From Pontibacillus sp. HMF3514 (GTDB lineage Bacteria > Bacillota > Bacilli > Bacillales > BH030062): DNA of 64,000 bases. The notes below the pieces were generated by a model. It ran no database searches. It worked only from the letters and a program-made list of their open reading frames with translations, and was not told where the DNA came from. The stretch lies in contig NZ_CP047393.1 in the NCBI RefSeq assembly GCF_009858175.1, positions 1,922,001 to 1,986,000 of the forward strand, in the 5' to 3' direction. Below, piece by piece: positions 1 through 64,000 of this stretch. The first letter of the stretch is position 1. Each line of letters begins with the position of its first letter. Position numbers and translations under genes: made by a program.

Positions 1-870
1 TCACTAGGTTCTAGCCCTATTTACTACTTTGGTACTGAGGAACAAAAACAAGAATGGTTAGTTCCGCTAGCAAAAGGTGAAGGTCTAGCCGCATTCGGCT
101 TAACAGAACCAAACGCTGGGTCGGACGCAGGTGGAACACAAACAAAGGCCGTTCTTGACGGAGATGAATACGTCATTAATGGCGAAAAGTGTTGGATCAC
201 AAATGCTGAATACTCCCGTTCCATTACCGTTACTGCAGTAACAGGGAAGAATGAAAAAGGTAAAAACATCATCTCAGCATTTATCGTTCCTAAAGATACA
301 CCAGGGCTAACCATAACCAGTAATTATGACAAGATGGGTGTTCGTGCATCGAATACTTGTGAAATTATTTTGGAGGATGTTCGGGTTCCAAAAGAGAATA
401 TTTTAGGAGACGAGAAAAAAGGCTTTAATCAGTTTCTTTACACATTGGATGGAGGACGTATCTCAATTGGTGCGCTAGCCGTTGGTATTGCTCAAGCATC
501 TCTTGATAAAGCACTCGCTTATGCTAAAGAACGTAAGCAATTCGGTAAAACCATTTCAAATTTCCAGGCCATTCAATTCAAGCTTGCGGATATGGCAATG
601 GAAGTAGAACTCGCTCGCAATATGGTACTAAAAGCTGCATGGTTAAAAGATCAAGGAAAGAATTTTTCTAAAGAATCTGCATATGCGAAGTTGTTCGCTT
701 CTGAAACCGCTTTCCGATCAGCAAACCAGGCGATTCAAATTCATGGTGGTTATGGCTACATGCGTGAATATGAAGTTGAGCGCTACCTTAGAGATGCTAA
801 ACTACTTGAAATTGGTGAAGGTACATCAGAAATTCAACGCCTTGTGATTAGCCGCCAACTAGGTTGCTAG
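1..870 (+). CDS. yngJ: acyl-CoA dehydrogenase (5' part outside window)
   Basis: The reading frame is open from base 1 to the TAG at 868-870, so the start lies upstream; about 289 residues are visible. It is the middle and C-terminal part of a flavin acyl-CoA dehydrogenase. Early in the fragment is the FAD/substrate-binding stretch with LTEPNAGSD. Late in it are the QIHGGYGYMREYEVERYLRDAK-type signature (split here as QIHGGYGYMRE and VERYLRDAK) and the GTSEIQR tail. The enzyme oxidises a short or branched acyl-CoA to the enoyl-CoA. Being first of seven codirectional genes in the B. subtilis yngJ-yngE order, it probably acts on isovaleryl-CoA or a similar branched acyl-CoA. The family is certain; the exact substrate is inferred from the operon. 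Confidence 0.92.
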   Translation, partial: SLGSSPIYYFGTEEQKQEWLVPLAKGEGLAAFGLTEPNAGSDAGGTQTKAVLDGDEYVINGEKCWITNAEYSRSITVTAVTGKNEKGKNIISAFIVPKDTPGLTITSNYDKMGVRASNTCEIILEDVRVPKENILGDEKKGFNQFLYTLDGGRISIGALAVGIAQASLDKALAYAKERKQFGKTISNFQAIQFKLADMAMEVELARNMVLKAAWLKDQGKNFSKESAYAKLFASETAFRSANQAIQIHGGYGYMREYEVERYLRDAKLLEIGEGTSEIQRLVISRQLGC

Positions 871-925
871 ATTTAATGCTCGTTATTTAAAAGTCCATTT
901 TATAAGATTCCTTAGGAGGGTGCCG

Positions 926-2563
926 ATGTCACTGTTACAGTTAACCGTTGGAGAGTTATTGGAAGAGAAAGTGCGTTTATATCCAGATCAAGAAGCGTTT
1001 GTCTATCCAGAACTAGGGTTACGTAAGACGTATCAGGAATTTGATGACATGGTCAATGAAGCTGCAAAAGGATTTATGGCTTTAGGAATTGAAAAAGGAG
1101 AGCATGTAGCGATTTGGTCAGATAACAAACCTGAATGGCTAATCTCTCAATTTGCAACAGGGAAAATGGGTGCCGTATTGGTCACTGTAAATACCAACTA
1201 TCAGGCAAAAGAACTTGAATATCTATTAAAGCAATCTGATGCTACAACGCTAATTTTAGCTGAAAGTTTTAAACAAACCTCATACATAGAGGTTCTTCGT
1301 GAAGTTTGCCCTGAAATTGATTCCCATGATAAAGGGAAACTTGAAGTTCAAAATCTACCGTACTTAAAGAATATTATCGTATTGAGCGATGAGGAATACG
1401 AAAACATGTATTCCTGGCAAGAAGTCATGGATCAAGGTGAAACAATAAGTGATGACCAGCTTAAGCAACGTCATCAAGAATTGAATTATAAAGACGTCAT
1501 TAATATGCAATATACCTCTGGAACAACTGGGTTTCCTAAAGGAGTTATGCTTTCCCATTACAACATTGTTAATAATGGAAATCAGGTTGCAGATTGCATG
1601 GAGCTTACGAACGAAGACCGCTTATGTATTCCAGTTCCATTCTTCCATTGTTTCGGGTGTGTATTAGGTACGATGGCTGCAGTTTCTAAAGGAGCAACAA
1701 TGGTCATCCTTGAACAGTTTGACCCAGAAAAAGTGCTTCATGCTGTTGAACAAGAAAAGTGCACAGGATTACATGGTGTACCTACCATGTTTATTGCAGA
1801 ACTAAATCATCCTGAATTCAAAGAAAACGGCTATCAACATCTGCGAACGGGTATTATGGCAGGATCTACTTGCCCGATGGAAGTTATGAAAAACGTCATA
1901 AATAAAATGGGTGCTGAGGAGATCACGATTGCTTATGGACAGACTGAATCTTCTCCAGTCATTACACAAACTCGGACTGACGATCCAATAGAGTTACGAG
2001 TTAGTTCAGTCGGTAAAGCCCATCCACATGTAGAGGTGAAAGTTATTGATCCGGCTACTAACGAGGAGGTACCTACGGGAACTCCTGGTGAACTTTGTAC
2101 AAGAGGTTACCTTGTTATGGAAGGGTATTATAAAAATAAAGAAGCTACTTACACAGCCATTGATGAAGAAGGCTGGCTTCATACAGGTGACATCGCAACG
2201 ATGGATGAACAAGGTTATATTGAAATCACAGGTCGTATGAAAGATATGGTTATTCGTGGAGGGGAAAACATTTACCCTCGAGAAGTAGAAGAGTTTTTGT
2301 ATCAGCATGAGGATATTTTAGATGTTCAAGTCGTAGGCGTTCCTGATGAAAAATATGGGGAAGAACTCATGGCCTGGATCATACCAAAAGAAACTTCTTC
2401 AATAACAGAGGAAGATATTTATGCATTTTGTAAAGGACAAATATCCCATCATAAGATCCCTCGCTATGTTCGATTTACGGATGAGTACCCAATGACAGCG
2501 AGTGGGAAAATTCAGAAGTTCAAATTACGAGAAGATGCAAAAAATACGATTCAATCAAAATAA
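926..2563 (+). CDS. yngI: AMP-binding acyl-CoA synthetase
   Basis: A 545-residue acyl-activating enzyme that makes acyl-CoA from a carboxylic acid, ATP and CoA. The P-loop-like AMP-binding motif YTSGTTGFPKG lies near residue 195. The TGD motif and the GRMKDMVIRGGENIYPREVE hinge (here GRMKDM and RGGENIYP) lie near residues 420-450, and the catalytic lysine is in the C-terminal SGKIQKFKLR. The frame is also open from a GTG at 920, but AGGAGG at 914-919 abuts that codon, so the ATG at 926 with a six-base gap is chosen. It is second in the operon and likely supplies acyl-CoA to the dehydrogenase; the natural acid is unknown. Confidence 0.93.
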   Translation: MSLLQLTVGELLEEKVRLYPDQEAFVYPELGLRKTYQEFDDMVNEAAKGFMALGIEKGEHVAIWSDNKPEWLISQFATGKMGAVLVTVNTNYQAKELEYLLKQSDATTLILAESFKQTSYIEVLREVCPEIDSHDKGKLEVQNLPYLKNIIVLSDEEYENMYSWQEVMDQGETISDDQLKQRHQELNYKDVINMQYTSGTTGFPKGVMLSHYNIVNNGNQVADCMELTNEDRLCIPVPFFHCFGCVLGTMAAVSKGATMVILEQFDPEKVLHAVEQEKCTGLHGVPTMFIAELNHPEFKENGYQHLRTGIMAGSTCPMEVMKNVINKMGAEEITIAYGQTESSPVITQTRTDDPIELRVSSVGKAHPHVEVKVIDPATNEEVPTGTPGELCTRGYLVMEGYYKNKEATYTAIDEEGWLHTGDIATMDEQGYIEITGRMKDMVIRGGENIYPREVEEFLYQHEDILDVQVVGVPDEKYGEELMAWIIPKETSSITEEDIYAFCKGQISHHKIPRYVRFTDEYPMTASGKIQKFKLREDAKNTIQSK

Positions 2564-2575
2564 GGAGCGTTCGTT

Positions 2576-3928
2576 ATGTTTAACAAGATCTTGATTGCAA
2601 ATAGAGGTGAAATTGCATCACGTATTATCCGTACTTGCAAAAAACTTGGCATTCAATCTGTAGCAGTGTATTCAGATCCTGATGCTGATAGTCCCTTTGT
2701 GAGTGAAGCCGATGAAAGCTATCCTCTTGGAGGTACTCGCGTTCATGAGAGCTATCTAAATATCGATAAGATCCTTGAAATAGCTAAAGAAGCTGAAGTT
2801 GAAGCGATTCACCCAGGATATGGTCTTTTAAGTGAGAATGGCGATTTTGCTAACCGAATTGAACAAGAAGGGATCACCTTTATTGGTCCTTCACCTGAGG
2901 TTATGTCCAAAATGGGAAGTAAGGTAGAGGCACGTCAAACCATGAAAGAGGCCGGTGTACCTGTAATTCCAGGGACTGAATCCGCTGTAGCTGATGTGGA
3001 TGAAGCCAAGAAAGCTGCTAAGGATATTGGATATCCTGTCATGCTTAAAGCATCATCTGGCGGTGGTGGCATCGGTATGCAAATCGTTCATAATGATGAG
3101 GAATTAGCTAAGGCCTTCGAAAGTAACTCGAAGCGAGCTCAAATGTTTTTCGGTGATGGAACAATGTTCTTAGAAAAGAAAATTGTCGACCCACATCACG
3201 TTGAAATTCAGGTGTTAGCTGATCAAGAGGGAAATACAATTCACTTGTTTGAACGTGAGTGCTCCATTCAACGTCGTCATCAAAAAGTTGTTGAAGAAGC
3301 ACCATCTCCATTCATTTCTCAAGAAACTCGAAACAAAATGGGAAATGCAGCTGTTAAAGCAGCTAAAGCTATTGGTTACAAAAACGCTGGAACGATTGAG
3401 TTTCTAGTGGACGAAGACCAAAACTTCTATTTCCTTGAAATGAACACTAGGCTCCAGGTTGAGCATCCTGTAACAGAGGAAATTACGGGGTTTGATCTTG
3501 TTCATGAACAACTTCGTATTGCTAATGGAGATTCTTTACGCTATAAGCAAGAGGAACTTACCATGCATGGCCACGCTATTGAAGTTCGTGTATATGCTGA
3601 GGATCCGAAAACATTCTATCCCGCTCCAGGTCAAATGACAAACTTAGAACTTCCATATGGCGATTCTATTCGTCATGAAGTGGGTGTTCATAAAGAATCA
3701 ATGGTTTCCCCATTCTATGATCCTATGATCGCAAAGTGTATCACTTGGGCAGAAACTCGAGATGAAGCTATTGAACGCATGATTTATGCACTTGAAAACT
3801 ATACCATTGAAGGCATCAAGACGAATATTCCGATGCTTCTCGATGTACTAAAACACGATGCATTTAAACGAGGTAATACAAACACACACTTTATTCAGTC
3901 TTACTACTTGAAGGAGGAAGCAAAATGA
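2576..3928 (+). CDS. yngH: biotin carboxylase subunit of an acyl-CoA carboxylase
   Basis: A 450-residue ATP-grasp biotin carboxylase. It starts with the family opening FNKILIANRGEIA, has the glycine-rich ATP loop KASSGGGGIGMQ near residue 160-170, the RECSIQRRHQKVVEEAPS block near residue 230-245, and the EMNTRLQVEHPVTE catalytic block near residue 290. It carboxylates the biotin on the small carrier encoded next, at the expense of ATP and bicarbonate. The start is preceded by AAGGAG. The 3' end overlaps the next gene by four bases (ATGA), so the two are translationally coupled. A carboxyltransferase is in the same operon, so this is probably a methylcrotonyl-CoA-type carboxylase rather than the fatty-acid AccC. 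Confidence 0.94.
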   Translation: MFNKILIANRGEIASRIIRTCKKLGIQSVAVYSDPDADSPFVSEADESYPLGGTRVHESYLNIDKILEIAKEAEVEAIHPGYGLLSENGDFANRIEQEGITFIGPSPEVMSKMGSKVEARQTMKEAGVPVIPGTESAVADVDEAKKAAKDIGYPVMLKASSGGGGIGMQIVHNDEELAKAFESNSKRAQMFFGDGTMFLEKKIVDPHHVEIQVLADQEGNTIHLFERECSIQRRHQKVVEEAPSPFISQETRNKMGNAAVKAAKAIGYKNAGTIEFLVDEDQNFYFLEMNTRLQVEHPVTEEITGFDLVHEQLRIANGDSLRYKQEELTMHGHAIEVRVYAEDPKTFYPAPGQMTNLELPYGDSIRHEVGVHKESMVSPFYDPMIAKCITWAETRDEAIERMIYALENYTIEGIKTNIPMLLDVLKHDAFKRGNTNTHFIQSYYLKEEAK

Positions 3929-4137
3929 TCGAAGTAAAAGCAAACATGGCAGGAAGTGTATGGAAAATTGTCGTTAAAGAAGGGGAAGAAGTAGAGGATG
4001 GTCAAGATCTTCTTATTTTAGAATCTATGAAAATGGAAATCCCAATTGCTACTGAAGATGATGGTACTGTGAAAGAATTAAAGGTTAAGGAAGGCGATTT
4101 CGTAAACGAAGGAGACGTTGTAGCGATCTTAGAATAG
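3925..4137 (+). CDS. yngHB: biotin/lipoyl carrier protein
   Basis: A free-standing 70-residue biotinyl domain. The biotin-attachment site is in ESMKMEIP, with the acceptor lysine between two methionines at about residue 36. The fold pattern (short beta strands around the hairpin, VKEGDFVNEGDVVAILE at the end) matches biotin carrier domains. It carries carboxybiotin between the biotin carboxylase encoded just upstream, which it overlaps by four bases, and the carboxyltransferase encoded at 5866. Separate small carriers are usual for the yng-type carboxylase of Bacillus. Confidence 0.92.
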   Translation: MIEVKANMAGSVWKIVVKEGEEVEDGQDLLILESMKMEIPIATEDDGTVKELKVKEGDFVNEGDVVAILE

Positions 4138-4153
4138 TTTTAGGAGGGATCAC

Positions 4154-5065
4154 ATGCAACTACCACAGAACGTAACCATAAAAGAAGTCGGTCCACGCGA
4201 TGGCCTTCAAAATGAAAAAGAAATGATACCAACTGAAGAGAAAATAGAATGGATTAATCATTTATCTGATACGGGATTATCTTATATTGAAATTTCATCT
4301 TTTGTGCACCCTAAGTGGATTCCTCAATTAGGAGATGCCCTAGAGGTAGCGAAAGGTATAAAGCGAAATCCTGAAGTAACATATGCCACGCTTGTTCCAA
4401 ACATGAAAGGTTTGGAACGAGCACTTGAGGCAGATGTTGATGAAGTGTCGATATTCATGTCCGCTTCAGAATCCCATAACAAAAAGAATATTAATAAGTC
4501 TATTGATGAAACCTTCCCTGTTTTACAGGAAGTTGTCGAGGGGGCTAAAGCAGAGAATAAATCTGTTCGCGGTTATATTTCTACTGTATTTGGATGCCCA
4601 TATGATGGACCGGTACCTTTAGAAAATGTTCAAAAGGTCTGTGATCAGCTGTTTTCGATGGGGATTGATGAGCTTTCTATTGGTGACACAATAGGTGTAG
4701 CAAATCCTCTTCAGGTACAGCATGTCCTCGAAACACTGAGTAAGGACTTTCCAAAAGATCAATTAGCCTTACACTTTCATAATACAAGAGGAACAGCACT
4801 TGCTAACGTCCTTACTTCCTTACAACTAGGCTTTACTACGTTTGATAGTGCATTAGGAGGTCTTGGAGGGTGCCCATATGCTAAAGGTGCATCAGGTAAC
4901 CTAGCGACTGATGACCTTCTTTATATGTTAAAGGGAATGAACATTGATACCGGAATTGATCAGGATAAATTAATGAGGGCAGGTTCTTTTATACAAGACA
5001 AAATGGATAAACCATTACCGAGTCACCACATGCAAATTGCTTACAAAGGAGGCGATGTGACATGA
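4154..5065 (+). CDS. yngG: hydroxymethylglutaryl-CoA lyase
   Basis: A 303-residue TIM-barrel lyase of the HMGL-like family. It opens with the metal/substrate motif EVGPRDGLQNE. It has LHFHNTRGTALAN (metal-binding His pair) near residue 215-230 and the catalytic-cysteine loop GGLGGCPYAKGASGN near residue 245. It splits 3-hydroxy-3-methylglutaryl-CoA into acetyl-CoA and acetoacetate, the last step of leucine breakdown. GGAGGG lies seven bases before the ATG. It overlaps the next gene by four bases. Confidence 0.95.
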   Translation: MQLPQNVTIKEVGPRDGLQNEKEMIPTEEKIEWINHLSDTGLSYIEISSFVHPKWIPQLGDALEVAKGIKRNPEVTYATLVPNMKGLERALEADVDEVSIFMSASESHNKKNINKSIDETFPVLQEVVEGAKAENKSVRGYISTVFGCPYDGPVPLENVQKVCDQLFSMGIDELSIGDTIGVANPLQVQHVLETLSKDFPKDQLALHFHNTRGTALANVLTSLQLGFTTFDSALGGLGGCPYAKGASGNLATDDLLYMLKGMNIDTGIDQDKLMRAGSFIQDKMDKPLPSHHMQIAYKGGDVT

Positions 5066-5844
5066 CCGAAACTGTACAATATCAATTAATCGAAGAAACA
5101 ATAGCTCTAATCACATTAGACCGGCCCGAAGCCGCAAACGCCTTTTCCTTACAACTGTTAGATGATTTAACAAATGTAGTGGAACATGTAAACAAACAAA
5201 AGGATATACGTGCAACAATCATTACCGCTTCTGGAGAGAAAGCTTTCTGTGCTGGTGCCGATTTAAAAGAACGTGCTGGCATGACGGATGATGAAGTTGT
5301 ACAAACCGTACATAAGATTGGCCAAACCGTACATGCGGTTGAAAACATTAAAAGCCCGGTCATTTGTGCTATTAATGGAGTAGCATTTGGAGGCGGATTA
5401 GAGCTTGCTCTAGCATGTGATCTTCGAGTAGCGGCTGATCATGCTAAATTTGGTCTCACTGAAACTTCTTTAGGCATCATTCCAGGTGCAGGAGGAACAC
5501 AACGTCTTCCTAGACTAATAGGACTCGGAAAAGCCAAAGAAATGATATACGCTGCTAAGCGGGTTAATGCTGAAGAAGCCTTCACAATTGGCTTAGTAGA
5601 ACGAGTTTCTTCATCCCAATCCCTATTAGATGAAGCACTAAAATTAGCTCGTTCTATCGCATCCAACGCCCCAGTCGCCTTACGACAAGCAAAGCAAGCG
5701 ATTAACAAAGGCTTTCATGTCGATTTAGAAACAGGTCTACAAATCGAATCCATGAGTTATGCTGTTACGATCCCTACTGAAGATCGTTTAGAAGGCTTAA
5801 AGGCGTTTAAAGAGAAACGAAAACCCAAATATAAAGGTCAGTAA
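5062..5844 (+). CDS. yngF: enoyl-CoA hydratase (methylglutaconyl-CoA hydratase type)
   Basis: A 260-residue crotonase-family hydratase. Visible motifs are AFCAGADLKER (first oxyanion-hole segment, near residue 65), INGVAFGGGLELALACD (near residue 110) and GIIPGAGGTQRLPR (near residue 140), where the catalytic acidic residues sit in ETSLG. It should hydrate an alpha,beta-unsaturated acyl-CoA. Its position between HMG-CoA lyase and the carboxyltransferase points to 3-methylglutaconyl-CoA. It overlaps the lyase gene by four bases (ATGA). Confidence 0.93.
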   Translation: MTETVQYQLIEETIALITLDRPEAANAFSLQLLDDLTNVVEHVNKQKDIRATIITASGEKAFCAGADLKERAGMTDDEVVQTVHKIGQTVHAVENIKSPVICAINGVAFGGGLELALACDLRVAADHAKFGLTETSLGIIPGAGGTQRLPRLIGLGKAKEMIYAAKRVNAEEAFTIGLVERVSSSQSLLDEALKLARSIASNAPVALRQAKQAINKGFHVDLETGLQIESMSYAVTIPTEDRLEGLKAFKEKRKPKYKGQ

Positions 5845-5865
5845 AGATTAAAAGGAGGTATTATG

Positions 5866-7407
5866 ATGTCAGTTGATCAAACGTTAGAACAAGCATTTAA
5901 AGAACGCGTTGAAAAAATCAAAAAAGGCGGCGGTGAAAAATACCACAAAAAGAACGAAGAAAAAGGTAAACTTTTTGCACGCAAACGTCTTGAGCTTCTT
6001 TTTGATGATGGCGTTGAAATTGAAGATGCCTTCTTTGCAAATAACCAAGCAGAAGGTCTACCTGCTGATGGTGTTGTAACAGGTATGGGGAAAATTAACG
6101 GTGAGACGGTCTGTGTTATGGCCAACGACTCTACAGTAAAAGCAGGTTCCTGGGGAGCAAGAACTGTAGAAAAAATTATCCGCATTCAAGAAACCGCTCT
6201 CAAACTTGAGGTACCTATGCTTTATCTTGTCGACTCTGCAGGTGCACGAATTACAGATCAAATTGAAATGTTCCCTAATCGCCGTGGTGCAGGACGCATT
6301 TTTTACAATCAAGTCAAACTATCAGGTCGCGTACCTCAAATTTGTCTCCTATTTGGTCCATCTGCAGCGGGTGGTGCTTACATCCCAGCCTTCTGTGACA
6401 TCGTAGTTATGGTAGATGGAAATGCATCGATGTATCTTGGATCCCCTCGTATGGCTGAGAAAGTTATTGGGGAAAAAGTGAGCCTTGAAGAAATGGGCGG
6501 AGCAAGGATGCATTGCTCTGAGTCAGGCTGTGGTGATGTATTGGCAAAATCAGAAGAGGAAGCGATTGAGTATGCTCGTAAATACTTAACCTACTTCCCT
6601 CAAAACTATAAAGAAAAGCCAAAAACCTATGAAGCCCATCCAATCAAACCTCATGATAAATCGATTGAAGAGCTGATTCCTGAAAACCAAAACGCTCCAT
6701 TCAATATGTATGACTTTATTGATCATTTAATTGATGAAGATTCCTTCTGTGAGATCAAACGTCGTTTTGCGAAAGAACTTATTACAGGGTTAGCACGTAT
6801 TGATGGTAAACCTGTAGGAATTATTGCTAACCAACCAAAACAAAAAGGTGGCGTATTATTCCACGACTCTGCAGATAAAGCAGCAAAGTTTATTAATCTA
6901 TGTGATGCTTTCCATATCCCGCTTCTATTCCTTGCAGATATCCCAGGATTTATGATTGGTACTCGTGTAGAGAAAGCAGGAATCATTCGTCACGGTGCAA
7001 AAATGATTTCGGCAATGAGTGAAGCATCTGTACCAAAGATCTCCGTAGTTGTACGTAAAGCGTATGGCGCAGGTCTTTATGCAATGGCAGGTCCAGCATT
7101 TGAACCAGATTGCTGTATAGCCCTACCAAGTGCTCAAATTGCAGTAATGGGGCCAGAAGCTGCCGTAAACGCTGTTTATGCAAATAAGATTGCTGAATTA
7201 CCTGAGGAAGAACGTCCACAATTCATAAAAGAGAAGCAGGAAGAATATAAAGAAAATATCGATATCTACCGTTTAGCATCTGAAATGATTGTGGATGATA
7301 TTGTCGAACCAGCTCAATTACGTGATCAACTAATCAAACGTTTCGAAATGTATGAATCGAAAAATCTTACATTTACAGAGCGGAAGCATGGTGTCTATCC
7401 GGTATAA
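5866..7407 (+). CDS. yngE: acyl-CoA carboxylase, carboxyltransferase subunit
   Basis: A carboxyltransferase of about 513 residues of the propionyl/methylcrotonyl-CoA carboxylase beta family. Both crotonase-like halves are visible. The N-terminal half has SAGARI and GPSAAGGAYIPAFCD; the C-terminal half has ADIPGFMIGT, the RHGAKM segment and RKAYGAGLYAM. It moves the carboxyl group from carboxybiotin to the acyl-CoA. AGGAGG at 5853-5858 sits seven bases before the ATG at 5866; an ATG at 5863 is also in frame but closer. It is the last gene of the operon, and a hairpin follows 15 bases after the stop. Confidence 0.93.
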   Translation: MSVDQTLEQAFKERVEKIKKGGGEKYHKKNEEKGKLFARKRLELLFDDGVEIEDAFFANNQAEGLPADGVVTGMGKINGETVCVMANDSTVKAGSWGARTVEKIIRIQETALKLEVPMLYLVDSAGARITDQIEMFPNRRGAGRIFYNQVKLSGRVPQICLLFGPSAAGGAYIPAFCDIVVMVDGNASMYLGSPRMAEKVIGEKVSLEEMGGARMHCSESGCGDVLAKSEEEAIEYARKYLTYFPQNYKEKPKTYEAHPIKPHDKSIEELIPENQNAPFNMYDFIDHLIDEDSFCEIKRRFAKELITGLARIDGKPVGIIANQPKQKGGVLFHDSADKAAKFINLCDAFHIPLLFLADIPGFMIGTRVEKAGIIRHGAKMISAMSEASVPKISVVVRKAYGAGLYAMAGPAFEPDCCIALPSAQIAVMGPEAAVNAVYANKIAELPEEERPQFIKEKQEEYKENIDIYRLASEMIVDDIVEPAQLRDQLIKRFEMYESKNLTFTERKHGVYPV

Positions 7408-7421
7408 CAACATCAAGTAGA

Positions 7422-7452
7422 AAAACCCGTGTGATTATCCATGCGGGTTTTC
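7422..7452 (+). terminator. probable terminator of the yng-type operon
   Basis: An eight-base inverted repeat, AAAACCCG and CGGGTTTT, around a 14-base loop, placed 15 bases after the carboxyltransferase stop. The T-rich part lies within the stem and no long T run follows, so termination may be partial. Confidence 0.55.
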
Positions 7453-7498
7453 CACGTTAAAAAGAAAGCACGAGGATGAAGAGATAGGGGGAAACAGA

Positions 7499-8275
7499 AT
7501 GTCAAATGCCAAACAACGGGTTCAAGAGACATTCAGCAAAAATGCAGAGAAATATGTGACAAGTCAAACTCATGCTAAAGGAAAAGATTTAGCATTAATG
7601 GTTGAATGGGCCTCACCCAAAAATAATTGGGAAGCTTTAGATATTGCTACTGGAGGAGGGCATGTTGCCAAAACCTTTTCTCCGCATGTAAATAAAGTAG
7701 TTGCAAGTGATCTAACAAAAGAGATGCTTGAAAACACCGCTTCTCACCTAGCGGAATATAAGAATATCTCTTATGAAGTGGCGGATGCAGAACAACTGCC
7801 TTTTTCAGATCATTCTTTTGATCTTGTAACTTGTCGAATCGCACCGCATCATTTTCCGAATCCAAAAAGTTTTATTCGAGAAGTGAGTCGTGTATTGAAA
7901 GAAAACGGCAAATTTATTATGATCGATAACGTTGCTCCTGAAGAAGCAGAATTAGCAGATTTTATGAACACCCTTGAACATATGAGGGATACAAGTCATG
8001 TGCGGTGTTTACCCGTTTCAGAGTGGCAAAAGCTATGCAAGAAACATCATTTGCATGTGTTAAAAAGTCGAACACGTAAAAAGACGTTTGATTTTCATGA
8101 TTGGGTGAATCGTACAGTAGAGGATGAATCTACGAAAGAGAGTGTATCTTCCTATTTAAGAAATGCGGATACACATATGAAAGATTATTTTCAAATAAAA
8201 GAAACACAAGAAGACATTGAAGCATTTTCCATAGATGAATGGATGGTGCTATGCGAGAAATTACCAACAACGTAA
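7499..8275 (+). CDS. class I SAM-dependent methyltransferase
   Basis: A 258-residue methyltransferase of the UbiE/Methyltransf_11 type. SAM-binding motif I is ALDIATGGGHVA near residue 45, followed by the acidic VASDLTKEML, the DAEQLPFSDHSFD block near residue 100 and the helix PKSFIREVSRVLKENGKF. GATAGGGG lies before the ATG. It stands alone between the operon terminator and the MurE-like gene, 26 bases upstream of the latter, so the two may be cotranscribed. The substrate cannot be told from sequence; a ubiquinone/menaquinone role is unlikely because the gene is not near men or ger genes. Confidence 0.85.
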   Translation: MSNAKQRVQETFSKNAEKYVTSQTHAKGKDLALMVEWASPKNNWEALDIATGGGHVAKTFSPHVNKVVASDLTKEMLENTASHLAEYKNISYEVADAEQLPFSDHSFDLVTCRIAPHHFPNPKSFIREVSRVLKENGKFIMIDNVAPEEAELADFMNTLEHMRDTSHVRCLPVSEWQKLCKKHHLHVLKSRTRKKTFDFHDWVNRTVEDESTKESVSSYLRNADTHMKDYFQIKETQEDIEAFSIDEWMVLCEKLPTT

Positions 8276-8301
8276 TGAACTAAACAGGCAGGTGTACACA
8301 C

Positions 8302-9756
8302 ATGAAACTAAGCGATATATTAGGTGATATTGAATATGAAGTGGTTTGGGGAGATATAGAAGTACCAATTGATTGTATTTCTTATCACTCCGACAAAATG
8401 AAACAAGACTCTCTATTTGTTTGTGTAGAAGGGTCTAAGCATGACGGTCATGATTATATTGCTCAAGCAGTAATGAAAGGTTGTAGAGCCATAATCGTGG
8501 AGAAAAAAGTAGCCTTAGAGTTTATACCAGAAGGATGTACAGTCGTTCAAGTTAAGGGTACACGTAAACTTTTACCGTTCATAGCTAGCCGTTTTTATGA
8601 CAATCCTTCAGAATCTTTCAATCTAGTAGGTGTTACAGGGACAAACGGTAAAACGTCCGTCACACACATGATCTCTTTTATCCTAAGCTATGCAGGTCGA
8701 CATGTAGGGAGTATTGGCACTCTTGGAGATCAGATGAATCAGGAAGTGATTGATACCACAAGAACGACTCCTACAACGCCAGAGGCCTTTGATTTACAAC
8801 AAGTCTTTGGTCATATGAGAGATCGAGGTGTAACAGATGTGGTCATGGAAGTCTCTTCAATGGGACTTGAACTTCATCGTGTGGATAGCTGTGACTTTAC
8901 GGTTGGGATCTTTACTAATCTATCTCCTGAACATTTAGATGACCATGTTACATTCGAACGATATAAAGAAGCTAAACTAAAGCTATTTTCACTAGCTCCA
9001 CAGTCGATTATCAATGCAGATGATGCAAATGCGGAGGATTTTATTCAGGCTTCTAAAGGAGATTGTCAGACCTACGGCATTGACAACCTTGATGCTGATT
9101 GGGTTGCAAAAGACGTTTCTGTTCAAGTGAATGGTGTAACCTTTACCCTTGTTGGGCATGATGTTCATACAGAAGTCACTGTTCCTATACCAGGTCGCTT
9201 TACTGTGTACAATGCTTTAGCTGCTATAAGCACTTGCCTATCTCTTGATGTACCGCTTCAAACGATTCTTGCTGCGTTAAAAGAAATTAAAGGGCCGGAT
9301 GGTCGTTTGCAAACCATTCAATCACCTGATGGATATACCATTATGGTGGACTATGCTCATACTCCGGATGCACTTGACAATGTCTTATCAAACCTTAAAC
9401 CTTATACAGCAGGGAAACTAATTTTGGTATTCGGTTGTGGAGGCGACAGAGACGAAGCTAAACGTCCACGAATGGGAGAAATCGCAAGTAAATGGTGTGA
9501 CCACATTATTTTAACTTCAGATAATCCAAGGACTGAAGATCCGATGTCGATTATCAAAGATATTGAAAAAGGCATAGGAATGATAAAAGAATATGACATC
9601 ATCGAAGACCGTAAAAAAGCCATTCAATATGCCATGAAGAATGCTGAAAAAGAAGATATCATTCTCATCGCTGGTAAAGGGAATGAAACCTATCAAATCG
9701 TTGGGGAGGAAAAACTTCCTTTCAGTGATGTTCAAGTAGTAAAAGAAAATATGTAA
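8302..9756 (+). CDS. murE: MurE-family UDP-N-acetylmuramyl-tripeptide ligase (stand-alone)
   Basis: A 484-residue Mur ligase. The N-terminal domain is followed by the ATP P-loop GVTGTNGKTSVTHMI at about residues 110-124, the carbamylated-lysine region around residues 200-230, and the C-terminal substrate motif DNPRTEDP near residue 406. The DNPR motif is characteristic of ligases adding meso-diaminopimelate to UDP-MurNAc-Ala-Glu in the cytoplasm. Other division and cell-wall genes are absent, so this is probably a second MurE copy rather than the one in a dcw cluster; that is inference. The RBS (GGCAGGTG) is modest. A small membrane protein gene follows 24 bases later. Confidence 0.88.
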   Translation: MKLSDILGDIEYEVVWGDIEVPIDCISYHSDKMKQDSLFVCVEGSKHDGHDYIAQAVMKGCRAIIVEKKVALEFIPEGCTVVQVKGTRKLLPFIASRFYDNPSESFNLVGVTGTNGKTSVTHMISFILSYAGRHVGSIGTLGDQMNQEVIDTTRTTPTTPEAFDLQQVFGHMRDRGVTDVVMEVSSMGLELHRVDSCDFTVGIFTNLSPEHLDDHVTFERYKEAKLKLFSLAPQSIINADDANAEDFIQASKGDCQTYGIDNLDADWVAKDVSVQVNGVTFTLVGHDVHTEVTVPIPGRFTVYNALAAISTCLSLDVPLQTILAALKEIKGPDGRLQTIQSPDGYTIMVDYAHTPDALDNVLSNLKPYTAGKLILVFGCGGDRDEAKRPRMGEIASKWCDHIILTSDNPRTEDPMSIIKDIEKGIGMIKEYDIIEDRKKAIQYAMKNAEKEDIILIAGKGNETYQIVGEEKLPFSDVQVVKENM

Positions 9757-9780
9757 GCTATTTAGGAGGGAACGCGAAAC

Positions 9781-10068
9781 GTGAACTCAAGGCAAATGAT
9801 CTTTGTTGGACTCTCGGTATTCGTAGGTGTTTATTTCGCTATGAGAGGCTTTGATTTGATTCAAATGTATGATTCAATGGCAGGAAAAACAGAATCTTTT
9901 CGTTTCTTAGTATTTACCATCACAGATCAACTGACCCAACAAACCGTTCCCCTAATCGCCGCACTCCTAATTGGAATAGGAACACTATGTATCATCATTC
10001 CATTAATTATGATGTATAAGAAGCGGAAGTCATTAAAGAATGAACCTTATAGAGAGAGTACATCTTAA
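9781..10068 (+). CDS. small two-helix membrane protein
   Basis: A 95-residue protein starting at a GTG, with AGGAGG at 9764-9769. Two hydrophobic stretches are visible: residues about 7-22 (weak, with MRGFD after it) and about 55-77 (PLIAALLIGIGTLCIIIPLIMM), followed by a basic tail KKRKSLK. I do not recognise a family. It lies 24 bases after the MurE-like gene and before a good terminator, so it is the last gene of that transcript. Confidence 0.7.
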   Translation: MNSRQMIFVGLSVFVGVYFAMRGFDLIQMYDSMAGKTESFRFLVFTITDQLTQQTVPLIAALLIGIGTLCIIIPLIMMYKKRKSLKNEPYRESTS

Positions 10069-10077
10069 TACTTTATG

Positions 10078-10112
10078 AAAAGCAGAATCTATCTTGTAGG
10101 ATCTGCTTTTTT
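10078..10112 (+). terminator. intrinsic terminator
   Basis: An inverted repeat AAAAGCAGA...TCTGCTTTT with a T run straight after. It ends the transcript of the methyltransferase/MurE/membrane-protein group. Confidence 0.8.
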
Positions 10113-10184
10113 GTTACTTATTAATCGTTATAGAAAAAAGGGGCATCCCTATAATTTTAAGCTGAATTTATTAATCAATATGAT

Positions 10185-10222
10185 AATAGCCAGGGCTTAC
10201 ATAGAGGCCCTGGCTATTTTTT
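10185..10222. terminator. hairpin terminator between convergent genes
   Basis: A twelve-base stem AATAGCCAGGGC / GCCCTGGCTATT with a ten-base loop. A run of six T follows on the plus strand and overlaps the stop codon of the minus-strand acyl-CoA synthetase gene. It can serve both directions but is stronger for the plus strand. Confidence 0.8.
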
Positions 10223-12176
10223 AATTATGCTGTTCTTGTTTTCCTAATTCTCGTATTTTATCAACTGTCTCTGGATTTTCTAATGCTGATAAGTCTCCTG
10301 CATTTTCATTTAGGTACGCGGAACGAATAACACGCCGCATAACTTTGGCATTCCTTGTCTTAGGTAGATCATTTACAAAGTGTAAATGTTTTAATGCTAG
10401 AGCTTTACCTAAAACATCTACAGCATGTTTCAGGATAGAGGACTTCAATTCTTCTGAAGCGGAATAGTTTGGCTTTAATACGACAAATCCAACAGGTGTT
10501 TCACCTTTTACATCATGAGGGATACCTATTACACCAGCTTCAACTACTGCTTCATGATCGACAAGTACGGATTCAATTTCAGCAGGACCCGTTCGCTTCC
10601 CAGCTACGTTTAACGTATCATCAGAACGACCTGTAATCGTATAATATCCTTCATCATCATGGATCACCCAATCTCCGTGAACCCAAGTATCTGGCCAACG
10701 ATTCCAGTATGTGTTTTCATAACGTTCATTCTCTTTGTAAAAGCCGTTTGTCATACCTACCCATGGCTTGGTAATTACTAACTCTCCAACTTCATTTTTA
10801 ACGGACGTTGCTTGTTTATCATATACATGTACATCCATACCAGGGATAGCTGCATTAAAGGTTACAGGGCTAATCGGTTTTGTTAATACGTTGGTGAATA
10901 TCCCACCGGAGATTTCCGTTCCGCCTGAATAATTAATAATTGGAATTTGGGACTTTCCGACATCTTCAAACAACCACATCCATGGCTCATGATTCCACGG
11001 TTCACCTGAAGAACCAAAGGCTTTTAAGGAAGAGATATCATGTTGTTCTACCCAGGATGATCCGTGTTTCATAAGAGTACGAACAAGTGTTGGGGCAATC
11101 CCTAAATGCGTTACTTGATGTTGTTCTACCAATTGCCATAAGCGGTCAGGATTTGGATAGTCAGGCGTTCCTTCAAACATGACGATACTTGATCCATTTA
11201 TCAAACCACCATATACAAGAAAAGGACCCATCATCCATCCCATATCTGTGTACCAAAATAGGGTATCATCTTGTTTAACATCCATCATAACGCCTGCATC
11301 AAACGCAGATTTAATCGGGAAGCCTGCATGTGTATGGAGGGTACCTTTTGGCTTTCCTGTCGTACCTGATGTATAAATAATCATAAAGGGGTCATTAGCA
11401 TTGGTTTCAAGTGTCTTAAAATCATCTACAGGCTTGCGAATGTCATCCCAATCTACATCACGTTCGTTATTCCACGCAATGTCACGACCCGATCGTTTAA
11501 CTACAATGACTCTTTCAATAGAGGAAGATTTAGAAGCAGCTTTATCAGCTTCCTCTTTCATAGGTATCGTTTTGCCTTTACGATGAAAACCGTCTGCTGT
11601 AATAAGGTATTTGGACTCAGCGGCATTCATACGTGTGGCTACGGCATCTGCTTTATAACCTGAGAAAGCAGGGGAGAAGATCGCTCCTATTTTTGAAGCG
11701 GCTAGCATAGCAAATAACGTTTCAGGCAACATTGGCATATAGATCGTAATAATATCACCTGGTTGAATACCTAATTGTTGAAATCCTGCTGCTGTTTGAT
11801 TCACTTCATCATGGAGTTCTTTATAGCTGAAAGTACGTGTTCCACCATCATCACTTTCCCATATAAGGGCTGTTTTATTTGCAGTATCTTTTTGCTTAGC
11901 CCATTTATCAACGGCATTATGTGTGACATTCATCTTACCGTTAACAAACCAATTTGGATATTTTACACCTTTGGACAAATCAAGCGTTTTATCATAGTCT
12001 TGAAACCATTCTATCCCAAGCTCTTCAACGGCTTTATCCCAAAACCATTCTAAATCATCAATCGACTTTTCGTGGAACGTATGATAGTCTGAAAAACCCA
12101 GAGATTTCATCCATTGATAAAGTCGTGTAGAATCAATATAAGATTGCGATGGATTCCAAACTGCTTGCTGTGACAT
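10221..12176 (-). CDS. acetyl/acetoacetyl-CoA synthetase-family ligase
   Basis: A 651-residue AMP-forming acyl-CoA synthetase with an N-terminal ACAS domain (WFVNGKMNVTHNAVDKW) and the AMP motif IIYTSGTTGKPKGT. The catalytic lysine lies in the C-terminal PKTRNAKVMRR, the site acetylated in AcsA-type enzymes. An in-frame ATG at 12191 is rejected because GGGAGG (12184-12189) lies inside that extension, seven bases before the ATG at 12176. It is longer than B. subtilis AcsA (about 570 residues), so an acetoacetyl- or propionyl-CoA synthetase is possible. The promoter is overlapped by a cre site, and a GNAT gene is divergent, as acuA is beside acsA. Confidence 0.88.
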   Translation of the reverse strand: MSQQAVWNPSQSYIDSTRLYQWMKSLGFSDYHTFHEKSIDDLEWFWDKAVEELGIEWFQDYDKTLDLSKGVKYPNWFVNGKMNVTHNAVDKWAKQKDTANKTALIWESDDGGTRTFSYKELHDEVNQTAAGFQQLGIQPGDIITIYMPMLPETLFAMLAASKIGAIFSPAFSGYKADAVATRMNAAESKYLITADGFHRKGKTIPMKEEADKAASKSSSIERVIVVKRSGRDIAWNNERDVDWDDIRKPVDDFKTLETNANDPFMIIYTSGTTGKPKGTLHTHAGFPIKSAFDAGVMMDVKQDDTLFWYTDMGWMMGPFLVYGGLINGSSIVMFEGTPDYPNPDRLWQLVEQHQVTHLGIAPTLVRTLMKHGSSWVEQHDISSLKAFGSSGEPWNHEPWMWLFEDVGKSQIPIINYSGGTEISGGIFTNVLTKPISPVTFNAAIPGMDVHVYDKQATSVKNEVGELVITKPWVGMTNGFYKENERYENTYWNRWPDTWVHGDWVIHDDEGYYTITGRSDDTLNVAGKRTGPAEIESVLVDHEAVVEAGVIGIPHDVKGETPVGFVVLKPNYSASEELKSSILKHAVDVLGKALALKHLHFVNDLPKTRNAKVMRRVIRSAYLNENAGDLSALENPETVDKIRELGKQEQHN

Positions 12177-12226
12177 TGAAAGACCTCCCATAAAAGTACA
12201 TAAATTTTCAGAATGTTCTACATCCT

Positions 12227-12255
12227 ATTATACAATTTATGTGAAAGCGCTTCAA
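12227..12255 (-). promoter_or_regulatory. promoter with overlapping cre (CcpA) site
   Basis: On the minus strand TTGAAG (12250-12255) and TATAAT (12227-12232) are 17 bases apart, upstream of the acyl-CoA synthetase gene. TGAAAGCGCTTCAA at 12242-12255 matches the Bacillus cre consensus TGWAARCGYTWNCW at all but one position and covers the -35 box and spacer. Binding of CcpA would block this promoter, fitting carbon repression of acetate use. The same site is 42 bases before the divergent GNAT gene. Confidence 0.82.
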
Positions 12256-12296
12256 AAATTATAGAGACTAGAATAACAGATTAGGAGATGATGGGA

Positions 12297-13151
12297 ATGG
12301 AGTTACATTTCACACCAAAAATTCAAAAGCAACTTGATGTCTTACAAAAAATTGAATCAGGGCCTATATATCCGTATCAACTTCTTACTAATTTGCTATA
12401 TGAGCCTACAGGGGTGTGTCCCGAAGTCTTGATATATATGATTCAGCACCTTGGTAAGGAAAAGGTATTTTATTTTAAAGAATCAGGTGATCAGTTACAT
12501 GAAGAAGAAGCGGCTTATAATATGGGGGAATTGACTGTTTCTGAATCTATGAAAGTGGTTTTATTAGAAGCGGATAACAGGCGGAAGCGGTATAATCAAA
12601 GCTTTATTACAGAAGGCCATGTATTTCATGCAATGTTAACAAAGGACCCTATTCTAGCTAAATTAATTCCAGCCACTATACGAGAAGACATCCTTTCGTT
12701 TGCAAGTGTTCCAAGGGATATGACTGTAAGCCTACGTCATTATAAAATGCCTAAAGTTATGTTGGATGAAGGGATTACATTGTTGCGTGCTGCACTAAAG
12801 GATCAAGAAGAGTTATTGCGTTTTATTTCAGAAAGGTTTGGAGATCCATGGGTTAAAACCATTCAGATCGCATTAGAAAAGGAATGTCCACCACTTTATA
12901 TTGCACGTGACAGAGGAGAACTAATAGGGTTTGCTTGCTATGATTCTGTTCGTGATCAAAAAGGGGTATATGGACCAATGGGAACCTCTCCACAAGTACG
13001 CACAAAAGGTGTTGGTTACGCACTTTTACATACTTGCCTAGAAGAAATGAAACAAAAAGGCTATGAGTATGCCATTTTAGGAGAGGCAGGTCCAATAGAA
13101 TATTATGAACGAGCTTGTGGAGCAAAGTTAATACCGATCATAGATTATTGA
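12297..13151 (+). CDS. GNAT acetyltransferase with Clp-N-like N-terminal domain
   Basis: A 284-residue protein. The C-terminal half (from about residue 150) is a GNAT domain: LYIARDRGELIGFACYD is the central strand pair, VRTKGVGYALLHTCLEEM is the acetyl-CoA loop, and EYYERACGAKLI is the end. The N-terminal 110 residues resemble a Clp-N repeat (SESMKVVLLEAD, then FITEGHVFHAMLTKDP), which is unusual; this assignment is from pattern only. AGGAG at 12283-12287 fits the ATG at 12297 better than those at 12288 or 12291. It is divergent from an AcsA-like gene over a shared cre region, so it may, like AcuA, acetylate that synthetase. It overlaps the convergent PadR gene by seven bases. Confidence 0.78.
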   Translation: MELHFTPKIQKQLDVLQKIESGPIYPYQLLTNLLYEPTGVCPEVLIYMIQHLGKEKVFYFKESGDQLHEEEAAYNMGELTVSESMKVVLLEADNRRKRYNQSFITEGHVFHAMLTKDPILAKLIPATIREDILSFASVPRDMTVSLRHYKMPKVMLDEGITLLRAALKDQEELLRFISERFGDPWVKTIQIALEKECPPLYIARDRGELIGFACYDSVRDQKGVYGPMGTSPQVRTKGVGYALLHTCLEEMKQKGYEYAILGEAGPIEYYERACGAKLIPIIDY

Positions 13152-13525
13152 TAAACTTCTTTCATAATTTTATTCAAAATATGAATCTGTTCATCAAATA
13201 ACATTTTGTAATGTTTCTTTAAAACTTCAAATTCTTCTTCACCCTTAGGCGTAACACGGTACCAATACACTTTCTGGCGCTTCTTTTCATGAGATTTATA
13301 ATCCTCAGTACGTTGAAGCAAACCTTCCTCATGCATATCATGAAGGGTGTCAAGAAGAGTAGAAGGGGCAGGCTGCCAGTTTCCTGTGAGTTTACTAAAT
13401 TCTTCTTTAAAGTGCTCGCTAATCATAGAGTTGCGTTTGTGAAGCAGATGAAGAATATAAAACTTTGTAAATTGAGCTGCAGACATATTCAGAGCAAACT
13501 TTTTTGGATTGTTTTTATGAGACAT
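13145..13525 (-). CDS. PadR-family transcriptional regulator
   Basis: A 126-residue winged-helix protein. The helix-turn-helix region LHKRNSMISEHFKEEF is followed by a recognition helix segment PAPSTLLDTLHDMHEEGLLQRTED and the wing YWYRVTPKGEEEFEVLKK, and the C-terminal helix would dimerise. GAGGTG at 13534-13539 lies eight bases before the ATG at 13525; the longer in-frame start at 13561 is less likely. An inverted repeat just upstream may be its operator. Target genes are unknown, but the divergent DAO-type oxidoreductase is a candidate. Confidence 0.82.
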   Translation of the reverse strand: MSHKNNPKKFALNMSAAQFTKFYILHLLHKRNSMISEHFKEEFSKLTGNWQPAPSTLLDTLHDMHEEGLLQRTEDYKSHEKKRQKVYWYRVTPKGEEEFEVLKKHYKMLFDEQIHILNKIMKEVYQ

Positions 13526-13541
13526 GGAAAGTTCACCTCGC

Positions 13542-13569
13542 ATTGGTATATATTCTTTCAATTACCAAT
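13542..13569. promoter_or_regulatory. inverted repeat, possible PadR operator
   Basis: ATTGGTA (13542-13548) and TACCAAT (13563-13569) form a perfect seven-base inverted repeat with 14 bases between, directly upstream of the PadR-type gene. Position and symmetry suggest autoregulation; the assignment is inference. Confidence 0.4.
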
Positions 13570-13800
13570 TCTATCACATTTGAACTTAGTAGTAACTCAG
13601 AAACCCTTTTCTAAAAGAATAAAGTGCTAAAAATACGAGGTGAGAACAAATGTTCGTTTTAGGTAGAGTCTCTATTCACAAGCTTAAAGTACAACGTTTT
13701 AGGAATAATAAAAATGAACTTATACTATAATTGAGTCAATCACTATGTTCTTGTAGAATAGCTAAGGAAGCAAAACTGAATAGAAAAGGTGTTTTTGAAT

Positions 13801-14928
13801 ATGCAAACAAAGATCGTTATAGGCGCGGGAATTCTTGGTGCATCTACTGCCTATCACTTAGCCAAAGAGGGCGTAAAAGTCACATTAGTAGATCGAAAAG
13901 ATACAGGACAGGCTACTGAAGCTGCTGCAGGAATTGTATGTCCATGGCTTACCCAGCGACGCAACAAACCATGGTATCGCTTAGTGAAAGGTGGAGCGAA
14001 ATATTATCCTACCTTAATTCAAGAATTAGAGGACCAGGGTGAAACTGAAACCGGATATGCCCGTGTTGGTGCCATTAATATATTTGATACCGATGAAAAA
14101 CTAGAAAAGAAGATGGAAATTGCACGTCAGCGACTTGAGACAGCTCAAGAAATGGGGGAAGTGACAAAGCTTTCTGCGGAAGAGACAAAAAAATTGTTTC
14201 CCGTATTATCTGATGAGTACGGTGCTGTTCATATAAGTGGAGGTGCACGTGTGAACGGTAGAGAATTACGAGATGCTCTCATACGTGGTGCTAAAAAGAA
14301 TGGTGCTACCTTTATTGAACAGGATGCTTCACTCATTTTTGAAGGCTCTACTGTCACTGGTGTGAAGATCAATAAGGAAGATCACTTTGCTGATCAAGTC
14401 ATTGTAACAGGAGGAGCTTGGTCTAAGGAGCTTTTAGAACCTATGGGAATGAACTTTCAGGTTCGACCACAGAAAGCTCAAATCGTTCATTTACAAATGC
14501 CAAATACCGATACGAGTCAATGGCCTGTACTCATGCCGCCTTATAACAAATATATGCTTACCTTTAATGACGGAAAAATAGTAGTTGGTGCTACACATGA
14601 AGATGAAGCAGGATTCGACAATCGAGTAACAGCTGAAGCCATTCATGAAATTTTGGATAAAGCCTTTAAAGTAGCTCCTGGCTTAGCTGAAAGCACATAT
14701 GTAGAAACAAAAGTAGGGTTTAGACCATTTACACCAGGCTTTTTACCAATTGTAGGTCCCGTCCCGAATACAGAAGGGCTTTATGTTGCTAATGGTCTTG
14801 GTGCATCTGGTCTAACAAGTGGACCTTATTTAGGAGCTCAGCTAGCTCAACAAATAATGGGGCAAGACACGGAACTTGATTTGAATGATTATGATGTCTC
14901 TACAGCATTCGAATCGAAAAAAGAATGA
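13801..14928 (+). CDS. FAD-dependent DAO-family oxidoreductase
   Basis: A 375-residue flavoprotein of the D-amino-acid/glycine oxidase family. The Rossmann FAD loop IVIGAGILGASTAYHLA is at residues 5-21, the acidic end VTLVDRKD near residue 32, and AAAGIVCPWL near residue 45. The C-terminal GFRPFTPGFLPIVGP and GLYVANGLGASGLTSGPYLG complete the FAD site. It oxidises an amine or amino acid. The ATG at 13801 with AAAGG eleven bases upstream is preferred to the GTG at 13789, which lies next to the AAAGG. It is a single-gene unit; the substrate is unknown. Confidence 0.87.
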   Translation: MQTKIVIGAGILGASTAYHLAKEGVKVTLVDRKDTGQATEAAAGIVCPWLTQRRNKPWYRLVKGGAKYYPTLIQELEDQGETETGYARVGAINIFDTDEKLEKKMEIARQRLETAQEMGEVTKLSAEETKKLFPVLSDEYGAVHISGGARVNGRELRDALIRGAKKNGATFIEQDASLIFEGSTVTGVKINKEDHFADQVIVTGGAWSKELLEPMGMNFQVRPQKAQIVHLQMPNTDTSQWPVLMPPYNKYMLTFNDGKIVVGATHEDEAGFDNRVTAEAIHEILDKAFKVAPGLAESTYVETKVGFRPFTPGFLPIVGPVPNTEGLYVANGLGASGLTSGPYLGAQLAQQIMGQDTELDLNDYDVSTAFESKKE

Positions 14929-15167
14929 GTCTAAATGTCTGAAGGTGACTGAGCTTAAACAATTAAGTTCAGTTTCCTAAAGACATACCATACCAACCAT
15001 ATTTACTGGATCTTTTGTTTTATTGTGGTAAAATATCTCTGTAATCTTTACGGAATTTTTATTATATTTACATAAAAATTAATGATTTATGAATGTTCAT
15101 TAAGAAAATTTATTGTTAAGATTAGTATGCTAAGATTAAAGATCGCCTATTTCACTAGTGAGTCTTT
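14929..15167 (+). other. intergenic stretch, possible small transcript
   Basis: No gene is seen between the oxidoreductase stop and the strong hairpin at 15168. It holds an imperfect hairpin (ACTGAGCTT / AAGTTCAGT, near 14949-14974) and an extended -10-like TGGTAAAAT near 15026. The latter could start a short RNA ending at the 15168 terminator. The rest is AT-rich. Confidence 0.3.
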
Positions 15168-15210
15168 AACAAAAGCTGAAGCACATCTTTATTGCTTCAG
15201 CTTTTGTTTT
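15168..15210 (+). terminator. strong intrinsic terminator
   Basis: A perfect 15-base stem AACAAAAGCTGAAGC / GCTTCAGCTTTTGTT with an eleven-base loop and further T afterwards. It lies 240 bases after the oxidoreductase stop and ahead of the glycosyltransferase. Confidence 0.85.
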
Positions 15211-15296
15211 GAAATGTGATTCCTTTCATGAAAGGTGTAAATTCATCTATCTAGTGGAATACTAAAGGATTAATAGGAGACAAAGGAGTATGTATC

Positions 15297-16424
15297 TTGA
15301 AGATCGCCATTATTACCGAGACATTTCTCCCGTCAACAGATGGAGTCGTCACAAGGTTAACTGAAGCTATAAAATACTTGAGAAAACATAATCATGAAGT
15401 CATTGTGATTTGTCCAGACTTGGGCACGACAGAGTTCGAAGGAGCAATTATTGAGGGTGTTAAAGCCACAAACTTACCATTTTATCGTTCTCGTCCGTTC
15501 GCATTACCAAACAAACGGGTGAAAGATCTTTTAGAAAAACACCAACCAGACCTAGTACATGTTGTGAATCCAGCAATGTTAGGGGTTTCTGGAGTTAAGT
15601 ATGCAACAAAGCTTAACTTCCCATTACTTGCTTCTTATCACACGCATGTACCCAAATATATGGATTATTACAACTTATATCCATTCAAGCCAATACTCTG
15701 GTGGTACTTTAAACGACTACACAACCAAGCTGAACTTAATTTATGTACATCACAAGCCGTTAAAGATGAATTAGATCATCATGGCTTTAATAACGTGCAT
15801 GTTTGGAAGCGTGGTGTAGCAATCGATCGCTATAATCCATCTTATTATAATCAAGAAATGCGATCACGCTTAACAAACGGAGAGACAGATAAAAAGTTAC
15901 TTGTTTTTGTTGGTCGTTTAGCTCCTGAGAAGGAAATTCATAAATTGAAGCCGTTACTTGAAGAACGTAATGATGTTCGCTTAGCAATTGTAGGAGATGG
16001 TCCAATACGCGAACAGTTAGAGCAAAAGTTCGAGGGAACGAATACGGTATTCACAGGATTTCTACACGGAGATGAACTTAATCAAGCATTCTCATCTGCA
16101 GATGCGTTTATTTTCCCATCTATCACAGAGACATTGGGGCTAGTGATTTTAGAAGCAATGGCTTCCGGTTTACCGGTTATAGCTGCTAAAAGTGGTCCAA
16201 CGATGGAACAGGTGGATGACGAACGTACAGGTCTTCTATTTGAAAATGAGGATACAAGCAGCCTCATTACAGCAGTTGAAAAGCTTGAAGATCCTGAGTT
16301 GCTGCAAAGCATGCGAGAAAATGCGAGGGAGGAAGCTGAAAAATTCAGCTGGACCAAACCATCGGAGCAACTATTGGAGTTTTATGAAAAATTACTTGGT
16401 GTTTCTATGAAGCAAGCGCAATAA
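15297..16424 (+). CDS. sqdX: GT4 glycosyltransferase, sulfoquinovosyltransferase (SqdX/SQD2)-like
   Basis: A 375-residue GT4 enzyme. The first Rossmann half has TETFLPSTDGVVTRL and the ASYHTHVPKYM segment. The second half starts at LLVFVGRLAPEKE and contains VGDGPIREQLE, VFTGFLHGDEL and the nucleotide-sugar loop ITETLGLVILEAMASGLPV. From memory of the family, the YHTHVP and EMRSRLTNGE segments closely resemble plant and cyanobacterial SQD2, which moves sulfoquinovose from UDP-sulfoquinovose to diacylglycerol. A SqdB-like gene at 19500 supports this. The start is a TTG with AAAGGAG nine bases upstream. An alternative is a YqgM-type glycosyltransferase of unknown role. Confidence 0.75.
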   Translation: MKIAIITETFLPSTDGVVTRLTEAIKYLRKHNHEVIVICPDLGTTEFEGAIIEGVKATNLPFYRSRPFALPNKRVKDLLEKHQPDLVHVVNPAMLGVSGVKYATKLNFPLLASYHTHVPKYMDYYNLYPFKPILWWYFKRLHNQAELNLCTSQAVKDELDHHGFNNVHVWKRGVAIDRYNPSYYNQEMRSRLTNGETDKKLLVFVGRLAPEKEIHKLKPLLEERNDVRLAIVGDGPIREQLEQKFEGTNTVFTGFLHGDELNQAFSSADAFIFPSITETLGLVILEAMASGLPVIAAKSGPTMEQVDDERTGLLFENEDTSSLITAVEKLEDPELLQSMRENAREEAEKFSWTKPSEQLLEFYEKLLGVSMKQAQ

Positions 16425-16440
16425 AATTAAATTATATGAG

Positions 16441-16472
16441 AAAGGCTAAAACTAAGGTTTTAGTCTTTTTTT
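16441..16472 (+). terminator. intrinsic terminator
   Basis: A nine-base stem GGCTAAAAC / GTTTTAGTC with a short loop and seven T, directly after the glycosyltransferase gene. Confidence 0.8.
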
Positions 16473-16541
16473 AGAAATATTTTTAATAAAAAAAAGAGAT
16501 AAAAAATGGGAACTGAGGTTCTGTAAGGACCATAACAAGTA

Positions 16542-16550
16542 TGATATAAT
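16542..16550 (+). promoter_or_regulatory. extended -10 promoter of the toxin mRNA
   Basis: TGATATAAT is a perfect extended -10 element, 68 bases before the toxin ATG; no good -35 box is seen. The leader that follows can fold so that ATCCTCC (16589-16595) pairs with the GGGGG ribosome-binding site (16604-16608), with GGC/GCC closing the stem (16585-16587 with 16613-16615). This hides the toxin start. Confidence 0.65.
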
Positions 16551-16617
16551 ATGCTTCAGATATCGTTCCAGTTGAAGGGCGGTCGGCTATCCTCCGATTG
16601 AAAGGGGGTGATGCCTT

Positions 16618-16728
16618 ATGGACTTGTATGAACTATTTATGGTTCTGTTGACGTCCGGTTTATTTTTCTTAGGGTTTTTGAGTTTGATTGTCAAAATCAT
16701 TTCAGAAATCATGGAAAATAAAAAGTAG
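16618..16728 (+). CDS. holin-like type I toxin peptide (Hol-Tox family)
   Basis: A 36-residue peptide beginning MDLYELFMVLLTSG. It has one membrane-spanning helix (about residues 6-25, rich in L, F and G) and a charged tail ending in ENKK, the pattern of the putative holin-like toxins (TxpA/BsrE group). GGGGGTGAT precedes the ATG by six bases. A strong hairpin overlaps its stop codon, and a convergent promoter on the other strand can make an antisense RNA. Both are hallmarks of type I toxin-antitoxin loci in Firmicutes. Excess toxin would damage the membrane. The gene is too short for ordinary gene calling. Confidence 0.72.
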   Translation: MDLYELFMVLLTSGLFFLGFLSLIVKIISEIMENKK

Positions 16729-16850
16729 ACCTCCTTCAACGCCAAGTGATGGAAAGGTCTACTTTTATGTGAGGCCGATCCTCTTCAGGAACGACTATCT
16801 GATGGCCGTAGTAGCAGCTACGGTCATTTTTAATATACGTTTATCTTACT
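16722..16850 (-). ncRNA. predicted antisense RNA antitoxin
   Basis: On the minus strand TTGTTA (16878-16883) and the extended -10 TGGTAATAT (TG at 16861-16862, TAATAT 16854-16859) are 18 bases apart and face the toxin gene. Transcription would start near 16848. It would run back over the toxin 3' region to the hairpin AAAGTAGACCT / AGGTCTACTTT (16722-16732 / 16755-16765), whose minus-strand side is followed by TTTTTATTTT. The RNA would be about 130 bases and pair with the last part of the toxin mRNA. The ends are predicted, not shown. Confidence 0.55.
16802..16832 (+). terminator. terminator of the toxin mRNA
   Basis: ATGGCCGTAG / CTACGGTCAT, a ten-base stem with one G-U pair and a six-base loop, followed by TTTTT. 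Toxin transcripts passing the first hairpin would end here. Confidence 0.7.
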
Positions 16851-16920
16851 TATATATTACCACATTTTTTGCGGTTATAACAATTATATGTGGTTTATTT
16901 GCTGTTTTAATATAGGAGAA

Positions 16921-17355
16921 GGATGTTTGTATTTTAACAGAAAATGAAATGGGGAAGATAAAGCGTCTATACAAAACAAATATGGCTGTTGTGAAGATGA
17001 CTCATCATAATAAAACCCTTAAATACACAGTTTTTATCAATAATATATAGCAGATGTTCAAAATATGGTATTGATCGTAGTGAATTCTTAGAATGTGTAT
17101 TAAATATAATCCAGCAAATGAAATTATTAAATTAAATTTATTTTACTTAAAATCAAATCATAATAAAATGCGGTTTAAAAACTTCGGTTAGTATTGAAAA
17201 CTTAGATACACTAATTTAATTAGTTTTGCTTATATATTATTTTATTTTATATCTCACTATCTTAAGTATACATGGTTTTTGAGAAAAGAATTATTATTTT
17301 TCTTTTACTTCTGATAATATATATTATGTTCGGGGCGTTATAACTTATTCAAATT
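16921..17355. other. AT-rich non-coding stretch with possible gene remnant
   Basis: No full gene is seen. Two short out-of-phase open stretches (about 16930-17050 and 16995-17135, plus strand) read like a decayed small gene; the second ends with CSKYGIDRSEFLECV before a stop. I do not recognise them. The rest is very AT-rich, in keeping with an accessory insertion. Confidence 0.3.
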
Positions 17356-17733
17356 TCACTCCTTTTCTATCCTGTGTTGATAATCTCTCTTCTTACTTTT
17401 TTCAATATCAATAAACTGTACACTGTATTCAATTACATCATTTGCACCTAAATTATGCTTCTTTGCAAACTGTTTTACCTCTTCTAATAATTCTTTATCG
17501 TAAGTAGTTTTATATTGAACTCGATCCTTTGGACGAGATTCTTTACTAAAATTTATAATCCCATGTGATAAAACTTCTTCTAAGCCTGTTTCGATTAAAT
17601 AGTTAACATATGTATCATTATCGTTTGATATATCTTTTAAATGTTCAATAATAGACTTGCTAAGATTTGTTCTAAATTTCACTCTAGAAATATCTGTCGT
17701 GTGTATTAACTGACCATTTATTGATTTCCACAT
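17356..17733 (-). CDS. two-repeat ribbon-helix-helix-like protein
   Basis: A 125-residue protein of unknown function. Two copies of a similar unit are visible: VKFRTNLSKSIIEHLKDISNDNDTYVNYLIETGL (here shown as VKFRTNLSKSIIEHLKDIS and TYVNYLIETGL, residues 18-52) and RVQYKTTYDKELLEEVKQFA with ANDVIEYSVQFI (residues 73-110). Each has a beta strand followed by two helices, as in RHH DNA-binding proteins. AAGGAG at 17742-17747 supports the ATG at 17733 rather than the GTG at 17742. It follows the homing-endonuclease gene by 22 bases on the same strand, so the two may be one unit. Confidence 0.6.
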   Translation of the reverse strand: MWKSINGQLIHTTDISRVKFRTNLSKSIIEHLKDISNDNDTYVNYLIETGLEEVLSHGIINFSKESRPKDRVQYKTTYDKELLEEVKQFAKKHNLGANDVIEYSVQFIDIEKSKKRDYQHRIEKE

Positions 17734-17755
17734 AATAATCACTCCTTATTATTCT

Positions 17756-18538
<783 letters not shown>

Positions 18539-18679
18539 CTACCCTCCTTGTAAGTAGTTTTAAGACAAAAGCTTTAAAAGTTATTGATATATCTCCATTA
18601 TACGAACGAATGTTCTATTTATCCAATTATTAGCTTATTTATTTAAAAATAAAGATAAAGATAAATTTTCTCTCACATA

Positions 18680-18708
18680 CAAAAAGAAGCTTAGTTTACT
18701 AAGCTCCC
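18680..18708 (-). terminator. terminator of the siroheme-reductase-like gene
   Basis: On the minus strand GAGCTTAG and CTAAGCTTC form a stem with a four-base loop, followed by TTTTTG, 31 bases after the stop codon. Confidence 0.75.
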
Positions 18709-18738
18709 TTCTAAAATCAGTTAAATTAAAGATTTATA

Positions 18739-19377
18739 TCATTCTTCAATGATACATACATCTCTTTTTACTGAATCGAAACCATATCTATTGATAAATT
18801 TAGAGAATTTTTCTCTTTTCTTTCCGTTCTCTTTGTACACTTCTATAATACGATCAACGCAAGTATATAGTTGTTCTGGAGTCATGCCTTCCTCAAATAA
18901 CATCCCAGCTTTCGCATCTGTACCTGTCGCTTGACCTCCTATATACACTTCATATGTTTCTCCACGCTTTAAAACCCCGATGTCATTTACTAAAGGTTCA
19001 CCGCAAGCGTTTGGACAACCTGTATAAGATGGTCGTAGAGGGAATGGAACTTCTTTACCTGCAATGCGCTTATTCAATTCAATCGCAATTGGCATTCCCT
19101 CTTTTTCTTCTCCTTTACAAAAGCTGCAGGTCCTTAAATTTTTTACATAAGGTCCATTTTTGTAGACAGAAAAACCAACCTCTTGTAGTTCTTTTTGAAC
19201 AGGATCTACTTTTGATTCAGGAACCTTAATATATATGGATTGAAAAGTGGTGAGCTCAACTTCCTGATCTTCATCAAGGTGTTTACCTAATACAATTAAT
19301 TGTTTTCCAGTCAATTTAGAACCACCATATTGAATGCCCCCATTAACAGCTAATGACACCATCTTCTCTTTTACCAT
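18739..19377 (-). CDS. small nitrite/sulfite reductase-domain protein
   Basis: A 212-residue protein related to one half of siroheme nitrite/sulfite reductases. The N-terminal ferredoxin-like half-domain (GGIQYGGSKLTG) leads to the cluster motifs: CSFC near residue 84 and GCPNACGEP near residue 122. These cysteines would bind a 4Fe-4S cluster and siroheme; the usual first motif CxxxxxC is replaced by CxxC. Full reductases are about 500 residues, so this is a compact form; no flavoprotein partner is nearby. AGGAGG precedes the ATG. It lies on the same strand as, and downstream of, the SqdB-like gene, with a terminator-like hairpin between. Confidence 0.8.
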   Translation of the reverse strand: MVKEKMVSLAVNGGIQYGGSKLTGKQLIVLGKHLDEDQEVELTTFQSIYIKVPESKVDPVQKELQEVGFSVYKNGPYVKNLRTCSFCKGEEKEGMPIAIELNKRIAGKEVPFPLRPSYTGCPNACGEPLVNDIGVLKRGETYEVYIGGQATGTDAKAGMLFEEGMTPEQLYTCVDRIIEVYKENGKKREKFSKFINRYGFDSVKRDVCIIEE

Positions 19378-19443
19378 GCCTCTTCCTCCTAAATAAAAAT
19401 TCCCTAATATCCCTATTCTTCAAAATAATTGATATTCCTTCAT

Positions 19444-19480
19444 AAAAAAACTCACTTGCAACTAAACAAGTGAGTTTTGA
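19444..19480 (-). terminator. terminator of the sqdB-like gene
   Basis: AAAACTCACTTG / CAAGTGAGTTTT, a twelve-base stem with an eight-base loop. On the minus strand it is followed by further T; it sits 20 bases after the SqdB-like stop codon. Confidence 0.8.
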
Positions 19481-19499
19481 TATACTCTTCTATTTGAAA

Positions 19500-20741
19500 T
19501 TAATTAACTAAATCCTCTTCTTCTCCCTCAGGAATACCTGGCTGTTGTTCCTTTGTCCATGTACTCTTAGCAGGGATCTTAGAATGATCAGCACGATGCG
19601 CATACTTTTCAGCAATTTCCGTTACTTCTTGTAATAAGCCTGTGCTTAGTGTCGTTGGATTTAATCCTTTTGATAAGAATAAGTCATTCTTAACATGAAG
19701 ATCATTCTCAGCAGCCTCTTTACGAGGATTTGATACATATGCGATCTCTCCACCAGTCAGTTCACTAACTAACTTAGCTAAGTCATTCACACGGTGTGTT
19801 TCTGTCATCTGGTTGAAGATCATTACTCTTTCGTCACGTCCCGGAGCATTCTCAATGGCTAACTGAATGCAACGCACTGTGTCCTGGATATGGATAAACG
19901 CACGTGTTTGTCCACCAGTACCATGTACAGTAATCGGATAACCTACAGCAGCCTGCATTAAGAAACGATTTAAGACAGTACCGTAGTCTCCGTCGTAATC
20001 GAAACGATTAATTAATCGTTCATCCATTTTTGTTTCTTTCGTATTGGTCCCCCACACGATACCTTGGTGAAGGTCTGTAATGCGCAGGCTATCATTTTTA
20101 TTGTAATAATGGAATAGTAATTGGTCTTGTGTTTTTGTCATGTGATAAATAGAACCAGGGTTCGTCGGATAAAGGATTTGTTGTTCTACTCGTTCTCCTG
20201 TCTCCGTTTTCACTTCAATATCAAGGTAACCCTCAGGGATTTTCATTCCAGCTGTACCATAACCATAAACACCCATAGTACCTAAGTGAACCAGGTGGAT
20301 ATCTAATCCTGAATCCGCGATTGCACAAAGTACGTTATGAGTAGCATTCATATTGTTATTTACTGTATATCGTTTATGTTTTGGAGATTTCATTGAGTAA
20401 GGAGCAGAACGTTGCTCAGCAAAATGAACAATTACATCTGGTTGCTGTTCATTAATGGCATCTAAAAATTGATCATACTCATCAGCCAAGTCAATATTAA
20501 GAAAATCAATCTTGTTTCCAGAAATTTCTTCCCATACATTTAACCTTGTACCCATCGGTTGAATAGGTGTTAACGATTCTGCTTCTAGTTCATTGTCAAT
20601 ATTACGTCGAGATAGATTATCAAGGATCGTCACTTCATGCCCAAGATTAGATAGATGTAGACTTGTAGGCCATCCACAAAAACCATCTCCTCCTAAGACG
20701 AATATCTTCTTTGATTGTACATGATTCGTTTCTACATTCAT
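19500..20741 (-). CDS. sqdB: UDP-sulfoquinovose synthase-like epimerase
   Basis: A 413-residue extended short-chain dehydrogenase. The NAD loop GGDGFCGWPT is at residues 17-26; in most nucleotide-sugar epimerases it is GGxGFIG, and GGDGYCGW/GGDGFCGW is typical of SQD1/SqdB. HFAEQRSAPYSM follows near residue 107. The catalytic triad is T155 (GTMGVYGYG), Y199 and K203 (YHMTK), equivalent to the Thr, Tyr and Lys of plant SQD1. It makes UDP-sulfoquinovose from UDP-glucose and sulfite, the sulfolipid head-group donor. The SQD2-like glycosyltransferase at 15297 would use it. AAAGGGTG precedes the ATG. Confidence 0.85.
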   Translation of the reverse strand: MNVETNHVQSKKIFVLGGDGFCGWPTSLHLSNLGHEVTILDNLSRRNIDNELEAESLTPIQPMGTRLNVWEEISGNKIDFLNIDLADEYDQFLDAINEQQPDVIVHFAEQRSAPYSMKSPKHKRYTVNNNMNATHNVLCAIADSGLDIHLVHLGTMGVYGYGTAGMKIPEGYLDIEVKTETGERVEQQILYPTNPGSIYHMTKTQDQLLFHYYNKNDSLRITDLHQGIVWGTNTKETKMDERLINRFDYDGDYGTVLNRFLMQAAVGYPITVHGTGGQTRAFIHIQDTVRCIQLAIENAPGRDERVMIFNQMTETHRVNDLAKLVSELTGGEIAYVSNPRKEAAENDLHVKNDLFLSKGLNPTTLSTGLLQEVTEIAEKYAHRADHSKIPAKSTWTKEQQPGIPEGEEEDLVN

Positions 20742-20995
20742 TTTGAAACACCCTTTATGAATTTTGTCTGTTTATTTAATTTTAGAAATGTATGTATAGG
20801 GAAGAACAAATAAGGATTTTCCCTTTAATCATTCATCCTACTTCTAGATGTACATTTTATAGAAGTTATTATAGTTATTTCATTTTCAATAACCACTTTT
20901 CATCATATCTAAAGGGGCAAAGTGGTGCAACCTTTTTACTAATAGTTCATATTTAATTAATAAACAAATCCATTATACCTGTATTTTCTTTCATA
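20742..20995. other. non-coding stretch upstream of the sqdB-like gene
   Basis: No gene is seen in the 318 bases between the SqdB-like start and the prephenate dehydratase stop. It should hold the minus-strand promoter of the SqdB-like gene; a possible one is TGGTTA and TATAAT (16 bases apart) near 20865-20895. No operator is recognised. Confidence 0.3.
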
Positions 20996-21029
20996 TAAAA
21001 ATAAGTACCTCTAATCGGTACTTATTTTT
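20996..21029. terminator. bidirectional terminator after pheA
   Basis: AATAAGTACC / GGTACTTATT with a seven-base loop and T runs on both sides. It lies about 30 bases after the prephenate dehydratase stop. Confidence 0.8.
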
Positions 21030-21059
21030 GACAGATCTTAATATAAGTTTTATTTATGC

Positions 21060-21908
21060 TTACTTACCGAAGTAGGGATAACTTCCTAATAAGGTCACAT
21101 TGCAGCCAAGTGCCTCTATTTCTGTGATAGCTCCAGGAATTAAAACTTGATCGAATTTCAGTTCTACATCGATTATAAAGAAATAATTGCCTAGCCCTGT
21201 TTTCATAGGGCGAGATTCTATTTTTGATAAGTTTAGTTTCCTCCAAGCAAAAGCAGATAAAACTTGATGAAGTGCACCATAGTGATCTGTAGGCAATGTA
21301 ATCATTAAAGTCGTGCGATCACCTAAATAATTGGAATTATTTACTTCTAAATCAGTTGCTTGCTTACTCAAGATAACAAAACGAGTATGATTATTATCAA
21401 AGTCATGAATATCATGCTTAATAATATCTAAACCATATTCGGAGGCAGCAAGTTCATTTCCTATTGCTGCTATTTTTTGTTCAGGGTTCTCTTTTACATG
21501 TTTTGCTGCGGCGCTTGTCGATGATTTATAAGAGAATTCGACATGAGGTAAATGCTTATATAAATATTGATGACACTGTGAAATAGCATGAGAATGAGAG
21601 TGAACAGCCTCAAAGCTTTCCCAACAATCGTTATTTTGGGGATGTACCATTAAATGCTGTCTTATAGGTACAATGATTTCTCCAACGATCGTTAGCTTTT
21701 GGTTTACTAAATAATCAATGGTTAAGTTAACAGAGCCCTCAATAGCATTTTCCCAAGGAAGAACTGCAAAACTTATTTCATCATTTTTTACAGCATCCAT
21801 ACATGAAGGTATTGTGCTGAATGGTTCTAGTTCATCATTAGGAAACGCTTGACTTACAGCTATGTTAGTAAAAGTTCCTTTTGGTCCTAAATAACCTATC
21901 TTTGACAA
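21060..21908 (-). CDS. pheA: prephenate dehydratase
   Basis: A monofunctional prephenate dehydratase of about 282 residues, making phenylpyruvate for phenylalanine. It opens with IGYLGPKGTFTNIA and has the catalytic-region motifs AVLPWENAIEGSV and NHTRFVIL. It ends with an ACT domain whose ligand loop is ESRPMKTGLGNYFFIID, so feedback control by phenylalanine is likely. The frame is open from a TTG at 21923, but GGAGAG lies directly after that codon and nine bases before the TTG at 21908. The latter gives the family's usual N terminus. It is downstream of aroA on the same strand. Confidence 0.9.
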   Translation of the reverse strand: MSKIGYLGPKGTFTNIAVSQAFPNDELEPFSTIPSCMDAVKNDEISFAVLPWENAIEGSVNLTIDYLVNQKLTIVGEIIVPIRQHLMVHPQNNDCWESFEAVHSHSHAISQCHQYLYKHLPHVEFSYKSSTSAAAKHVKENPEQKIAAIGNELAASEYGLDIIKHDIHDFDNNHTRFVILSKQATDLEVNNSNYLGDRTTLMITLPTDHYGALHQVLSAFAWRKLNLSKIESRPMKTGLGNYFFIIDVELKFDQVLIPGAITEIEALGCNVTLLGSYPYFGK

Positions 21909-21965
21909 TGTTTTTCTCTCCAAATCCTAAGTGTTTTATACCGATTAATTATTTAAATTGGTGTT

Positions 21966-21996
21966 AAAGGGGGAGTTTTTAAACTCCCCCCTTCTT
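21966..21996. terminator. hairpin between aroA and pheA
   Basis: AAGGGGGAG / CTCCCCCTT with a short AT-rich loop, nine bases after the aroA stop codon. The T runs are better on the plus strand, so it may only weaken transcription from aroA into pheA. Confidence 0.6.
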
Positions 21997-22004
21997 TTTA
22001 AATT

Positions 22005-23093
22005 TTATACTACACTTTCAGCAAGATTTAGGGATGAATTTAGTTCTTTTAAGAATTCCTGTGACTCAGGGATATTCATTTGTTGAGCTGAATCTGATAA
22101 TGCTACTGCTGGATCTGGGTGTACTTCTGCCATGATTGCATCTGCTCCAATTGCTAATGCAGCTTTCGCAGTTGGGACAAGTAAATCTTTTCTGCCAGTA
22201 GAGTGTGTAACATCAACAACTACTGGTAAGTGTGTTTCTTTCTTCAGAATTGGCACAGCAGAAATGTCTAACGTATTTCTTGTTGCTTTTTCATAAGTTC
22301 GGATACCACGCTCACATAACATGATTTGGTCGTTACCTTGAGACATGATGTACTCAGCAGCGTTGATAAATTCATCAATTGTTGCAGACATACCACGTTT
22401 CAATAACACTGGTTTGTTGACTCTTCCAACAGCTTTGAGTAATTCGAAGTTTTGCATGTTACGGGCACCTATTTGGATTACATCAACGTAATCTAAAGCT
22501 TTCTCTACATCCTGAGGAGTGAGGATCTCACTTACCACAGACATACCCGTTTCATCTGCCACATCTCTTAAGATTTTTAATCCTTCTTCACCTAGGCCTT
22601 GGAAATCATATGGAGATGAACGAGGCTTAAATGCTCCTCCACGTAGCATCGTAAGACCTTGAGATTTTAGAGATAATGCAACCTCTTTAACCTGCTCGTA
22701 ACTCTCAACCGCGCAAGGACCCATAATAAAGCGTTGATCTCCATCTCCAACTTTTACACCGTTAACATCTACTAACGTATTATCAGGCTGTGCCTTTCGT
22801 GAAACGAGTAGTGCTTTACGGTTATCATCTTCTTGTAGTTCTAGACTTGCTTTGAAGATTTCTTTGAAAATGTGTTGAATGGTTGAAGCCTCAAAAGGAC
22901 CTTCATGATGCTTCATCAGTAAATCCAGGGATTCACGTTCCCGAACTGGATCATATCGGTTAACACCTACCCCTTTTTTCTTTTGTTCACCTATTTCTTG
23001 AACAATCTCAGCTCGTTTATTGAGTAAAGATAAGATTTGCAAGTTGATTTCATCTACTTCTTCGCGTAAATCTGGCAGTTCATTTCTAGACAT
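22005..23093 (-). CDS. aroA: bifunctional DAHP synthase / chorismate mutase
   Basis: A 362-residue enzyme. The N-terminal 85 residues are an AroQ-type chorismate mutase ([22 protein letters not shown], given here as [11 protein letters not shown] and LLNKRAEI). It is fused to a type I beta DAHP synthase with [10 protein letters not shown] near residue 130, [22 protein letters not shown] and [10 protein letters not shown]; these bind metal, phosphoenolpyruvate and erythrose phosphate. It starts the shikimate pathway, and the mutase domain senses prephenate/chorismate. This fusion is typical of Bacillus. AAGGAGG precedes the ATG. It is divergent from tyrA. Confidence 0.95.
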
Positions 23094-23263
23094 GGGTAAT
23101 CCTCCTTGGTTTTGTTTTGTACTTTTTCATTTCAAATTAAATTAAACTCAAAAACATAGTGAAAAAATGACTATTAAATGATAAATACACATGATATATT
23201 TATATTTATTACATAAAAGCATAAAAGCATCAAAGTGTAAAATCAAGATGTTATCAGAATTTT

Positions 23264-23293
23264 TTGCACTAATTTTTAATTTTTTAGTATATC
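23264..23293 (+). promoter_or_regulatory. candidate tyrA promoter
   Basis: TTGCAC and TATATC are 18 bases apart, 45 bases before the tyrA start codon, in an AT-rich region shared with divergent aroA. No T-box or leader peptide is seen. Confidence 0.35.
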
Positions 23294-23338
23294 AGCGGTA
23301 ATTTTATGTAACAAGGATGTTAAAGGAGTTTTTCTAAA

Positions 23339-24442
23339 ATGAGTCAAAAGGTTGTTGTAATTGGACTGGGGTTAATTGGTGGATCAATATCTCTAGCTAT
23401 CAAAAAAGAACATCAATCAAAGGTTGTCGGTTGTGATATTAATGAAGAACAACTCAAATTGGCCCAGTCTTTATTAGTAATTGATGAATATGAACTAAAT
23501 ATTAGCAAAGCTGTTGTAGACGCAGATTTAATCATTGTCGCAACACCTGTCTTACAAACAGAATATATTTTGAATCAGCTACTTACTTGTGACCTAAAAG
23601 AAGGGGCTATCATTACTGATGTAGGAAGTACGAAGGAAAAAATTATGGAGAATGCCCATCACTTCTTTCATAAAGGTGTTGCATTTATAGGAGGACACCC
23701 TATGGCGGGATCTCACAAAAGTGGAGTTTCAGCATCTAAGGCTCACTTATTTGAGAATGCCTTCTATATCCTTACAAAGGGTGAACAGGTATCCGATAAC
23801 GATGTTAAAAATTTAAGATTCTGGTTAAATGGTACAAATGCAAATTTTATAGAAATGTCTCCACATGAACATGATGAGATTGTTGGAGTCATTAGTCATT
23901 TCCCACACATTATCGCCTCAAGTTTGGTACAGCTTTTACAGAAGAGAGAACGCGAAGATATTGATGTGAAAAGATTAGCTGCTGGAGGTTTTCGTGATAT
24001 CACACGTATTGCTTCCTCTAACCCAATCATGTGGCGTGATATCACGCTTCACAATCGTGAAATATTAATTCAAATAATGGATGAATGGATTAACGAAATG
24101 TCCTCAATTAAAGCGCTAATTGAAGAGTCTTCAAAGGAAAAGATCTATACCTTTTTTGATGATGCCAAGAGATATCGGGATGGTCTTCCTGAGAAAAAGA
24201 AAGGAGCTCTCCCTGCCTTTTATGATCTATATATAGATGTTGAAGACCATCCAGGGGCTATCGCTACTGTAACAGCCATTCTTGCTAAGGACGATATTAA
24301 CTTAACAAATATTCGTATTATTGAAACAAGAGAAGATATGTTCGGCGTCTTGTGTTTATCATTTAGAAATGATCAAGAACTTGAGATAGGAAAAGTATTA
24401 TTAGAGAACAATGGATTTGAATGTTATTCTGCTTCTGAATAA
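23339..24442 (+). CDS. tyrA: prephenate dehydrogenase
   Basis: A 367-residue NAD-dependent enzyme making 4-hydroxyphenylpyruvate for tyrosine. The NAD loop VVVIGLGLIGGSIS is at residues 4-17, IITDVGSTKEKI near residue 95, the substrate motif GGHPMAGSHKSG near residue 118 and the catalytic region SHFPHIIASS near residue 190. A C-terminal ACT domain (YIDVEDHPGAIATV) should bind tyrosine. AAAGGAG precedes the ATG. It is divergent from aroA, so the two arms of the aromatic branch share a regulatory region. Confidence 0.94.
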   Translation: MSQKVVVIGLGLIGGSISLAIKKEHQSKVVGCDINEEQLKLAQSLLVIDEYELNISKAVVDADLIIVATPVLQTEYILNQLLTCDLKEGAIITDVGSTKEKIMENAHHFFHKGVAFIGGHPMAGSHKSGVSASKAHLFENAFYILTKGEQVSDNDVKNLRFWLNGTNANFIEMSPHEHDEIVGVISHFPHIIASSLVQLLQKREREDIDVKRLAAGGFRDITRIASSNPIMWRDITLHNREILIQIMDEWINEMSSIKALIEESSKEKIYTFFDDAKRYRDGLPEKKKGALPAFYDLYIDVEDHPGAIATVTAILAKDDINLTNIRIIETREDMFGVLCLSFRNDQELEIGKVLLENNGFECYSASE

Positions 24443-24450
24443 CAACCATT

Positions 24451-24492
24451 TAAGACTGGTATAAGAATTAATTTATGCCAGTCTTTCTTTCT
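24451..24492 (+). terminator. terminator after tyrA
   Basis: AAGACTGGTATAA / TTTATGCCAGTCTT, about 13 paired bases, followed by a T-rich tract. Confidence 0.75.
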
Positions 24493-24618
24493 TCAAAAAA
24501 ATGTATTCTCTTTCAACCCCACCATAATTAAAAATGATTTCGAAACTTCTAACTAGCCGAGCAAATTAAGACTACATAATTTGTACAGAGACATGGCTAC
24601 ATTTTGTGAGGAGGAATA

Positions 24619-26085
24619 GTGTTGAACAGAGTTACTAAAACGTTAAGCACCAGTTTTCTAACAGGTCTCCTTCTGGCATCAAGCTGGAATGGTTCAAACG
24701 TTCATGGTGAAACGAATTATCCGGATGTATCTAAGGACATTACCGGATATGAGGAAATCAATTATTTATCGAACCAAAATATCATTAATGGCTATCCTGA
24801 TGGATCTTTTGAACCGGGAGAAAATGTGAGTCGTATGGAAGCAGCGATCATGTTAACGAGAGAGTTAGGGCTATCTACAGATAATGTCCCAGACCCTGGT
24901 TTGAAAGATATCCCTAAGGATCATCCCCACTATGAATATGTTGCAGCAGTAGTAGAAGCAGGTATTTTTCAAGGGACTGATGAAGGCAACTTTGAACCAG
25001 ATCGAGATATTAGCAGGATTGAGATGGCAGCAACTCTAACAAGAGCTTATGACCTTGAAAATGAACCGATTTCTAAGGAATTTAAAGATGTAAATGATCA
25101 TCGTAAATATGTAAGTGAGGTTGCTTCAAACCGAATATCTATTGGGTTTCCTGATGGCACTTTTCGACCAAATGAGTCAACAACACGTGCTCAGTTTTCT
25201 ATCTTTCTAGCTCGTGCTATGGATGATAAGTTTAAAAAATACTTATCAAATGCACAGCCAGACCCAAACTTTGAGGAAGTTGACAATGAGAATATTCGAG
25301 GAACTTACATATGGCATGCAGAAAATGCTATTAATGAACCCGATAAAATCCTTCAGTTTGCTAAGGAAAAAGATATTAACCTAATATACGCTCGCTTAGA
25401 TCGTACACAGGATTATTCGGTTTATAGCGATTTTGTAGAAAAGGCTCACGAAGCAGGTATTGAAGTTCATGCAATGGGTGGTCATCCGAACTGGGCACTT
25501 GAAAAAGGTGAAAAACGTCTTAAGATGTTCACGGATTATGTCACAAGCTATAACAAAGTTGTTCCACCTAGACAGCAATTTGATGGCATCCATTTAGATA
25601 TAGAGCCATACGTTCTGAAAAACTGGGATGGAGATAGTAACAATGTATTATCTACGTGGAAAAACAATATTGAATTGTTTGTAAGTGAAGTCAAAAAGAA
25701 TTCTGACCTTGAAACAAGTGCTGACCTAGCCTTTTGGCTTGATAAACATCAAACACCTGGTCAACCTGATACATCCTTTAGTAAGTGGTTTATCGATACA
25801 TTAGACCATACAACTGTAATGGCGTTCAGAGATGCAGCAGAAGGTTCGAATGGTATCGTTGATGTAGCTAAAAAAGAATTGGAGTATGCAGAAGAGCTAA
25901 ACAAAGAGCTCACCATTTCTGTTGAAGTGAAAGAAAATAAAAATGCTCCTCAAATTACCTTCCATGAAGAAGGGAAACAAGTTATGGAAGAGGAACTTGA
26001 TAAGGTTCGAGATCAATTAAGTGATTCAAGCTCTTATCATGGTAATGCTGTCCATGCATATGAATATTGGAGAGATGAAAATTAA
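24619..26085 (+). CDS. SLH-domain cell-surface protein with TIM-barrel hydrolase-like domain
   Basis: A secreted protein of 488 residues. A signal peptide (about residues 1-30, hydrophobic core SFLTGLLLASS) is followed by three SLH repeats (about 35-85, 95-145 and 150-200), each with the INGYPDGSFEP or equivalent pattern, which hold the protein to pyruvylated cell-wall polymer. Residues 220-480 form a glycosidase-like barrel with FDGIHLDIEPY near residue 325. This resembles the DGxxxDxE catalytic motif of GH18-type enzymes. AGGAGG at 24609-24614 suits either the GTG at 24619 or the TTG at 24622. It is a single-gene unit; the substrate is unknown. Confidence 0.78.
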   Translation: MLNRVTKTLSTSFLTGLLLASSWNGSNVHGETNYPDVSKDITGYEEINYLSNQNIINGYPDGSFEPGENVSRMEAAIMLTRELGLSTDNVPDPGLKDIPKDHPHYEYVAAVVEAGIFQGTDEGNFEPDRDISRIEMAATLTRAYDLENEPISKEFKDVNDHRKYVSEVASNRISIGFPDGTFRPNESTTRAQFSIFLARAMDDKFKKYLSNAQPDPNFEEVDNENIRGTYIWHAENAINEPDKILQFAKEKDINLIYARLDRTQDYSVYSDFVEKAHEAGIEVHAMGGHPNWALEKGEKRLKMFTDYVTSYNKVVPPRQQFDGIHLDIEPYVLKNWDGDSNNVLSTWKNNIELFVSEVKKNSDLETSADLAFWLDKHQTPGQPDTSFSKWFIDTLDHTTVMAFRDAAEGSNGIVDVAKKELEYAEELNKELTISVEVKENKNAPQITFHEEGKQVMEEELDKVRDQLSDSSSYHGNAVHAYEYWRDEN

Positions 26086-26097
26086 TTTAACTATTAA

Positions 26098-26124
26098 AAA
26101 AGGTCACGGATTTCCGTGACCTTT
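26098..26124. terminator. bidirectional terminator between convergent genes
   Basis: AAAAGGTCACGG / CCGTGACCTTTT with a four-base loop; T runs on both strands. It separates the SLH gene from the convergent copper-type gene. Confidence 0.85.
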
Positions 26125-26139
26125 TATTATTTCAAAATA

Positions 26140-26466
26140 TTAAGCGATTTTCTTGCAAGCATCTGCACATTTGAAGCAAGCATCTGCACATTCTTGGCAA
26201 TGTTTATGGTCGTGCTTTTTACATTCTTCACCGCACTTTTCGCAAATCGTTGCACAAACCTGAGCCAATTCAGAAGCGAATGGTGTACCTCGAACAAGAG
26301 CTTGTTCTAGGTAAGCACAGATGTCTGCACATTCGCGATCTAATCGAATGCAGTCTCTCATAGAGTTCATATCTTCTTCCTGAAGGCATGAATCATAACA
26401 ATGGTTACATGCTTCCATACACTCATGTAATGCTTTGATTGCTTCTTGATACTTTTCATGTGACAT
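26140..26466 (-). CDS. Cys-rich four-helix-bundle copper-binding protein
   Basis: A 108-residue DUF326-type protein (YhjQ/Csp group). There are sixteen cysteines spaced as CxxxC or CxxC along four helices, for instance HECMEACNHCYDSC, RDCIRLDRECADIC and CQECADACFKCADAC. In this family the cysteines face the core and store Cu(I). No signal peptide, so cytosolic. A related gene lies at 38264 at the other end of the copper island. Its promoter region has site 1 of the TGCACA direct-repeat family. AAGGAG precedes the ATG. Confidence 0.88.
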   Translation of the reverse strand: MSHEKYQEAIKALHECMEACNHCYDSCLQEEDMNSMRDCIRLDRECADICAYLEQALVRGTPFASELAQVCATICEKCGEECKKHDHKHCQECADACFKCADACKKIA

Positions 26467-26509
26467 TAAAAAACACTCCTTAAATCTTCATAATATTATT
26501 TACATATAA

Positions 26510-26541
26510 TGTGTTACCATAAAATGTGCAGATTTTGTGCA
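26510..26541 (-). promoter_or_regulatory. copper-island direct repeat, site 1
   Basis: In gene sense TGCACAAAATCTGCACA (26541 to 26525): two perfect TGCACA half-sites with an 11-base period, upstream of the DUF326 gene. The -10 box nine bases further is poor here (AACACA, or TAACAC at eight bases). Confidence 0.6.
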
Positions 26542-26567
26542 ATTTCTTCATAAATTAGAAAAGAATG

Positions 26568-26624
26568 AATAACTCATAAAAAAGAGCTCACTGACTATCA
26601 GTGAACTCTTTTTTATGAGTTATT
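26568..26624. terminator. long hairpin terminator overlapping the stop codon
   Basis: A 57-base palindrome with 27-base arms and one mismatch: 19 paired bases from AATAACTCAT inward, one C/A mismatch, then TCACTGA / TCAGTGA around a three-base loop. It includes the stop codon of the cupredoxin lipoprotein gene (26620-26622). Six-base A and T runs within the arms make it a terminator in both directions. Confidence 0.8.
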
Positions 26625-27279
26625 CTACTACTTTTATTTTCCCTACCATTCCAGCTTCTTTATGGCCTGGTATGCTACAAAAGAATTCATACTCTCCAAC
26701 TTCTTTAGGAATGAATTTAACGCGAACCGTTTGTCCTTTTTTGGCATTCATATGAAGAGTTTGTTCACTATGGCCATGACCATCTCCATGACTATCGCCA
26801 TCTTGTTGGTCGTCACTATGACCATCATCATGACCCCCTTCAGCGTGTACTTTATTTACGCCAAAGATATTTTCAATGAAGGATACATTTTCTGGATGAT
26901 CTGGCATCTCACCTTTAAATGTAATTTTTGCTTTTAAATCACTTGAAGTTAAATCATGAAATACAGACCCATCATTCGTAAGTTCCAGTTCATATTCTTT
27001 TCCTTTTTTTAAAGTGATAGAGTCTGGATCATAGCCCATTTCAAATGCAGAAATTTCTATAACACCGTCTTTAGATTCCTTTTTTGTTTCTTTATCTTCA
27101 TTACTTTTATCAGAATCATTAGATGTAGCTTCATCTTTCTCTGCGTCCTCTTGTTTCGTTTCTTCTTTTGGTTCTTGGTTATCATTAGATGCATTGCTAT
27201 TTGAATTACTACAAGCTGTTAGCAATACGGCAAGGAGAGCAATCCCGATGATAGTTATACTTTTTTTATTTTTAAACAT
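26620..27279 (-). CDS. cupredoxin-domain lipoprotein
   Basis: A 219-residue lipoprotein: hydrophobic leader and lipobox LLTAC (cysteine near residue 23), then an acidic, low-complexity linker to about residue 70. A cupredoxin domain follows with the C-terminal copper loop FFCSIPGHKEAGM (Cys, His, Met ligands) and an upstream FHDLTS that gives the first histidine. A His/Asp-rich insert (GGHDDGHSDDQQDG, DSHGDGHGHS) near residues 145-170 may bind extra metal. It is anchored on the outer face of the membrane and probably carries or buffers copper. No TGCACA repeat is seen in its own upstream region. GGGAGG precedes the ATG. Confidence 0.85.
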   Translation of the reverse strand: MFKNKKSITIIGIALLAVLLTACSNSNSNASNDNQEPKEETKQEDAEKDEATSNDSDKSNEDKETKKESKDGVIEISAFEMGYDPDSITLKKGKEYELELTNDGSVFHDLTSSDLKAKITFKGEMPDHPENVSFIENIFGVNKVHAEGGHDDGHSDDQQDGDSHGDGHGHSEQTLHMNAKKGQTVRVKFIPKEVGEYEFFCSIPGHKEAGMVGKIKVVE

Positions 27280-27479
27280 GCTGTAAATCCTCCCATTATT
27301 CTAAAACTATTCTCACGATAACATAGAAAGCATATTTTTGTCTCGCTAAAGTGATATAATGAGAAAGAACTTTCATCTTACTTTTCATATAATTTGAAAT
27401 CCGGACACATTATCTAAGCAGATAAAATAACATCTTCATAGTTACATTTTATTTTATGTAACTAGTTTGTTTTTCTGAA

Positions 27480-28088
27480 TTAGGGTTTTAATATGAGCTT
27501 TCTCATAATCGTTCCAATTAACTGTTCATTTTCCTCAATTACAAGACCTGCTTTATGAATGTTATCGAGTGTTTTTCGGTTAATATTGGCTCCCCATAAC
27601 CTAACTATGAAAGGATTTAACAAATCCATGGTTTTTCCTATGAATGGATTTTCACTCCTCATGTGTTCAAGCATCACAATTCTACCATTCGGCTTACAAA
27701 CACGACGCATTTCTTTTAACCCTTTCAGAGGATCAGGAACAGAACAGTAAACACAAGTTGAAACGATAAAGTCAAAGGTATCATCATCAAACGCTAGTTG
27801 TTGTGCATCCATTTCAAGCAAATCTACTGATGCACGTTGACCCACTTTATTGGCTTTCTCCCTTGCTTTCTTCAACATTCCTTCACTAAAATCTATCCCT
27901 GTTACATTTACTTGTTCAGGATAAAAAGGTAGATTAGCTCCTGTACCAACACCCACTTCGAGTACTTCACCTTCCAAATTGTTTAATAAATCTTCTCTCC
28001 ACTCTTTTTTAATCATTTTGTCCATGACATCATAAATAGCGGAGATGCGATTGTATCTTTTCTTAATGACATTCTGTTTTTCTTTCAT
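27480..28088 (-). CDS. class I SAM-dependent methyltransferase (PmtA/UbiE-like)
   Basis: A 202-residue methyltransferase. SAM motif I is EVLEVGVGTGANLPFYP near residue 45, then VTGIDFSEGMLKKA, LLEMDAQQLAFDDDTFD near residue 95 and LKEMRRVCKPNGRIVMLEH. The overall pattern resembles phosphatidylethanolamine N-methyltransferases and their relatives. AGGAGG precedes the ATG. It sits inside the copper island, but no copper-type repeat is found directly upstream in its orientation, so its link to copper is uncertain. Confidence 0.82.
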   Translation of the reverse strand: MKEKQNVIKKRYNRISAIYDVMDKMIKKEWREDLLNNLEGEVLEVGVGTGANLPFYPEQVNVTGIDFSEGMLKKAREKANKVGQRASVDLLEMDAQQLAFDDDTFDFIVSTCVYCSVPDPLKGLKEMRRVCKPNGRIVMLEHMRSENPFIGKTMDLLNPFIVRLWGANINRKTLDNIHKAGLVIEENEQLIGTIMRKLILKP

Positions 28089-28207
28089 AAATTGACCTCC
28101 TACAGGAGAACTCCATTTCCTCCAATGATAAATATAAAAATGAAAACATCCAAGAATAAGTCTTCAGTTTAAGTTAAATATAGTTTTCATTAAATCTTCC
28201 TACATTT

Positions 28208-28239
28208 TGCACTGAATCTTGATATTTCACGGATATGAT
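28208..28239 (+). promoter_or_regulatory. copper-island direct repeat, site 2, with -10 box
   Basis: TGCACTGAATCTTGATA (28208-28224), then nine bases and TATGAT (28234-28239), in front of the Met/His-rich secreted peptide gene. It is the only one of the seven sites serving a plus-strand gene, and it is turned accordingly. Confidence 0.7.
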
Positions 28240-28269
28240 AGAAGTATAAAAAATAAAGGAGTGGTTCAT

Positions 28270-28587
28270 ATGAAAAAAATTATTGTAAGCTCATTAGCAT
28301 TAGGATTAATTATCTCTAATGGAGTTACTGGTGTATATGCACAAAGTCTTAGTAACAATGCAGACAACATGTCACCTCAAACCCAGATGAGGATGGATTC
28401 AATGCAGACACATCATCAAATAATGCAAGACATCAATGGACCTATTAATTATGGTCAAGTCAAAAAAATTATGAATCAAATCCACCCTCAGATAACGAAT
28501 AAAGAAATAAAGGACATGTACAATTCTATGCATGGAACAAATGGCTCTGAGCAGAGTGCAAACTTTACTCATATGCATAAAAAATAA
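28270..28587 (+). CDS. small secreted Met/His-rich protein
   Basis: A 105-residue exported protein with no family I recognise. A signal peptide (MKKIIVSSLALGLIISNG, cleavage likely after VYA near residue 24) leads to a mature part rich in Met, His, Asn and Gln, with DNMSPQTQMRMDSMQTHHQI and a tail ending FTHMHKK. Met/His clusters of this sort bind copper outside the cell. The gene is among copper genes, and site 2 of the shared repeat lies in its promoter. The ATG at 28270 follows AAAGGAG by eight bases; the frame is open further upstream, but that start has no RBS. Confidence 0.72.
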   Translation: MKKIIVSSLALGLIISNGVTGVYAQSLSNNADNMSPQTQMRMDSMQTHHQIMQDINGPINYGQVKKIMNQIHPQITNKEIKDMYNSMHGTNGSEQSANFTHMHKK

Positions 28588-28700
28588 CATTATGAGTAAC
28601 AGTATAGTTACAGCATCATTCTGCTACGTTATCCAGCCAGTTGGTGGCATGTGAAGGAAGCTATAATGGCAGAAATGTAACAACAAGCATAGTTATCGTA

Positions 28701-28728
28701 AAAGGGCTCCTGGTTAGGAGCTCTTTTT
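28701..28728. terminator. bidirectional terminator
   Basis: AAAGGGCTCCT / AGGAGCTCTTTTT, with a short loop, between the secreted peptide gene and the end of the convergent membrane-protein gene. Confidence 0.75.
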
Positions 28729-29467
28729 ATAGGTAAGTCCAGTATGTAAAAGTATCTAGTATCCCTAATACAATCATTAATAGACCTGCTCCCCGTTGTA
28801 CATACAAGCCCACTTTCCTCCCGTTCTTTTTCATAAAACTACCATCTACTTCAAAATACCAAATTAAAAATACTACAATAATTAGGGGAAGAGATGTTCC
28901 AATTGCGAATATACTTGGTAAAATCGCTCCATATGGTGTAGAAAGAACTATGGGCATTAGGGATACAAAAAATAAAATAAACATCGTTGGACAGAATCCT
29001 AGAGAGAAGCTTACTCCTATAAAAAATGCTCCTAATTTCCCCTTCTTTAATCGGTCTGGAATCTTTCCCAATGTAAGCGTCCACCTCATCTTCCAAACTC
29101 CTAGCATAAATAAGCCAATGAATACTAACATGGGACCAATTAATTTACGAACCCATGGAAAGAAATAAGTAGTTAAAGTCCCTTGAAATTCTTGACCTAA
29201 AATCCACACAATTAAACCCAATCCGGAAAATACAACAATTTTTCCAAGAATAAAAAAAAGAACCTCTTTCCATGCTACTTTCTCTTGCAATGATTGATTC
29301 CCATAGATTGTGATCGCTCCTAAGTTCCCTGTAAATTGACATGGCGCTACAGCTCCAACTAACCCTAAAATCAATGCAGAAAGAAAAGGGATTCCTTCTG
29401 AACCATAAGCAATTTCAATTAAGGGTTCACTTATATATCCACTTATTCTACTGAAAAATTCATACAT
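28727..29467 (-). CDS. DsbD/CcdA-like (sulfite exporter TauE-type) membrane protein
   Basis: A 246-residue protein with about six membrane helices. GLVGAVAPCQFTGN near residue 40 and SLGFCPTMFILF near residue 155 each carry a helix cysteine next to proline, the pattern of DsbD/CcdA thiol transporters; database names for this group vary (cytochrome c biogenesis, TauE/SafE). It may move electrons across the membrane to keep copper-site thiols reduced. Site 3 of the shared direct repeat is in its promoter, tying it to the copper set. Confidence 0.75.
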   Translation of the reverse strand: MYEFFSRISGYISEPLIEIAYGSEGIPFLSALILGLVGAVAPCQFTGNLGAITIYGNQSLQEKVAWKEVLFFILGKIVVFSGLGLIVWILGQEFQGTLTTYFFPWVRKLIGPMLVFIGLFMLGVWKMRWTLTLGKIPDRLKKGKLGAFFIGVSFSLGFCPTMFILFFVSLMPIVLSTPYGAILPSIFAIGTSLPLIIVVFLIWYFEVDGSFMKKNGRKVGLYVQRGAGLLMIVLGILDTFTYWTYL

Positions 29468-29507
29468 AGCTCTGATCCTTTCATTTTGATAATGTAAGTA
29501 CTCTTTT

Positions 29508-29539
29508 ACTATACATTATTCTTATGAAGATTTTGTGCA
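29508..29539 (-). promoter_or_regulatory. copper-island direct repeat, site 3, with -10 box
   Basis: In gene sense TGCACAAAATCTTCATA (29539 to 29523), nine bases, then TATAGT (29513 to 29508), upstream of the DsbD/CcdA-like gene. Confidence 0.7.
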
Positions 29540-29560
29540 ATTTACATATAAAACACTAAA

Positions 29561-29599
29561 AACCCCTCGTATGTGTTTAAAAAACACATACGAGGGGTT
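29561..29599 (-). terminator. strong terminator after the multicopper oxidase gene
   Basis: An 18-base perfect stem AACCCCTCGTATGTGTTT with its complement, loop of three bases, five bases after the multicopper oxidase stop at 29604. On the minus strand it is followed by TTTTTAG. Confidence 0.85.
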
Positions 29600-29603
29600 A
29601 GCC

Positions 29604-31090
29604 TTAAAAAGGACTATAAACTCCTTTATAGTTTACGAGGGTTATCATGCCTCTATCAGCATGGTTATTATCATGACAATGGAAGAGCCATTCTCCTTGA
29701 TTATCTGCTTTAAAATAAATTTCGTATGTTTCGCCTGGTTTCACATTTATTAGATCCTTAACTACAGGAGTTGTTTTATTCCCATTTTTTTGACAACTTG
29801 AAAACGATGACCATGCAAATGCATAGGATGATTTAACATACCTTGGTTGGTTAAACGCACTTTAACCAGATCTCCTTTAGCAACATCGATTGGATTGGTA
29901 TCAGGAAATGTATCATTATTAATCTGAAAAACCATTCCTTCTCCCATATTCATTCCCATATCTAATTTCATTTCATAAGAGACATCGACATTTTTAGGTG
30001 TTTGATTGAATATCAAGTTTTCACTTGAAAAAGTAGTCCCATTAACTGTATTACTAGAAGCTTGAGTTTCATGAGAGTTTTGATTTTTAGAATTACTTTG
30101 TCCAGTTTGAAATGGAATAGATATAGATTGTTCAGATTCATCGCTTGTCATATCTCGAATAAGAGAAGTTGTTTGGTTGGTTTGAACGTATTCAACATCG
30201 ATTCTTTCTCCCGGGGCAATTTCTAACAGATTACTAGATTGATTGGTTTGAGTTTGAACACTTTCTCCATCAACTGCTAATACCTTCATACTTTCTTTTG
30301 GAAATCGTATTGTGTGAACCTGGTATCCCGCATTAACAAATCTCAGCCTTGCTTTTTCCCCTTTTTTAAGTTGGATCGGTTGGATTGAATCTCCATTTTT
30401 TCCGTTTATCGTGAAGGTGTCATACATTGCCTCTGTATCTGCCTCTCCATTGCCTGACATCCCTCCCATCATCATACTTCTCATATTTGAAAAGCTTTGT
30501 TTTTCTTGGTTCACTGCCCACTCATCAAGAATAAGAGTATGGTCTTTTGTGTACGTCTTTTCTTTTGACTCAACGATAAAGGCACCATATAATCCTTTAT
30601 CTACTTGCTTGGAGCTATGTTGATGTGAGTGATACCAATAAGTCCCTGCGTCATCAGCAGAAAATTCATAAGTAAAACTTTCTCCAGGTTGTACAGCTTC
30701 TTGCGTTACATCAGGAACGCCATCCATTTTGTTTGGAAGTATAACACCATGCCAATGTATGGTTACTGGGACATCTAGCTTATTCTTCAAATGTATTTTT
30801 ACAAAGTCCCCTTCTTGAACACGAATCTCTTTGCCAGGTACGGTTCCATTATAAGTCCAGGCATTTGTTGATGTTTGGTTGTTGATTTTCCACTCAGTCT
30901 GTTTTGCTGTAACATTAAAGGTTTTTACTGGCTGATTTTCTTTAGCTTCTACATTGAAATCTAAAATGCTCTTTCCTTTATTTTGTTTGAGAGCTTGTTT
31001 TGCACTATCTGAAGGCCAGAAATTTAGTACCCCCCAAGTGCTTACAAAACCTATGCCAATTATAAATAGAATAATTGATAGCTTTCTCAT
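29604..31090 (-). pseudogene. multicopper oxidase, interrupted by a one-base frameshift
   Basis: The main frame (31090 to 29762) gives 442 residues: a membrane leader, then three cupredoxin domains with the copper motifs TIHWHGV and YWYHSHQ and, near the end, HPMHLHGHRF. It then stops early. In the -1 frame the sequence continues for about 62 residues with GNKTTPVVKDLINVKPGETY and WLFHCHDNNHADRGMI, the last copper motif, to a stop at 29604. The break lies at seven A (29785-29791 on the plus strand); an eighth A would restore about 495 residues. It may be a real mutation, a sequencing error, or slippage at A AAA AAA. Family: CotA/CueO-like, exported copper oxidase. Site 4 is in its promoter. 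Confidence 0.82.
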
Positions 31091-31125
31091 TATCGTTTCC
31101 CCTCACCATTTTCATTTACGTCTAT

Positions 31126-31157
31126 TCTATATCCACTAGCTGTGCAATTCGTGTGCA
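31126..31157 (-). promoter_or_regulatory. copper-island direct repeat, site 4, with -10 box
   Basis: In gene sense TGCACACGAATTGCACA (31157 to 31141), nine bases, then TATAGA (31131 to 31126), upstream of the multicopper oxidase gene. Confidence 0.72.
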
Positions 31158-31165
31158 AAAAAATG

Positions 31166-31210
31166 CAAAATCTCCAAGGAAGTTTATGATTCCCTGGAGA
31201 TTTATTTTAA
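31166..31210 (-). terminator. terminator of the copper ATPase gene
   Basis: AAATCTCCA / TGGAGATTT with an extra inner pairing (AGGAA with TTCCC) and T-rich sequence on the minus-strand side, 15 bases after the ATPase stop. Confidence 0.7.
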
Positions 31211-31217
31211 TCAACAT

Positions 31218-33227
31218 CTAGGCTTTTAACAATTTTGCATTAATGGCAACAACTACCGTACTTAAACTCATTAAAATCGCTCCAACAGCAGGGCTTAGAA
31301 TAATACCAATTGGTGCTAGTATTCCCGCTGCTAATGGAATAGCAACAATATTGTATCCAGCTGCCCACCAAAGGTTTTGAATCATCTTGTTATACGTTTT
31401 CTTCGATAATCTCATAATCTGTACTACATCTTTAGGGTTACTCTTCACTAATACAATATCAGCAGATTCCATAGCTACGTCTGTTCCGGTTCCGATCGCA
31501 ATTCCTAGATCAGCTGTAGCAAGTGCTGGAGCATCATTTACACCATCACCAGTCATCGCTACATTCCAACCTTTTTCTTTAATTTTCTTTACTTGATCTG
31601 CTTTTTCATCTGGAAGGACTTCAGCATATACCTCATCGATTCCTAACTGTTCTGCTACCCAGTTCGCCACTTTCTTACTATCACCTGTAAGCATGATGGA
31701 ATGGATGCCTCTTTCCTTTAAAGAGGAAATGGCTTCTTTAGCATCTTCTCTTACCATATCAGCTAACGCGATCATGCCAATTAGTTCTTGTTCCACTAAT
31801 ACGAATACAACAGTTTTGCCTTCTTCAGATAGACTGTTGTATTTCTCTTGATTAAATGAATAATTTTGCTCGTTCATAAAGCCAGGGCTAACGACTTTTA
31901 CTTCTTTACCGTTTACTGTTCCACGGAGTCCTTTACCTGTCATAGATTCGAACTCATCATTATCTTCTAATGAAAGATTATCTTCTTCAGCTTTATTAAG
32001 AATCCCTTGTGCTAAAGGGTGTTCAGATTTTTGTTCCAGTGACGCTGCCCATTTCAGGACGTCCTGTTCTTGGTGGTTTTCTTCAGGAATAATGTTTGTA
32101 ACTCCAAATTCTCCTTTGGTTAGTGTCCCGGTCTTATCAAAAACGACTGCATTTAGTTGTCGAGCTCCTTCAAAGTTCGCTCTATTACGAATAAGTAGCC
32201 CATTTTTAGCAGATAGAGACGTTGAAACGGCTACTACAAGAGGAGCTGCAAGACCTAATGCGTGTGGACATGTGATTACCATAACCGTTACCATACGTTC
32301 CATAGCAACATCAATAGGGTGTCCCAGTGCTAGCCATATAATAAAGGTAAGAATACCGCTTCCTAAGGCTAGATAAAATAACCACTTAGCTGCTCGGTTT
32401 GATATATCTTGTGTTTTGGATTTAGATTCCTGAGCTTCCTTAACTAAACCAATTACTTGTGAAAGGTACGTATCATCTCCAGTTTTTTGAACGGAGATCG
32501 TGATAGAACCTTCTTGGTTTACGGAGCCACCTATTGCTTCATCACCCTCACCTTTTTCTACAGGCACAGATTCACCGGTTAACATTGACTCATCTATTGT
32601 TGTTTTCCCATCAATAATATCTCCGTCAACAGGAACTTTTTCACCTGGCTTAACAAGAATGTGGTCACCTTCTGTAAGGTCTGATACAGCAACATCTTCT
32701 ACATTTCCATCTTTATCAACTTTGTGAGCTTCATTAGGCATTAGCTTAACTAATTCTTCAAGTGCATTTGATGCACCCATCACGGACTTCATTTCAATCC
32801 AGTGACCGAGTAACATAATGTCAACTAATGTTGCGAGTTCCCAGAAAAAGTTGCGGCCTTGAAGTCCAAAGACAACCATTGAACTATAAACATATGCGAC
32901 CACAATGGCTAATCCAATGAGCGTCATCATACCCGGATTTTTTTGTTTTAGCTCATCTTTTGCTCCAGATAAGAAAGGTAATCCACCATAGAAAAATACG
33001 AATGAAGCTAGTGCAAATAATACATATTTATCAAATGGAAAGGTCCATTCAAATCCAAGGAAATCTTGAATCATAGGAGATAATATTAAAATCGGAATGG
33101 TAGCAACTAATGAGATATAAAAACGTTTTTTGAAATCTTCTACCATGTCACCATGATCATGGTTATGATGGTCATGGCCACTTTCATGATGTTCGTGTTC
33201 ATGTTCATGGTTATGTTCATGAGCCAT
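31218..33227 (-). CDS. copB: CopB-type copper-translocating P-type ATPase
   Basis: A 669-residue P1B ATPase. The N terminus is a His-rich metal-binding tail (residues 4-27, alternating His with Glu, Asp) in place of CxxC domains. Phosphatase loop TGES at 218-221, the membrane metal motif CPH at 320-322 (TCPHALG), the phosphorylation site DKTGTLT from D364, and TGDGVNDAPAL near residue 570 are all intact. CPH rather than CPC marks the CopB subgroup, which exports copper. GAGGAGG precedes the ATG. A SHOCT-protein gene lies 27 bases upstream, and the two-component genes lie beyond it. Confidence 0.93.
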   Translation of the reverse strand: MAHEHNHEHEHEHHESGHDHHNHDHGDMVEDFKKRFYISLVATIPILILSPMIQDFLGFEWTFPFDKYVLFALASFVFFYGGLPFLSGAKDELKQKNPGMMTLIGLAIVVAYVYSSMVVFGLQGRNFFWELATLVDIMLLGHWIEMKSVMGASNALEELVKLMPNEAHKVDKDGNVEDVAVSDLTEGDHILVKPGEKVPVDGDIIDGKTTIDESMLTGESVPVEKGEGDEAIGGSVNQEGSITISVQKTGDDTYLSQVIGLVKEAQESKSKTQDISNRAAKWLFYLALGSGILTFIIWLALGHPIDVAMERMVTVMVITCPHALGLAAPLVVAVSTSLSAKNGLLIRNRANFEGARQLNAVVFDKTGTLTKGEFGVTNIIPEENHQEQDVLKWAASLEQKSEHPLAQGILNKAEEDNLSLEDNDEFESMTGKGLRGTVNGKEVKVVSPGFMNEQNYSFNQEKYNSLSEEGKTVVFVLVEQELIGMIALADMVREDAKEAISSLKERGIHSIMLTGDSKKVANWVAEQLGIDEVYAEVLPDEKADQVKKIKEKGWNVAMTGDGVNDAPALATADLGIAIGTGTDVAMESADIVLVKSNPKDVVQIMRLSKKTYNKMIQNLWWAAGYNIVAIPLAAGILAPIGIILSPAVGAILMSLSTVVVAINAKLLKA

Positions 33228-33254
33228 AAGCGTTACCTCCTCTATTTGTTCAAT

Positions 33255-33485
33255 TTATTTTTCATCTAATTTTTGTTTAAGTCGATCGTATTCTGCTTCA
33301 GTGATTTCTCCTCTAGCTAATCGTTCCTTTAGAGTATCAAGGGAGTTATTGTTCTGATTGTTTTGACCATTATTATTGGATTGTTTGTTAATGAATATAG
33401 CTACGATAATTATCAGGATGCCAATGATTAGGATCCATGTGAATCCCATACCCCCGAAGAATCCCATTCCATTTCCATTCATCAT
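33255..33485 (-). CDS. SHOCT-domain small membrane protein
   Basis: A 76-residue protein: a Met/Gly-rich start (MMNGNGMGFFGGMG), one membrane helix (about residues 17-33), an Asn/Gln linker, and a C-terminal SHOCT motif (LDTLKERLARGEITEAEYDRLKQKL, given as LKERLARGEI and EAEYDRLKQKL). Such proteins often accompany copper ATPases; the role is unknown. AGGAGGTGAG precedes the two Met codons. It is directly upstream of the CopB-type gene, with which it is likely cotranscribed. Confidence 0.85.
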   Translation of the reverse strand: MMNGNGMGFFGGMGFTWILIIGILIIIVAIFINKQSNNNGQNNQNNNSLDTLKERLARGEITEAEYDRLKQKLDEK

Positions 33486-33511
33486 TTAACTCACCTCCTA
33501 CATATACCATT

Positions 33512-33525
33512 TACCTGTATGGGTA
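33512..33525. promoter_or_regulatory. possible CsoR-type operator
   Basis: TACCTGTATGGGTA, a TACC/GGTA inverted repeat 27 bases before the SHOCT/CopB start. It resembles the TACCC-GGGTA operators of Gram-positive copper repressor CsoR. No csoR gene is in the window, so this is only suggestive. The seven-site TGCACA repeat is absent here. Confidence 0.35.
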
Positions 33526-33568
33526 TTTTAAAAACATATCTACCTTAATCGTTTACTTTTTTGAATTA

Positions 33569-34246
33569 TTACTCTCCATTCATCCATTTATAGCCCACTC
33601 CCCAGACAGTTTTAAAAAAATGGTCAATAGGAAAACCACTCTGTCGGACTTTTTCTCTTATGTTTCTTACATGAGAATCTACTGTTCGTCCATCAATATC
33701 CGAATTAAACCCCCATACAAGATCGATAAGCTGTTCACGGCTGAAAACGCGTTCTGGATTTTTCATAAGATGACCAAGCATTGTAAATTCTTTAGGAGTG
33801 AGTGTAATGTTTTGGTTCCTATAATGGAGTTTATACTTTTCCCCATCCCATACAAGTTCATTAATTTCGATGATATTTTGGTTTGTGGTTCTTCTGAGCA
33901 ATGCCTGAACTCTTGCCAATAATTCATCCTCATCAAATGGTTTTGTTATATAATCATCCGCTCCTATTTTCAACCCTCTAACAATATCTGTCTTTTGATC
34001 ACGAGCAGTAACCATGATTATAGGAACCTCAGAAATTTCTCTGATCTCCTTACACGTTTTCCAACCATCAAATTGAGGCATCATGATATCAAGTAAAATA
34101 AGGTCAAAAGATTCTTCCTCAACGAGTTTAATGGCTTCAGTTCCTGAGATTGCTTTTTTACAATTATAGCCCTGTGGGGAAAGATAAAGATCGAGTAAAT
34201 CAAGCATACGTTGTTCATCATCTACTAATAAAATGTTATTGGTCAT
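33569..34246 (-). CDS. OmpR-family response regulator (probable copper response)
   Basis: A 225-residue response regulator. The receiver domain has the acidic pocket VDDE (8-11), phospho-acceptor D53 in DLILLDIMMP, and K about 103 in YITKPFDEDEL. The C-terminal winged helix has LTPKEFTMLGHLMKNPERVFSREQL (shown as LTPKEFTMLGHL and VFSREQL) and GRTVDSHVRNIREKV. It overlaps the kinase gene by four bases, so the two are coupled. It is set between copper genes. OmpR-type proteins bind direct repeats of about 11 bases, and seven such repeats lie in this island, including one before its own operon; I infer that it is their activator. Confidence 0.9.
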   Translation of the reverse strand: MTNNILLVDDEQRMLDLLDLYLSPQGYNCKKAISGTEAIKLVEEESFDLILLDIMMPQFDGWKTCKEIREISEVPIIMVTARDQKTDIVRGLKIGADDYITKPFDEDELLARVQALLRRTTNQNIIEINELVWDGEKYKLHYRNQNITLTPKEFTMLGHLMKNPERVFSREQLIDLVWGFNSDIDGRTVDSHVRNIREKVRQSGFPIDHFFKTVWGVGYKWMNGE

Positions 34247-35625
34247 ATATCTCCATCCTCTTGTAATTCTATCGATATGGTAGTCCCTTTTTCTAACTCA
34301 CTTTCCGCGTATACACGCCCCCCATGCTTTTCAATGATTTCTTTTACAATAGATAGTCCTAATCCTGAACCTCCTAGGTTTCTAGAACGTGACTTATCCA
34401 CTCTATAAAGTCGTTCAAAAATAAAAGGAAGCTCTTCTTTTGGTATGCCATTTCCATCATCAGATATTGAAATTGTAATGAAACCTGGTTTTGAGCGCTC
34501 AACATTTAAACGAATATCCGATAACTTTCCAGAATGGTTAATCGCATTATCAATTAAGTTAATGAGTACTTGATGAAACCTTTCTGGATCAACATCCACC
34601 TGCAGATCAGGATCGCAAGATATGTGGAAGGATATCTGTTTATCTTTAAATAGAGGAGTCATCTTTTCGTTTACTTTTTGTACAATTTCACATATATAAA
34701 CGTTTTCTTTATATATAACAAATTGGTTTTGGTCCATTTTAGCTAATTCAAAAAGATTTTTTATAAGAAGTGTTAAGTGCTCTGATTCTTCTTTTAATAT
34801 ACGCAAATACCTCTCTCGTTCTTGATCTGATAAAGTCTCTCTACTGGCGATATTTGCATAGCCTTTTATATACGTAATAGGTGTTCGTAATTCGTGTGAA
34901 ATACTAGCCAAAAACTCTTTTCTTTCCTCTTTCAGCCGCTCTAGATCCTCAGCTAAAATAACGATGGAGTTGGCAAGCTGACCTAACTCATCACTTCTTT
35001 TATACCCTAAGGAGACTTTCATGTTTCCTTTCATTAGCTCCTCTGTAGCTCTTTTCATACGTACTAGTGGCCTGGTTATAAAGTGACTTAATATGAAAAT
35101 AGCGAATATAGTGAGAAATAATGTGATGATACCAGCTAGCATAAACTGATTAGAGAGTTCTCTAATAACTCCTTTAATAATGGCTGTATTTGCGAACATA
35201 TACACAAAGCCTTCAATGTTTCCTTCAACACGGATTGGACTTACAGTTGCTACATAATCATTTTCTTCCCATTCATTATGAAGGATTAACCCTTGATGAC
35301 TTGTTTCAGAAATATTGCTATGAATCATAGAATCCAATGACTCATTTACAGGTTCTGATTTAGCCAAAACATTTTTTTTAGTATCTGTTATGACCACAAT
35401 GGTCTTAGCCTCTGACTCCATTAAAGCTACATGATTTAAAGTACTTTTATCAAACCGCTTCTCAAGAACATCTCTGTGACTATTTCCACGTGATAGCAGA
35501 TTATCCATTACTTCTTCTATTCGATTATCGGCCAAGCTCTTATATAAAAAGAAAAATAGGATGGCTTCTACAATAATCATAAATATGAAAATAAATATTC
35601 CTAATTTAAATGAAAGTTTGTTCAT
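34243..35625 (-). CDS. sensor histidine kinase (probable copper sensor)
   Basis: A 460-residue membrane kinase. Helix one is about residues 7-28, then an extracytoplasmic sensor of about 125 residues, helix two near 155-178, a HAMP region, HisKA with phospho-His in FLASISHELRTPITY near residue 240, and HATPase boxes VLINLIDNAINHSG, DDGNGIP and GGSGLGLSIVKEI. GAGGG eight bases before the ATG at 35625 is preferred to the in-frame ATG at 35640. It is first in the operon, ahead of the response regulator, which reverses the common order. Site 5 of the repeat lies in its promoter, predicting autoregulation. Confidence 0.9.
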   Translation of the reverse strand: MNKLSFKLGIFIFIFMIIVEAILFFFLYKSLADNRIEEVMDNLLSRGNSHRDVLEKRFDKSTLNHVALMESEAKTIVVITDTKKNVLAKSEPVNESLDSMIHSNISETSHQGLILHNEWEENDYVATVSPIRVEGNIEGFVYMFANTAIIKGVIRELSNQFMLAGIITLFLTIFAIFILSHFITRPLVRMKRATEELMKGNMKVSLGYKRSDELGQLANSIVILAEDLERLKEERKEFLASISHELRTPITYIKGYANIASRETLSDQERERYLRILKEESEHLTLLIKNLFELAKMDQNQFVIYKENVYICEIVQKVNEKMTPLFKDKQISFHISCDPDLQVDVDPERFHQVLINLIDNAINHSGKLSDIRLNVERSKPGFITISISDDGNGIPKEELPFIFERLYRVDKSRSRNLGGSGLGLSIVKEIIEKHGGRVYAESELEKGTTISIELQEDGDI

Positions 35626-35713
35626 TTCTATTTCCCTCATTAATAGTGATTTTGATTATTTTCAAGTCTATTCCTAGTAGATAAAATGAACAAAGACTTT
35701 GCTTATATTTTTC

Positions 35714-35745
35714 ATCCTACCCATCCATTTTGCAGATTCTATGCA
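35714..35745 (-). promoter_or_regulatory. copper-island direct repeat, site 5, with -10 box
   Basis: In gene sense TGCATAGAATCTGCAAA (35745 to 35729), nine bases, then TAGGAT (35719 to 35714), upstream of the two-component operon. Confidence 0.7.
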
Positions 35746-35773
35746 GAAAGGTATAAACTTTATTAAATAAACA

Positions 35774-35801
35774 AAAATCTGCTTAGTACTAAGCAGATTT
35801 T
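35774..35801 (-). terminator. terminator of the BNR lipoprotein gene
   Basis: A perfect 28-base palindrome, AAAATCTGCTTAGT and its complement, nine bases after the stop; usable in both directions. Confidence 0.8.
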
Positions 35802-35810
35802 ATAGATCTT

Positions 35811-36716
35811 TTAGTCAACTTTCCCTGATGTGACAATTTGACTCCATTTTTCACCCTTATTTTTGGTAATATAAGCATGATTTTGATATGTGTAAATGAC
35901 CATTTCATCAGATTCCTGCTTTTTATCAAAATAAGCTACAGCATCTTGCCCTAACTTAGGAAGGGATATCTGTTCTTTTGTTTCTTCTTCTAAGTCATAT
36001 GTCGTAAGCTGAGGTTTTGAATAAAATGTTCCATACCAAAGTTTATTCTCACTGAAATATACTGCTGTTCCATTTACGTTTTCTTCTAAAGGTAAAAATT
36101 TCTCTCCTCCGTCTTCAGATAAATAAACTCCATTTTTAGTGGTTACAGCAATCATTTTTTCGTTAGTTGGATGAACGGCTATGGCTACAATTTCCCCATT
36201 TATCCCTTCTCCTTTAACACGTTCCCAAGAGTCCCCTTCGTCTAATGTCTTATGTAATCCAGAACTTAATTGGGTATTACCATGACCATTATAGACGTAT
36301 ATGGCATGGTTGATATCACCTACGCCCATCGAATGAAAGTCGAAGTCTCCTTCGAAAGCTACATCGGATAAGTTTTTCCCATCATCGGAACTTTTTTGAA
36401 TCCCTAAAGGGTTAGGAAGTTTGGATCCTTTACCAGGATGCCCACTTGTATAAAAGCCCTTATCGACTACATTAAATCCCATATAATCATTGTTTTGATC
36501 TGTTGTAGCATACCATGTCTTCTCTTTATAAAACTTTAAACCATCGTGGGATGCGAAAGCGATTCCTTTCTCCCCCATGTAACCTATTCCATGAACATGT
36601 TCTAATTTTCCATCAAATTCTGTTAAAAACTCTTGGTCACTTTGATTAGATTGACCACATGCCCCTAATAGTAAGACGCTTAATAGAACACTAAGTAAAG
36701 TTATTTTTTGTCGCAT
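35811..36716 (-). CDS. BNR/Asp-box lipoprotein (F510_1955-type)
   Basis: A 301-residue lipoprotein: leader and lipobox LLGAC (cysteine near residue 20), then a beta-propeller-like body with BNR/Asp-box repeats such as KSSDDGKNL, KTLDEGDSW, LSEDGGEKF and TKNKGEKW. The early HVHGIGY and ASHDGL motifs fit the family named after F510_1955, often called glycosylhydrolase although no catalytic residues are evident. It faces outward from the membrane. Site 6 of the copper repeat lies in its promoter with a perfect TATAAT, so it is likely copper-induced. Confidence 0.8.
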   Translation of the reverse strand: MRQKITLLSVLLSVLLLGACGQSNQSDQEFLTEFDGKLEHVHGIGYMGEKGIAFASHDGLKFYKEKTWYATTDQNNDYMGFNVVDKGFYTSGHPGKGSKLPNPLGIQKSSDDGKNLSDVAFEGDFDFHSMGVGDINHAIYVYNGHGNTQLSSGLHKTLDEGDSWERVKGEGINGEIVAIAVHPTNEKMIAVTTKNGVYLSEDGGEKFLPLEENVNGTAVYFSENKLWYGTFYSKPQLTTYDLEEETKEQISLPKLGQDAVAYFDKKQESDEMVIYTYQNHAYITKNKGEKWSQIVTSGKVD

Positions 36717-36755
36717 TCTTATTCTTCCCTTCTTATTTCATTAAATGGTACCTGA

Positions 36756-36787
36756 ATTATACAAATCAATTATCAAAAAACTGTGCA
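36756..36787 (-). promoter_or_regulatory. copper-island direct repeat, site 6, with -10 box
   Basis: In gene sense TGCACAGTTTTTTGATA (36787 to 36771), nine bases, then TATAAT (36761 to 36756), upstream of the BNR lipoprotein gene. Confidence 0.7.
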
Positions 36788-36829
36788 AGAAACTTGTCTA
36801 ATTTGTGTACATTTTCATGATTAACAACA

Positions 36830-37537
36830 TCAGAAACCTGTAAACCCTCCAAAAAATTGATTGGATAGGAAAGACGTTAGTTTAGTCATCCATCCGAAGA
36901 ATAAAAAAATCCCCATTACAATCATGGTAAATCCTCCGATTTTTATGAATAATCGGTTGTACCTTTTTATCCATTTCATACGCCCAATAAAGAACGACAT
37001 AATAAAAAATGGAATAGAAAAACCAAGAATATATGCCATCATATAGAACATAGCACTTTGTGGATTAGATACTCCCATTGCAATAACAGCTGCAAGAATT
37101 GGACCTGTACAAGGTGTCCATCCAGCCGCGAAACCTAATCCTATTAGGCTTGAACCCATATACCCTTGTGGACGATTCTTAAATTTGATGCTACGATCCT
37201 TCATAAGAAATTCTGGCCTAAAAAACCCAATAACCACAAATCCCATAAAGGTTATAAAAATAGCTCCTAATTGTCTTATTAATTCATCGTTTGTTATAAA
37301 GAATTCACCTACAAATGATGTCGAAAAACCAAGTGCTATAAAAACAACAGAAAAACCTACCAAGAAAAACAAAGTGTGAAGTAAGGCTCGTTTTTGCGTC
37401 AATCCCTGCCCATGCTTTAATTCATCTACTGACATACCAGTTATATAGGAGAGGAAAGCAGGATAAAGGGGAAGGCAGCAAGGAGATAAAAAAGAGAGCA
37501 ATCCCGCTCCAAAAGCTAATAGTAAAGTTACTTCCAT
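36830..37537 (-). CDS. ccdA: CcdA-family cytochrome c biogenesis protein
   Basis: A 235-residue protein with six membrane helices. [19 protein letters not shown] near residue 17 and [15 protein letters not shown] near residue 138 carry the two helix cysteines that pass electrons from cytosolic thioredoxin to the outer face of the membrane. It lies one base downstream of the thioredoxin-like gene on the same strand, so the pair form a membrane reductase module. As part of the copper island it probably serves thiols needed for copper proteins, or haem c maturation. Confidence 0.92.
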
Positions 37538-37538
37538 T

Positions 37539-38093
37539 TTAATTGTTCTCCTTTTTATATTCTTCAGGTTGGATTTGCAACATAAACCTTCGAATATCTT
37601 GTTCCGTTAAACCAGCAGTTACACGTTTTTCAACGATTCCTTCTTTATTTATAAGGAACGTTACGGGAATAGGTCCAACCCCATATGCATCTAGAACGTC
37701 CTTGTTTTGATCCATCGGTATAGGAAAGGTTAAGCCATACTCTTCTACAAAACCTTGAACTGTAACTCTAGGTTCTCCTACATCTACAGCTAATACTTTA
37801 ACTCCTTTGTCTTTAAAATGTTGATATTGGTTTTCCATAAAAGGCATTTCTTTTTTACATGGAGGACAGTAAGTTGCCCAAAAATTTAAAAATACACCCT
37901 TACCTTGGTAATCACTTAATTGAACTTTTTCACCCGAGAGTGTTTTTAACACAAAATCTGGTGCTTTGTCACCAGCTTTAATGAAGTCCTGATCCTCCTC
38001 TGTAAAACTTTGATAGAGCATATACACGATAGCTGCTACAAACAATGTTAAAATTCCTAAACGAAAAAAGAGTCTCTTCTTTGTTTTTTTCAT
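37539..38093 (-). CDS. membrane-anchored thiol-disulfide oxidoreductase (ResA/TlpA-like)
   Basis: A 184-residue protein: N-terminal membrane anchor (about residues 8-27), then a TlpA/AhpC-type thioredoxin fold with [12 protein letters not shown] near residue 75 (active CxxC), [14 protein letters not shown] before it and the cis-proline region [12 protein letters not shown] near residue 150. It reduces disulfides outside the membrane with electrons from the CcdA protein encoded next. Site 7 of the copper repeat lies in its promoter. The N-terminal cytoplasmic tail KKTKKRLF is basic, as expected. Confidence 0.9.
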
Positions 38094-38129
38094 AGTTTAT
38101 CCTCCTATTTACGATGATGGTTCATATAA

Positions 38130-38161
38130 TTTTTATCAAACAAATGTCCAAAATCAGTGCA
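38130..38161 (-). promoter_or_regulatory. copper-island direct repeat, site 7, with -10 box
   Basis: In gene sense TGCACTGATTTTGGACA (38161 to 38145), nine bases, then TAAAAA (38135 to 38130), upstream of the thioredoxin-like/ccdA pair and between it and the divergent DUF326 gene. Confidence 0.62.
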
Positions 38162-38263
38162 AATAGATGTGAAAAGAATTTTACAATTTGCCTGCATAAG
38201 AATAAAGGCCAATCCCTTTAGACAATATAAGCTTGTTCAAAAATATTTTTGGAGGGTTAAATT

Positions 38264-38608
38264 ATGGGAGTATTATCAACATCACCAACTAACATGGATG
38301 CTTGTATAGAAGAGTGTCTTAAATGTGTGCGTGCTTGTGAGGAATGTTACTACGCATGTATGAATGAATCTGATGTGCAAAATCGACTACATTGCATTAG
38401 CACCCTTAATGATTGTGCTGAAATTTGTGCTCAAGCTACACAATATATGTCACGAAATAGCCAGTTTGCTAAGCAATTATGTACGCTATGTGCGACCATT
38501 TGTGAGCAATGTGCAACTGAATGTGAGAAGTTCCAGGACAAACATTGTCAGGAATGCGCTCAGATTTGTCGTACTTGTGCTGATGAATGTAGAAAGATGT
38601 CTGCTTAA
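38264..38608 (+). CDS. Cys-rich four-helix-bundle copper-binding protein
   Basis: A 114-residue DUF326-type protein with nineteen cysteines in CxxxC and CxxC spacing (ACIEECLKCVRACEEC, CTLCATICEQCATEC, CQECAQICRTCADEC). It is similar to the 108-residue protein at 26140, so the island is bracketed by two paralogues. It should store Cu(I) in the cytosol; no signal peptide is seen. GGAGGG precedes the ATG by seven bases. Its upstream region has at best a degenerate repeat (TGCATA then AAAGGC, near 38197). Confidence 0.87.
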   Translation: MGVLSTSPTNMDACIEECLKCVRACEECYYACMNESDVQNRLHCISTLNDCAEICAQATQYMSRNSQFAKQLCTLCATICEQCATECEKFQDKHCQECAQICRTCADECRKMSA

Positions 38609-38632
38609 ATTAAACACATAAAAATATCGCTA

Positions 38633-38667
38633 AAAATCCGAGTTCCTCATTGGGATACGGATTTTTT
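38633..38667 (+). terminator. intrinsic terminator
   Basis: AAAATCCG / CGGATTTT with inner TCC/GGA pairing and six T; 25 bases after the DUF326 stop. Confidence 0.75.
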
Positions 38668-38826
38668 GTTTTTTAGGTTTGATATAATTTAACGCATGCT
38701 CATCTTATAAATGGGTATAACTTACTAATAAGGAGAATAGATGAAGGATACATTATTTATAGCAAGCTATCACTGTATCTGATATTCTAGACTTTGTCCG
38801 TGAAATTGCAGAATAAGAGGTGCTTT

Positions 38827-39771
38827 ATGGAAAGAATTGCAATACTTCTTCCTTGTTATAACGAGGAACAAACCATTGGGAAAGTGATAGAAGACTTCCG
38901 TTCCGAACTTCCTAATGCTGATATTTATGTTTATGACAATAATTCTTCTGACCGTACTTCCGAAGTCGCTGAAAAGCATGGAGCTATTGTAAGGAAAGAA
39001 TGGCGACAAGGAAAAGGGAATGTAGTTCGTTCTATGTTCCGTGAAATTGAGGCAGACATCTATGTCATGGCTGATGGTGATGATACGTATCCACCTGAAT
39101 TTGTTCATGATCTTATTCGACCGGTTCGGGAAAAGAAAGCCAATATGACCATAGGTGATCGTCTAAGCAACGGTACGTATTATGATGAAAACCAGCGTAG
39201 TTTTCATAGTTTTGGTAATAACTTGGTTAAAGGTCTTATTAATCGTTTATATAAAAGTGATATTACGGATATTATGACGGGATATCGAGCATTCGATCAG
39301 CTCTTTGTAAAGTCCATGCCCGTAATGAGCTCTGGCTTTGCTATTGAAACGGAAATGAGCATTCATTCTTTGGATAAAAAATTCCTCATTCAAGAGGTCC
39401 CAATCGATTATCGTGATCGCCCTGAAGGTAGCGAGTCTAAGCTTAATACATTTTCAGATGGATTTAAAGTACTGAAAATGATCTTTACTTTATTCAAAGA
39501 GTATAAGCCATTTGTTTTTTTCTCCTTATGGACAATGATTTTTATCTTGTTCGGTCTACTAGTGGGCATACCAGTTATCTCAGAGTTTATTCAAACAGGT
39601 TTTGTTTCAAAGGTCCCTTCCGCTATACTTGCAACGGGATTTATGATACTTGGTGTTCTTTCATTTGCTTGCGGCCTAATTTTAGACGTTATGTCAGCAA
39701 CGAACCGAAAACAGTATGAACTTGAACTAAATCAACTTTATGATCGAATCAGGAGGAAAGGCGATGAGTAA
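38827..39771 (+). CDS. family 2 glycosyltransferase with C-terminal membrane helices
   Basis: A 314-residue enzyme. The GT2 fold opens with ILLPCYNEEQTIGKVI, has the metal motif ADGDDTYPPE near residue 90 and the acceptor-side FAIETEMSIHSL. Two membrane helices follow (about 237-262 and 268-292). It resembles dolichyl- or undecaprenyl-phosphate sugar transferases that load a lipid carrier on the cytoplasmic face. AGAGGTG precedes the ATG at 38827; the longer frame to 38794 lacks an RBS. It overlaps the next gene by eight bases, starting a four-gene coupled operon. Confidence 0.85.
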   Translation: MERIAILLPCYNEEQTIGKVIEDFRSELPNADIYVYDNNSSDRTSEVAEKHGAIVRKEWRQGKGNVVRSMFREIEADIYVMADGDDTYPPEFVHDLIRPVREKKANMTIGDRLSNGTYYDENQRSFHSFGNNLVKGLINRLYKSDITDIMTGYRAFDQLFVKSMPVMSSGFAIETEMSIHSLDKKFLIQEVPIDYRDRPEGSESKLNTFSDGFKVLKMIFTLFKEYKPFVFFSLWTMIFILFGLLVGIPVISEFIQTGFVSKVPSAILATGFMILGVLSFACGLILDVMSATNRKQYELELNQLYDRIRRKGDE

Positions 39772-41497
39772 CTCAAATGTTCTCATACGTGGAATGGTAT
39801 CTGCTGTAGCAAGCTTCATAGCTACAGCAGGTATCATTTCTTTCTATGAGCCTTTTTATAAATTTACTATGATTATTGGTGTCATTGTGTTTTGTCTATT
39901 TGCCGTATCAATCTTTCTTATCACGAATAAGTATGATCAGTTTGAGATCTTTAAAGTGTCTCATAACGTATGGAGTCTTCTATTTGTTCTCGTATTTCCA
40001 ATACTTATTATAATTAGTACAGCCCCTGATCAATCTCATATTGAGACCACAATCATGCAGATCGTGACCTATTTGATTACATATTTTGTCTATGTAGGGC
40101 TGTTACTTGGTTTAATGGAGATCATATTTAGACTTAACGTCCATGGAAGTTCTTTAAAGTTTAGTTTTTTGATTTATTTTATGATCCCTGTTGTTGGATG
40201 GGCTCTTTACTTGATCGCTTTTTACCCAGGTACAATGACTCCAGATTCATTAGCTCAATGGGGGCAGGCGCACTCCTATGAATGGAATAACTGGCATCCT
40301 ATTGTTCATACCTGGTTACTAACAGCTCTACTTCAGATTTGGGATTCACCTGCTATTATTTCATCATTTCAAATCATTATGATGGCTTTAATTTGGGCAT
40401 ACAGTATGAAGTCAATTGAGAAAAAAGGAGTTTCTTTCCTAGCATTAGCTCTATTTAGTGTTGTAGCTGCAGCCTGGCCAGTACTTGGTATTTTCTCCAT
40501 CACCCTTTGGAAGGATATTTTATATAGTTTTGTTCTATTTCTGTTTTGTGTACTCATATTTAATATGGTTTTTACAAGAGGACTTTGGTTAGACAAAAAG
40601 AGAAACTTGATCCTTCTGTTAATTACTTCATTAGCTGTAGTCTTCTTTCGACATAACGGTTTCCCTGTTTTTCTTGTCACAGGTGTTTTTCTCTTTATTG
40701 TATTCAGGAAACAATGGAAACCACTATTGTTAAATTTCATAGCAATCATAGGAATCTATCTAATTGTAACAGGTCCAGTCTTTTCAGCGTTTAATGTGGA
40801 GCCTACTGAACTAAAAGAAGCTCTTGGCATCCCAACACAACAAATAGCCAATATTGTGGAAAATGGAGATATGACACAAGAACAAAAAGAATATATAAGT
40901 GAAGTTATGCCACTTGAAATATGGAAAAAATATTACCATCCTTACAAGGTTGACCCACTTAAATTTTCAGGTGAATATGATGATGTCTATATATCAGAGA
41001 CTTTTGGTACATTTCTGAAGGTATGGTCTGGTATGGTTATACAAAATCCTGGTTTAGCACTAGAGGCGTTTTTAAGAGAAACCTCGGTTGTATGGCAAAT
41101 GCATGAACCGAAAGATCCTGGCTACACTTCGAAATACGTAACCAACATTTATCTGAACAATGAATATGGTTTGGAAAATAAGGTAATTGATGAAAAGCTC
41201 ACGAAAGATATGCGAGAGTATCTAGAGGATAGCCAAGAGAACTTTCTAACAACGATATGGCGACCAGCTAGTTATTTATTAACCATTCTATTTCTAACAT
41301 TTACTGCCGTTATGAAACACGGTAAAAGTAGTAGCATCTGGTTGATTGCCTTACCTGTCCTGTTAAATGTAGGTTCTGTAGCAGCTAGTCTCCCTGCACA
41401 AGAATTTAGATATTTGTTCTCCAATGTACCACTTGCCCTATTCTTAATTGCAGTAATGTGGATTGGGCGAGATGACAAGAGGGTTTTATATGAATAG
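39764..41497 (+). CDS. polytopic membrane protein, DUF6020 type (GT-C-like)
   Basis: A 577-residue protein with about eleven to thirteen membrane helices. A long extracytoplasmic loop near residue 155 has YPGTMTPDSLAQWGQAHSY followed by NWHPIVHTWLL. This acidic loop and HP motif resemble the catalytic loop of GT-C enzymes that use lipid-linked sugars. A second large outer loop lies at about residues 350-480. AGGAGG at 39751-39756 supports the ATG at 39764. With the GT2 upstream and small flippase-like proteins downstream it would put a sugar onto a surface acceptor; this is inferred. Confidence 0.75.
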   Translation: MSNSNVLIRGMVSAVASFIATAGIISFYEPFYKFTMIIGVIVFCLFAVSIFLITNKYDQFEIFKVSHNVWSLLFVLVFPILIIISTAPDQSHIETTIMQIVTYLITYFVYVGLLLGLMEIIFRLNVHGSSLKFSFLIYFMIPVVGWALYLIAFYPGTMTPDSLAQWGQAHSYEWNNWHPIVHTWLLTALLQIWDSPAIISSFQIIMMALIWAYSMKSIEKKGVSFLALALFSVVAAAWPVLGIFSITLWKDILYSFVLFLFCVLIFNMVFTRGLWLDKKRNLILLLITSLAVVFFRHNGFPVFLVTGVFLFIVFRKQWKPLLLNFIAIIGIYLIVTGPVFSAFNVEPTELKEALGIPTQQIANIVENGDMTQEQKEYISEVMPLEIWKKYYHPYKVDPLKFSGEYDDVYISETFGTFLKVWSGMVIQNPGLALEAFLRETSVVWQMHEPKDPGYTSKYVTNIYLNNEYGLENKVIDEKLTKDMREYLEDSQENFLTTIWRPASYLLTILFLTFTAVMKHGKSSSIWLIALPVLLNVGSVAASLPAQEFRYLFSNVPLALFLIAVMWIGRDDKRVLYE

Positions 41498-41837
41498 ATT
41501 TACAAGATCCATTAAAGAAAATCGTACAGGTATTATTCTGATGACAATAGCAGCGTTCCTGATCTCTCTTGGTCAAATGTATTGGAAACTTTCGGGCGCT
41601 GGTATTAACTTGGATTTAATTGGTGGCTTTATCTTTTACTTCATTGGCGCTGTTCTAATGATAGTATCTTTTAGGTTCGGAAGTTTATCTGTCCTCCACC
41701 CTTTGCTTAGTTTAGGGTATGTGTTCGCTCTTTTCCTCGGGGTGTTTTTTGTCGGCGAAAGCATAGGCCTATTACACTTACTGGGGATGTTACTCATTAT
41801 TATAGGAGTTATTCTCATTGGGGGTGGAGATCATTAA
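41490..41837 (+). CDS. small multidrug-resistance/EamA-like membrane protein, first of a pair
   Basis: A 115-residue protein with four hydrophobic segments (about 13-30, 42-60, 68-88 and 93-112), the size and layout of EmrE/ArnE-type proteins. LHPLLSLGYVFALFLGVFFVGE is the third-helix signature with a membrane glutamate. AAGAGGG supports the ATG at 41490. It overlaps the preceding gene by eight bases and the following one by twenty. A pair of such proteins (as ArnE-ArnF) usually works as a heterodimer that flips a lipid-linked sugar. Confidence 0.75.
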   Translation: MNRFTRSIKENRTGIILMTIAAFLISLGQMYWKLSGAGINLDLIGGFIFYFIGAVLMIVSFRFGSLSVLHPLLSLGYVFALFLGVFFVGESIGLLHLLGMLLIIIGVILIGGGDH

Positions 41838-42156
41838 GCTATTACTCATCATCTTTATGACATTGTTCGGTTCTCTCGGAGGCTTTTTCTTTAAAAAAGC
41901 TAGTGATCATCCCTTTGGATTCAATGTATCCTTTATTACGCAACTGGGTATCGGTGGAACGTTTTATATGTCAGGAGCACTACTCAATATATATTTATTA
42001 ACGTTACTTCCTTATACGGTTGTTTACCCTATTACATCAGTCACCTATATTTGGACCATGATTTTATCGGCTTATTTTTTACATGAGAAAATTACTATTA
42101 AGAAAATGATCGGAGTTCTACTAATATCATTTGGTTCTGTATTATTAGTTTTATAA
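41818..42156 (+). CDS. small multidrug-resistance/EamA-like membrane protein, second of a pair
   Basis: A 112-residue protein with four membrane helices and the SMR-like segment PYTVVYPITSVTYIWTMILSAYFLHEKITIKK near residues 62-93 (shown here as PYTVVYPITS and AYFLHEKITIKK). It starts at a TTG with AGGAG nine bases upstream, inside the end of its partner gene, so translation is coupled. With its partner it probably forms the flippase of this glycosylation operon. The next hairpin ends the operon. Confidence 0.72.
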   Translation: MGVEIIKLLLIIFMTLFGSLGGFFFKKASDHPFGFNVSFITQLGIGGTFYMSGALLNIYLLTLLPYTVVYPITSVTYIWTMILSAYFLHEKITIKKMIGVLLISFGSVLLVL

Positions 42157-42188
42157 AAAGCATTCTCCTCTAGGAGAGTGCTTTTTTT
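42154..42188 (+). terminator. intrinsic terminator of the glycosylation operon
   Basis: AAAAGCATTCTCCT / AGGAGAGTGCTTTT, fourteen paired bases with one G-U, and seven T. Confidence 0.85.
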
Positions 42189-42280
42189 GTCATAGCTTTG
42201 TAAAAAACTATAGTAAACCATCTCTTAAACTTCATGATATAATGCTAGTGGTAAATATAATGAATAAGGATTGATGAAAG

Positions 42281-42781
42281 ATGTTACGAAAACTTAAGAT
42301 GTCAATTCTCCTAGTTGGTCTTCTTGTTATGACTATTGCCACTTCTGGTTGTGGTCAACAGGAAGAAAATACAAATCAGGACTTTAGTAATTCAACTATT
42401 GGAGATATTCGTGAAGAAACTAAATCTGCAAGTGTGCTTCCCTCTTTCTTAGATGAAAAGCCAGAACAAATGAGTGTGATTTACGAAGCGGTTGTAAACC
42501 ACAAAGAAGTTGTTGAACAAATGCCATGTTATTGTGGTTGTGGTGAATCCGTTAATCATAAAAGCAATTATGACTGTTTTGTTTATGATGATACTAAAAC
42601 GGGTTCTGTCGTTTGGGATGATCATGCAACAAAATGTGGGGTTTGCTTAGAAACAGCTGTAGAGTCTATCAACAAGTATAATGAAGGCAAATCAATCAAA
42701 GAAATAAGAAATATGATAGATGAAACGTATAATAATGGAGACTTTGCAAAACCAACACCTACTCCACCTGTTAAATCGTAA
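42281..42781 (+). CDS. PCYCGC-motif lipoprotein
   Basis: A 166-residue lipoprotein. The leader has a hydrophobic core VGLLVMTIATSGC with lipidated cysteine near residue 24. The mature part has MPCYCGCGESVNHKSNYDC near residue 84, then DHATKCGVCLETAV near residue 110. The PCYCGC motif defines a small Bacillus family of unknown role, perhaps metal- or redox-related. AAGGA lies about fifteen bases before the ATG and a second, out-of-frame ATG intervenes, so translation may be weak. It is a single-gene unit next to the arginine operon's 3' end. Confidence 0.8.
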   Translation: MLRKLKMSILLVGLLVMTIATSGCGQQEENTNQDFSNSTIGDIREETKSASVLPSFLDEKPEQMSVIYEAVVNHKEVVEQMPCYCGCGESVNHKSNYDCFVYDDTKTGSVVWDDHATKCGVCLETAVESINKYNEGKSIKEIRNMIDETYNNGDFAKPTPTPPVKS

Positions 42782-42823
42782 AGCCTATTCTACAATAATG
42801 ACTTTTTACTGAATAACATAAAT

Positions 42824-42875
42824 AGTAGTTCAATTAAGGGTGCAAATTATACTTTGCATCCAAAACTGAACTACT
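42824..42875. repeat. two-part hairpin in intergenic DNA
   Basis: Two nested inverted repeats: outer AGTAGTTCA / TGAACTACT and inner GGGTGCAAA / TTTGCATCC (one G-U pair), in the gap between the PCYCGC lipoprotein and the convergent argF. It lacks the T run of a usual terminator. It may end the arginine operon or be a small repeat unit. Confidence 0.5.
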
Positions 42876-42910
42876 GTTTAAAAGATACCTTTATGAATCA
42901 ACTAAAGCAC

Positions 42911-43879
42911 TTACAATAAGTTTTTTAATATTGCCTTTTGAGCATGCAAACGGTTTTCGGCTTCGTCATATACGACTGAGTTTGGACCATCTATAATTTC
43001 AGAAGTTACTTCCTCTTCTCGATGTGCTGGTAAACAATGAAGAAAGATAAAGTCTTCTTTGGCAGCTTCACATATAGGGGAGTTAACTTGGTAAGAACGG
43101 AATGCTTCAAAGCGTTGTTTCGCTTCCTCCTCTTGACCCATGCTTGCCCACACGTCCGTTACAATTACATCAGCCTGTTCAGCAGCTTCCTGAGGTGAAT
43201 TTGTATAGGTTATTTGGCTACCCTTACCTAGGGCTTTCTGCTTTGTTTTTTCAAAGATTTCTTCAGCAGGTTGATAACCTTCTGGTGTTGCAATTGATAG
43301 ATCCATACCTACACATGCTGCGCCTTCAAGTAATGAATGACACATGTTATTATGACCATCACCAACATAGCATATTTTAAGGTTAGATAACGTTCCTTTA
43401 TACTCATAAATCGTTAATAGATCAGCTAGCACTTGAGTGGGATGATGCATATCCGTCAACCCATTAATAATCGGTACATCCGCATGGTGAGCAAGTTCTT
43501 CAATGGTTGTATGTTCAAACGTTCGTATCATGATGCCATCTACATAGCGGGATAGAACCTTCGCTGTATCCTCTATCGATTCGCCTCTTCCTAATTGAAG
43601 GTCATTCGCATTTAAGAATATTCCATCACCTCCTAACTGTTTCATACCAACTTCAAAAGATACACGCGTTCGTGTGGAGGATTTCTCGAAAATCATTCCT
43701 AATACCTTACCCTTTAAATAAGGATGAGGAATCCCTCTCTTTTGCTGTCTTTTCATTTCCATAGCTTGATCTAACAGTTCATAAATGTCTTTGCTATTAA
43801 AATCATTAAGAGTTAAAAAGTTTTTATATTTTTTAGTCATTTGAGACGAACTCTTCTCTTGTACAATATTGATACTCAT
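42911..43879 (-). CDS. argF: ornithine carbamoyltransferase
   Basis: A 322-residue enzyme joining carbamoyl phosphate to ornithine to give citrulline. The carbamoyl-phosphate motif is FEKSSTRTRVSFE near residue 66; ornithine-binding DMHHPTQ lies near residue 144 and the catalytic FLHCLPAHREEEV near residue 284. AAGGAG precedes the ATG. It is last in the argCJBD-carAB-argF operon, one base after carB, so the citrulline precursors are made by neighbouring gene products. Confidence 0.95.
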   Translation of the reverse strand: MSINIVQEKSSSQMTKKYKNFLTLNDFNSKDIYELLDQAMEMKRQQKRGIPHPYLKGKVLGMIFEKSSTRTRVSFEVGMKQLGGDGIFLNANDLQLGRGESIEDTAKVLSRYVDGIMIRTFEHTTIEELAHHADVPIINGLTDMHHPTQVLADLLTIYEYKGTLSNLKICYVGDGHNNMCHSLLEGAACVGMDLSIATPEGYQPAEEIFEKTKQKALGKGSQITYTNSPQEAAEQADVIVTDVWASMGQEEEAKQRFEAFRSYQVNSPICEAAKEDFIFLHCLPAHREEEVTSEIIDGPNSVVYDEAENRLHAQKAILKNLL

Positions 43880-46800
43880 TTACTTCACTCCTTCTTGGAT
43901 AGATGAATTTGCAGCCAAACTTCTGTATTCGGAAAGCGTTGCTACAGATAATAAACTTTTACGCTCCGATAGTTTCATAGCTGCTTCAAAGGTGTCGATC
44001 GCTGTGAATAATGGTACTTGATAGCGAATGGCAAGTTCTCTTATGTTAGAACCTAATGTTTCTTTGTTTCGTCCCTGCTTAGGTATATTTAAGACGCCAG
44101 CAACTTGACCATTTGACATCCAATGTTTAATAGAAGCTATATCATTTACAGATTCAGATACAGTGATACCATGGTCGCTAAGGAATTGGGCGGTACCAGG
44201 AGTAGAAATAATCTGAAAGCCTTCTTCTTTAATTCTTATCAATTGCTCTAGGCTTTCTGCTTTTTCTCGTTCAGAAATGGTAACAAATATAACATTCTTT
44301 TGTTCAGAATAGTGTAATGGATTTTTTTCTCCCATAAATAAAGCTTTATCTAGTGCATCTTCTACATCTTCCCCAAGTCCTAAACGTTCACCTGTCGATT
44401 TCATTTCCGGTCCTAAAACCTGGTCAACATGTCGTAATTTGCTGGTTGAGAAAACAGGAGCTTTCACAGCATAATAGCAGGCCTGGTCAATTAGTCCATC
44501 CTTTAATCCTTGAGATTGTAAATTATCTCCCAGTTGAACCCTTACCGCTGCCTCTATCAACGACAGTCCTGTTACTTTATTAACGATCGGGACAGTACGG
44601 GATGAACGTGGATTCACTTCAAGGATATATACAATATCTTCGTGAATGACAAATTGTATGTTTAATAACCCGCAAATGTTTAAAGCTCTGCAAATACGCT
44701 TGGTATAATCAGCAATCGTTTCTTTTATAGAGTCTGGATAAGAAACGGAAGGAAAAATCGTAATACTATCTCCAGAATGCACACCTGCTTTCTCTATGTG
44801 CTCAAAAACTCCTGGGATATATACATTTTTTCCGTCACAGACAGCATCAATTTCACATTCAGCTCCTGGTACATACCGATCAACTAATAGAGGCCAAGAT
44901 TCCGCGGAATTTTCAATTTGACGTTTCATGTAATTCTCCAAATCATGAGAATGATAGAATGTGTACATCGATTGCCCACCGATAACATAGGAAGGTCTCA
45001 CTAGTATAGGGAAACCTAATTCCTCAGCTGTTTCACGTAATTCATGACTGTTATATACAGTTTCCCCTTGTATATGAGGAATGTTCAATTGTTTTAACAA
45101 TTGATAGAAATGGTTACGATCTTCTAATTGATCAATTGCCTCAGTAGAAGTACCTAATATCGGAACCCCTGCATCCTTTAATCCGTTGGCGAGATTAATA
45201 GCTGATTGTCCTCCAAATTGTAAAAGAACACCATCAACCTTTTCTTTCTCAACAACATTTAAAACATCCTCTAAAGCCAATGGTTCAAAATAGAGTTTGT
45301 CTGCGATGGAATAATCCGTGCTAACGGTTTCTGGATTATTATTGATAACAATTGCTTCATATCCCTTCTCTTTCACTGCGAAAGTTGCCTGTACAGAACA
45401 ATAATCAAATTCTACTCCCTGACCAATTCGTATTGGCCCAGACCCGACGATGAGAATTTTCGGTTTCTGATTGATCTCTACTTCATCTTCACCAAGCTTA
45501 GTTGAGTAGTAATATGGGGTTTTCGCTTCAAATTCAGCTGAACAAGTATCGACAAGCTTGTAACGATGTTTCATACCTAGTAATCTTATTTTTTCCCTGA
45601 CCTTTTCTTCATCAACTTCATAGATTTGAGCAATCCGATGATCACTCATATTGAAGAGTTTTACTTGCTTAATCAAGGAATCAGGCACTTGATCCCAAGT
45701 ATAATAAGATAACTTGGTTTCCATTTCTACAAGGTCTCTTATTTTTTCTAAGAACCATAAATCCATTTGTGTGATCTTTTGAACCTGTTCTATTTCTGTA
45801 CCACGTCTAAATAGTTCAGCGATAGCAAATAAACGTATGTCTGTTGCCTTTTCTAAATGATAATGGAGTGTACTTTCTTCAACATTATTAAATGATGGAT
45901 TGTATAGCCCTGAAATTCCATTTAGCTCTAATGACCGTAAACCCTTATAGAGGGCACCCTCAAATGTTCTATCAATGGCCATCACCTCACCTGTAGCTTT
46001 CATCTGCGTCCCTAATTCACGGTCAGCTTCCGTGAATTTATCAAAAGGAAAACGAGGTAACTTGACAATGACGTAATCAAGTGCCGGTTCGAAGGCTGCG
46101 AATGTTGTTCCTGTAATCGGATTTGGAATTTCGTCTAAATGAAATCCTATTGAGCATTTTGCTGCCATACTGGCAATCGGATAGCCCGTTGCTTTTGAGG
46201 CAAGTGCTGAGGATCGGCTGACCCTTGGATTCACTTCAATAATGCAATATTGATCAGAATCAGGGTCGATCGCAAATTGAATATTACATCCACCGATAAT
46301 TCCTAATTCCCGAATAATTTTAACCGAAGCTGTTCTAAGCTTTTGGTATTGAACATCTGTAAGTGTCTGCGATGGGGCAACAACCATGGAATCCCCTGTG
46401 TGTACGCCGACTGGATCTATGTTTTCCATATTGCAAACCGTCAAGCATGTATCATTGGAGTCTCGCATAACTTCATACTCGAGTTCCTTCCAACCTTTAA
46501 TACTTTTTTCGATTAACACTTGATTGATCGGACTTAAATGTAATCCATTTTTTAAAATGGAGTCTAACTCTTCTTCATTTACAGCTACTCCTCCGCCCGA
46601 GCCACCTAAGGTATAGGCAGGACGAATGATGACTGGAAAGCCAATGTTTTGAACAAACTCATATCCTTCTTCATACGTATGAATGATTTTCGATTCAGCG
46701 ATCGGTTCCTCAATATCCAGCATTAGCTTTCGAAACTTTTCTCTGTCTTCTCCCTGCTGTATGGATTGAATTGGAGTTCCCAGAACATCAACGCCATACT

Positions 46801-47128
46801 GATCTAGAATCCCATTTTCATATAATTGTACTGTTAGATTTAAGCCTGTTTGGCCGCCGAGCGTTCCAATAATTCCATCGGGATTTTCTTTTTTGATTAC
46901 TTGTTCAATGGAAGATACGGTTAATGGTTCCATATATACCTTATCTGCCATTGTTTCATCGGTCATGATGGTAGCCGGATTATTATTAATAAGGACAACT
47001 TCTATATTTTCTTCTTTTAATGCTAAACAAGCTTGGGTCCCTGCATAGTCAAATTCAGCAGCTTGACCAATGATGATGGGACCTGAACCAATCACTAAAA
47101 CTTTATTAATATTCTTCTGCAAAGGCAT
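43880..47128 (-). CDS. carB: carbamoyl-phosphate synthase large subunit, arginine-specific
   Basis: A 1082-residue enzyme with two ATP-grasp halves. Each half has an IGSGPI(I/R)IGQ start (near residues 13 and 560) and an ATP lid (TLGGSGGGVA in the first). The C-terminal domain is shorter than in allosteric forms. It makes carbamoyl phosphate from bicarbonate, two ATP and ammonia supplied by CarA. It overlaps carA by 23 bases. Its place in the arginine operon separates it from the pyrimidine paralogue pyrAB. Confidence 0.95.
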   Translation of the reverse strand: MPLQKNINKVLVIGSGPIIIGQAAEFDYAGTQACLALKEENIEVVLINNNPATIMTDETMADKVYMEPLTVSSIEQVIKKENPDGIIGTLGGQTGLNLTVQLYENGILDQYGVDVLGTPIQSIQQGEDREKFRKLMLDIEEPIAESKIIHTYEEGYEFVQNIGFPVIIRPAYTLGGSGGGVAVNEEELDSILKNGLHLSPINQVLIEKSIKGWKELEYEVMRDSNDTCLTVCNMENIDPVGVHTGDSMVVAPSQTLTDVQYQKLRTASVKIIRELGIIGGCNIQFAIDPDSDQYCIIEVNPRVSRSSALASKATGYPIASMAAKCSIGFHLDEIPNPITGTTFAAFEPALDYVIVKLPRFPFDKFTEADRELGTQMKATGEVMAIDRTFEGALYKGLRSLELNGISGLYNPSFNNVEESTLHYHLEKATDIRLFAIAELFRRGTEIEQVQKITQMDLWFLEKIRDLVEMETKLSYYTWDQVPDSLIKQVKLFNMSDHRIAQIYEVDEEKVREKIRLLGMKHRYKLVDTCSAEFEAKTPYYYSTKLGEDEVEINQKPKILIVGSGPIRIGQGVEFDYCSVQATFAVKEKGYEAIVINNNPETVSTDYSIADKLYFEPLALEDVLNVVEKEKVDGVLLQFGGQSAINLANGLKDAGVPILGTSTEAIDQLEDRNHFYQLLKQLNIPHIQGETVYNSHELRETAEELGFPILVRPSYVIGGQSMYTFYHSHDLENYMKRQIENSAESWPLLVDRYVPGAECEIDAVCDGKNVYIPGVFEHIEKAGVHSGDSITIFPSVSYPDSIKETIADYTKRICRALNICGLLNIQFVIHEDIVYILEVNPRSSRTVPIVNKVTGLSLIEAAVRVQLGDNLQSQGLKDGLIDQACYYAVKAPVFSTSKLRHVDQVLGPEMKSTGERLGLGEDVEDALDKALFMGEKNPLHYSEQKNVIFVTISEREKAESLEQLIRIKEEGFQIISTPGTAQFLSDHGITVSESVNDIASIKHWMSNGQVAGVLNIPKQGRNKETLGSNIRELAIRYQVPLFTAIDTFEAAMKLSERKSLLSVATLSEYRSLAANSSIQEGVK

Positions 47129-48200
47129 ATGTCATCTCACCCGTTTGTTTGATTTTTTGTAAAAATTGCTTAAATATTTGATAGGTATCGATTGGTCCTG
47201 GATGGGCTTCAGGGTGAAACTGCACGGTTTCAATTGGGTATATACGATGTTTTAACCCTTCTATGGACTGATCATTTACATTTTTATACGTAATAATAAA
47301 CTCATCATCATCAACACTTTGTTCGGTCACCACATAGCCGTGGTTTTGCGAAGTAATCCACACCTTCCCTGTTTCAATTTCCTTAATAGGATGGTTACCT
47401 CCTCTATGACCAAAAGGCAATTGGTCTGTGTTCGCACTGTAAGCCAATGCAACGAGCTGGTGACCAAGGCAAATACCCAGTGTTGGATACTTTTTTGTTA
47501 TGCTTTTAATTTCCGGAAGCCATTCTGATAAAGCTGTTGGATCTCCAGGACCATTACTAAGCAAGACTCCATTAGGATTGTACTGGCATAATTGTAAATA
47601 GGTTGTACAATACGGCATAACGGTTACTTTACATCCTTCTTCCAGTAGCGCTTTTAAAATTGACTTCTTATATCCATAATCAATCAGTGCAATATGAGGA
47701 CCGTTTCCCTCATAGGTTTTGACTTCCTTTGTAGATACTTGAGGTACTAATGAAGTGTCGAATAGAGCGTGATCATTAAAGGATGAAAAGGACTCAGGAT
47801 TTTTTGTTATGACCCCCTTCATTGTTCCGTTATTTCGGATTTTTTTCACAAGCGCTCGTGTATCTACACCAGCTAAGCACGGAACGCCTTCATTTTTGAG
47901 GTAATCTGCAAAAGTTTGAAATGATGCATAGTGACTCGGTTTACTACATAAATCGCTAATAATAACTCCAGATACATGCACATTTTGGCTTTCGTCATCT
48001 AAATGATTTACACCATAATTACCGATTAAAGGGTAGCAAAAGGTCATAATTTGGCCCGCATAAGAAGGATCTGTTAGAATTTCTTGATACCCTGTCATAC
48101 TAGTATTAAAGACTACTTCTCCTGTCGAGAGTTCATCATCCCCAATCGAGATGCCTTCAAATAGTTCTCCGTCTTCTAATAGTAAATATCCTTTATCCAT
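47106..48200 (-). CDS. carA: carbamoyl-phosphate synthase small subunit (glutaminase)
   Basis: A 364-residue protein: N-terminal CarA domain, then a class I glutamine amidotransferase with the nucleophile in LGICLGHQLVALA near residue 245 and the His/Glu pair in VQFHPEAHPGP near residue 325. It releases ammonia from glutamine and passes it to CarB. GGAGAG precedes the ATG. Its 3' end overlaps carB. Confidence 0.95.
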   Translation of the reverse strand: MDKGYLLLEDGELFEGISIGDDELSTGEVVFNTSMTGYQEILTDPSYAGQIMTFCYPLIGNYGVNHLDDESQNVHVSGVIISDLCSKPSHYASFQTFADYLKNEGVPCLAGVDTRALVKKIRNNGTMKGVITKNPESFSSFNDHALFDTSLVPQVSTKEVKTYEGNGPHIALIDYGYKKSILKALLEEGCKVTVMPYCTTYLQLCQYNPNGVLLSNGPGDPTALSEWLPEIKSITKKYPTLGICLGHQLVALAYSANTDQLPFGHRGGNHPIKEIETGKVWITSQNHGYVVTEQSVDDDEFIITYKNVNDQSIEGLKHRIYPIETVQFHPEAHPGPIDTYQIFKQFLQKIKQTGEMTYAFAEEY

Positions 48201-48211
48201 TTACGACTCTC

Positions 48212-49402
48212 CTATTCTAAGGTGTTAAAAATATTTCTCATTACGTTAATAAATAAATCTATTTCATTTTTATCTGTTGTAAGTGGAGGCAAAATTCTAA
48301 CTACATGCTGACCGGCTGTTAGAATCAAGACGTTATGTTCACGTGCTTTATTCACAATATCGATTGCCTGATGCCTTGTTTCCATTCCTAAAAGGAACCC
48401 TTCACCCCGAATGTCAAAGATGATCTCTGGAAATTGAGCTTTTAAATCTTCGAGTTGTTGTTTTAAATAAAAACTGTTTACATTACATTGCTTTAGTACC
48501 TCTTGTACTTGGATGGTTTCGAGAGTAGCTAAAGCTGCTGTAGTAGCAAGGGGATTTCCGCCAAATGTACTGGCATGGCTACCTGGAACGAAAGCTTTAG
48601 CAACATTTTCTTTTGCTAGAACAGCACCAACCGGAAATCCAGAACCAAGCCCTTTAGCCAATGTAATCACGTCTGGCTCAATACCAAATTGCTCATAAGC
48701 AAATAGAGTCCCAGTTCGACCGATCCCTGTTTGAACTTCATCAACCATAAGTAATATGCCTTTGTCATGACAGATCTTAGCTAATTGTTGAATCCATTCT
48801 GGGTTGGCTGGAATGACTCCCCCCTCGCCTTGAATGAGTTCGAGCATAACAGCAATGGTATGTTCTTGGTTAATTTCGTTTAATGCTTCGAAATCATTGT
48901 AAGGAAGATAACGGAAGCCACCAGGTAACGGAGCGAAACCATCTTGGATTTTTTCCTGACCTGTTGCTGTTAACGTTGCCAATGTCCGACCATGAAATGA
49001 TTGAGAAAAAGTCACGATTTCACTAGGGTCCTGCTCTTTACATTTATGTGAATATCTTCTTGCCAGTTTAATTGCTGCTTCATTTGCTTCTGCCCCACTG
49101 TTACAAAAAAAGACTTGGTCTGTACAACTTAATTCAGTCAATTTAGTAGCGAGATGTTCTTGAGTAGGGATATGATATAAATTTGAGCAATGCCATAGCT
49201 TATTTACTTGTTCCTCTACCTTTTCTTTTACACGTTCTGGAACATGGCCAAGGTTACATGTGGCAATGCCTGAGGTATAATCTAGAAAATAATCAGCATT
49301 TTCATCCCAGACATAACTGCCTTTTCCTGAAAGAAGTGTTACAGGAAGACGATTGTATGTTGTCATTACCGTATGATCAGCTATGTTTTGGTTATGTGGC
49401 AT
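48212..49402 (-). CDS. argD: acetylornithine aminotransferase
   Basis: A 396-residue class III PLP aminotransferase. FFCNSGAEANEAAIKLAR near residue 95 binds the phosphate, VDEVQTGIGRTG near residue 210 holds the cofactor aspartate, and the Schiff-base lysine is in TLAKGLGSG near residue 240. AAGGAGGA lies seven bases before the ATG at 49402. The frame is open further upstream to 49453 but that would run far into argB. It overlaps argB by eleven bases. It converts N-acetylglutamate semialdehyde to N-acetylornithine. Confidence 0.94.
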   Translation of the reverse strand: MPHNQNIADHTVMTTYNRLPVTLLSGKGSYVWDENADYFLDYTSGIATCNLGHVPERVKEKVEEQVNKLWHCSNLYHIPTQEHLATKLTELSCTDQVFFCNSGAEANEAAIKLARRYSHKCKEQDPSEIVTFSQSFHGRTLATLTATGQEKIQDGFAPLPGGFRYLPYNDFEALNEINQEHTIAVMLELIQGEGGVIPANPEWIQQLAKICHDKGILLMVDEVQTGIGRTGTLFAYEQFGIEPDVITLAKGLGSGFPVGAVLAKENVAKAFVPGSHASTFGGNPLATTAALATLETIQVQEVLKQCNVNSFYLKQQLEDLKAQFPEIIFDIRGEGFLLGMETRHQAIDIVNKAREHNVLILTAGQHVVRILPPLTTDKNEIDLFINVMRNIFNTLE

Positions 49403-50201
49403 AAGAAGATTCCTCCTTATCAAGAGTGATTTTTGTTCCGACCTCTTTTCCATTAAGGTAATCTAGTAAACTATTTGAATCTAAACCATTCAGTATGATG
49501 GCTTCTGACACCCCATATTTAAGACTATCTAAAGCGGCATTAACTTTTGGTAGCATTCCACCGCTGATCTTATTTTCATTAATCATGCTTTCAATTTGGT
49601 GATGAGATGCTGTTTTTAGTACAGAAGTAAGTCCTTCTTCCTCCAATTGAATACCTGGTACATCACTTATAAAGCAGATGTTTGCATTGAGTTCCTGAGC
49701 AATTGCAGCAGCTACAACATCACCATTGATATTATACTTTTGTCCATTATCATCGATTCCAAGAGGTGATATGACTGGGATGTATCCTTGTTTAGCTAGG
49801 TGTTCCACAATGTCTGTTTGGGCACGCTGTACTTTACCTACAAACCCAAGTGGATGGTCCTCTGTAATGGGGGCAGCTTGAATGAGTTGACCATCAACCC
49901 CACTTAAGCCAAATGAATTTCCCTTTGCTTTTTTTAAATTGGCAACAATTTGTTTATTAATTGTTCCACTTAATACCATCTCGACAATGTCAAGTACTTC
50001 AGAGCTTGTTACCCGCAGCCCTTCATGAAAGGTCGTTTTAACACCATATTTATTAAGAGCTGTTGTGATATAAGGACCTCCGCCGTGAACAATAATGGGT
50101 TGGCATTGACCACTTCTTTGTAATGTCACGATATCTTCGTAAAAAGAATCAGGTAATTTCTCATAGATGCTACCGCCACATTTAATAATGAGTGTTTTCA
50201 T
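49392..50201 (-). CDS. argB: acetylglutamate kinase
   Basis: A 269-residue amino-acid kinase. The opening IIKCGGSIYE, the HGGGPYI loop near residue 40, NINGDVVAAAIA near residue 175 and the final KISGGMLPKV near residue 225 build the ATP and acetylglutamate sites. It phosphorylates N-acetylglutamate, the second step of arginine synthesis. AAGGAG precedes the ATG. Confidence 0.95.
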   Translation of the reverse strand: MKTLIIKCGGSIYEKLPDSFYEDIVTLQRSGQCQPIIVHGGGPYITTALNKYGVKTTFHEGLRVTSSEVLDIVEMVLSGTINKQIVANLKKAKGNSFGLSGVDGQLIQAAPITEDHPLGFVGKVQRAQTDIVEHLAKQGYIPVISPLGIDDNGQKYNINGDVVAAAIAQELNANICFISDVPGIQLEEEGLTSVLKTASHHQIESMINENKISGGMLPKVNAALDSLKYGVSEAIILNGLDSNSLLDYLNGKEVGTKITLDKEESSYAT

Positions 50202-50216
50202 ATAAAAATCTCCTTT

Positions 50217-51467
50217 TCATGTTCGATATGCCGCATTGATTTTGACGTAATCATAAGTTAAGTCACATCCCCAAGCTGTTGCCTGGCTCTCCCCTTGTTT
50301 TAAATCTACAAAAATTTGTATATTCTCTTGGTTTAAATAGGTTATAGCATCTTCTTCATTAAATAGGACTGGGGATCCATTCTCTATCACGGTTATACTT
50401 CCTAGATAGACATTAAGTTTTTCAAGTTGAATAGGCTCTCCAGTATAACCCAGAGCGTTGACAATCCTGCCCCAGTTCGCATCGTTCCCAAACACTGCAG
50501 ATTTGACAAGGTTAGAACCTACAATCGTTTTACTAATCTTTTGAGCAGCTTCATGGGTAGAAGCTCCTTGGACTTCGACCTCAATTAGTTTAGTCGCCCC
50601 CTCTCCATCCCTTGCAATCATCTTAGAGAGGCTTTCACATATGATGTTGAGTCCTTGCTTAAACACATCCCATTCTGGATGATCCTTAGTTAAAGTCTTA
50701 TTTTCAGCCATTCCATTTGCCATTGCCAATACCATATCGTTCGTACTCGTATCCCCATCAACTGTAATCATATTAAATGTGCTCTGGGTGATTTCACGTA
50801 AAGCTGCAGATAAATCATCTTGGTCCACTTTGGCATCTGTTGTAATAAAACTAAGCATCGTTGCCATGTTTGGGTGGACCATACCCGACCCTTTAGCCGC
50901 ACCACCGATGATTACTTTTTGGCCATCAATGTTCAATTCTATTGCGATATGTTTGATAAACGTATCCGTGGTTAAAATAGATCTCCCAAATTGCTCTGCC
51001 TCTTGAACATGAAAAGGTATTTGATTGATTCCTTGTTTGACTTTTTCCATCGGTATTTGTGTTCCAATAAGACCAGTTGAGACTACAGCAGTATAATGTT
51101 CAGGCAACGAGAAATGTTGTGCGAAAAAAGCTCTCATGTTATAAGCATTTTGCAGCCCCTCTTCACCAGTACAGGAATTTGCTACACCTGAATTAACTAG
51201 AATAGATTGAAGCTTTTGTTCAACATCAAGACTTTCCTGTGTCACTTTTAGAGGGGCAGCCTGAAATTGATTTGTCGTATAAACTCCAGCTGCCTCTGCA
51301 GGGACTTCAGAATAAATCCATCCAAGATCAGGTCGCTTTCGTTTGATACCACAATGGAAGCCACCAGCTTGAATACCTTGTGGTGATATTACACTGCCAT
51401 CAGATATAACTTTATAATCTTCTGTTTCTAATAAATCAACTTCTGTTACAAAATCTGTCAACTTCAT
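50217..51467 (-). CDS. argJ: bifunctional ornithine acetyltransferase / N-acetylglutamate synthase
   Basis: A 416-residue self-cleaving enzyme. The cleavage site is in KGSGMVHPNMATML near residue 200, where the Thr of ATM becomes the N-terminal nucleophile of the beta chain. VNSGVANSCTG near residue 92 and the final TYDYVKINAAYRT also match. It recycles the acetyl group between acetylornithine and glutamate. The ATG at 51467 lies only one base after GGGAGG, so the TTG two codons later (51461) may be the true start. Confidence 0.94.
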   Translation of the reverse strand: MKLTDFVTEVDLLETEDYKVISDGSVISPQGIQAGGFHCGIKRKRPDLGWIYSEVPAEAAGVYTTNQFQAAPLKVTQESLDVEQKLQSILVNSGVANSCTGEEGLQNAYNMRAFFAQHFSLPEHYTAVVSTGLIGTQIPMEKVKQGINQIPFHVQEAEQFGRSILTTDTFIKHIAIELNIDGQKVIIGGAAKGSGMVHPNMATMLSFITTDAKVDQDDLSAALREITQSTFNMITVDGDTSTNDMVLAMANGMAENKTLTKDHPEWDVFKQGLNIICESLSKMIARDGEGATKLIEVEVQGASTHEAAQKISKTIVGSNLVKSAVFGNDANWGRIVNALGYTGEPIQLEKLNVYLGSITVIENGSPVLFNEEDAITYLNQENIQIFVDLKQGESQATAWGCDLTYDYVKINAAYRT

Positions 51468-51478
51468 TCCTCCCGTGT

Positions 51479-52516
51479 TTATGGATAAATAGGGGCACTT
51501 GTTAGCCCTGTTGTCTCATCCCATCCAAATAGTAGGTTCATATTTTGTACTGCTTGCCCTGCTGCACCTTTTACTAGATTGTCAATAACGGAGACGATCG
51601 TTAGTCTGTTTGTTCGTTCATCAGAATGAATACCTATGTCACAGTAATTAGAGCCATATACCTCTTTTGTTTTTGGTAAGTCACCTGTTTCCCTAACTCT
51701 TACAAAGGGATGATTTTCGTAAAAAGATTGATATAAAGCTGTTACGGTTTCCGAAGTCACTGGCTCTTTTAAATCAGCATATATCGTACACATAATGCCT
51801 CGAGTCATAGGAACAAGGTGAGCTGAAAAAGTGATATTTTCTGTGTTTCCAGAAAAAGATTCAATAAGCTGTTCGATCTCTGGTATATGTTGATGAGTTC
51901 CCAATTTATAGGCCTTTACATTTTCATTCACTTCACTGAAATGAGTCGCTAGTGAGTTTTTCCTCCCTGCTCCCGAAACACCTGTTTTACCGTCTATGAT
52001 GATACTGTTTGATGTTACCCAATCCTCTTTGATCACAGGTAAAATCCCCAGTAAAGTAGCTGTTGGATAACATCCAGGATTAGCAATCAGATTAGAACCT
52101 TTGATCTTTTCTTTATTTAATTCTGAGAGTCCATAAACCGTTTGATTTAAAATATTGGCTGATGCAGGCTCTTTTTGATACCACTGTGAATATACTTCAG
52201 AATCTATTAAACGATGGTCACCGGATAAATCAATGCATAATACTCCCTTTTCTGAGAGCTGGGGTAGAAGATCCAGACTTACTCCAGGTGGGGTAGAGAA
52301 AAATACTACATCTACACTTTCTGCTATTTGACCTACATTAACTTGAGCCAAATCCATTTCTAATATGGATAAGAGGTGTGGATAGAGCTCCTTTATATTC
52401 GTTCCACTTGTCGAATGGGAAACAAGTAACTCAATTTCGGCAAAAGGATGGTTTTGAAGCAACCGAATTAACTCAACCCCACCATAACCATTAGCACCAA
52501 TAATCCCTACTTTCAT
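51479..52516 (-). CDS. argC: N-acetyl-gamma-glutamyl-phosphate reductase
   Basis: A 345-residue enzyme. The NADP loop VGIIGANGYGGVELIR opens the protein. The active-site cysteine is in NPGCYPTA near residue 147, and the histidine is in SAHLVPMTRG near residue 210. GGAGGG (52523-52528) lies six bases before the ATG at 52516; an ATG at 52522 directly abuts it and is rejected. It is the first gene of the arginine operon, behind a T-box leader. Confidence 0.95.
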   Translation of the reverse strand: MKVGIIGANGYGGVELIRLLQNHPFAEIELLVSHSTSGTNIKELYPHLLSILEMDLAQVNVGQIAESVDVVFFSTPPGVSLDLLPQLSEKGVLCIDLSGDHRLIDSEVYSQWYQKEPASANILNQTVYGLSELNKEKIKGSNLIANPGCYPTATLLGILPVIKEDWVTSNSIIIDGKTGVSGAGRKNSLATHFSEVNENVKAYKLGTHQHIPEIEQLIESFSGNTENITFSAHLVPMTRGIMCTIYADLKEPVTSETVTALYQSFYENHPFVRVRETGDLPKTKEVYGSNYCDIGIHSDERTNRLTIVSVIDNLVKGAAGQAVQNMNLLFGWDETTGLTSAPIYP

Positions 52517-52591
52517 AGTCATCCCTCCAGGTCAATAAGTTTTATAGGATAATAAATTGGCAGATTTTCTTGTTCAAAGTGAAAAAAGGTA

Positions 52592-52885
52592 TAAAAAAAC
52601 ACTCGCCTCTTTTTATTTGAAAGAGGCGAGTGTTTTCCTTTCACCCGCGGTACCACTCTTATTGTTCCATCATAAGGAACCAGCTTTTAAGCTTTATAAC
52701 GGTAGCAACCCGGTCAAGATGTATAAAGACGTATATTTCATACAAACTGACATCTCCAAAGTGCGGTTCATTACATTTCCTGTACCGGGCTTCCACCATC
52801 CCCGTTTCGCTGCTCACATTTCATGTAACTACTCTCTTCTTCATTAATTTTATATTTTCATTTATGAATAAATATGTATGTTGAT
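52592..52885 (-). promoter_or_regulatory. T-box leader, apparent arginine specifier
   Basis: A tRNA-sensing leader upstream of argC. On the minus strand the conserved T-box TGGTACCGCGG (52655 to 52645), which pairs with the tRNA acceptor end, is followed by a long terminator hairpin: ACTCGCCTCTTT and AAAGAGGCGAGT (52597-52635) with eight T. The distal stem I loop reads GGGGATGGTGGAAGCCC. On its 3' side GAAC-CGC-A (specifier CGC, 52763-52765) would read an arginine tRNA, matching the operon. Uncharged tRNA would favour the antiterminator. Assignment of the specifier triplet is by pattern. Confidence 0.85.
52863..52880. promoter_or_regulatory. possible ARG box (AhrC/ArgR operator)
   Basis: TATGAATAAATATGTATG on the plus strand agrees with the Bacillus ARG-box consensus CATGAATAAAAATKCAAK at 14 of 18 positions. 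It sits across the expected transcription start of the arginine operon. AT-rich DNA gives chance matches, so this is tentative. Confidence 0.4.
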
Positions 52886-52890
52886 AAATT

Positions 52891-52918
52891 ATTATACATT
52901 ACATTTATATTGTGTCAA
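52891..52918 (-). promoter_or_regulatory. promoter of the arginine operon
   Basis: Perfect TTGACA (52918 to 52913) and TATAAT (52896 to 52891), 16 bases apart, placed to start the T-box leader near 52885. Confidence 0.85.
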
Positions 52919-53025
52919 TAATCTTATTATGAAAAATTGTGAATTTTATATATTTTTTAAAATCAAAAGTTTGGAATGAATCAAAATATCTAATTGTTCG
53001 TAAAAAATTATAATGTTACCTATAT

Positions 53026-53066
53026 AAAAAAGAGACTAAATCGCTAGATGACTTAGTCTCCTTTTT
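53026..53066. terminator. bidirectional terminator after hmp
   Basis: GAGACTAA / TTAGTCTC with flanking A and T runs, 27 bases after the flavohemoglobin stop. Confidence 0.75.
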
Positions 53067-53091
53067 ATAGTTCTTTGAATAAAGTTCAATG

Positions 53092-54312
53092 TTATACATT
53101 TACATTTTGTTTTATTTCTAGCGGCTTTGCTGGTCCGAAAAACTCAAAGTTGATTTGTTCTTCAGCAGCGCCTAGTTGTTTTAAAGCATTGTAAACAGTG
53201 TCCATAAAAGGCTCAGGTCCACAGAAGTAATAGTCCATTTCATTGTGAGGTAACACCTCTTGTAACCATTCAAACGTAATTATACCTTCTTTATCATGGT
53301 TTCCATCTTTTCGATCCGCTTCAGTCGGTTCAGAGTACACGATATATGATGTGATATTTTCGTTGTTATTTGACAACTGTGCTATCTCTTCCTTAAGTCC
53401 ATGTACGTTACCATTACGTGCTGCTTGGATAAATATAACCTCGCGTTCCGGTTGATTTTTAACAACAGTATTAAGCATGGATGTAAGAGGTGTTAGCCCA
53501 ACTCCTCCACTTAATAAAACAACAGGTGTATTCTTATTAAAATCGAGTACAAAGTCCCCAGCTGGTGCACTTACAGGGAGAGTATCTCCCTCTTTTATAT
53601 CATCATGTAAGTAGTTTGATACACTACCTTCTCCATCTCGTTTTACACTTATTCGATAATACGGTTTGTTGGGTGCATCAGATAAACTGTATTGACGAAT
53701 GTGGCGGTAGGTATCACCTGGTATTGTAAGTTCAACACCGATGTATTGACCTGGTTGAAACGCAGGTAGAGGAGTTTCGTCCACAGGTTTTAAGTAGAAT
53801 GATGTAATTTCGTCACTTTCTTGAATTTTTTGATCTACGAAGAAAGGCTTATAACCGCTCCATCCACCTGCTTGGTTTTCAGCTTCTTTATACATATTAT
53901 CTTCAATTTCGATAAATACATCTGCAATAACTTGATAAGCATCCTTCCAAGCATTTACGATCTCATCTGTTGCCGCTTCTCCTAAAACATCCTGAATAGC
54001 AAGTAGAAGGTGTTCTCCTACGATCGGATAATGTTCTGGTAGAACGCCTAAACTTCTGTGTTTATGAGCAATCTGCTTAACGACCGGAATAATATTTTCT
54101 AACTGATCTATATTATGGGCAGCAGCAATAATAGAATTTGCTAGTGCTGTTTGCTGACGACCTTTCTTTTGATTCGTTTGATTAAATATATTTAATAGTT
54201 CCGGATGGTTTTTAAAAAGCATTTCATAAAAGCGTGATGTAATTTCAGTACCTTTTTCTTCTAAAATAGGGGCTGTAGACTTAATAATTTCTTTCTGTTG
54301 TGTGGATAGCAT
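53092..54312 (-). CDS. hmp: flavohemoglobin (nitric oxide dioxygenase)
   Basis: A 406-residue protein in three domains. The globin (1-140) has the proximal haem His in IAHKHRSLGVLPEHY near residue 85. The FAD domain has RQYSLSDAPN near residue 205. The NAD domain has PVVLLSGGVGLTPLTSML near residue 270 and the tail YYFCGPEPFM. It oxidises nitric oxide to nitrate using oxygen and NADH. GGAGG precedes the ATG at 54312; an upstream TTG at 54327 would place the RBS inside the gene. A Crp/Fnr-type regulator gene lies upstream on the same strand and an FNR-like box lies in between. Confidence 0.94.
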   Translation of the reverse strand: MLSTQQKEIIKSTAPILEEKGTEITSRFYEMLFKNHPELLNIFNQTNQKKGRQQTALANSIIAAAHNIDQLENIIPVVKQIAHKHRSLGVLPEHYPIVGEHLLLAIQDVLGEAATDEIVNAWKDAYQVIADVFIEIEDNMYKEAENQAGGWSGYKPFFVDQKIQESDEITSFYLKPVDETPLPAFQPGQYIGVELTIPGDTYRHIRQYSLSDAPNKPYYRISVKRDGEGSVSNYLHDDIKEGDTLPVSAPAGDFVLDFNKNTPVVLLSGGVGLTPLTSMLNTVVKNQPEREVIFIQAARNGNVHGLKEEIAQLSNNNENITSYIVYSEPTEADRKDGNHDKEGIITFEWLQEVLPHNEMDYYFCGPEPFMDTVYNALKQLGAAEEQINFEFFGPAKPLEIKQNVNV

Positions 54313-54377
54313 AAAAGCAACCTCCAATGAAGTGTTTTTTGATCTATCTTTATTTTAATAAACGACTACAGCTGAAA

Positions 54378-54393
54378 AATGTGATGTAAATAA
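54378..54393. promoter_or_regulatory. FNR/CRP-like box upstream of hmp
   Basis: TGTGATGTAAATAACA fits TGTGA-N6-TCACA with one mismatch, 66 bases before the hmp start codon. It is a candidate target of the Crp/Fnr-family protein encoded next to it. Confidence 0.5.
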
Positions 54394-54425
54394 CATTTGC
54401 TGTGACAGGTTTGTGTACATTTCTA

Positions 54426-54466
54426 AAAAGAGCCAAGGATACCGTAAAGACGTCCTTGGCTCTTTT
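54426..54466. terminator. terminator after the Crp/Fnr gene
   Basis: AAAAGAGCCAAGGA / TCCTTGGCTCTTTT, fourteen paired bases with a thirteen-base loop, directly after the regulator stop codon. Confidence 0.8.
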
Positions 54467-54472
54467 ATCTAC

Positions 54473-55156
54473 TTAACGTACATGTTCTTTCAGTTGGTTT
54501 ATATCTTTTATATAAATCCCTTTCCGACTGACTTGAATTAGGTCTAGCTTTTTTAAATGATTTAGTACTCGATTGATTGTTTCTCTTGAAGAACCAACGA
54601 TGTTAGCAACATCCTGATTCGTGATCGGCATATCAATATAGATCTCTTCTTTATCTAATTGTCCTGATTCTTGCCCTAAACGAATTAATGCATAGACTAC
54701 ACGATGTTGCACATTTTGTGAGTTCATCTCTTGAATTCGTTGTGTTAAAACAGAGATTTTCTGGCCTAATATCTTCATCACTTTCATAGCGATTTCAGGA
54801 TGATTTAACATGAATTGATTAAAATCATCTATGCGTATCATAAATAATACCGCTTCAGACATCACTTCAGATGTTGCTGGGTAGGGTGTTTCCTCAAAAA
54901 ATCCTACATGGGGAAACATATCCCCTGCCTGAAGAAAATTAATGATTTGTTCTTTACCTTCGGGGTCAACTTTAAAGGTTTTTATGGTACCTGAATGGAT
55001 AAAGAAAACAGCCTCTCGTTCTTCCCCTTCCATAAAAACGTATTCTTTCTTATGATATGTATGTTTTAACGTGATATCTTGTAATGCAATTAAGTCCTCT
55101 TCATTTAATTCTGCAAATAACGGGACTTGTTTTAATACCTGAATCCTTTCTGTCAT
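54473..55156 (-). CDS. Crp/Fnr-family transcriptional regulator
   Basis: A 227-residue regulator. An N-terminal cyclic-nucleotide-like jelly roll (FAELNEEDLIALQDI, then GDMFPHVGFF) leads to a dimer helix and a C-terminal HTH with TNQDVANIVGSSRETINRVLNHLKK near residue 175. It has no cysteine at all, so it cannot be an iron-sulfur Fnr. The start at 55156 follows AAGGGG by nine bases; longer in-frame starts run to 55264. It lies upstream of hmp, so it may respond to nitric oxide or redox state. Confidence 0.87.
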   Translation of the reverse strand: MTERIQVLKQVPLFAELNEEDLIALQDITLKHTYHKKEYVFMEGEEREAVFFIHSGTIKTFKVDPEGKEQIINFLQAGDMFPHVGFFEETPYPATSEVMSEAVLFMIRIDDFNQFMLNHPEIAMKVMKILGQKISVLTQRIQEMNSQNVQHRVVYALIRLGQESGQLDKEEIYIDMPITNQDVANIVGSSRETINRVLNHLKKLDLIQVSRKGIYIKDINQLKEHVR

Positions 55157-55240
55157 TCCATCTCGCCCCTTCGATAACAGTGTACCACTCGATAGTATTG
55201 TTTTTCTATATGAGTTATGAATCAAAATAGACGAATTATA

Positions 55241-55270
55241 AAAGAAGTGCTCTAAAAAGAGCACTTCTTT
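55241..55270 (-). terminator. terminator after the P-loop ATPase gene
   Basis: AAAGAAGTGCTCT / AGAGCACTTCTTT, thirteen bases with a four-base loop, followed by T on the minus strand; twelve bases after the stop. Confidence 0.8.
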
Positions 55271-55282
55271 ATGATTCGTTCC

Positions 55283-56377
55283 TTATCGAGCAACCCAATT
55301 TTGTATTTTGTCAATCAAATCATCCCGTATTTCATTAACTATTGAAAAATCGACAGCACCAATGTAGTAGGATTCAAGTTCATCTCTTAAGGATTTAACC
55401 TCTGATAAATAAGAGATAGCTTCTTCCATTTTATCTTTGTATGCTTTGGTTGTTCTCTCAATTTCTTTTGCATACGTTTCATCTGTGCCAGGTGTTATGC
55501 ACCGCTCATACATATCCACGATCTCATCATTATCCCGTTCAGGAAAGTACTCATGAGGCGCTGTTGAATCAAATATAGCTATGCTCTGTTCACGAATAAT
55601 CAACATATCCAAGCTATTAGGATCAAACCCACAATGATACACCTCAACATCAAAACCCTTGCTCTCTCCTGCAGCAGCAATTTTCTTAAGCATAGTTGAC
55701 TTTCCAGAGCCTGCACGACCTTTAATGAAAAACCGTTTGTCTATGTCTTCTGTTAAGTTTTGAATAAAATCTACGGCACCATTTGGTGTGGCTGCACCAA
55801 GAAAGCGATGACGAATGGAAGGTTCTTTCTCCAATTGTTTATGACCGAAAATGCGTTCTGTAAGTTGTTCTGTTAATTGATTTGCTTTTGCAAAATCCAT
55901 GTTCGAAATATAAACATCCTCGATTTCATCATGTGCACTTAGAGAAGCGGCAAACATGTCATAAGCTGTTTCATACGTATCTGAAATTTTTTTATTCAAA
56001 TCCAAAATATCATCTTTGTGTAAGGAAAGCTTTTCAGACTCCCAGGCAACTCCAAGATTTATATACTCTTCAATGACACCAGGGGCCTTAGGTTCAATAA
56101 TATGTGGTGCAGTACCATCTACAACCCCAATTTTATAATCGGTTAGTATCACTCCATCAACCGATCCATTATCTGAAGCGCAATGAAGATATTCGATATT
56201 CACGCCTTTATCTGCAAACGTTTCTCCAATTGATTTCATTAATGTCGACTTCCCTGTACCTGGCCCACCTTTAAGTATATACAACCTTTCTAACCCTTCT
56301 AGAGCGGAGTCAAAAAGACTATAGAAACCTTTAGCTGTATTACCACCTGCATAATAGTTACGTATTCTTCCAGTCAT
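55283..56377 (-). CDS. tandem P-loop ATPase (PRK06851 type)
   Basis: A 364-residue protein with two copies of an AAA-like nucleotide-binding unit. The Walker A motifs are LKGGPGTGKSTLMK near residue 36 and IKGRAGSGKSTMLKK near residue 220. Each is followed by the strand with VEYLHCASD or VEVYHCGFD and by DGTAPH or DSTAPH. Function is unknown; the family is common in Bacillaceae and Clostridia. AAGGGTGAT precedes the ATG. It is a single gene with its own terminator. Confidence 0.85.
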   Translation of the reverse strand: MTGRIRNYYAGGNTAKGFYSLFDSALEGLERLYILKGGPGTGKSTLMKSIGETFADKGVNIEYLHCASDNGSVDGVILTDYKIGVVDGTAPHIIEPKAPGVIEEYINLGVAWESEKLSLHKDDILDLNKKISDTYETAYDMFAASLSAHDEIEDVYISNMDFAKANQLTEQLTERIFGHKQLEKEPSIRHRFLGAATPNGAVDFIQNLTEDIDKRFFIKGRAGSGKSTMLKKIAAAGESKGFDVEVYHCGFDPNSLDMLIIREQSIAIFDSTAPHEYFPERDNDEIVDMYERCITPGTDETYAKEIERTTKAYKDKMEEAISYLSEVKSLRDELESYYIGAVDFSIVNEIRDDLIDKIQNWVAR

Positions 56378-56488
56378 CCTATCACCCTTTCATCTCGTTA
56401 CCACTATAATATGTAAGGATTAAAAAAGGGTGTTTGCCTATCTAAAAAAGAAGCACATATTTTATACGTACTCCTTAATTTGAACGTT

Positions 56489-57484
56489 TTAGTAAGAAAT
56501 TTTAAACCCAATCTTACCGAAGTTTTTAGAGTCGCGAATATAGCTGAATGCTTCTTCATAGTCAGACATAGGGAACATTTTATCTATTTCAGGTGTAATC
56601 TTGTTCTCCTCAACAAAGTGAAGCATGTCTTGAAACTCTTCTCGGCTCCCCATAGTTGATCCTAATAAATTATATTGACCATAGAAGAACTTACGTATAT
56701 CGATCTCCACTTTATCATCTGTGGTAGCACCAAATGTAACAATCGTTCCACCTCTTCGAATAATGCCTAATGATTTATCGAACGTAGCTTGTCCAACACT
56801 TTCTACAAGGACATCAATTGACTCACCTGCAAGCTCTTCATTCCAGTTAGACTCTGTATCAATAGCTAAATCTGCACCTAACTGTAAAGCTTCTCGTTGT
56901 TTTTCTTTACTACGAGAAGAGACGATCACTCTGGAGCCTATTGCTTTGGCAAACTTAAGAGCAAAGGTTAACACGCCACTTCCTATACCAGGTAACATCA
57001 CTGTATCCTCTTTTGTTATTCTGGCACGAGAGAATAAGACACGATAGGCAGTAAGAGCAGCTAAAGGAAGTACTGCCGCTTCTTCCCATGAGAGAAATTG
57101 TGGTTTTTTCTCGATGTAATCCTCAGATGAGACGTAGTACTCTGCAAATGTACCATGATCAGGTAACCCCACAATTTCAAACCCTTTAGGAGGAGCGTCA
57201 CTCTTTTCTTTCCAGCCTAACCCTGGATTGATGACCACTTCGTCTCCTACTTTAAAACGGGTTACTTCACTTCCGACTTCTTCGATAATTCCTGCTCCAT
57301 CTGAACCCAAGATCAAATCAGGATCATCCGTTTTATGTCTTGATGTAACAGCAAGGTCACGTCGATTCATTCCAACAGCTTTTAATTTAACCTTCACACC
57401 TTTAGAATCCACAACAGGTTCATCGATTTCTCCAAAACGTAAACCCTCTAAACCAACTTTTCCTTTATGTATAATTGCTTTCAT
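56489..57484 (-). CDS. zinc-binding-type medium-chain dehydrogenase/quinone reductase
   Basis: A 331-residue MDR-family oxidoreductase. GROES-like N-terminal half with GSDGAGIIEEVGSEV near residue 60, and NADPH-binding half with LPGIGSGVLTFALKFAKAIG near residue 160, lacking the usual AAAGGVG pattern. The catalytic-zinc histidine and cysteine set is not evident, so it is probably a zinc-free quinone or enone reductase despite the family name (B. subtilis YogA-like). GGAGAGG precedes the ATG. Confidence 0.82.
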   Translation of the reverse strand: MKAIIHKGKVGLEGLRFGEIDEPVVDSKGVKVKLKAVGMNRRDLAVTSRHKTDDPDLILGSDGAGIIEEVGSEVTRFKVGDEVVINPGLGWKEKSDAPPKGFEIVGLPDHGTFAEYYVSSEDYIEKKPQFLSWEEAAVLPLAALTAYRVLFSRARITKEDTVMLPGIGSGVLTFALKFAKAIGSRVIVSSRSKEKQREALQLGADLAIDTESNWNEELAGESIDVLVESVGQATFDKSLGIIRRGGTIVTFGATTDDKVEIDIRKFFYGQYNLLGSTMGSREEFQDMLHFVEENKITPEIDKMFPMSDYEEAFSYIRDSKNFGKIGFKISY

Positions 57485-57566
57485 TAAAACCTCTCCTTAC
57501 ACTCGATAGTGTTTAGCTATTACATATTATCGTTAATTGTAACAAGGAATAGTATTTAACCAAATA

Positions 57567-57595
57567 AAAAACGCTCACAGTGGATGAGCGTTTAT
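57567..57595 (-). terminator. terminator of the small membrane protein gene
   Basis: AAACGCTCA / TGAGCGTTT with a seven-base loop and A/T flanks, eight bases after the stop of the minus-strand gene at 57603. Confidence 0.65.
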
Positions 57596-57602
57596 CAATA
57601 AC

Positions 57603-57800
57603 TTACTTTAATATATCAAATATACTCAAAATCGATACACCAAAAGCTGCTGAAATTCCTCCAGCACTGAAGGTAAGGAAGAAAACGAGCCAACTCATGT
57701 TTTCTTTCTTTTTCATATATATAGCATAGATAAGTGAAAACAATATACCAATAAGCATGGCACCAGAAGTGGTATAAGGTAATAACAGGTCCAAGTTCAT
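57603..57800 (-). CDS. small membrane protein of unknown function
   Basis: A 65-residue protein with two membrane helices (about 8-29 and 36-60), separated by the basic loop MKKKENM. AAAGGAG nine bases before the ATG at 57800 supports this start over the longer frame to 57821. I do not recognise a family. It is transcribed alone. Confidence 0.65.
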   Translation of the reverse strand: MNLDLLLPYTTSGAMLIGILFSLIYAIYMKKKENMSWLVFFLTFSAGGISAAFGVSILSIFDILK

Positions 57801-57884
57801 AGCAAGTACTCCTTTAAGCATTGATCTAGACCGATTGTAACATATTTACCCTTTGTATTATGTGAAAACTTTAAGATATCTCGT

Positions 57885-58322
57885 TTAACGATTACGTGTT
57901 AAAAAATATAAAAACCAGACTGCATGGTTCTGTTCATCTGCAGCTGCTCGTCGAAATGTTGATTGGATATAGGGTTCTGTTGCTTGATCTGCAATATCCA
58001 GATAAAAATCGGCAGTTTTTTGTTCATCCTTAAAGGCTACTTCCAGTCCTCTCCGATATGTCTTCGGACACTCTTCAATTTGCTTAGGAGTGGGTTGGCG
58101 ACCAGTTAAATTCATATAAATTTGCGTGAATTGATGAAAATGGTTTCTTTCATCTTTGCGAATTTCCCTTATATGCTCTTTATCCGCTTTAGAATCTGCC
58201 TGATCAATTAAAACTTTATAACATTGAATTGCGCTATATTCTCCATTTATAGCCTGTTCAATGTTTCGTATTAGTTGCTGATTTTGACGATCCTTTGGTT
58301 GATAATAGTATGGATAATACAC
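57885..58322 (-). CDS. ferritin-like/rubrerythrin-type protein
   Basis: A 145-residue four-helix protein beginning MYYPYYYQPKD at a GTG codon. Pairs of acidic and histidine residues expected at a diiron site are visible: EYSAIQCYK near residue 30, KDERNHFHQF near residue 60, KDEQKTADFY near residue 97 and ADEQNHAVWF near residue 130. It is probably a spore- or stress-related ferritin-like protein (YhjR type). GGAGGG lies before the start. It is divergent from the DUF3900 gene. Confidence 0.8.
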   Translation of the reverse strand: MYYPYYYQPKDRQNQQLIRNIEQAINGEYSAIQCYKVLIDQADSKADKEHIREIRKDERNHFHQFTQIYMNLTGRQPTPKQIEECPKTYRRGLEVAFKDEQKTADFYLDIADQATEPYIQSTFRRAAADEQNHAVWFLYFLTRNR

Positions 58323-58392
58323 CCCTCATCCCTCCATCTCATGCTATTAATACATTATATGGTGATACTTAGACTTTATGTTTTCCCTTAGA

Positions 58393-58421
58393 TTGACGAG
58401 TTCTTCTGTGTTAACTATACT
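58393..58421 (+). promoter_or_regulatory. sigma-A-type promoter of the DUF3900-mce pair
   Basis: TTGACG and TATACT are exactly 17 bases apart, 33 bases before the DUF3900 start codon. Confidence 0.75.
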
Positions 58422-58454
58422 TAAAGAATTGAATAGATAGATGAGGGTGAGTAT

Positions 58455-59525
58455 ATGGAGTTTCGAATGAATTACGTTTCCTTTTACGTTATCCAAGTAG
58501 ATGGAAAAGGTGACGATCTACATAAACAATATAAACACTTCCAAACGATGGACTATGAAGAGTACAGTGACAGTGCTCTTAAAGAATTTTTAGATGGTGA
58601 ATTAAAGAAGATTGTAAACCGAAAAGTGGAACGTCATCCAAGGTCTGAACAGGTACCTACTAAACTGGGGCATTTCATTGTTGAACCTGGACACGAGTTG
58701 GACTCTAACCCAAATTATAATGTTTTCCGAAGAGCACAAGTTGCACAATCCAAAGAAGAATTTTATCAGGTTTCTGAAATGTTTGTTGATGCTTATGTGG
58801 ATGCGAGTGCCATACGTGGTGGAGCATTTCTTGTGATTTCAGCTACATTGGAGAAGTATTTTGACGAACCCTTTATTTTCTTGCTGAAATGTGATTTTGA
58901 ACCAAAAGTTGCCTCTATTTCAGATGAATCTACCTTAATCCGTTCTGTGGAAATGGCGATCACTACAAAGAATATGAAATCCATTCAATATCCGTATATG
59001 CCTGAAAAAGGGATGCTTGAGCCGAATGAGTTAAAAATCCATCAGGCTTCACATGCCCGCTACTTTGAGGATTTCTTAAAGTTCGTAGCATATGGAGAGT
59101 CCATGCCTGAGATTCAAAAAACGCAAGTGAAAAGTATGGTACAAGAGCATGTCCAGGAAACGTTTGAGGAAGATAGTGAAGAATTAAAACAATTTGAAGA
59201 AGACCTTGAAATATGGGAAGCAAGTGAAAAACGAGAGTTAAAAGAACGTCTCACTACAGAACAAGTAGTTGAAGCTACAAGCCAAATGGTAGAAGAGAAT
59301 CCAGAGATTGAATTGAACATGAAAATTGGTGAAACAACCGTAAAAGGGAAACTCGCTGATTATGGTGAGGATATTCATTTAGCTAAAGTCAATGGCCGTT
59401 ACGTTCTTTTAATTGAATCTGACTTTATTCAATTTGATAAAGGCGTCTCTCCAATTGAGTTTCAAAAGCCGAATGAATTACAAGACATCATGAACCACAT
59501 TATGAACAAGGAGCGTTCGTATTGA
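58455..59525 (+). CDS. DUF3900-family protein
   Basis: A 356-residue protein of unknown function typical of Bacillaceae. The conserved N terminus VSFYVIQVDGKGDD and the HFIVEPGHELDSNPNYNVF block near residue 75 match what I recall of DUF3900. Residues 220-265 are very acidic and probably coiled. No signal or membrane segment is seen. GAGGGTG precedes the ATG. Its stop overlaps the start of the epimerase gene by four bases. Confidence 0.75.
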   Translation: MEFRMNYVSFYVIQVDGKGDDLHKQYKHFQTMDYEEYSDSALKEFLDGELKKIVNRKVERHPRSEQVPTKLGHFIVEPGHELDSNPNYNVFRRAQVAQSKEEFYQVSEMFVDAYVDASAIRGGAFLVISATLEKYFDEPFIFLLKCDFEPKVASISDESTLIRSVEMAITTKNMKSIQYPYMPEKGMLEPNELKIHQASHARYFEDFLKFVAYGESMPEIQKTQVKSMVQEHVQETFEEDSEELKQFEEDLEIWEASEKRELKERLTTEQVVEATSQMVEENPEIELNMKIGETTVKGKLADYGEDIHLAKVNGRYVLLIESDFIQFDKGVSPIEFQKPNELQDIMNHIMNKERSY

Positions 59526-59962
59526 AGCAATTAGCGCATAAACAATTTGACCATATGGGGATCGCTGTACGCCAAATGGAAGAAGCAGTATCATTTTATA
59601 CAAACATACTAGGTGGCGTAGTTGTAGATGAATATACTAGTGAAGCACCTGGTGTTGAGACCCATATAACGATCATCGATATTGATGGTTCTAGAGTAGA
59701 ATTGCTAAGACCCACTAGCAAAACATCCCCCATCCACCGCTTCATTCAACAAAAAGGAAAAGGTGTTCATCATATTGCCTATAAAGTTCCTGAACTAGAT
59801 GAAGCGATCTCAGAACTTAAAGGGGAAGGTATTCGTTTCCTTGAAGATACACGGAGAACAAATATCCATGGTCGTAGATTAATCTATATAAACCCTGCTG
59901 ATACAGAGGGTACAATTATAGAGTTATGTGATTATCCTGATCAAAATAAAAAAGACTTTTAA
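59522..59962 (+). CDS. mce: methylmalonyl-CoA epimerase (VOC family)
   Basis: A 146-residue vicinal-oxygen-chelate protein. FDHMGIAVRQMEEAVSFYT opens the first beta-alpha-beta module (metal His) and KGVHHIAYKVPELDEAI opens the second. A final glutamate in EGTIIELCDY completes the metal site. It interconverts the two forms of methylmalonyl-CoA, part of propionate use. It starts at a TTG inside the DUF3900 stop, with AAGGAG before it. No mutase gene is in the window. Confidence 0.88.
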   Translation: MKQLAHKQFDHMGIAVRQMEEAVSFYTNILGGVVVDEYTSEAPGVETHITIIDIDGSRVELLRPTSKTSPIHRFIQQKGKGVHHIAYKVPELDEAISELKGEGIRFLEDTRRTNIHGRRLIYINPADTEGTIIELCDYPDQNKKDF

Positions 59963-59968
59963 CTAAAC

Positions 59969-60012
59969 GAAAGCCTAAACCAGTCAAATTCAAGGTTTAG
60001 GCTTTCATTTTT
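59969..60012. terminator. bidirectional terminator
   Basis: GAAAGCCTAAACC / GGTTTAGGCTTTC, thirteen bases, with T run on the plus strand, between the epimerase and the convergent luciferase-like gene. Confidence 0.85.
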
Positions 60013-60019
60013 TTGGTAT

Positions 60020-61015
60020 TTATAAATTTGCAATATGAGCTAATAATTCATAAGACTTCTTCTTCGCTTCATAATCATAGATGTTCGTAATAATGAAAAA
60101 CTCATCTGTCTTATACTTATCACTTAAGGATTTTAGTTCTTCATAAACATCCTCAGGTGTACCAATAATGGCTCGTCGTCTGTTGTTCTTCACTTTCTCA
60201 AACTCTCTAGATGAAAACGTCTGCCCTTTTACTTCTTCAATTGAAGGAACACGTGTATCAATACCCTTTTCAACCTGTAAAAGCCACTTGTCTTGACTTA
60301 AAGCTAATGTTTCCGCTTCTTCTTTCGTTTCGGCACATACAACAAATACACAGGCATTAATGGCTGGCTCTCTACGTGCTTCTGAAGGCCTAAAATGGTT
60401 CAAATAGGTTTTTATAGATTGTTCAGCTTGGTCTGGATTAATAAAATGGCCAAATGTGAAACCAGTCCCGTTTATAGCAGCATGTTTTGCCCCTCTTCCT
60501 GTTATGCCAAGAACCCAAGTTTCTGGATTATTCTTCGTTCGAGGTGTTGCCAGTACCCCTTTGTAAGCATGGTCTTCTGGAAGAGTGTCGTATAAGTACC
60601 CATGTATTTCTTTTACTTGTCTTGAAAAAGCACTTAATGTCTTCGAAAGACCATCAGTGAGTGCTAATCGAGTTTGTTGAGAACCCCCTGGCGAACGACC
60701 AAGACCTAGATCTATTCTTCCTGGAAATAAGGCCTCTAGCATTTTAAAGTTTTCTGCTACCTTTAATGGACTATATTGTGGTAAAAGTACCCCTCCTGAC
60801 CCGACTCGAATTCGTTTAGTTTCAGAAGCAATACGTGAAATTAATATCTCTGGTGACGTACTTGCAAGACCATTCGTATTATGATGCTCAGCTACCCAAT
60901 AACGATGGTATCCAAGCTGTTCAGTCAAACGAGCTAATTCTAAGGATTGATTTATAGCTTCTTCTGCTGTTTGTCCTTTAGAAATGGGAGATTGATCTAA
61001 AACACTTAACTTCAT
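60020..61015 (-). CDS. LLM-class flavin-dependent oxidoreductase
   Basis: A 331-residue bacterial-luciferase-like monooxygenase. It opens with LSVLDQSPISKGQTA, has HRYWVAEHHNTNGLASTSPEI near residue 38, VGSGGVLLPQYSPLKVAENF near residue 72 and the flavin segment DLGLGRSPGG near residue 100. It should use reduced FMN supplied by another enzyme. AAAGGAG precedes the ATG. The substrate is unknown; B. subtilis YceB/YtmO-like proteins are relatives. Confidence 0.87.
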   Translation of the reverse strand: MKLSVLDQSPISKGQTAEEAINQSLELARLTEQLGYHRYWVAEHHNTNGLASTSPEILISRIASETKRIRVGSGGVLLPQYSPLKVAENFKMLEALFPGRIDLGLGRSPGGSQQTRLALTDGLSKTLSAFSRQVKEIHGYLYDTLPEDHAYKGVLATPRTKNNPETWVLGITGRGAKHAAINGTGFTFGHFINPDQAEQSIKTYLNHFRPSEARREPAINACVFVVCAETKEEAETLALSQDKWLLQVEKGIDTRVPSIEEVKGQTFSSREFEKVKNNRRRAIIGTPEDVYEELKSLSDKYKTDEFFIITNIYDYEAKKKSYELLAHIANL

Positions 61016-61194
61016 GGTAGCTCTCCTTTAATGTGATCTGCATCTATATACTACATTAAAAATTAGACTTTATTCCAATCTCATGATCATTTGATGCATA
61101 AACACTTTTCCTTTGTAAAGATTAATTATTTGAATTAACCTATCAATATTGTTACTTTATATATACATATACCCGTATAGGAAGGTAATTTATA

Positions 61195-62406
61195 ATGTTA
61201 CAACAAACAGGCATCAAACGAAACCTAACACCCTTTATATTGTTAGTCTTTACAAACTTATTTGTTGGCTCTATGGTTGGCCTTGAACGTACAGTTCTTC
61301 CCATTATTGGTGAAGATGAATTTGGTTTAACATCAACCTCAGCCACGCTCTCTTTTATTATCACTTTTGGCTTTTCTAAAGCTCTAATGAACTTTGCTGC
61401 AGGAAGTCTTGCTGATCGTTTTGGTAGAAAGAACGTTTTGATAGCAGGATGGATCGTAGGTGCATTTGTTCCATTATTAATAATTACTGCACCTGCTTGG
61501 TGGGTCATTATTTTTTCTAACGTTCTTCTCGGTATTAATCAGGGATTAACCTGGTCCATGACCGTAAATATGAAGATCGATTTATCCTCTTCCCATCAAA
61601 GAGGACTTGCAGTAGGATTAAATGAATTTGCAGGGTATGTAGGTGTTGCCCTCTTTGCATTCATAACAGGTTATTTAGCTTCCGTGTATTCACCAAGACC
61701 TGAGCCATTTTTAATTGGTTTTGTAATCGTATTAATCGGACTAATTCTTTCCTTTATTGTGCCAGATACATCATCATTAGTGAGCAAGAATACGTCAGAT
61801 GATAAGAAAGAAAATGAGCCATTTAAGAATGTATTCTTAAATACGTCTTTTAAAAATCGTCACTTATCAAGTGTTAGTTTTGCAGGTTTAACAACAAACC
61901 TTAAGGACGGTATGGCTTGGGGGCTATTCCCTTTATTTTTCATAAACACTGGATTGTCAGCTGGACAGATTAGTCTAATTATTGCCATATACCCCGCAAC
62001 TTGGGGAATCTTTCAGCTCATTACAGGGCCACTAAGTGATCGAATAGGACGAAAAATTCTCATTACTTCGGGTATGTTCATTCAAGCATTAGCACTTATA
62101 GGAATCACTTTTGGAAGCGGGTTTGGCTTTTGGCTAGTAGCTTCTATCACTTTAGGACTTGGAACTGCAATGGTATATCCGACTCTTATTGCTTCTATTA
62201 GTGATGTTGCATCAACTCAGACAAGAGCTACTTCTCTTGGGATTTATCGTTTTTGGCGAGATAGCGGTTATGCAATAGGTGCGCTATTGGCAGGTAGTAT
62301 TGCTGACCTTTTAAGTGTACAATGGAGCATAGGAATAACAGCTTTATTTCCTTTATTGGCATCATTTTACACACTTGTTTCACTAAGAGATGTATTAAAA
62401 ACGTAA
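61195..62406 (+). CDS. MFS transporter
   Basis: A 403-residue protein with twelve membrane helices. The cytoplasmic loop between helices 2 and 3 has [17 protein letters not shown], and its counterpart in the second half is [17 protein letters not shown] central loop ([19 protein letters not shown]) separates the halves. Substrate unknown. GGAAGG precedes the ATG. Upstream ATACCCGTATAGG near 61168 resembles the core of TACCC-type metal or sulfide regulators, but the symmetry is weak. Confidence 0.87.
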
Positions 62407-62431
62407 AGGAAATATAGAAGGAGAAAGATAT

Positions 62432-62878
62432 ATGAAAGTTTATGTTGATGCTGATGCCTGTCCTGTAAAAGATATCATTATAGAAGAAGCACAAAAAGCA
62501 GAAATTCCTGTTGTCCTGGTGAAGAGCTTTTCGCACTTCTCTCTTGAACCTGATCCACCTGGTGTTGAAACAGTTCATGTAGATACTGGTGCGGATGCGG
62601 CTGACTACCGTATCATGAAACTTGCTGAAAAAGGAGATCTGATCGTAACACAAGATTACGGTCTCGCAGCACTTGGTTTAGGTAAAGGCTGCAAAGTACT
62701 TCATCATAAAGGTTTCATATTTTCACAGTCCAATATCGATCAGCTTCTTCAAACTCGTCATGAAAGTGCAAAAGCCAGAAGAGCCGGAGAAAAAACAAAA
62801 GGTCCTAAACCCTTTACTTCTGATGACAGAGAGCAGTTTTTAAAAGTCTTCAAAGAGGTATTAGTTGACGAGAACTAA
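62432..62878 (+). CDS. YaiI/YqxD family protein (DUF188)
   Basis: A 148-residue PIN-like protein. It begins [13 protein letters not shown], has [13 protein letters not shown] near residue 50 and [13 protein letters not shown] near residue 73, the conserved acidic residues of the family. The role is unknown, perhaps a nuclease. It follows the MFS gene by 25 bases with AAGGAG before its ATG, so they are likely cotranscribed. Confidence 0.9.
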
Positions 62879-62915
62879 AAATGCTTCGAGCCACTTAAGC
62901 TCGAAGCATTTTTTA
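62879..62915. terminator. bidirectional terminator
   Basis: ATGCTTCGAGC / GCTCGAAGCAT, seven-base loop, six T on the plus strand; between the YaiI-type gene and the convergent SLH gene. Confidence 0.85.
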
Positions 62916-62922
62916 TAGCTTT

Positions 62923-64000
62923 TTAATAACGTTCATCTCTTATTTCTTGATCTAATTTATCCTGAAGCTTAACCATCCTCATCATAACAACTGCGGCTTC
63001 TGCTTTTGTTACACTGGCATTAGGGTAGAACTTTCCATGGTTTCCTTGCATAATGCCAAGTGTTTGAACAACATGAATAGCTCCTTTATTAGAACTATTC
63101 GTTATATCTGAAAATTTCGATTCCTGATTCATAAAGGTGGCTATCTTATCATATTGAAGGATGTTTACGACAGACTCTGCTAGTTGTTCGCGTGTAAGTA
63201 CTTTTTCAACAGGGATTTGACTAATCTCCTCGTCTAGCCATTCTCTTCCATCTGCAAACATAAGAGCTGCATAAAACTCATTTTCTTTGTTTATACTTTC
63301 TTCTTGATCTATATTCCGTTCCATATAAAGTTTGTAATTTGGTTCGATGGCTTTTGATATCATTTGAAGCCACTTACCATATGTGATTGTATCACTTGGA
63401 TTTATTTCACCTGCATCATTTACTTGGAGAATTTTATGTTTTGCCAATGTCATTAGTTCGTCTTTAGCCCAGTGACCATTTAGATTTGTAGGCTGATTAT
63501 ATGTTTGCTCTACTCCATTATTACGATAGAGTGATCTCCATTTACCAGTTTCGGCATCTAAAACGACATACTGATGAGGAACATCCTGTAATGTTCTTTT
63601 GTAAACAAGCTTCATATCAATTTGTTCCGTACCATCTTCACCGATCCCTTCACGGAAAAGGTTATACTGAAGTTCGGCCTTTAAATGTTTCAAATAGGTT
63701 TCCCTAGCCTCACCCTTTGAAATTGTTGCTTGCAGTTCACTGACTTTTTCTTCTAGTTGTGGCGTTTGCTGAACATTATAATGAATTAGTTCACCATCGA
63801 GGGAATAAGTCATTGTAACTCTATCATTTTGAACTGGAATATCATTTAGATAGCGTTGAAATTGGAAAGAAACCACGTTTTCATGACTTGAATAAAGGCT
63901 AGCTTCTTTATTCAGTTTCCACTTTAATTCTTCCGTTGCATTTGGATATAGCGATTGAATTTTAGAAAGAGCAAGTTGGGTTATTTCTTCCTTTGTAAGG
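62923..64000 (-). CDS. YcdB/YcdC-domain surface protein with SLH repeats (5' part outside window)
   Basis: The minus-strand frame is open from the stop at 62923 to the window edge, at least 358 residues. The part nearest the edge reads like a YcdB/YcdC repeat (LTKEEITQLALSKIQSLYP, then FQRYLNDIPVQNDRV, a PepSY-like fold). The C-terminal 190 residues hold SLH repeats, the clearest being GIMQGNHGKFYPNASVTKAEAAV near the end. So it is probably exported and bound to cell-wall polymer. The first in-frame GTG in the window is not the true start because the homology continues upstream. Function is unknown. Confidence 0.82.
   Translation of the reverse strand, partial: LTKEEITQLALSKIQSLYPNATEELKWKLNKEASLYSSHENVVSFQFQRYLNDIPVQNDRVTMTYSLDGELIHYNVQQTPQLEEKVSELQATISKGEARETYLKHLKAELQYNLFREGIGEDGTEQIDMKLVYKRTLQDVPHQYVVLDAETGKWRSLYRNNGVEQTYNQPTNLNGHWAKDELMTLAKHKILQVNDAGEINPSDTITYGKWLQMISKAIEPNYKLYMERNIDQEESINKENEFYAALMFADGREWLDEEISQIPVEKVLTREQLAESVVNILQYDKIATFMNQESKFSDITNSSNKGAIHVVQTLGIMQGNHGKFYPNASVTKAEAAVVMMRMVKLQDKLDQEIRDERY

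Follow-up and report, generated by a model that had tools for sequence, protein, structure and literature searches.

Which regulator reads the short direct repeats that lie before genes in one island of Pontibacillus sp. HMF3514, and what does it control? Pontibacillus is a salt-loving relative of Bacillus. Seven 17-bp sites of the form TGCACA-N5-TGCACA, or a close variant of it, had been predicted from sequence alone in the window, that is, the whole stretch of 64,000 nucleotides that was analyzed. A read-out of the window sequence found all seven at the predicted positions and on the predicted strands. Each site is directed at its own gene, including the one on the plus strand, and the start codon of the target gene is 53 to 120 bases from the first base of the site in all seven cases. 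The sites, written in the sense of their genes, are as follows.

26525..26541, minus strand: operator 1, TGCACA-AAATC-TGCACA, promoter of the DUF326 gene
28208..28224, plus strand: operator 2, TGCACT-GAATC-TTGATA, promoter of the Met/His-rich peptide gene, with -10 TATGAT at 28234-28239
29523..29539, minus strand: operator 3, TGCACA-AAATC-TTCATA, promoter of the DsbD_2 gene, with -10 TATAGT at 29513-29508
31141..31157, minus strand: operator 4, TGCACA-CGAAT-TGCACA, promoter of the multicopper oxidase gene, with -10 TATAGA at 31131-31126
35729..35745, minus strand: operator 5, TGCATA-GAATC-TGCAAA, promoter of the kinase-regulator genes, with -10 TAGGAT at 35719-35714
36771..36787, minus strand: operator 6, TGCACA-GTTTT-TTGATA, promoter of the F510_1955 (BNR-type) lipoprotein gene, with -10 TATAAT at 36761-36756
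38145..38161, minus strand: operator 7, TGCACT-GATTT-TGGACA, promoter of the resA-like and ccdA-like genes, with -10 TAAAAA at 38135-38130

As predicted, a -10-like hexamer starts nine bases past the second half-site in six of the seven promoters. The description of the repeat itself held less well. Only the sites at 26541-26525 and 31157-31141 match TGCACA-N5-TGCACA exactly; the other five carry 2, 2, 2, 3 and 4 mismatches (the last by hand count). For these, "close variant" is a loose term, because the bare repeat with up to three mismatches occurred 57 times in the window against an expected 48.1 ± 7.3, which is no enrichment. With up to two mismatches, the bare repeat had 209 matches in the organism's own genome and the reversed pattern 183, a scan that we did not use as evidence since the island's exact sites were absent among the matches listed. 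The signal resides in the common sub-consensus together with position and the -10 hexamer, rather than in the bare repeat.

We therefore examined the motif with the help of other genera. A de novo search of 89 upstream regions from 28 loci outside the genus, with the window data excluded, gave the same 11-bp direct repeat, with a log-likelihood of 186.6 versus 102.9 for the best motif from an equal number of unrelated upstream regions. A matrix built from 70 out-of-genus sites ranked the seven sites first to seventh in the window, and all seven window matches at a score of at least 14.5 were the named sites; operator 5 scored highest (28.8). In the controls, 100 dinucleotide shuffles averaged 0.41 matches and the reversed matrix gave 0. 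Of 48 half-site-only matches, 25 had the hexamer TANNNT at offset 9, and no other offset exceeded 7; in the de novo set, the share was 19 of 40. A direct repeat with a period of about 11 bp and a fixed distance to the -10 is the arrangement of OmpR/PhoB-type operators, and the agreement between the de novo motif and the matrix from other families supports the predicted direct-repeat operator for a regulator of this type. The fixed distance likewise fits the proposed activator-like placement in the -35 position, from which activation would be the direction of control. A scan of the own genome (3.98 Mb) with the exact site-plus-minus-10 pattern returned six matches, none beyond the island; the pattern was built from six island sites, and the six matches there thus arise by construction.

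Other statistics were less informative. A 4-mer dyad test (101 upstream regions versus 415) recovered only fragments of one half-site and not the two-half-site repeat, a signal that wrongly placed start codons and heterogeneous gene sets may have diluted. A sequence-only covariance-model scan of the own genome placed 5 of its 40 matches in the island (ranks 1, 2, 4, 7 and 33), with partial local matches and 150 of 4313 candidates scored, and is too weak as a test. Model R1 was made from 50 of the 56 sites scoring at least 20.5, the other six being left out by eye. The sites could in principle be chance or inherited promoter sequence read by no regulator, given that five of the seven copies deviate from the exact repeat and that low GC makes AT-rich matches common. 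The out-of-genus matrix, the shuffles, the reversed-matrix controls, the fixed -10 offset and the presence of the same site on Lactobacillales plasmids (see below) make this explanation extremely improbable.

The promoter without the expected hexamer is that of the DUF326 gene, in which AACACA, not a -10-like sequence, lies nine bases past the second half-site of operator 1 (26541-26525). Two further elements were recognized there.

26514..26519, minus strand: third half-site of operator 1, TGGTAA, 11 bp past the second half-site
26499..26504, minus strand: TGTAAA, nine bases past the third half-site, the proposed -10 for the DUF326 gene

Of six congeneric promoters, five have TGGGCA as the third half-site and the remaining one has TGGCAA; TGTAAA is also present nine bases past it in five of the six. 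The seventh promoter appears to use the third half-site, one 11-bp step on.

The genes of the island include a candidate regulator for these sites.

26140..26466, minus strand: DUF326 protein with a weak, below-cut-off match to the model of the Csp1 copper storage proteins
28261..28587, plus strand: Met/His-rich secreted peptide, for which no family was found
28727..29467, minus strand: DsbD_2 membrane protein
29762..31090, minus strand: multicopper oxidase, its frame stopping ahead of the C-terminal copper-ligand block
31218..33227, minus strand: presumed CopB-type copper P-type ATPase, with a His-rich N terminus and a TCPHAL motif
33255..33485, minus strand: 76-aa Met-rich membrane peptide with a SHOCT-like tail, between the regulator and CopB
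33569..34246, minus strand: OmpR/PhoB-type response regulator of the LcoR clade, recognition helix region RTVDSHVRNIREK
34243..35640, minus strand: sensor histidine kinase with a predicted extracytoplasmic PAS/Cache-like domain
35811..36716, minus strand: F510_1955 family lipoprotein
36830..37537, minus strand: CcdA/DsbD transmembrane protein
37539..38093, minus strand: ResA-like thiol-disulfide oxidoreductase

The regulon list of the original prediction lacked CopB and the SHOCT-like peptide, whose genes follow the kinase-regulator pair and are probably transcribed with it from the operator 5 promoter. The SHOCT label comes from the profile scan of a similar protein.

The response regulator has receiver (PF00072) and winged-helix Trans_reg_C (PF00486) domains above the cut-offs. 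It was said to be the only regulator of its type in the window, and a BLASTP search with it against the window's open reading frames of at least 80 aa gave no second one at an E value of ≤1e-4. Operator 5 precedes the kinase-regulator genes, as also noted earlier, so that autoregulation is predicted. The protein is 57% identical to LcoR, and in a tree the two fall into one clade separate from the remaining response regulators (24 of 34 rows, support 100/97), which also contains row L088, labeled "other" beforehand. A cut-off of 50% regulator identity gave no clean split of the genomes: regulators of a sister group (42 to 46% identical), several of which are encoded beside F510_1955 genes, have TTCATA-type sites. 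Therefore, the tree was used to define the clade.

LcoR belongs to LcoRS of the Lactococcus lactis plasmids pND306, pNZ712 and pSK11P, which is reported to take part in the regulation of lcoABC for copper resistance (PMC5152845). Its recognition helix region is RTVDSHIRNLREK, compared with RTVDSHVRNIREK in the window. The pNZ712 stretch scanned has a single strong site, its top one (scores of 24.0 and 28.3), located past lcoS and ahead of the gene that follows, with the same operator and -10 spacing. Taking the gene after lcoS as lcoA, the start of lcoABC, from gene order, the operator stands at a promoter reportedly under LcoRS control (PMC5152845). A multicopper oxidase is nearby in both systems. 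They differ in that lcoABC is annotated as lgt-like, DUF2933 and further genes, whereas the seven window sites are at other genes, and in gene order, which is kinase-regulator in the window and regulator-kinase in LcoRS.

We then looked at relatives. As the copper regulon reading implied, sites precede many copper genes there, with CueP, CsoR, DUF326, multicopper oxidase, cupredoxin and CopL-like DUF1541 among the targets across genera; some strong sites lie ahead of genes without an evident copper link. A site before a gene was found at 26 of 35 loci of clade regulators outside the genus, versus 2 of 35 with the reversed matrix, which points to a link with LcoR-clade regulators. A comparison of genomes with and without the regulator at F510 and DsbD2 homologues was less clear-cut: the window matrix at a score of at least 14 gave sites in 15 of 37 regulator-plus versus 2 of 16 regulator-minus cases (Mann-Whitney on scores, p = 0.086), and the out-of-genus matrix in 19 of 37 versus 6 of 16 (p = 0.087).

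WalR/VicR acts on cell-wall genes. Its box, TGTWAH-N5-TGTWAH, has the same hexamer-N5-hexamer shape and a similar TG start (PMC4168254), and the repeat might be read by WalR, PhoP or an unlinked paralogue of the OmpR type, the island regulator then having other targets. Sites also occur near non-clade regulators, at 9 of 22 loci, and the window matrix found none at 9 of 43 clade loci (12 of 55 having been removed for sequence in common with a kept locus), including all five of one branch (Neobacillus, Mesobacillus and two Bacillus species). However, positions 3 and 5 of the consensus half-site do not match TGTWAH, ResD-type regulator loci had sites in 0 of 6 cases, and the confinement of the exact site-plus-minus-10 pattern to the island is unlike the expectation for a housekeeping regulon. 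Together with the sites directly ahead of the kinase-regulator genes and just behind lcoS, this leaves control by another regulator very unlikely.

The nature of the signal was considered from the kinase. Its sensor domain has conserved His, His and Met residues at positions 50, 65 and 69 (numbered from the MNKLSF start), with the same spacing in LcoS by inspection, a set of residues suitable for binding Cu(I) or Ag(I). A structure search matched WalK, citrate-sensor and PAS/Cache domains, with no copper site among the matches. Such a fold names no ligand, and several targets are thiol-redox proteins (ResA-, CcdA- and DsbD-like), so the clade regulator could own the operator and respond mainly to silver, thiol or envelope stress, for example, with the copper genes belonging to a broader response. 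We consider this improbable, since many targets across genera are copper proteins, the His/His/Met set would fit Cu(I) as well as Ag(I), and LcoRS is tied to copper resistance (PMC5152845).

The seven sites are thus very probably operators through which the two-component system encoded in the island, a copper sensor of the LcoRS type, acts, a reading drawn from motif, spacing, orientation, conservation, gene content and clade. The same tag also lies ahead of copper genes in related bacteria, and the island's copper-sensing regulator therefore most likely binds this tag. For binding, phosphorylation, copper as the signal and activation as the direction, we infer the following. The kinase would sense extracytoplasmic copper via its PAS/Cache-like domain with the conserved His and Met residues and phosphorylate the response regulator. 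A regulator dimer would sit head-to-tail on two half-sites one helical turn apart (consensus of about CTGCAYA-N4-CTGCAYA), cover about -38 to -22 in place of the absent -35 box, and recruit sigma-A RNA polymerase to the -10 nine bases downstream. Seven transcripts, that of its own operon included, would be turned on for extracytoplasmic copper defense by oxidation, binding, export and thiol repair. The DUF326 promoter, having three half-sites, would obey this rule too, shifted downstream by one repeat.

Several described systems resemble this one in part. CopRS of Corynebacterium glutamicum has an OmpR-type copper regulator with a direct repeat of 11-bp period and controls a multicopper oxidase and CopB, apparently from the sole site in the genome (PMC3140484). 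That operator, TGAAGATTT-N2-TGAAGATTT, is one site in one divergent region in another phylum, and the half-site TGAAGATTT is absent from all seven window sites. PhoB binds in tandem to two 11-nt direct repeat units of the Pho box at a strict spacing from the core promoter (PMC4415409, PMC10294691), but the half-site is CTGTCAT in E. coli and serves phosphate genes (PMC4415409), whereas the window consensus is about CTGCAYA and many targets are copper genes. The CsoR of Staphylococcus copA/copX likewise gives copper-responsive control of copper exporters and CopL, but is a repressor with operators ATACC-N4-GGGGGTAC and GTGGGTAT (PMC5947656), and the seven sites repeat a different sequence in direct orientation and do not fit this ATACC...GGGTAT type. 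PhoP and CopY-type operators were rejected on sequence or symmetry. The claim that the operator is undescribed applies to its sequence, with no description found among the literature matches listed, the original LcoRS reports lying outside these, and not to its shape, which is known. Within the same scope, no operator was described for LcoRS, the family's described member.

A broader reading is tentative, and we give it somewhat less than an even chance: an LcoR-clade code (CTGCAYA in 11-bp steps, with a -10 nine bases past the last) may be common to Bacillales chromosomes and Lactobacillales plasmids, an added half-site shifting the start by a whole repeat, as seems to be the case in the DUF326 promoters, and the half-site count tuning output at fixed spacing. 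If true, it would assign copper roles to orphan families, i.e., F510_1955, SHOCT peptides, PF04122-like proteins and Met/His peptides. It offers a binding code that can be tested, for a family of copper two-component systems present in a large number of the examined Bacillales genomes and on lactic-acid-bacterial plasmids, from which regulon members would be predictable in both. Unnamed families adjoining the sites would gain a likely role in copper handling, and an outward-looking copper sensor would complement the cytoplasmic sensing by CsoR.

The source genome is a single contig of 3.98 Mb, of which the window covers 64 kb. Its copper genes lie together in an island:

26.1-38.6 kb of the window: the copper-gene island
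Island genes, part 1: two DUF326 proteins, a cupredoxin, a Met/His-rich peptide, a DsbD_2 protein and a multicopper oxidase
Island genes, part 2: a CopB-type ATPase, a 76-aa SHOCT-like peptide, a response regulator and a histidine kinase
Island genes, part 3: an F510_1955 lipoprotein and CcdA-like and ResA-like proteins

A relative of the same genus (G002) encodes a regulator 95% identical to that of the window. The multicopper oxidase frame (29762-31090, minus strand) stops early, and WLFHCHDNNHADRGM, the C-terminal block that relatives have, is found in a different frame within ~230 bases downstream; the early end is either a frameshift or a sequence error.

The original prediction was that seven promoters of this island carry TGCACA-N5-TGCACA or a close variant. 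All seven sites were confirmed where they had been placed, and six of them had a -10-like hexamer at offset nine, as claimed. The repeat itself was exact in two, but the other five had 2, 2, 2, 3 and 4 mismatches. The bare repeat with up to 3 mismatches was not enriched in the window (57 matches vs. 48.1 expected), and stronger tests of the operator were therefore required. Stretches of mostly 15-20 kb around regulator homologues were fetched, and motifs were sought de novo in 89 upstreams of homologues from 28 out-of-genus loci, with no window sequence included. Expectation-maximisation from 1,500 starts gave the top motif mTsCAnAnTTTCTkCAnA, with a log-likelihood of 186.6, vs. a best of 102.9 for an equal number of unrelated upstreams (1,000 starts). 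This motif is the predicted direct repeat with a fuller consensus, approximately CTGCAYA-N4-CTGCAYA. In the best 40 of the 89 upstreams, TANNNT stood nine bases past the second half-site in 19 cases and at each other offset from 2 to 19 in at most 2. When the half-site columns of the window sites were used alone on the 35 out-of-genus loci of the regulator clade (see below), TANNNT lay at offset nine in 25/48 matches, the runner-up offset reaching 7/48. We also scanned the window with a matrix built from 70 sites of 36 out-of-genus loci. The seven named sites took ranks 1 to 7 (28.8 to 14.8; the next match scored 12.7), and at a threshold of 14.5 there were 7 matches, vs. a mean of 0.41 in 100 shuffles and none with the reversed matrix. 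Conversely, the window matrix gave 20 matches scoring at least 16 in 361 kb of loci from other families (mean of 1.1 in 10 shuffles; 2 with the reversed matrix). Neither the cupredoxin lipoprotein gene (26620-27279, minus strand) nor the second DUF326 gene (38264-38608, plus strand) had its own site among the seven top window matches.

The seventh site, at the DUF326 promoter, has a third half-site one further 11-bp step on. This half-site is TGGTAA in the window; of the six congeneric promoters, which include two near-copies, five have TGGGCA and the other has TGGCAA. Nine bases past the third half-site is TGTAAA in the window and in 5/6 congeneric promoters (TGTAAG in the sixth); TGTAAA was not seen there in the more distant DUF326 promoters of loci L105, L109 and L273. 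The simplest reading of these sequences is that this promoter would obey the same spacing rule, shifted downstream by one repeat, with TGTAAA as a weak putative -10.

To search the entire genome, we derived TGCAYWNNWWYTKSAHA-N9-TANNNW from six of the seven sites, so the six island matches exist by construction. No exact match was found beyond them. With one mismatch there were ten more, namely the seventh site and nine elsewhere, but the reversed pattern also gave nine. Thus, no regulon member outside the island was evident at this stringency. A covariance-model scan of the genome placed 5 of its 40 hits in the island, too weak a result to bear on this.

Next, we asked which regulator reads the sites. 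In a tree of 65 regulators, 43 including the window protein formed one clade (support 100/100), and 34/43 clade loci had a window-matrix site before a gene. After removal of the window and seven congeners, sites were found at 26/35 clade loci vs. 9/22 outside (one-sided Fisher p = 0.013), the stretch totals of 624 kb vs. 338 kb favouring the clade group. The ResD-type loci among the 22 had none (0/6), and the reversed matrix hit 2/35 and 0/22 loci. Genomes with a close regulator had sites in 15/37 cases vs. 2/16 for those without it using the window matrix, and in 19/37 vs. 6/16 using the out-of-genus matrix (two gene families; Mann-Whitney p ~0.09 with each matrix), which gave no clear contrast. 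Five clade regulators (L110, L111, L114, L116 and L118, from Neobacillus, Mesobacillus and two Bacillus sp.) had no recognisable site within ~8 kb, and no partner kinase was detected for them. Sites whose half-sites are of the TTCATA type accompany a sister group of regulators, 42-46% identical (L271, L273-L278 and L281), several of which adjoin F510_1955 genes. Both observations argue against a strict link between clade and site. The sister group possibly reflects a specificity shift inside one regulator lineage; since two of its genomes (G027 and G060, loci L271 and L274) encode a clade regulator as well, the sites there may instead belong to the latter.

The same clade occurs on plasmids of Lactococcus, Latilactobacillus, Planococcus, Priestia and Bacillus methanolicus, and its Lactococcus plasmid member, 57% identical to the window regulator, is LcoR. 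Excerpts of PMC5152845 state that lcoRS take part in lcoABC regulation and that the strain bearing plasmid pNZ712 is copper resistant. In a 14.7-kb stretch of pNZ712 (L297), TGCACA-AGTTC-TGCAAA-N9-TATAAT at 9086 was the top match of both matrices, with scores of 28.3 and 24.0. It lies between lcoS, ending at 9054, and the next gene (9238), an lgt-like gene that is not named lcoA in the annotation but was taken as lcoA from gene order. In the same place, before lgt, a plasmid of Latilactobacillus sakei also carries a site (score of 27.7), and strong sites were present on the remaining scanned plasmid stretches too.

Besides families found in the window, out-of-genus sites precede genes for DUF1541 (CopL/YdhK-like), CueP, a CsoR-family repressor, a small cupredoxin and SHOCT peptides. 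Some high-scoring sites precede genes not obviously related to copper, such as those of an asparagine-synthase-like and a Mur-ligase-like protein (named by reading the sequence); these sites may be due to chance or may serve a divergent neighbour. Two site-preceded proteins without an obvious copper role (L077:7050-8264, 404 aa; L112:11592-12713, 373 aa) match PF04122 (CWB2) weakly and are candidates for a new copper-regulon family.

Among 37 kinases compared, 29 have the N-terminal stretch, which is absent in eight because of the start codon picked by the script. His50 and His65 are each kept in 28/29 and Met69 in 30/37; an alignment of 13 rows shows no variation at any of the three, and LcoS has, by inspection, the same His/His/Met spacing. 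The structures nearest to an AlphaFold model of the sensor domain (pLDDT 85.6) were PAS/Cache domains, among them that of the WalK sensor (12-17% identity). We infer that this domain ligates copper.

The codirectional SHOCT-like peptide and CopB genes behind the regulator gene would share operator 5, the one before the kinase-regulator genes. Just upstream of them lies the ATACC/GGTAT-like ATACCCATACAGGTAAATGGTAT (about 33504-33526, minus strand), which resembles CsoR operators as excerpted in PMC5947656, and their transcript may on this account have a second control. Two CsoR-family genes are found elsewhere in the genome.

PhoB stands in for the -35. The operator takes the place expected of a -35 box, its spacing to the -10 is constant, and it shares 11-nt direct repeats and strict spacing to the core promoter with Pho boxes, which excerpts of PMC4415409 and PMC10294691 describe as two such repeats bound in tandem. 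Position, spacing and this parallel make activation the likeliest mode of action. The operator sequence was not described among the literature matches listed for this sequence and for copper two-component operators of Gram-positives, a scope outside which most subscription papers and both LcoRS papers lie. The kind of operator and the kind of regulator are already known; what is new here is the proposed binding code and regulon.
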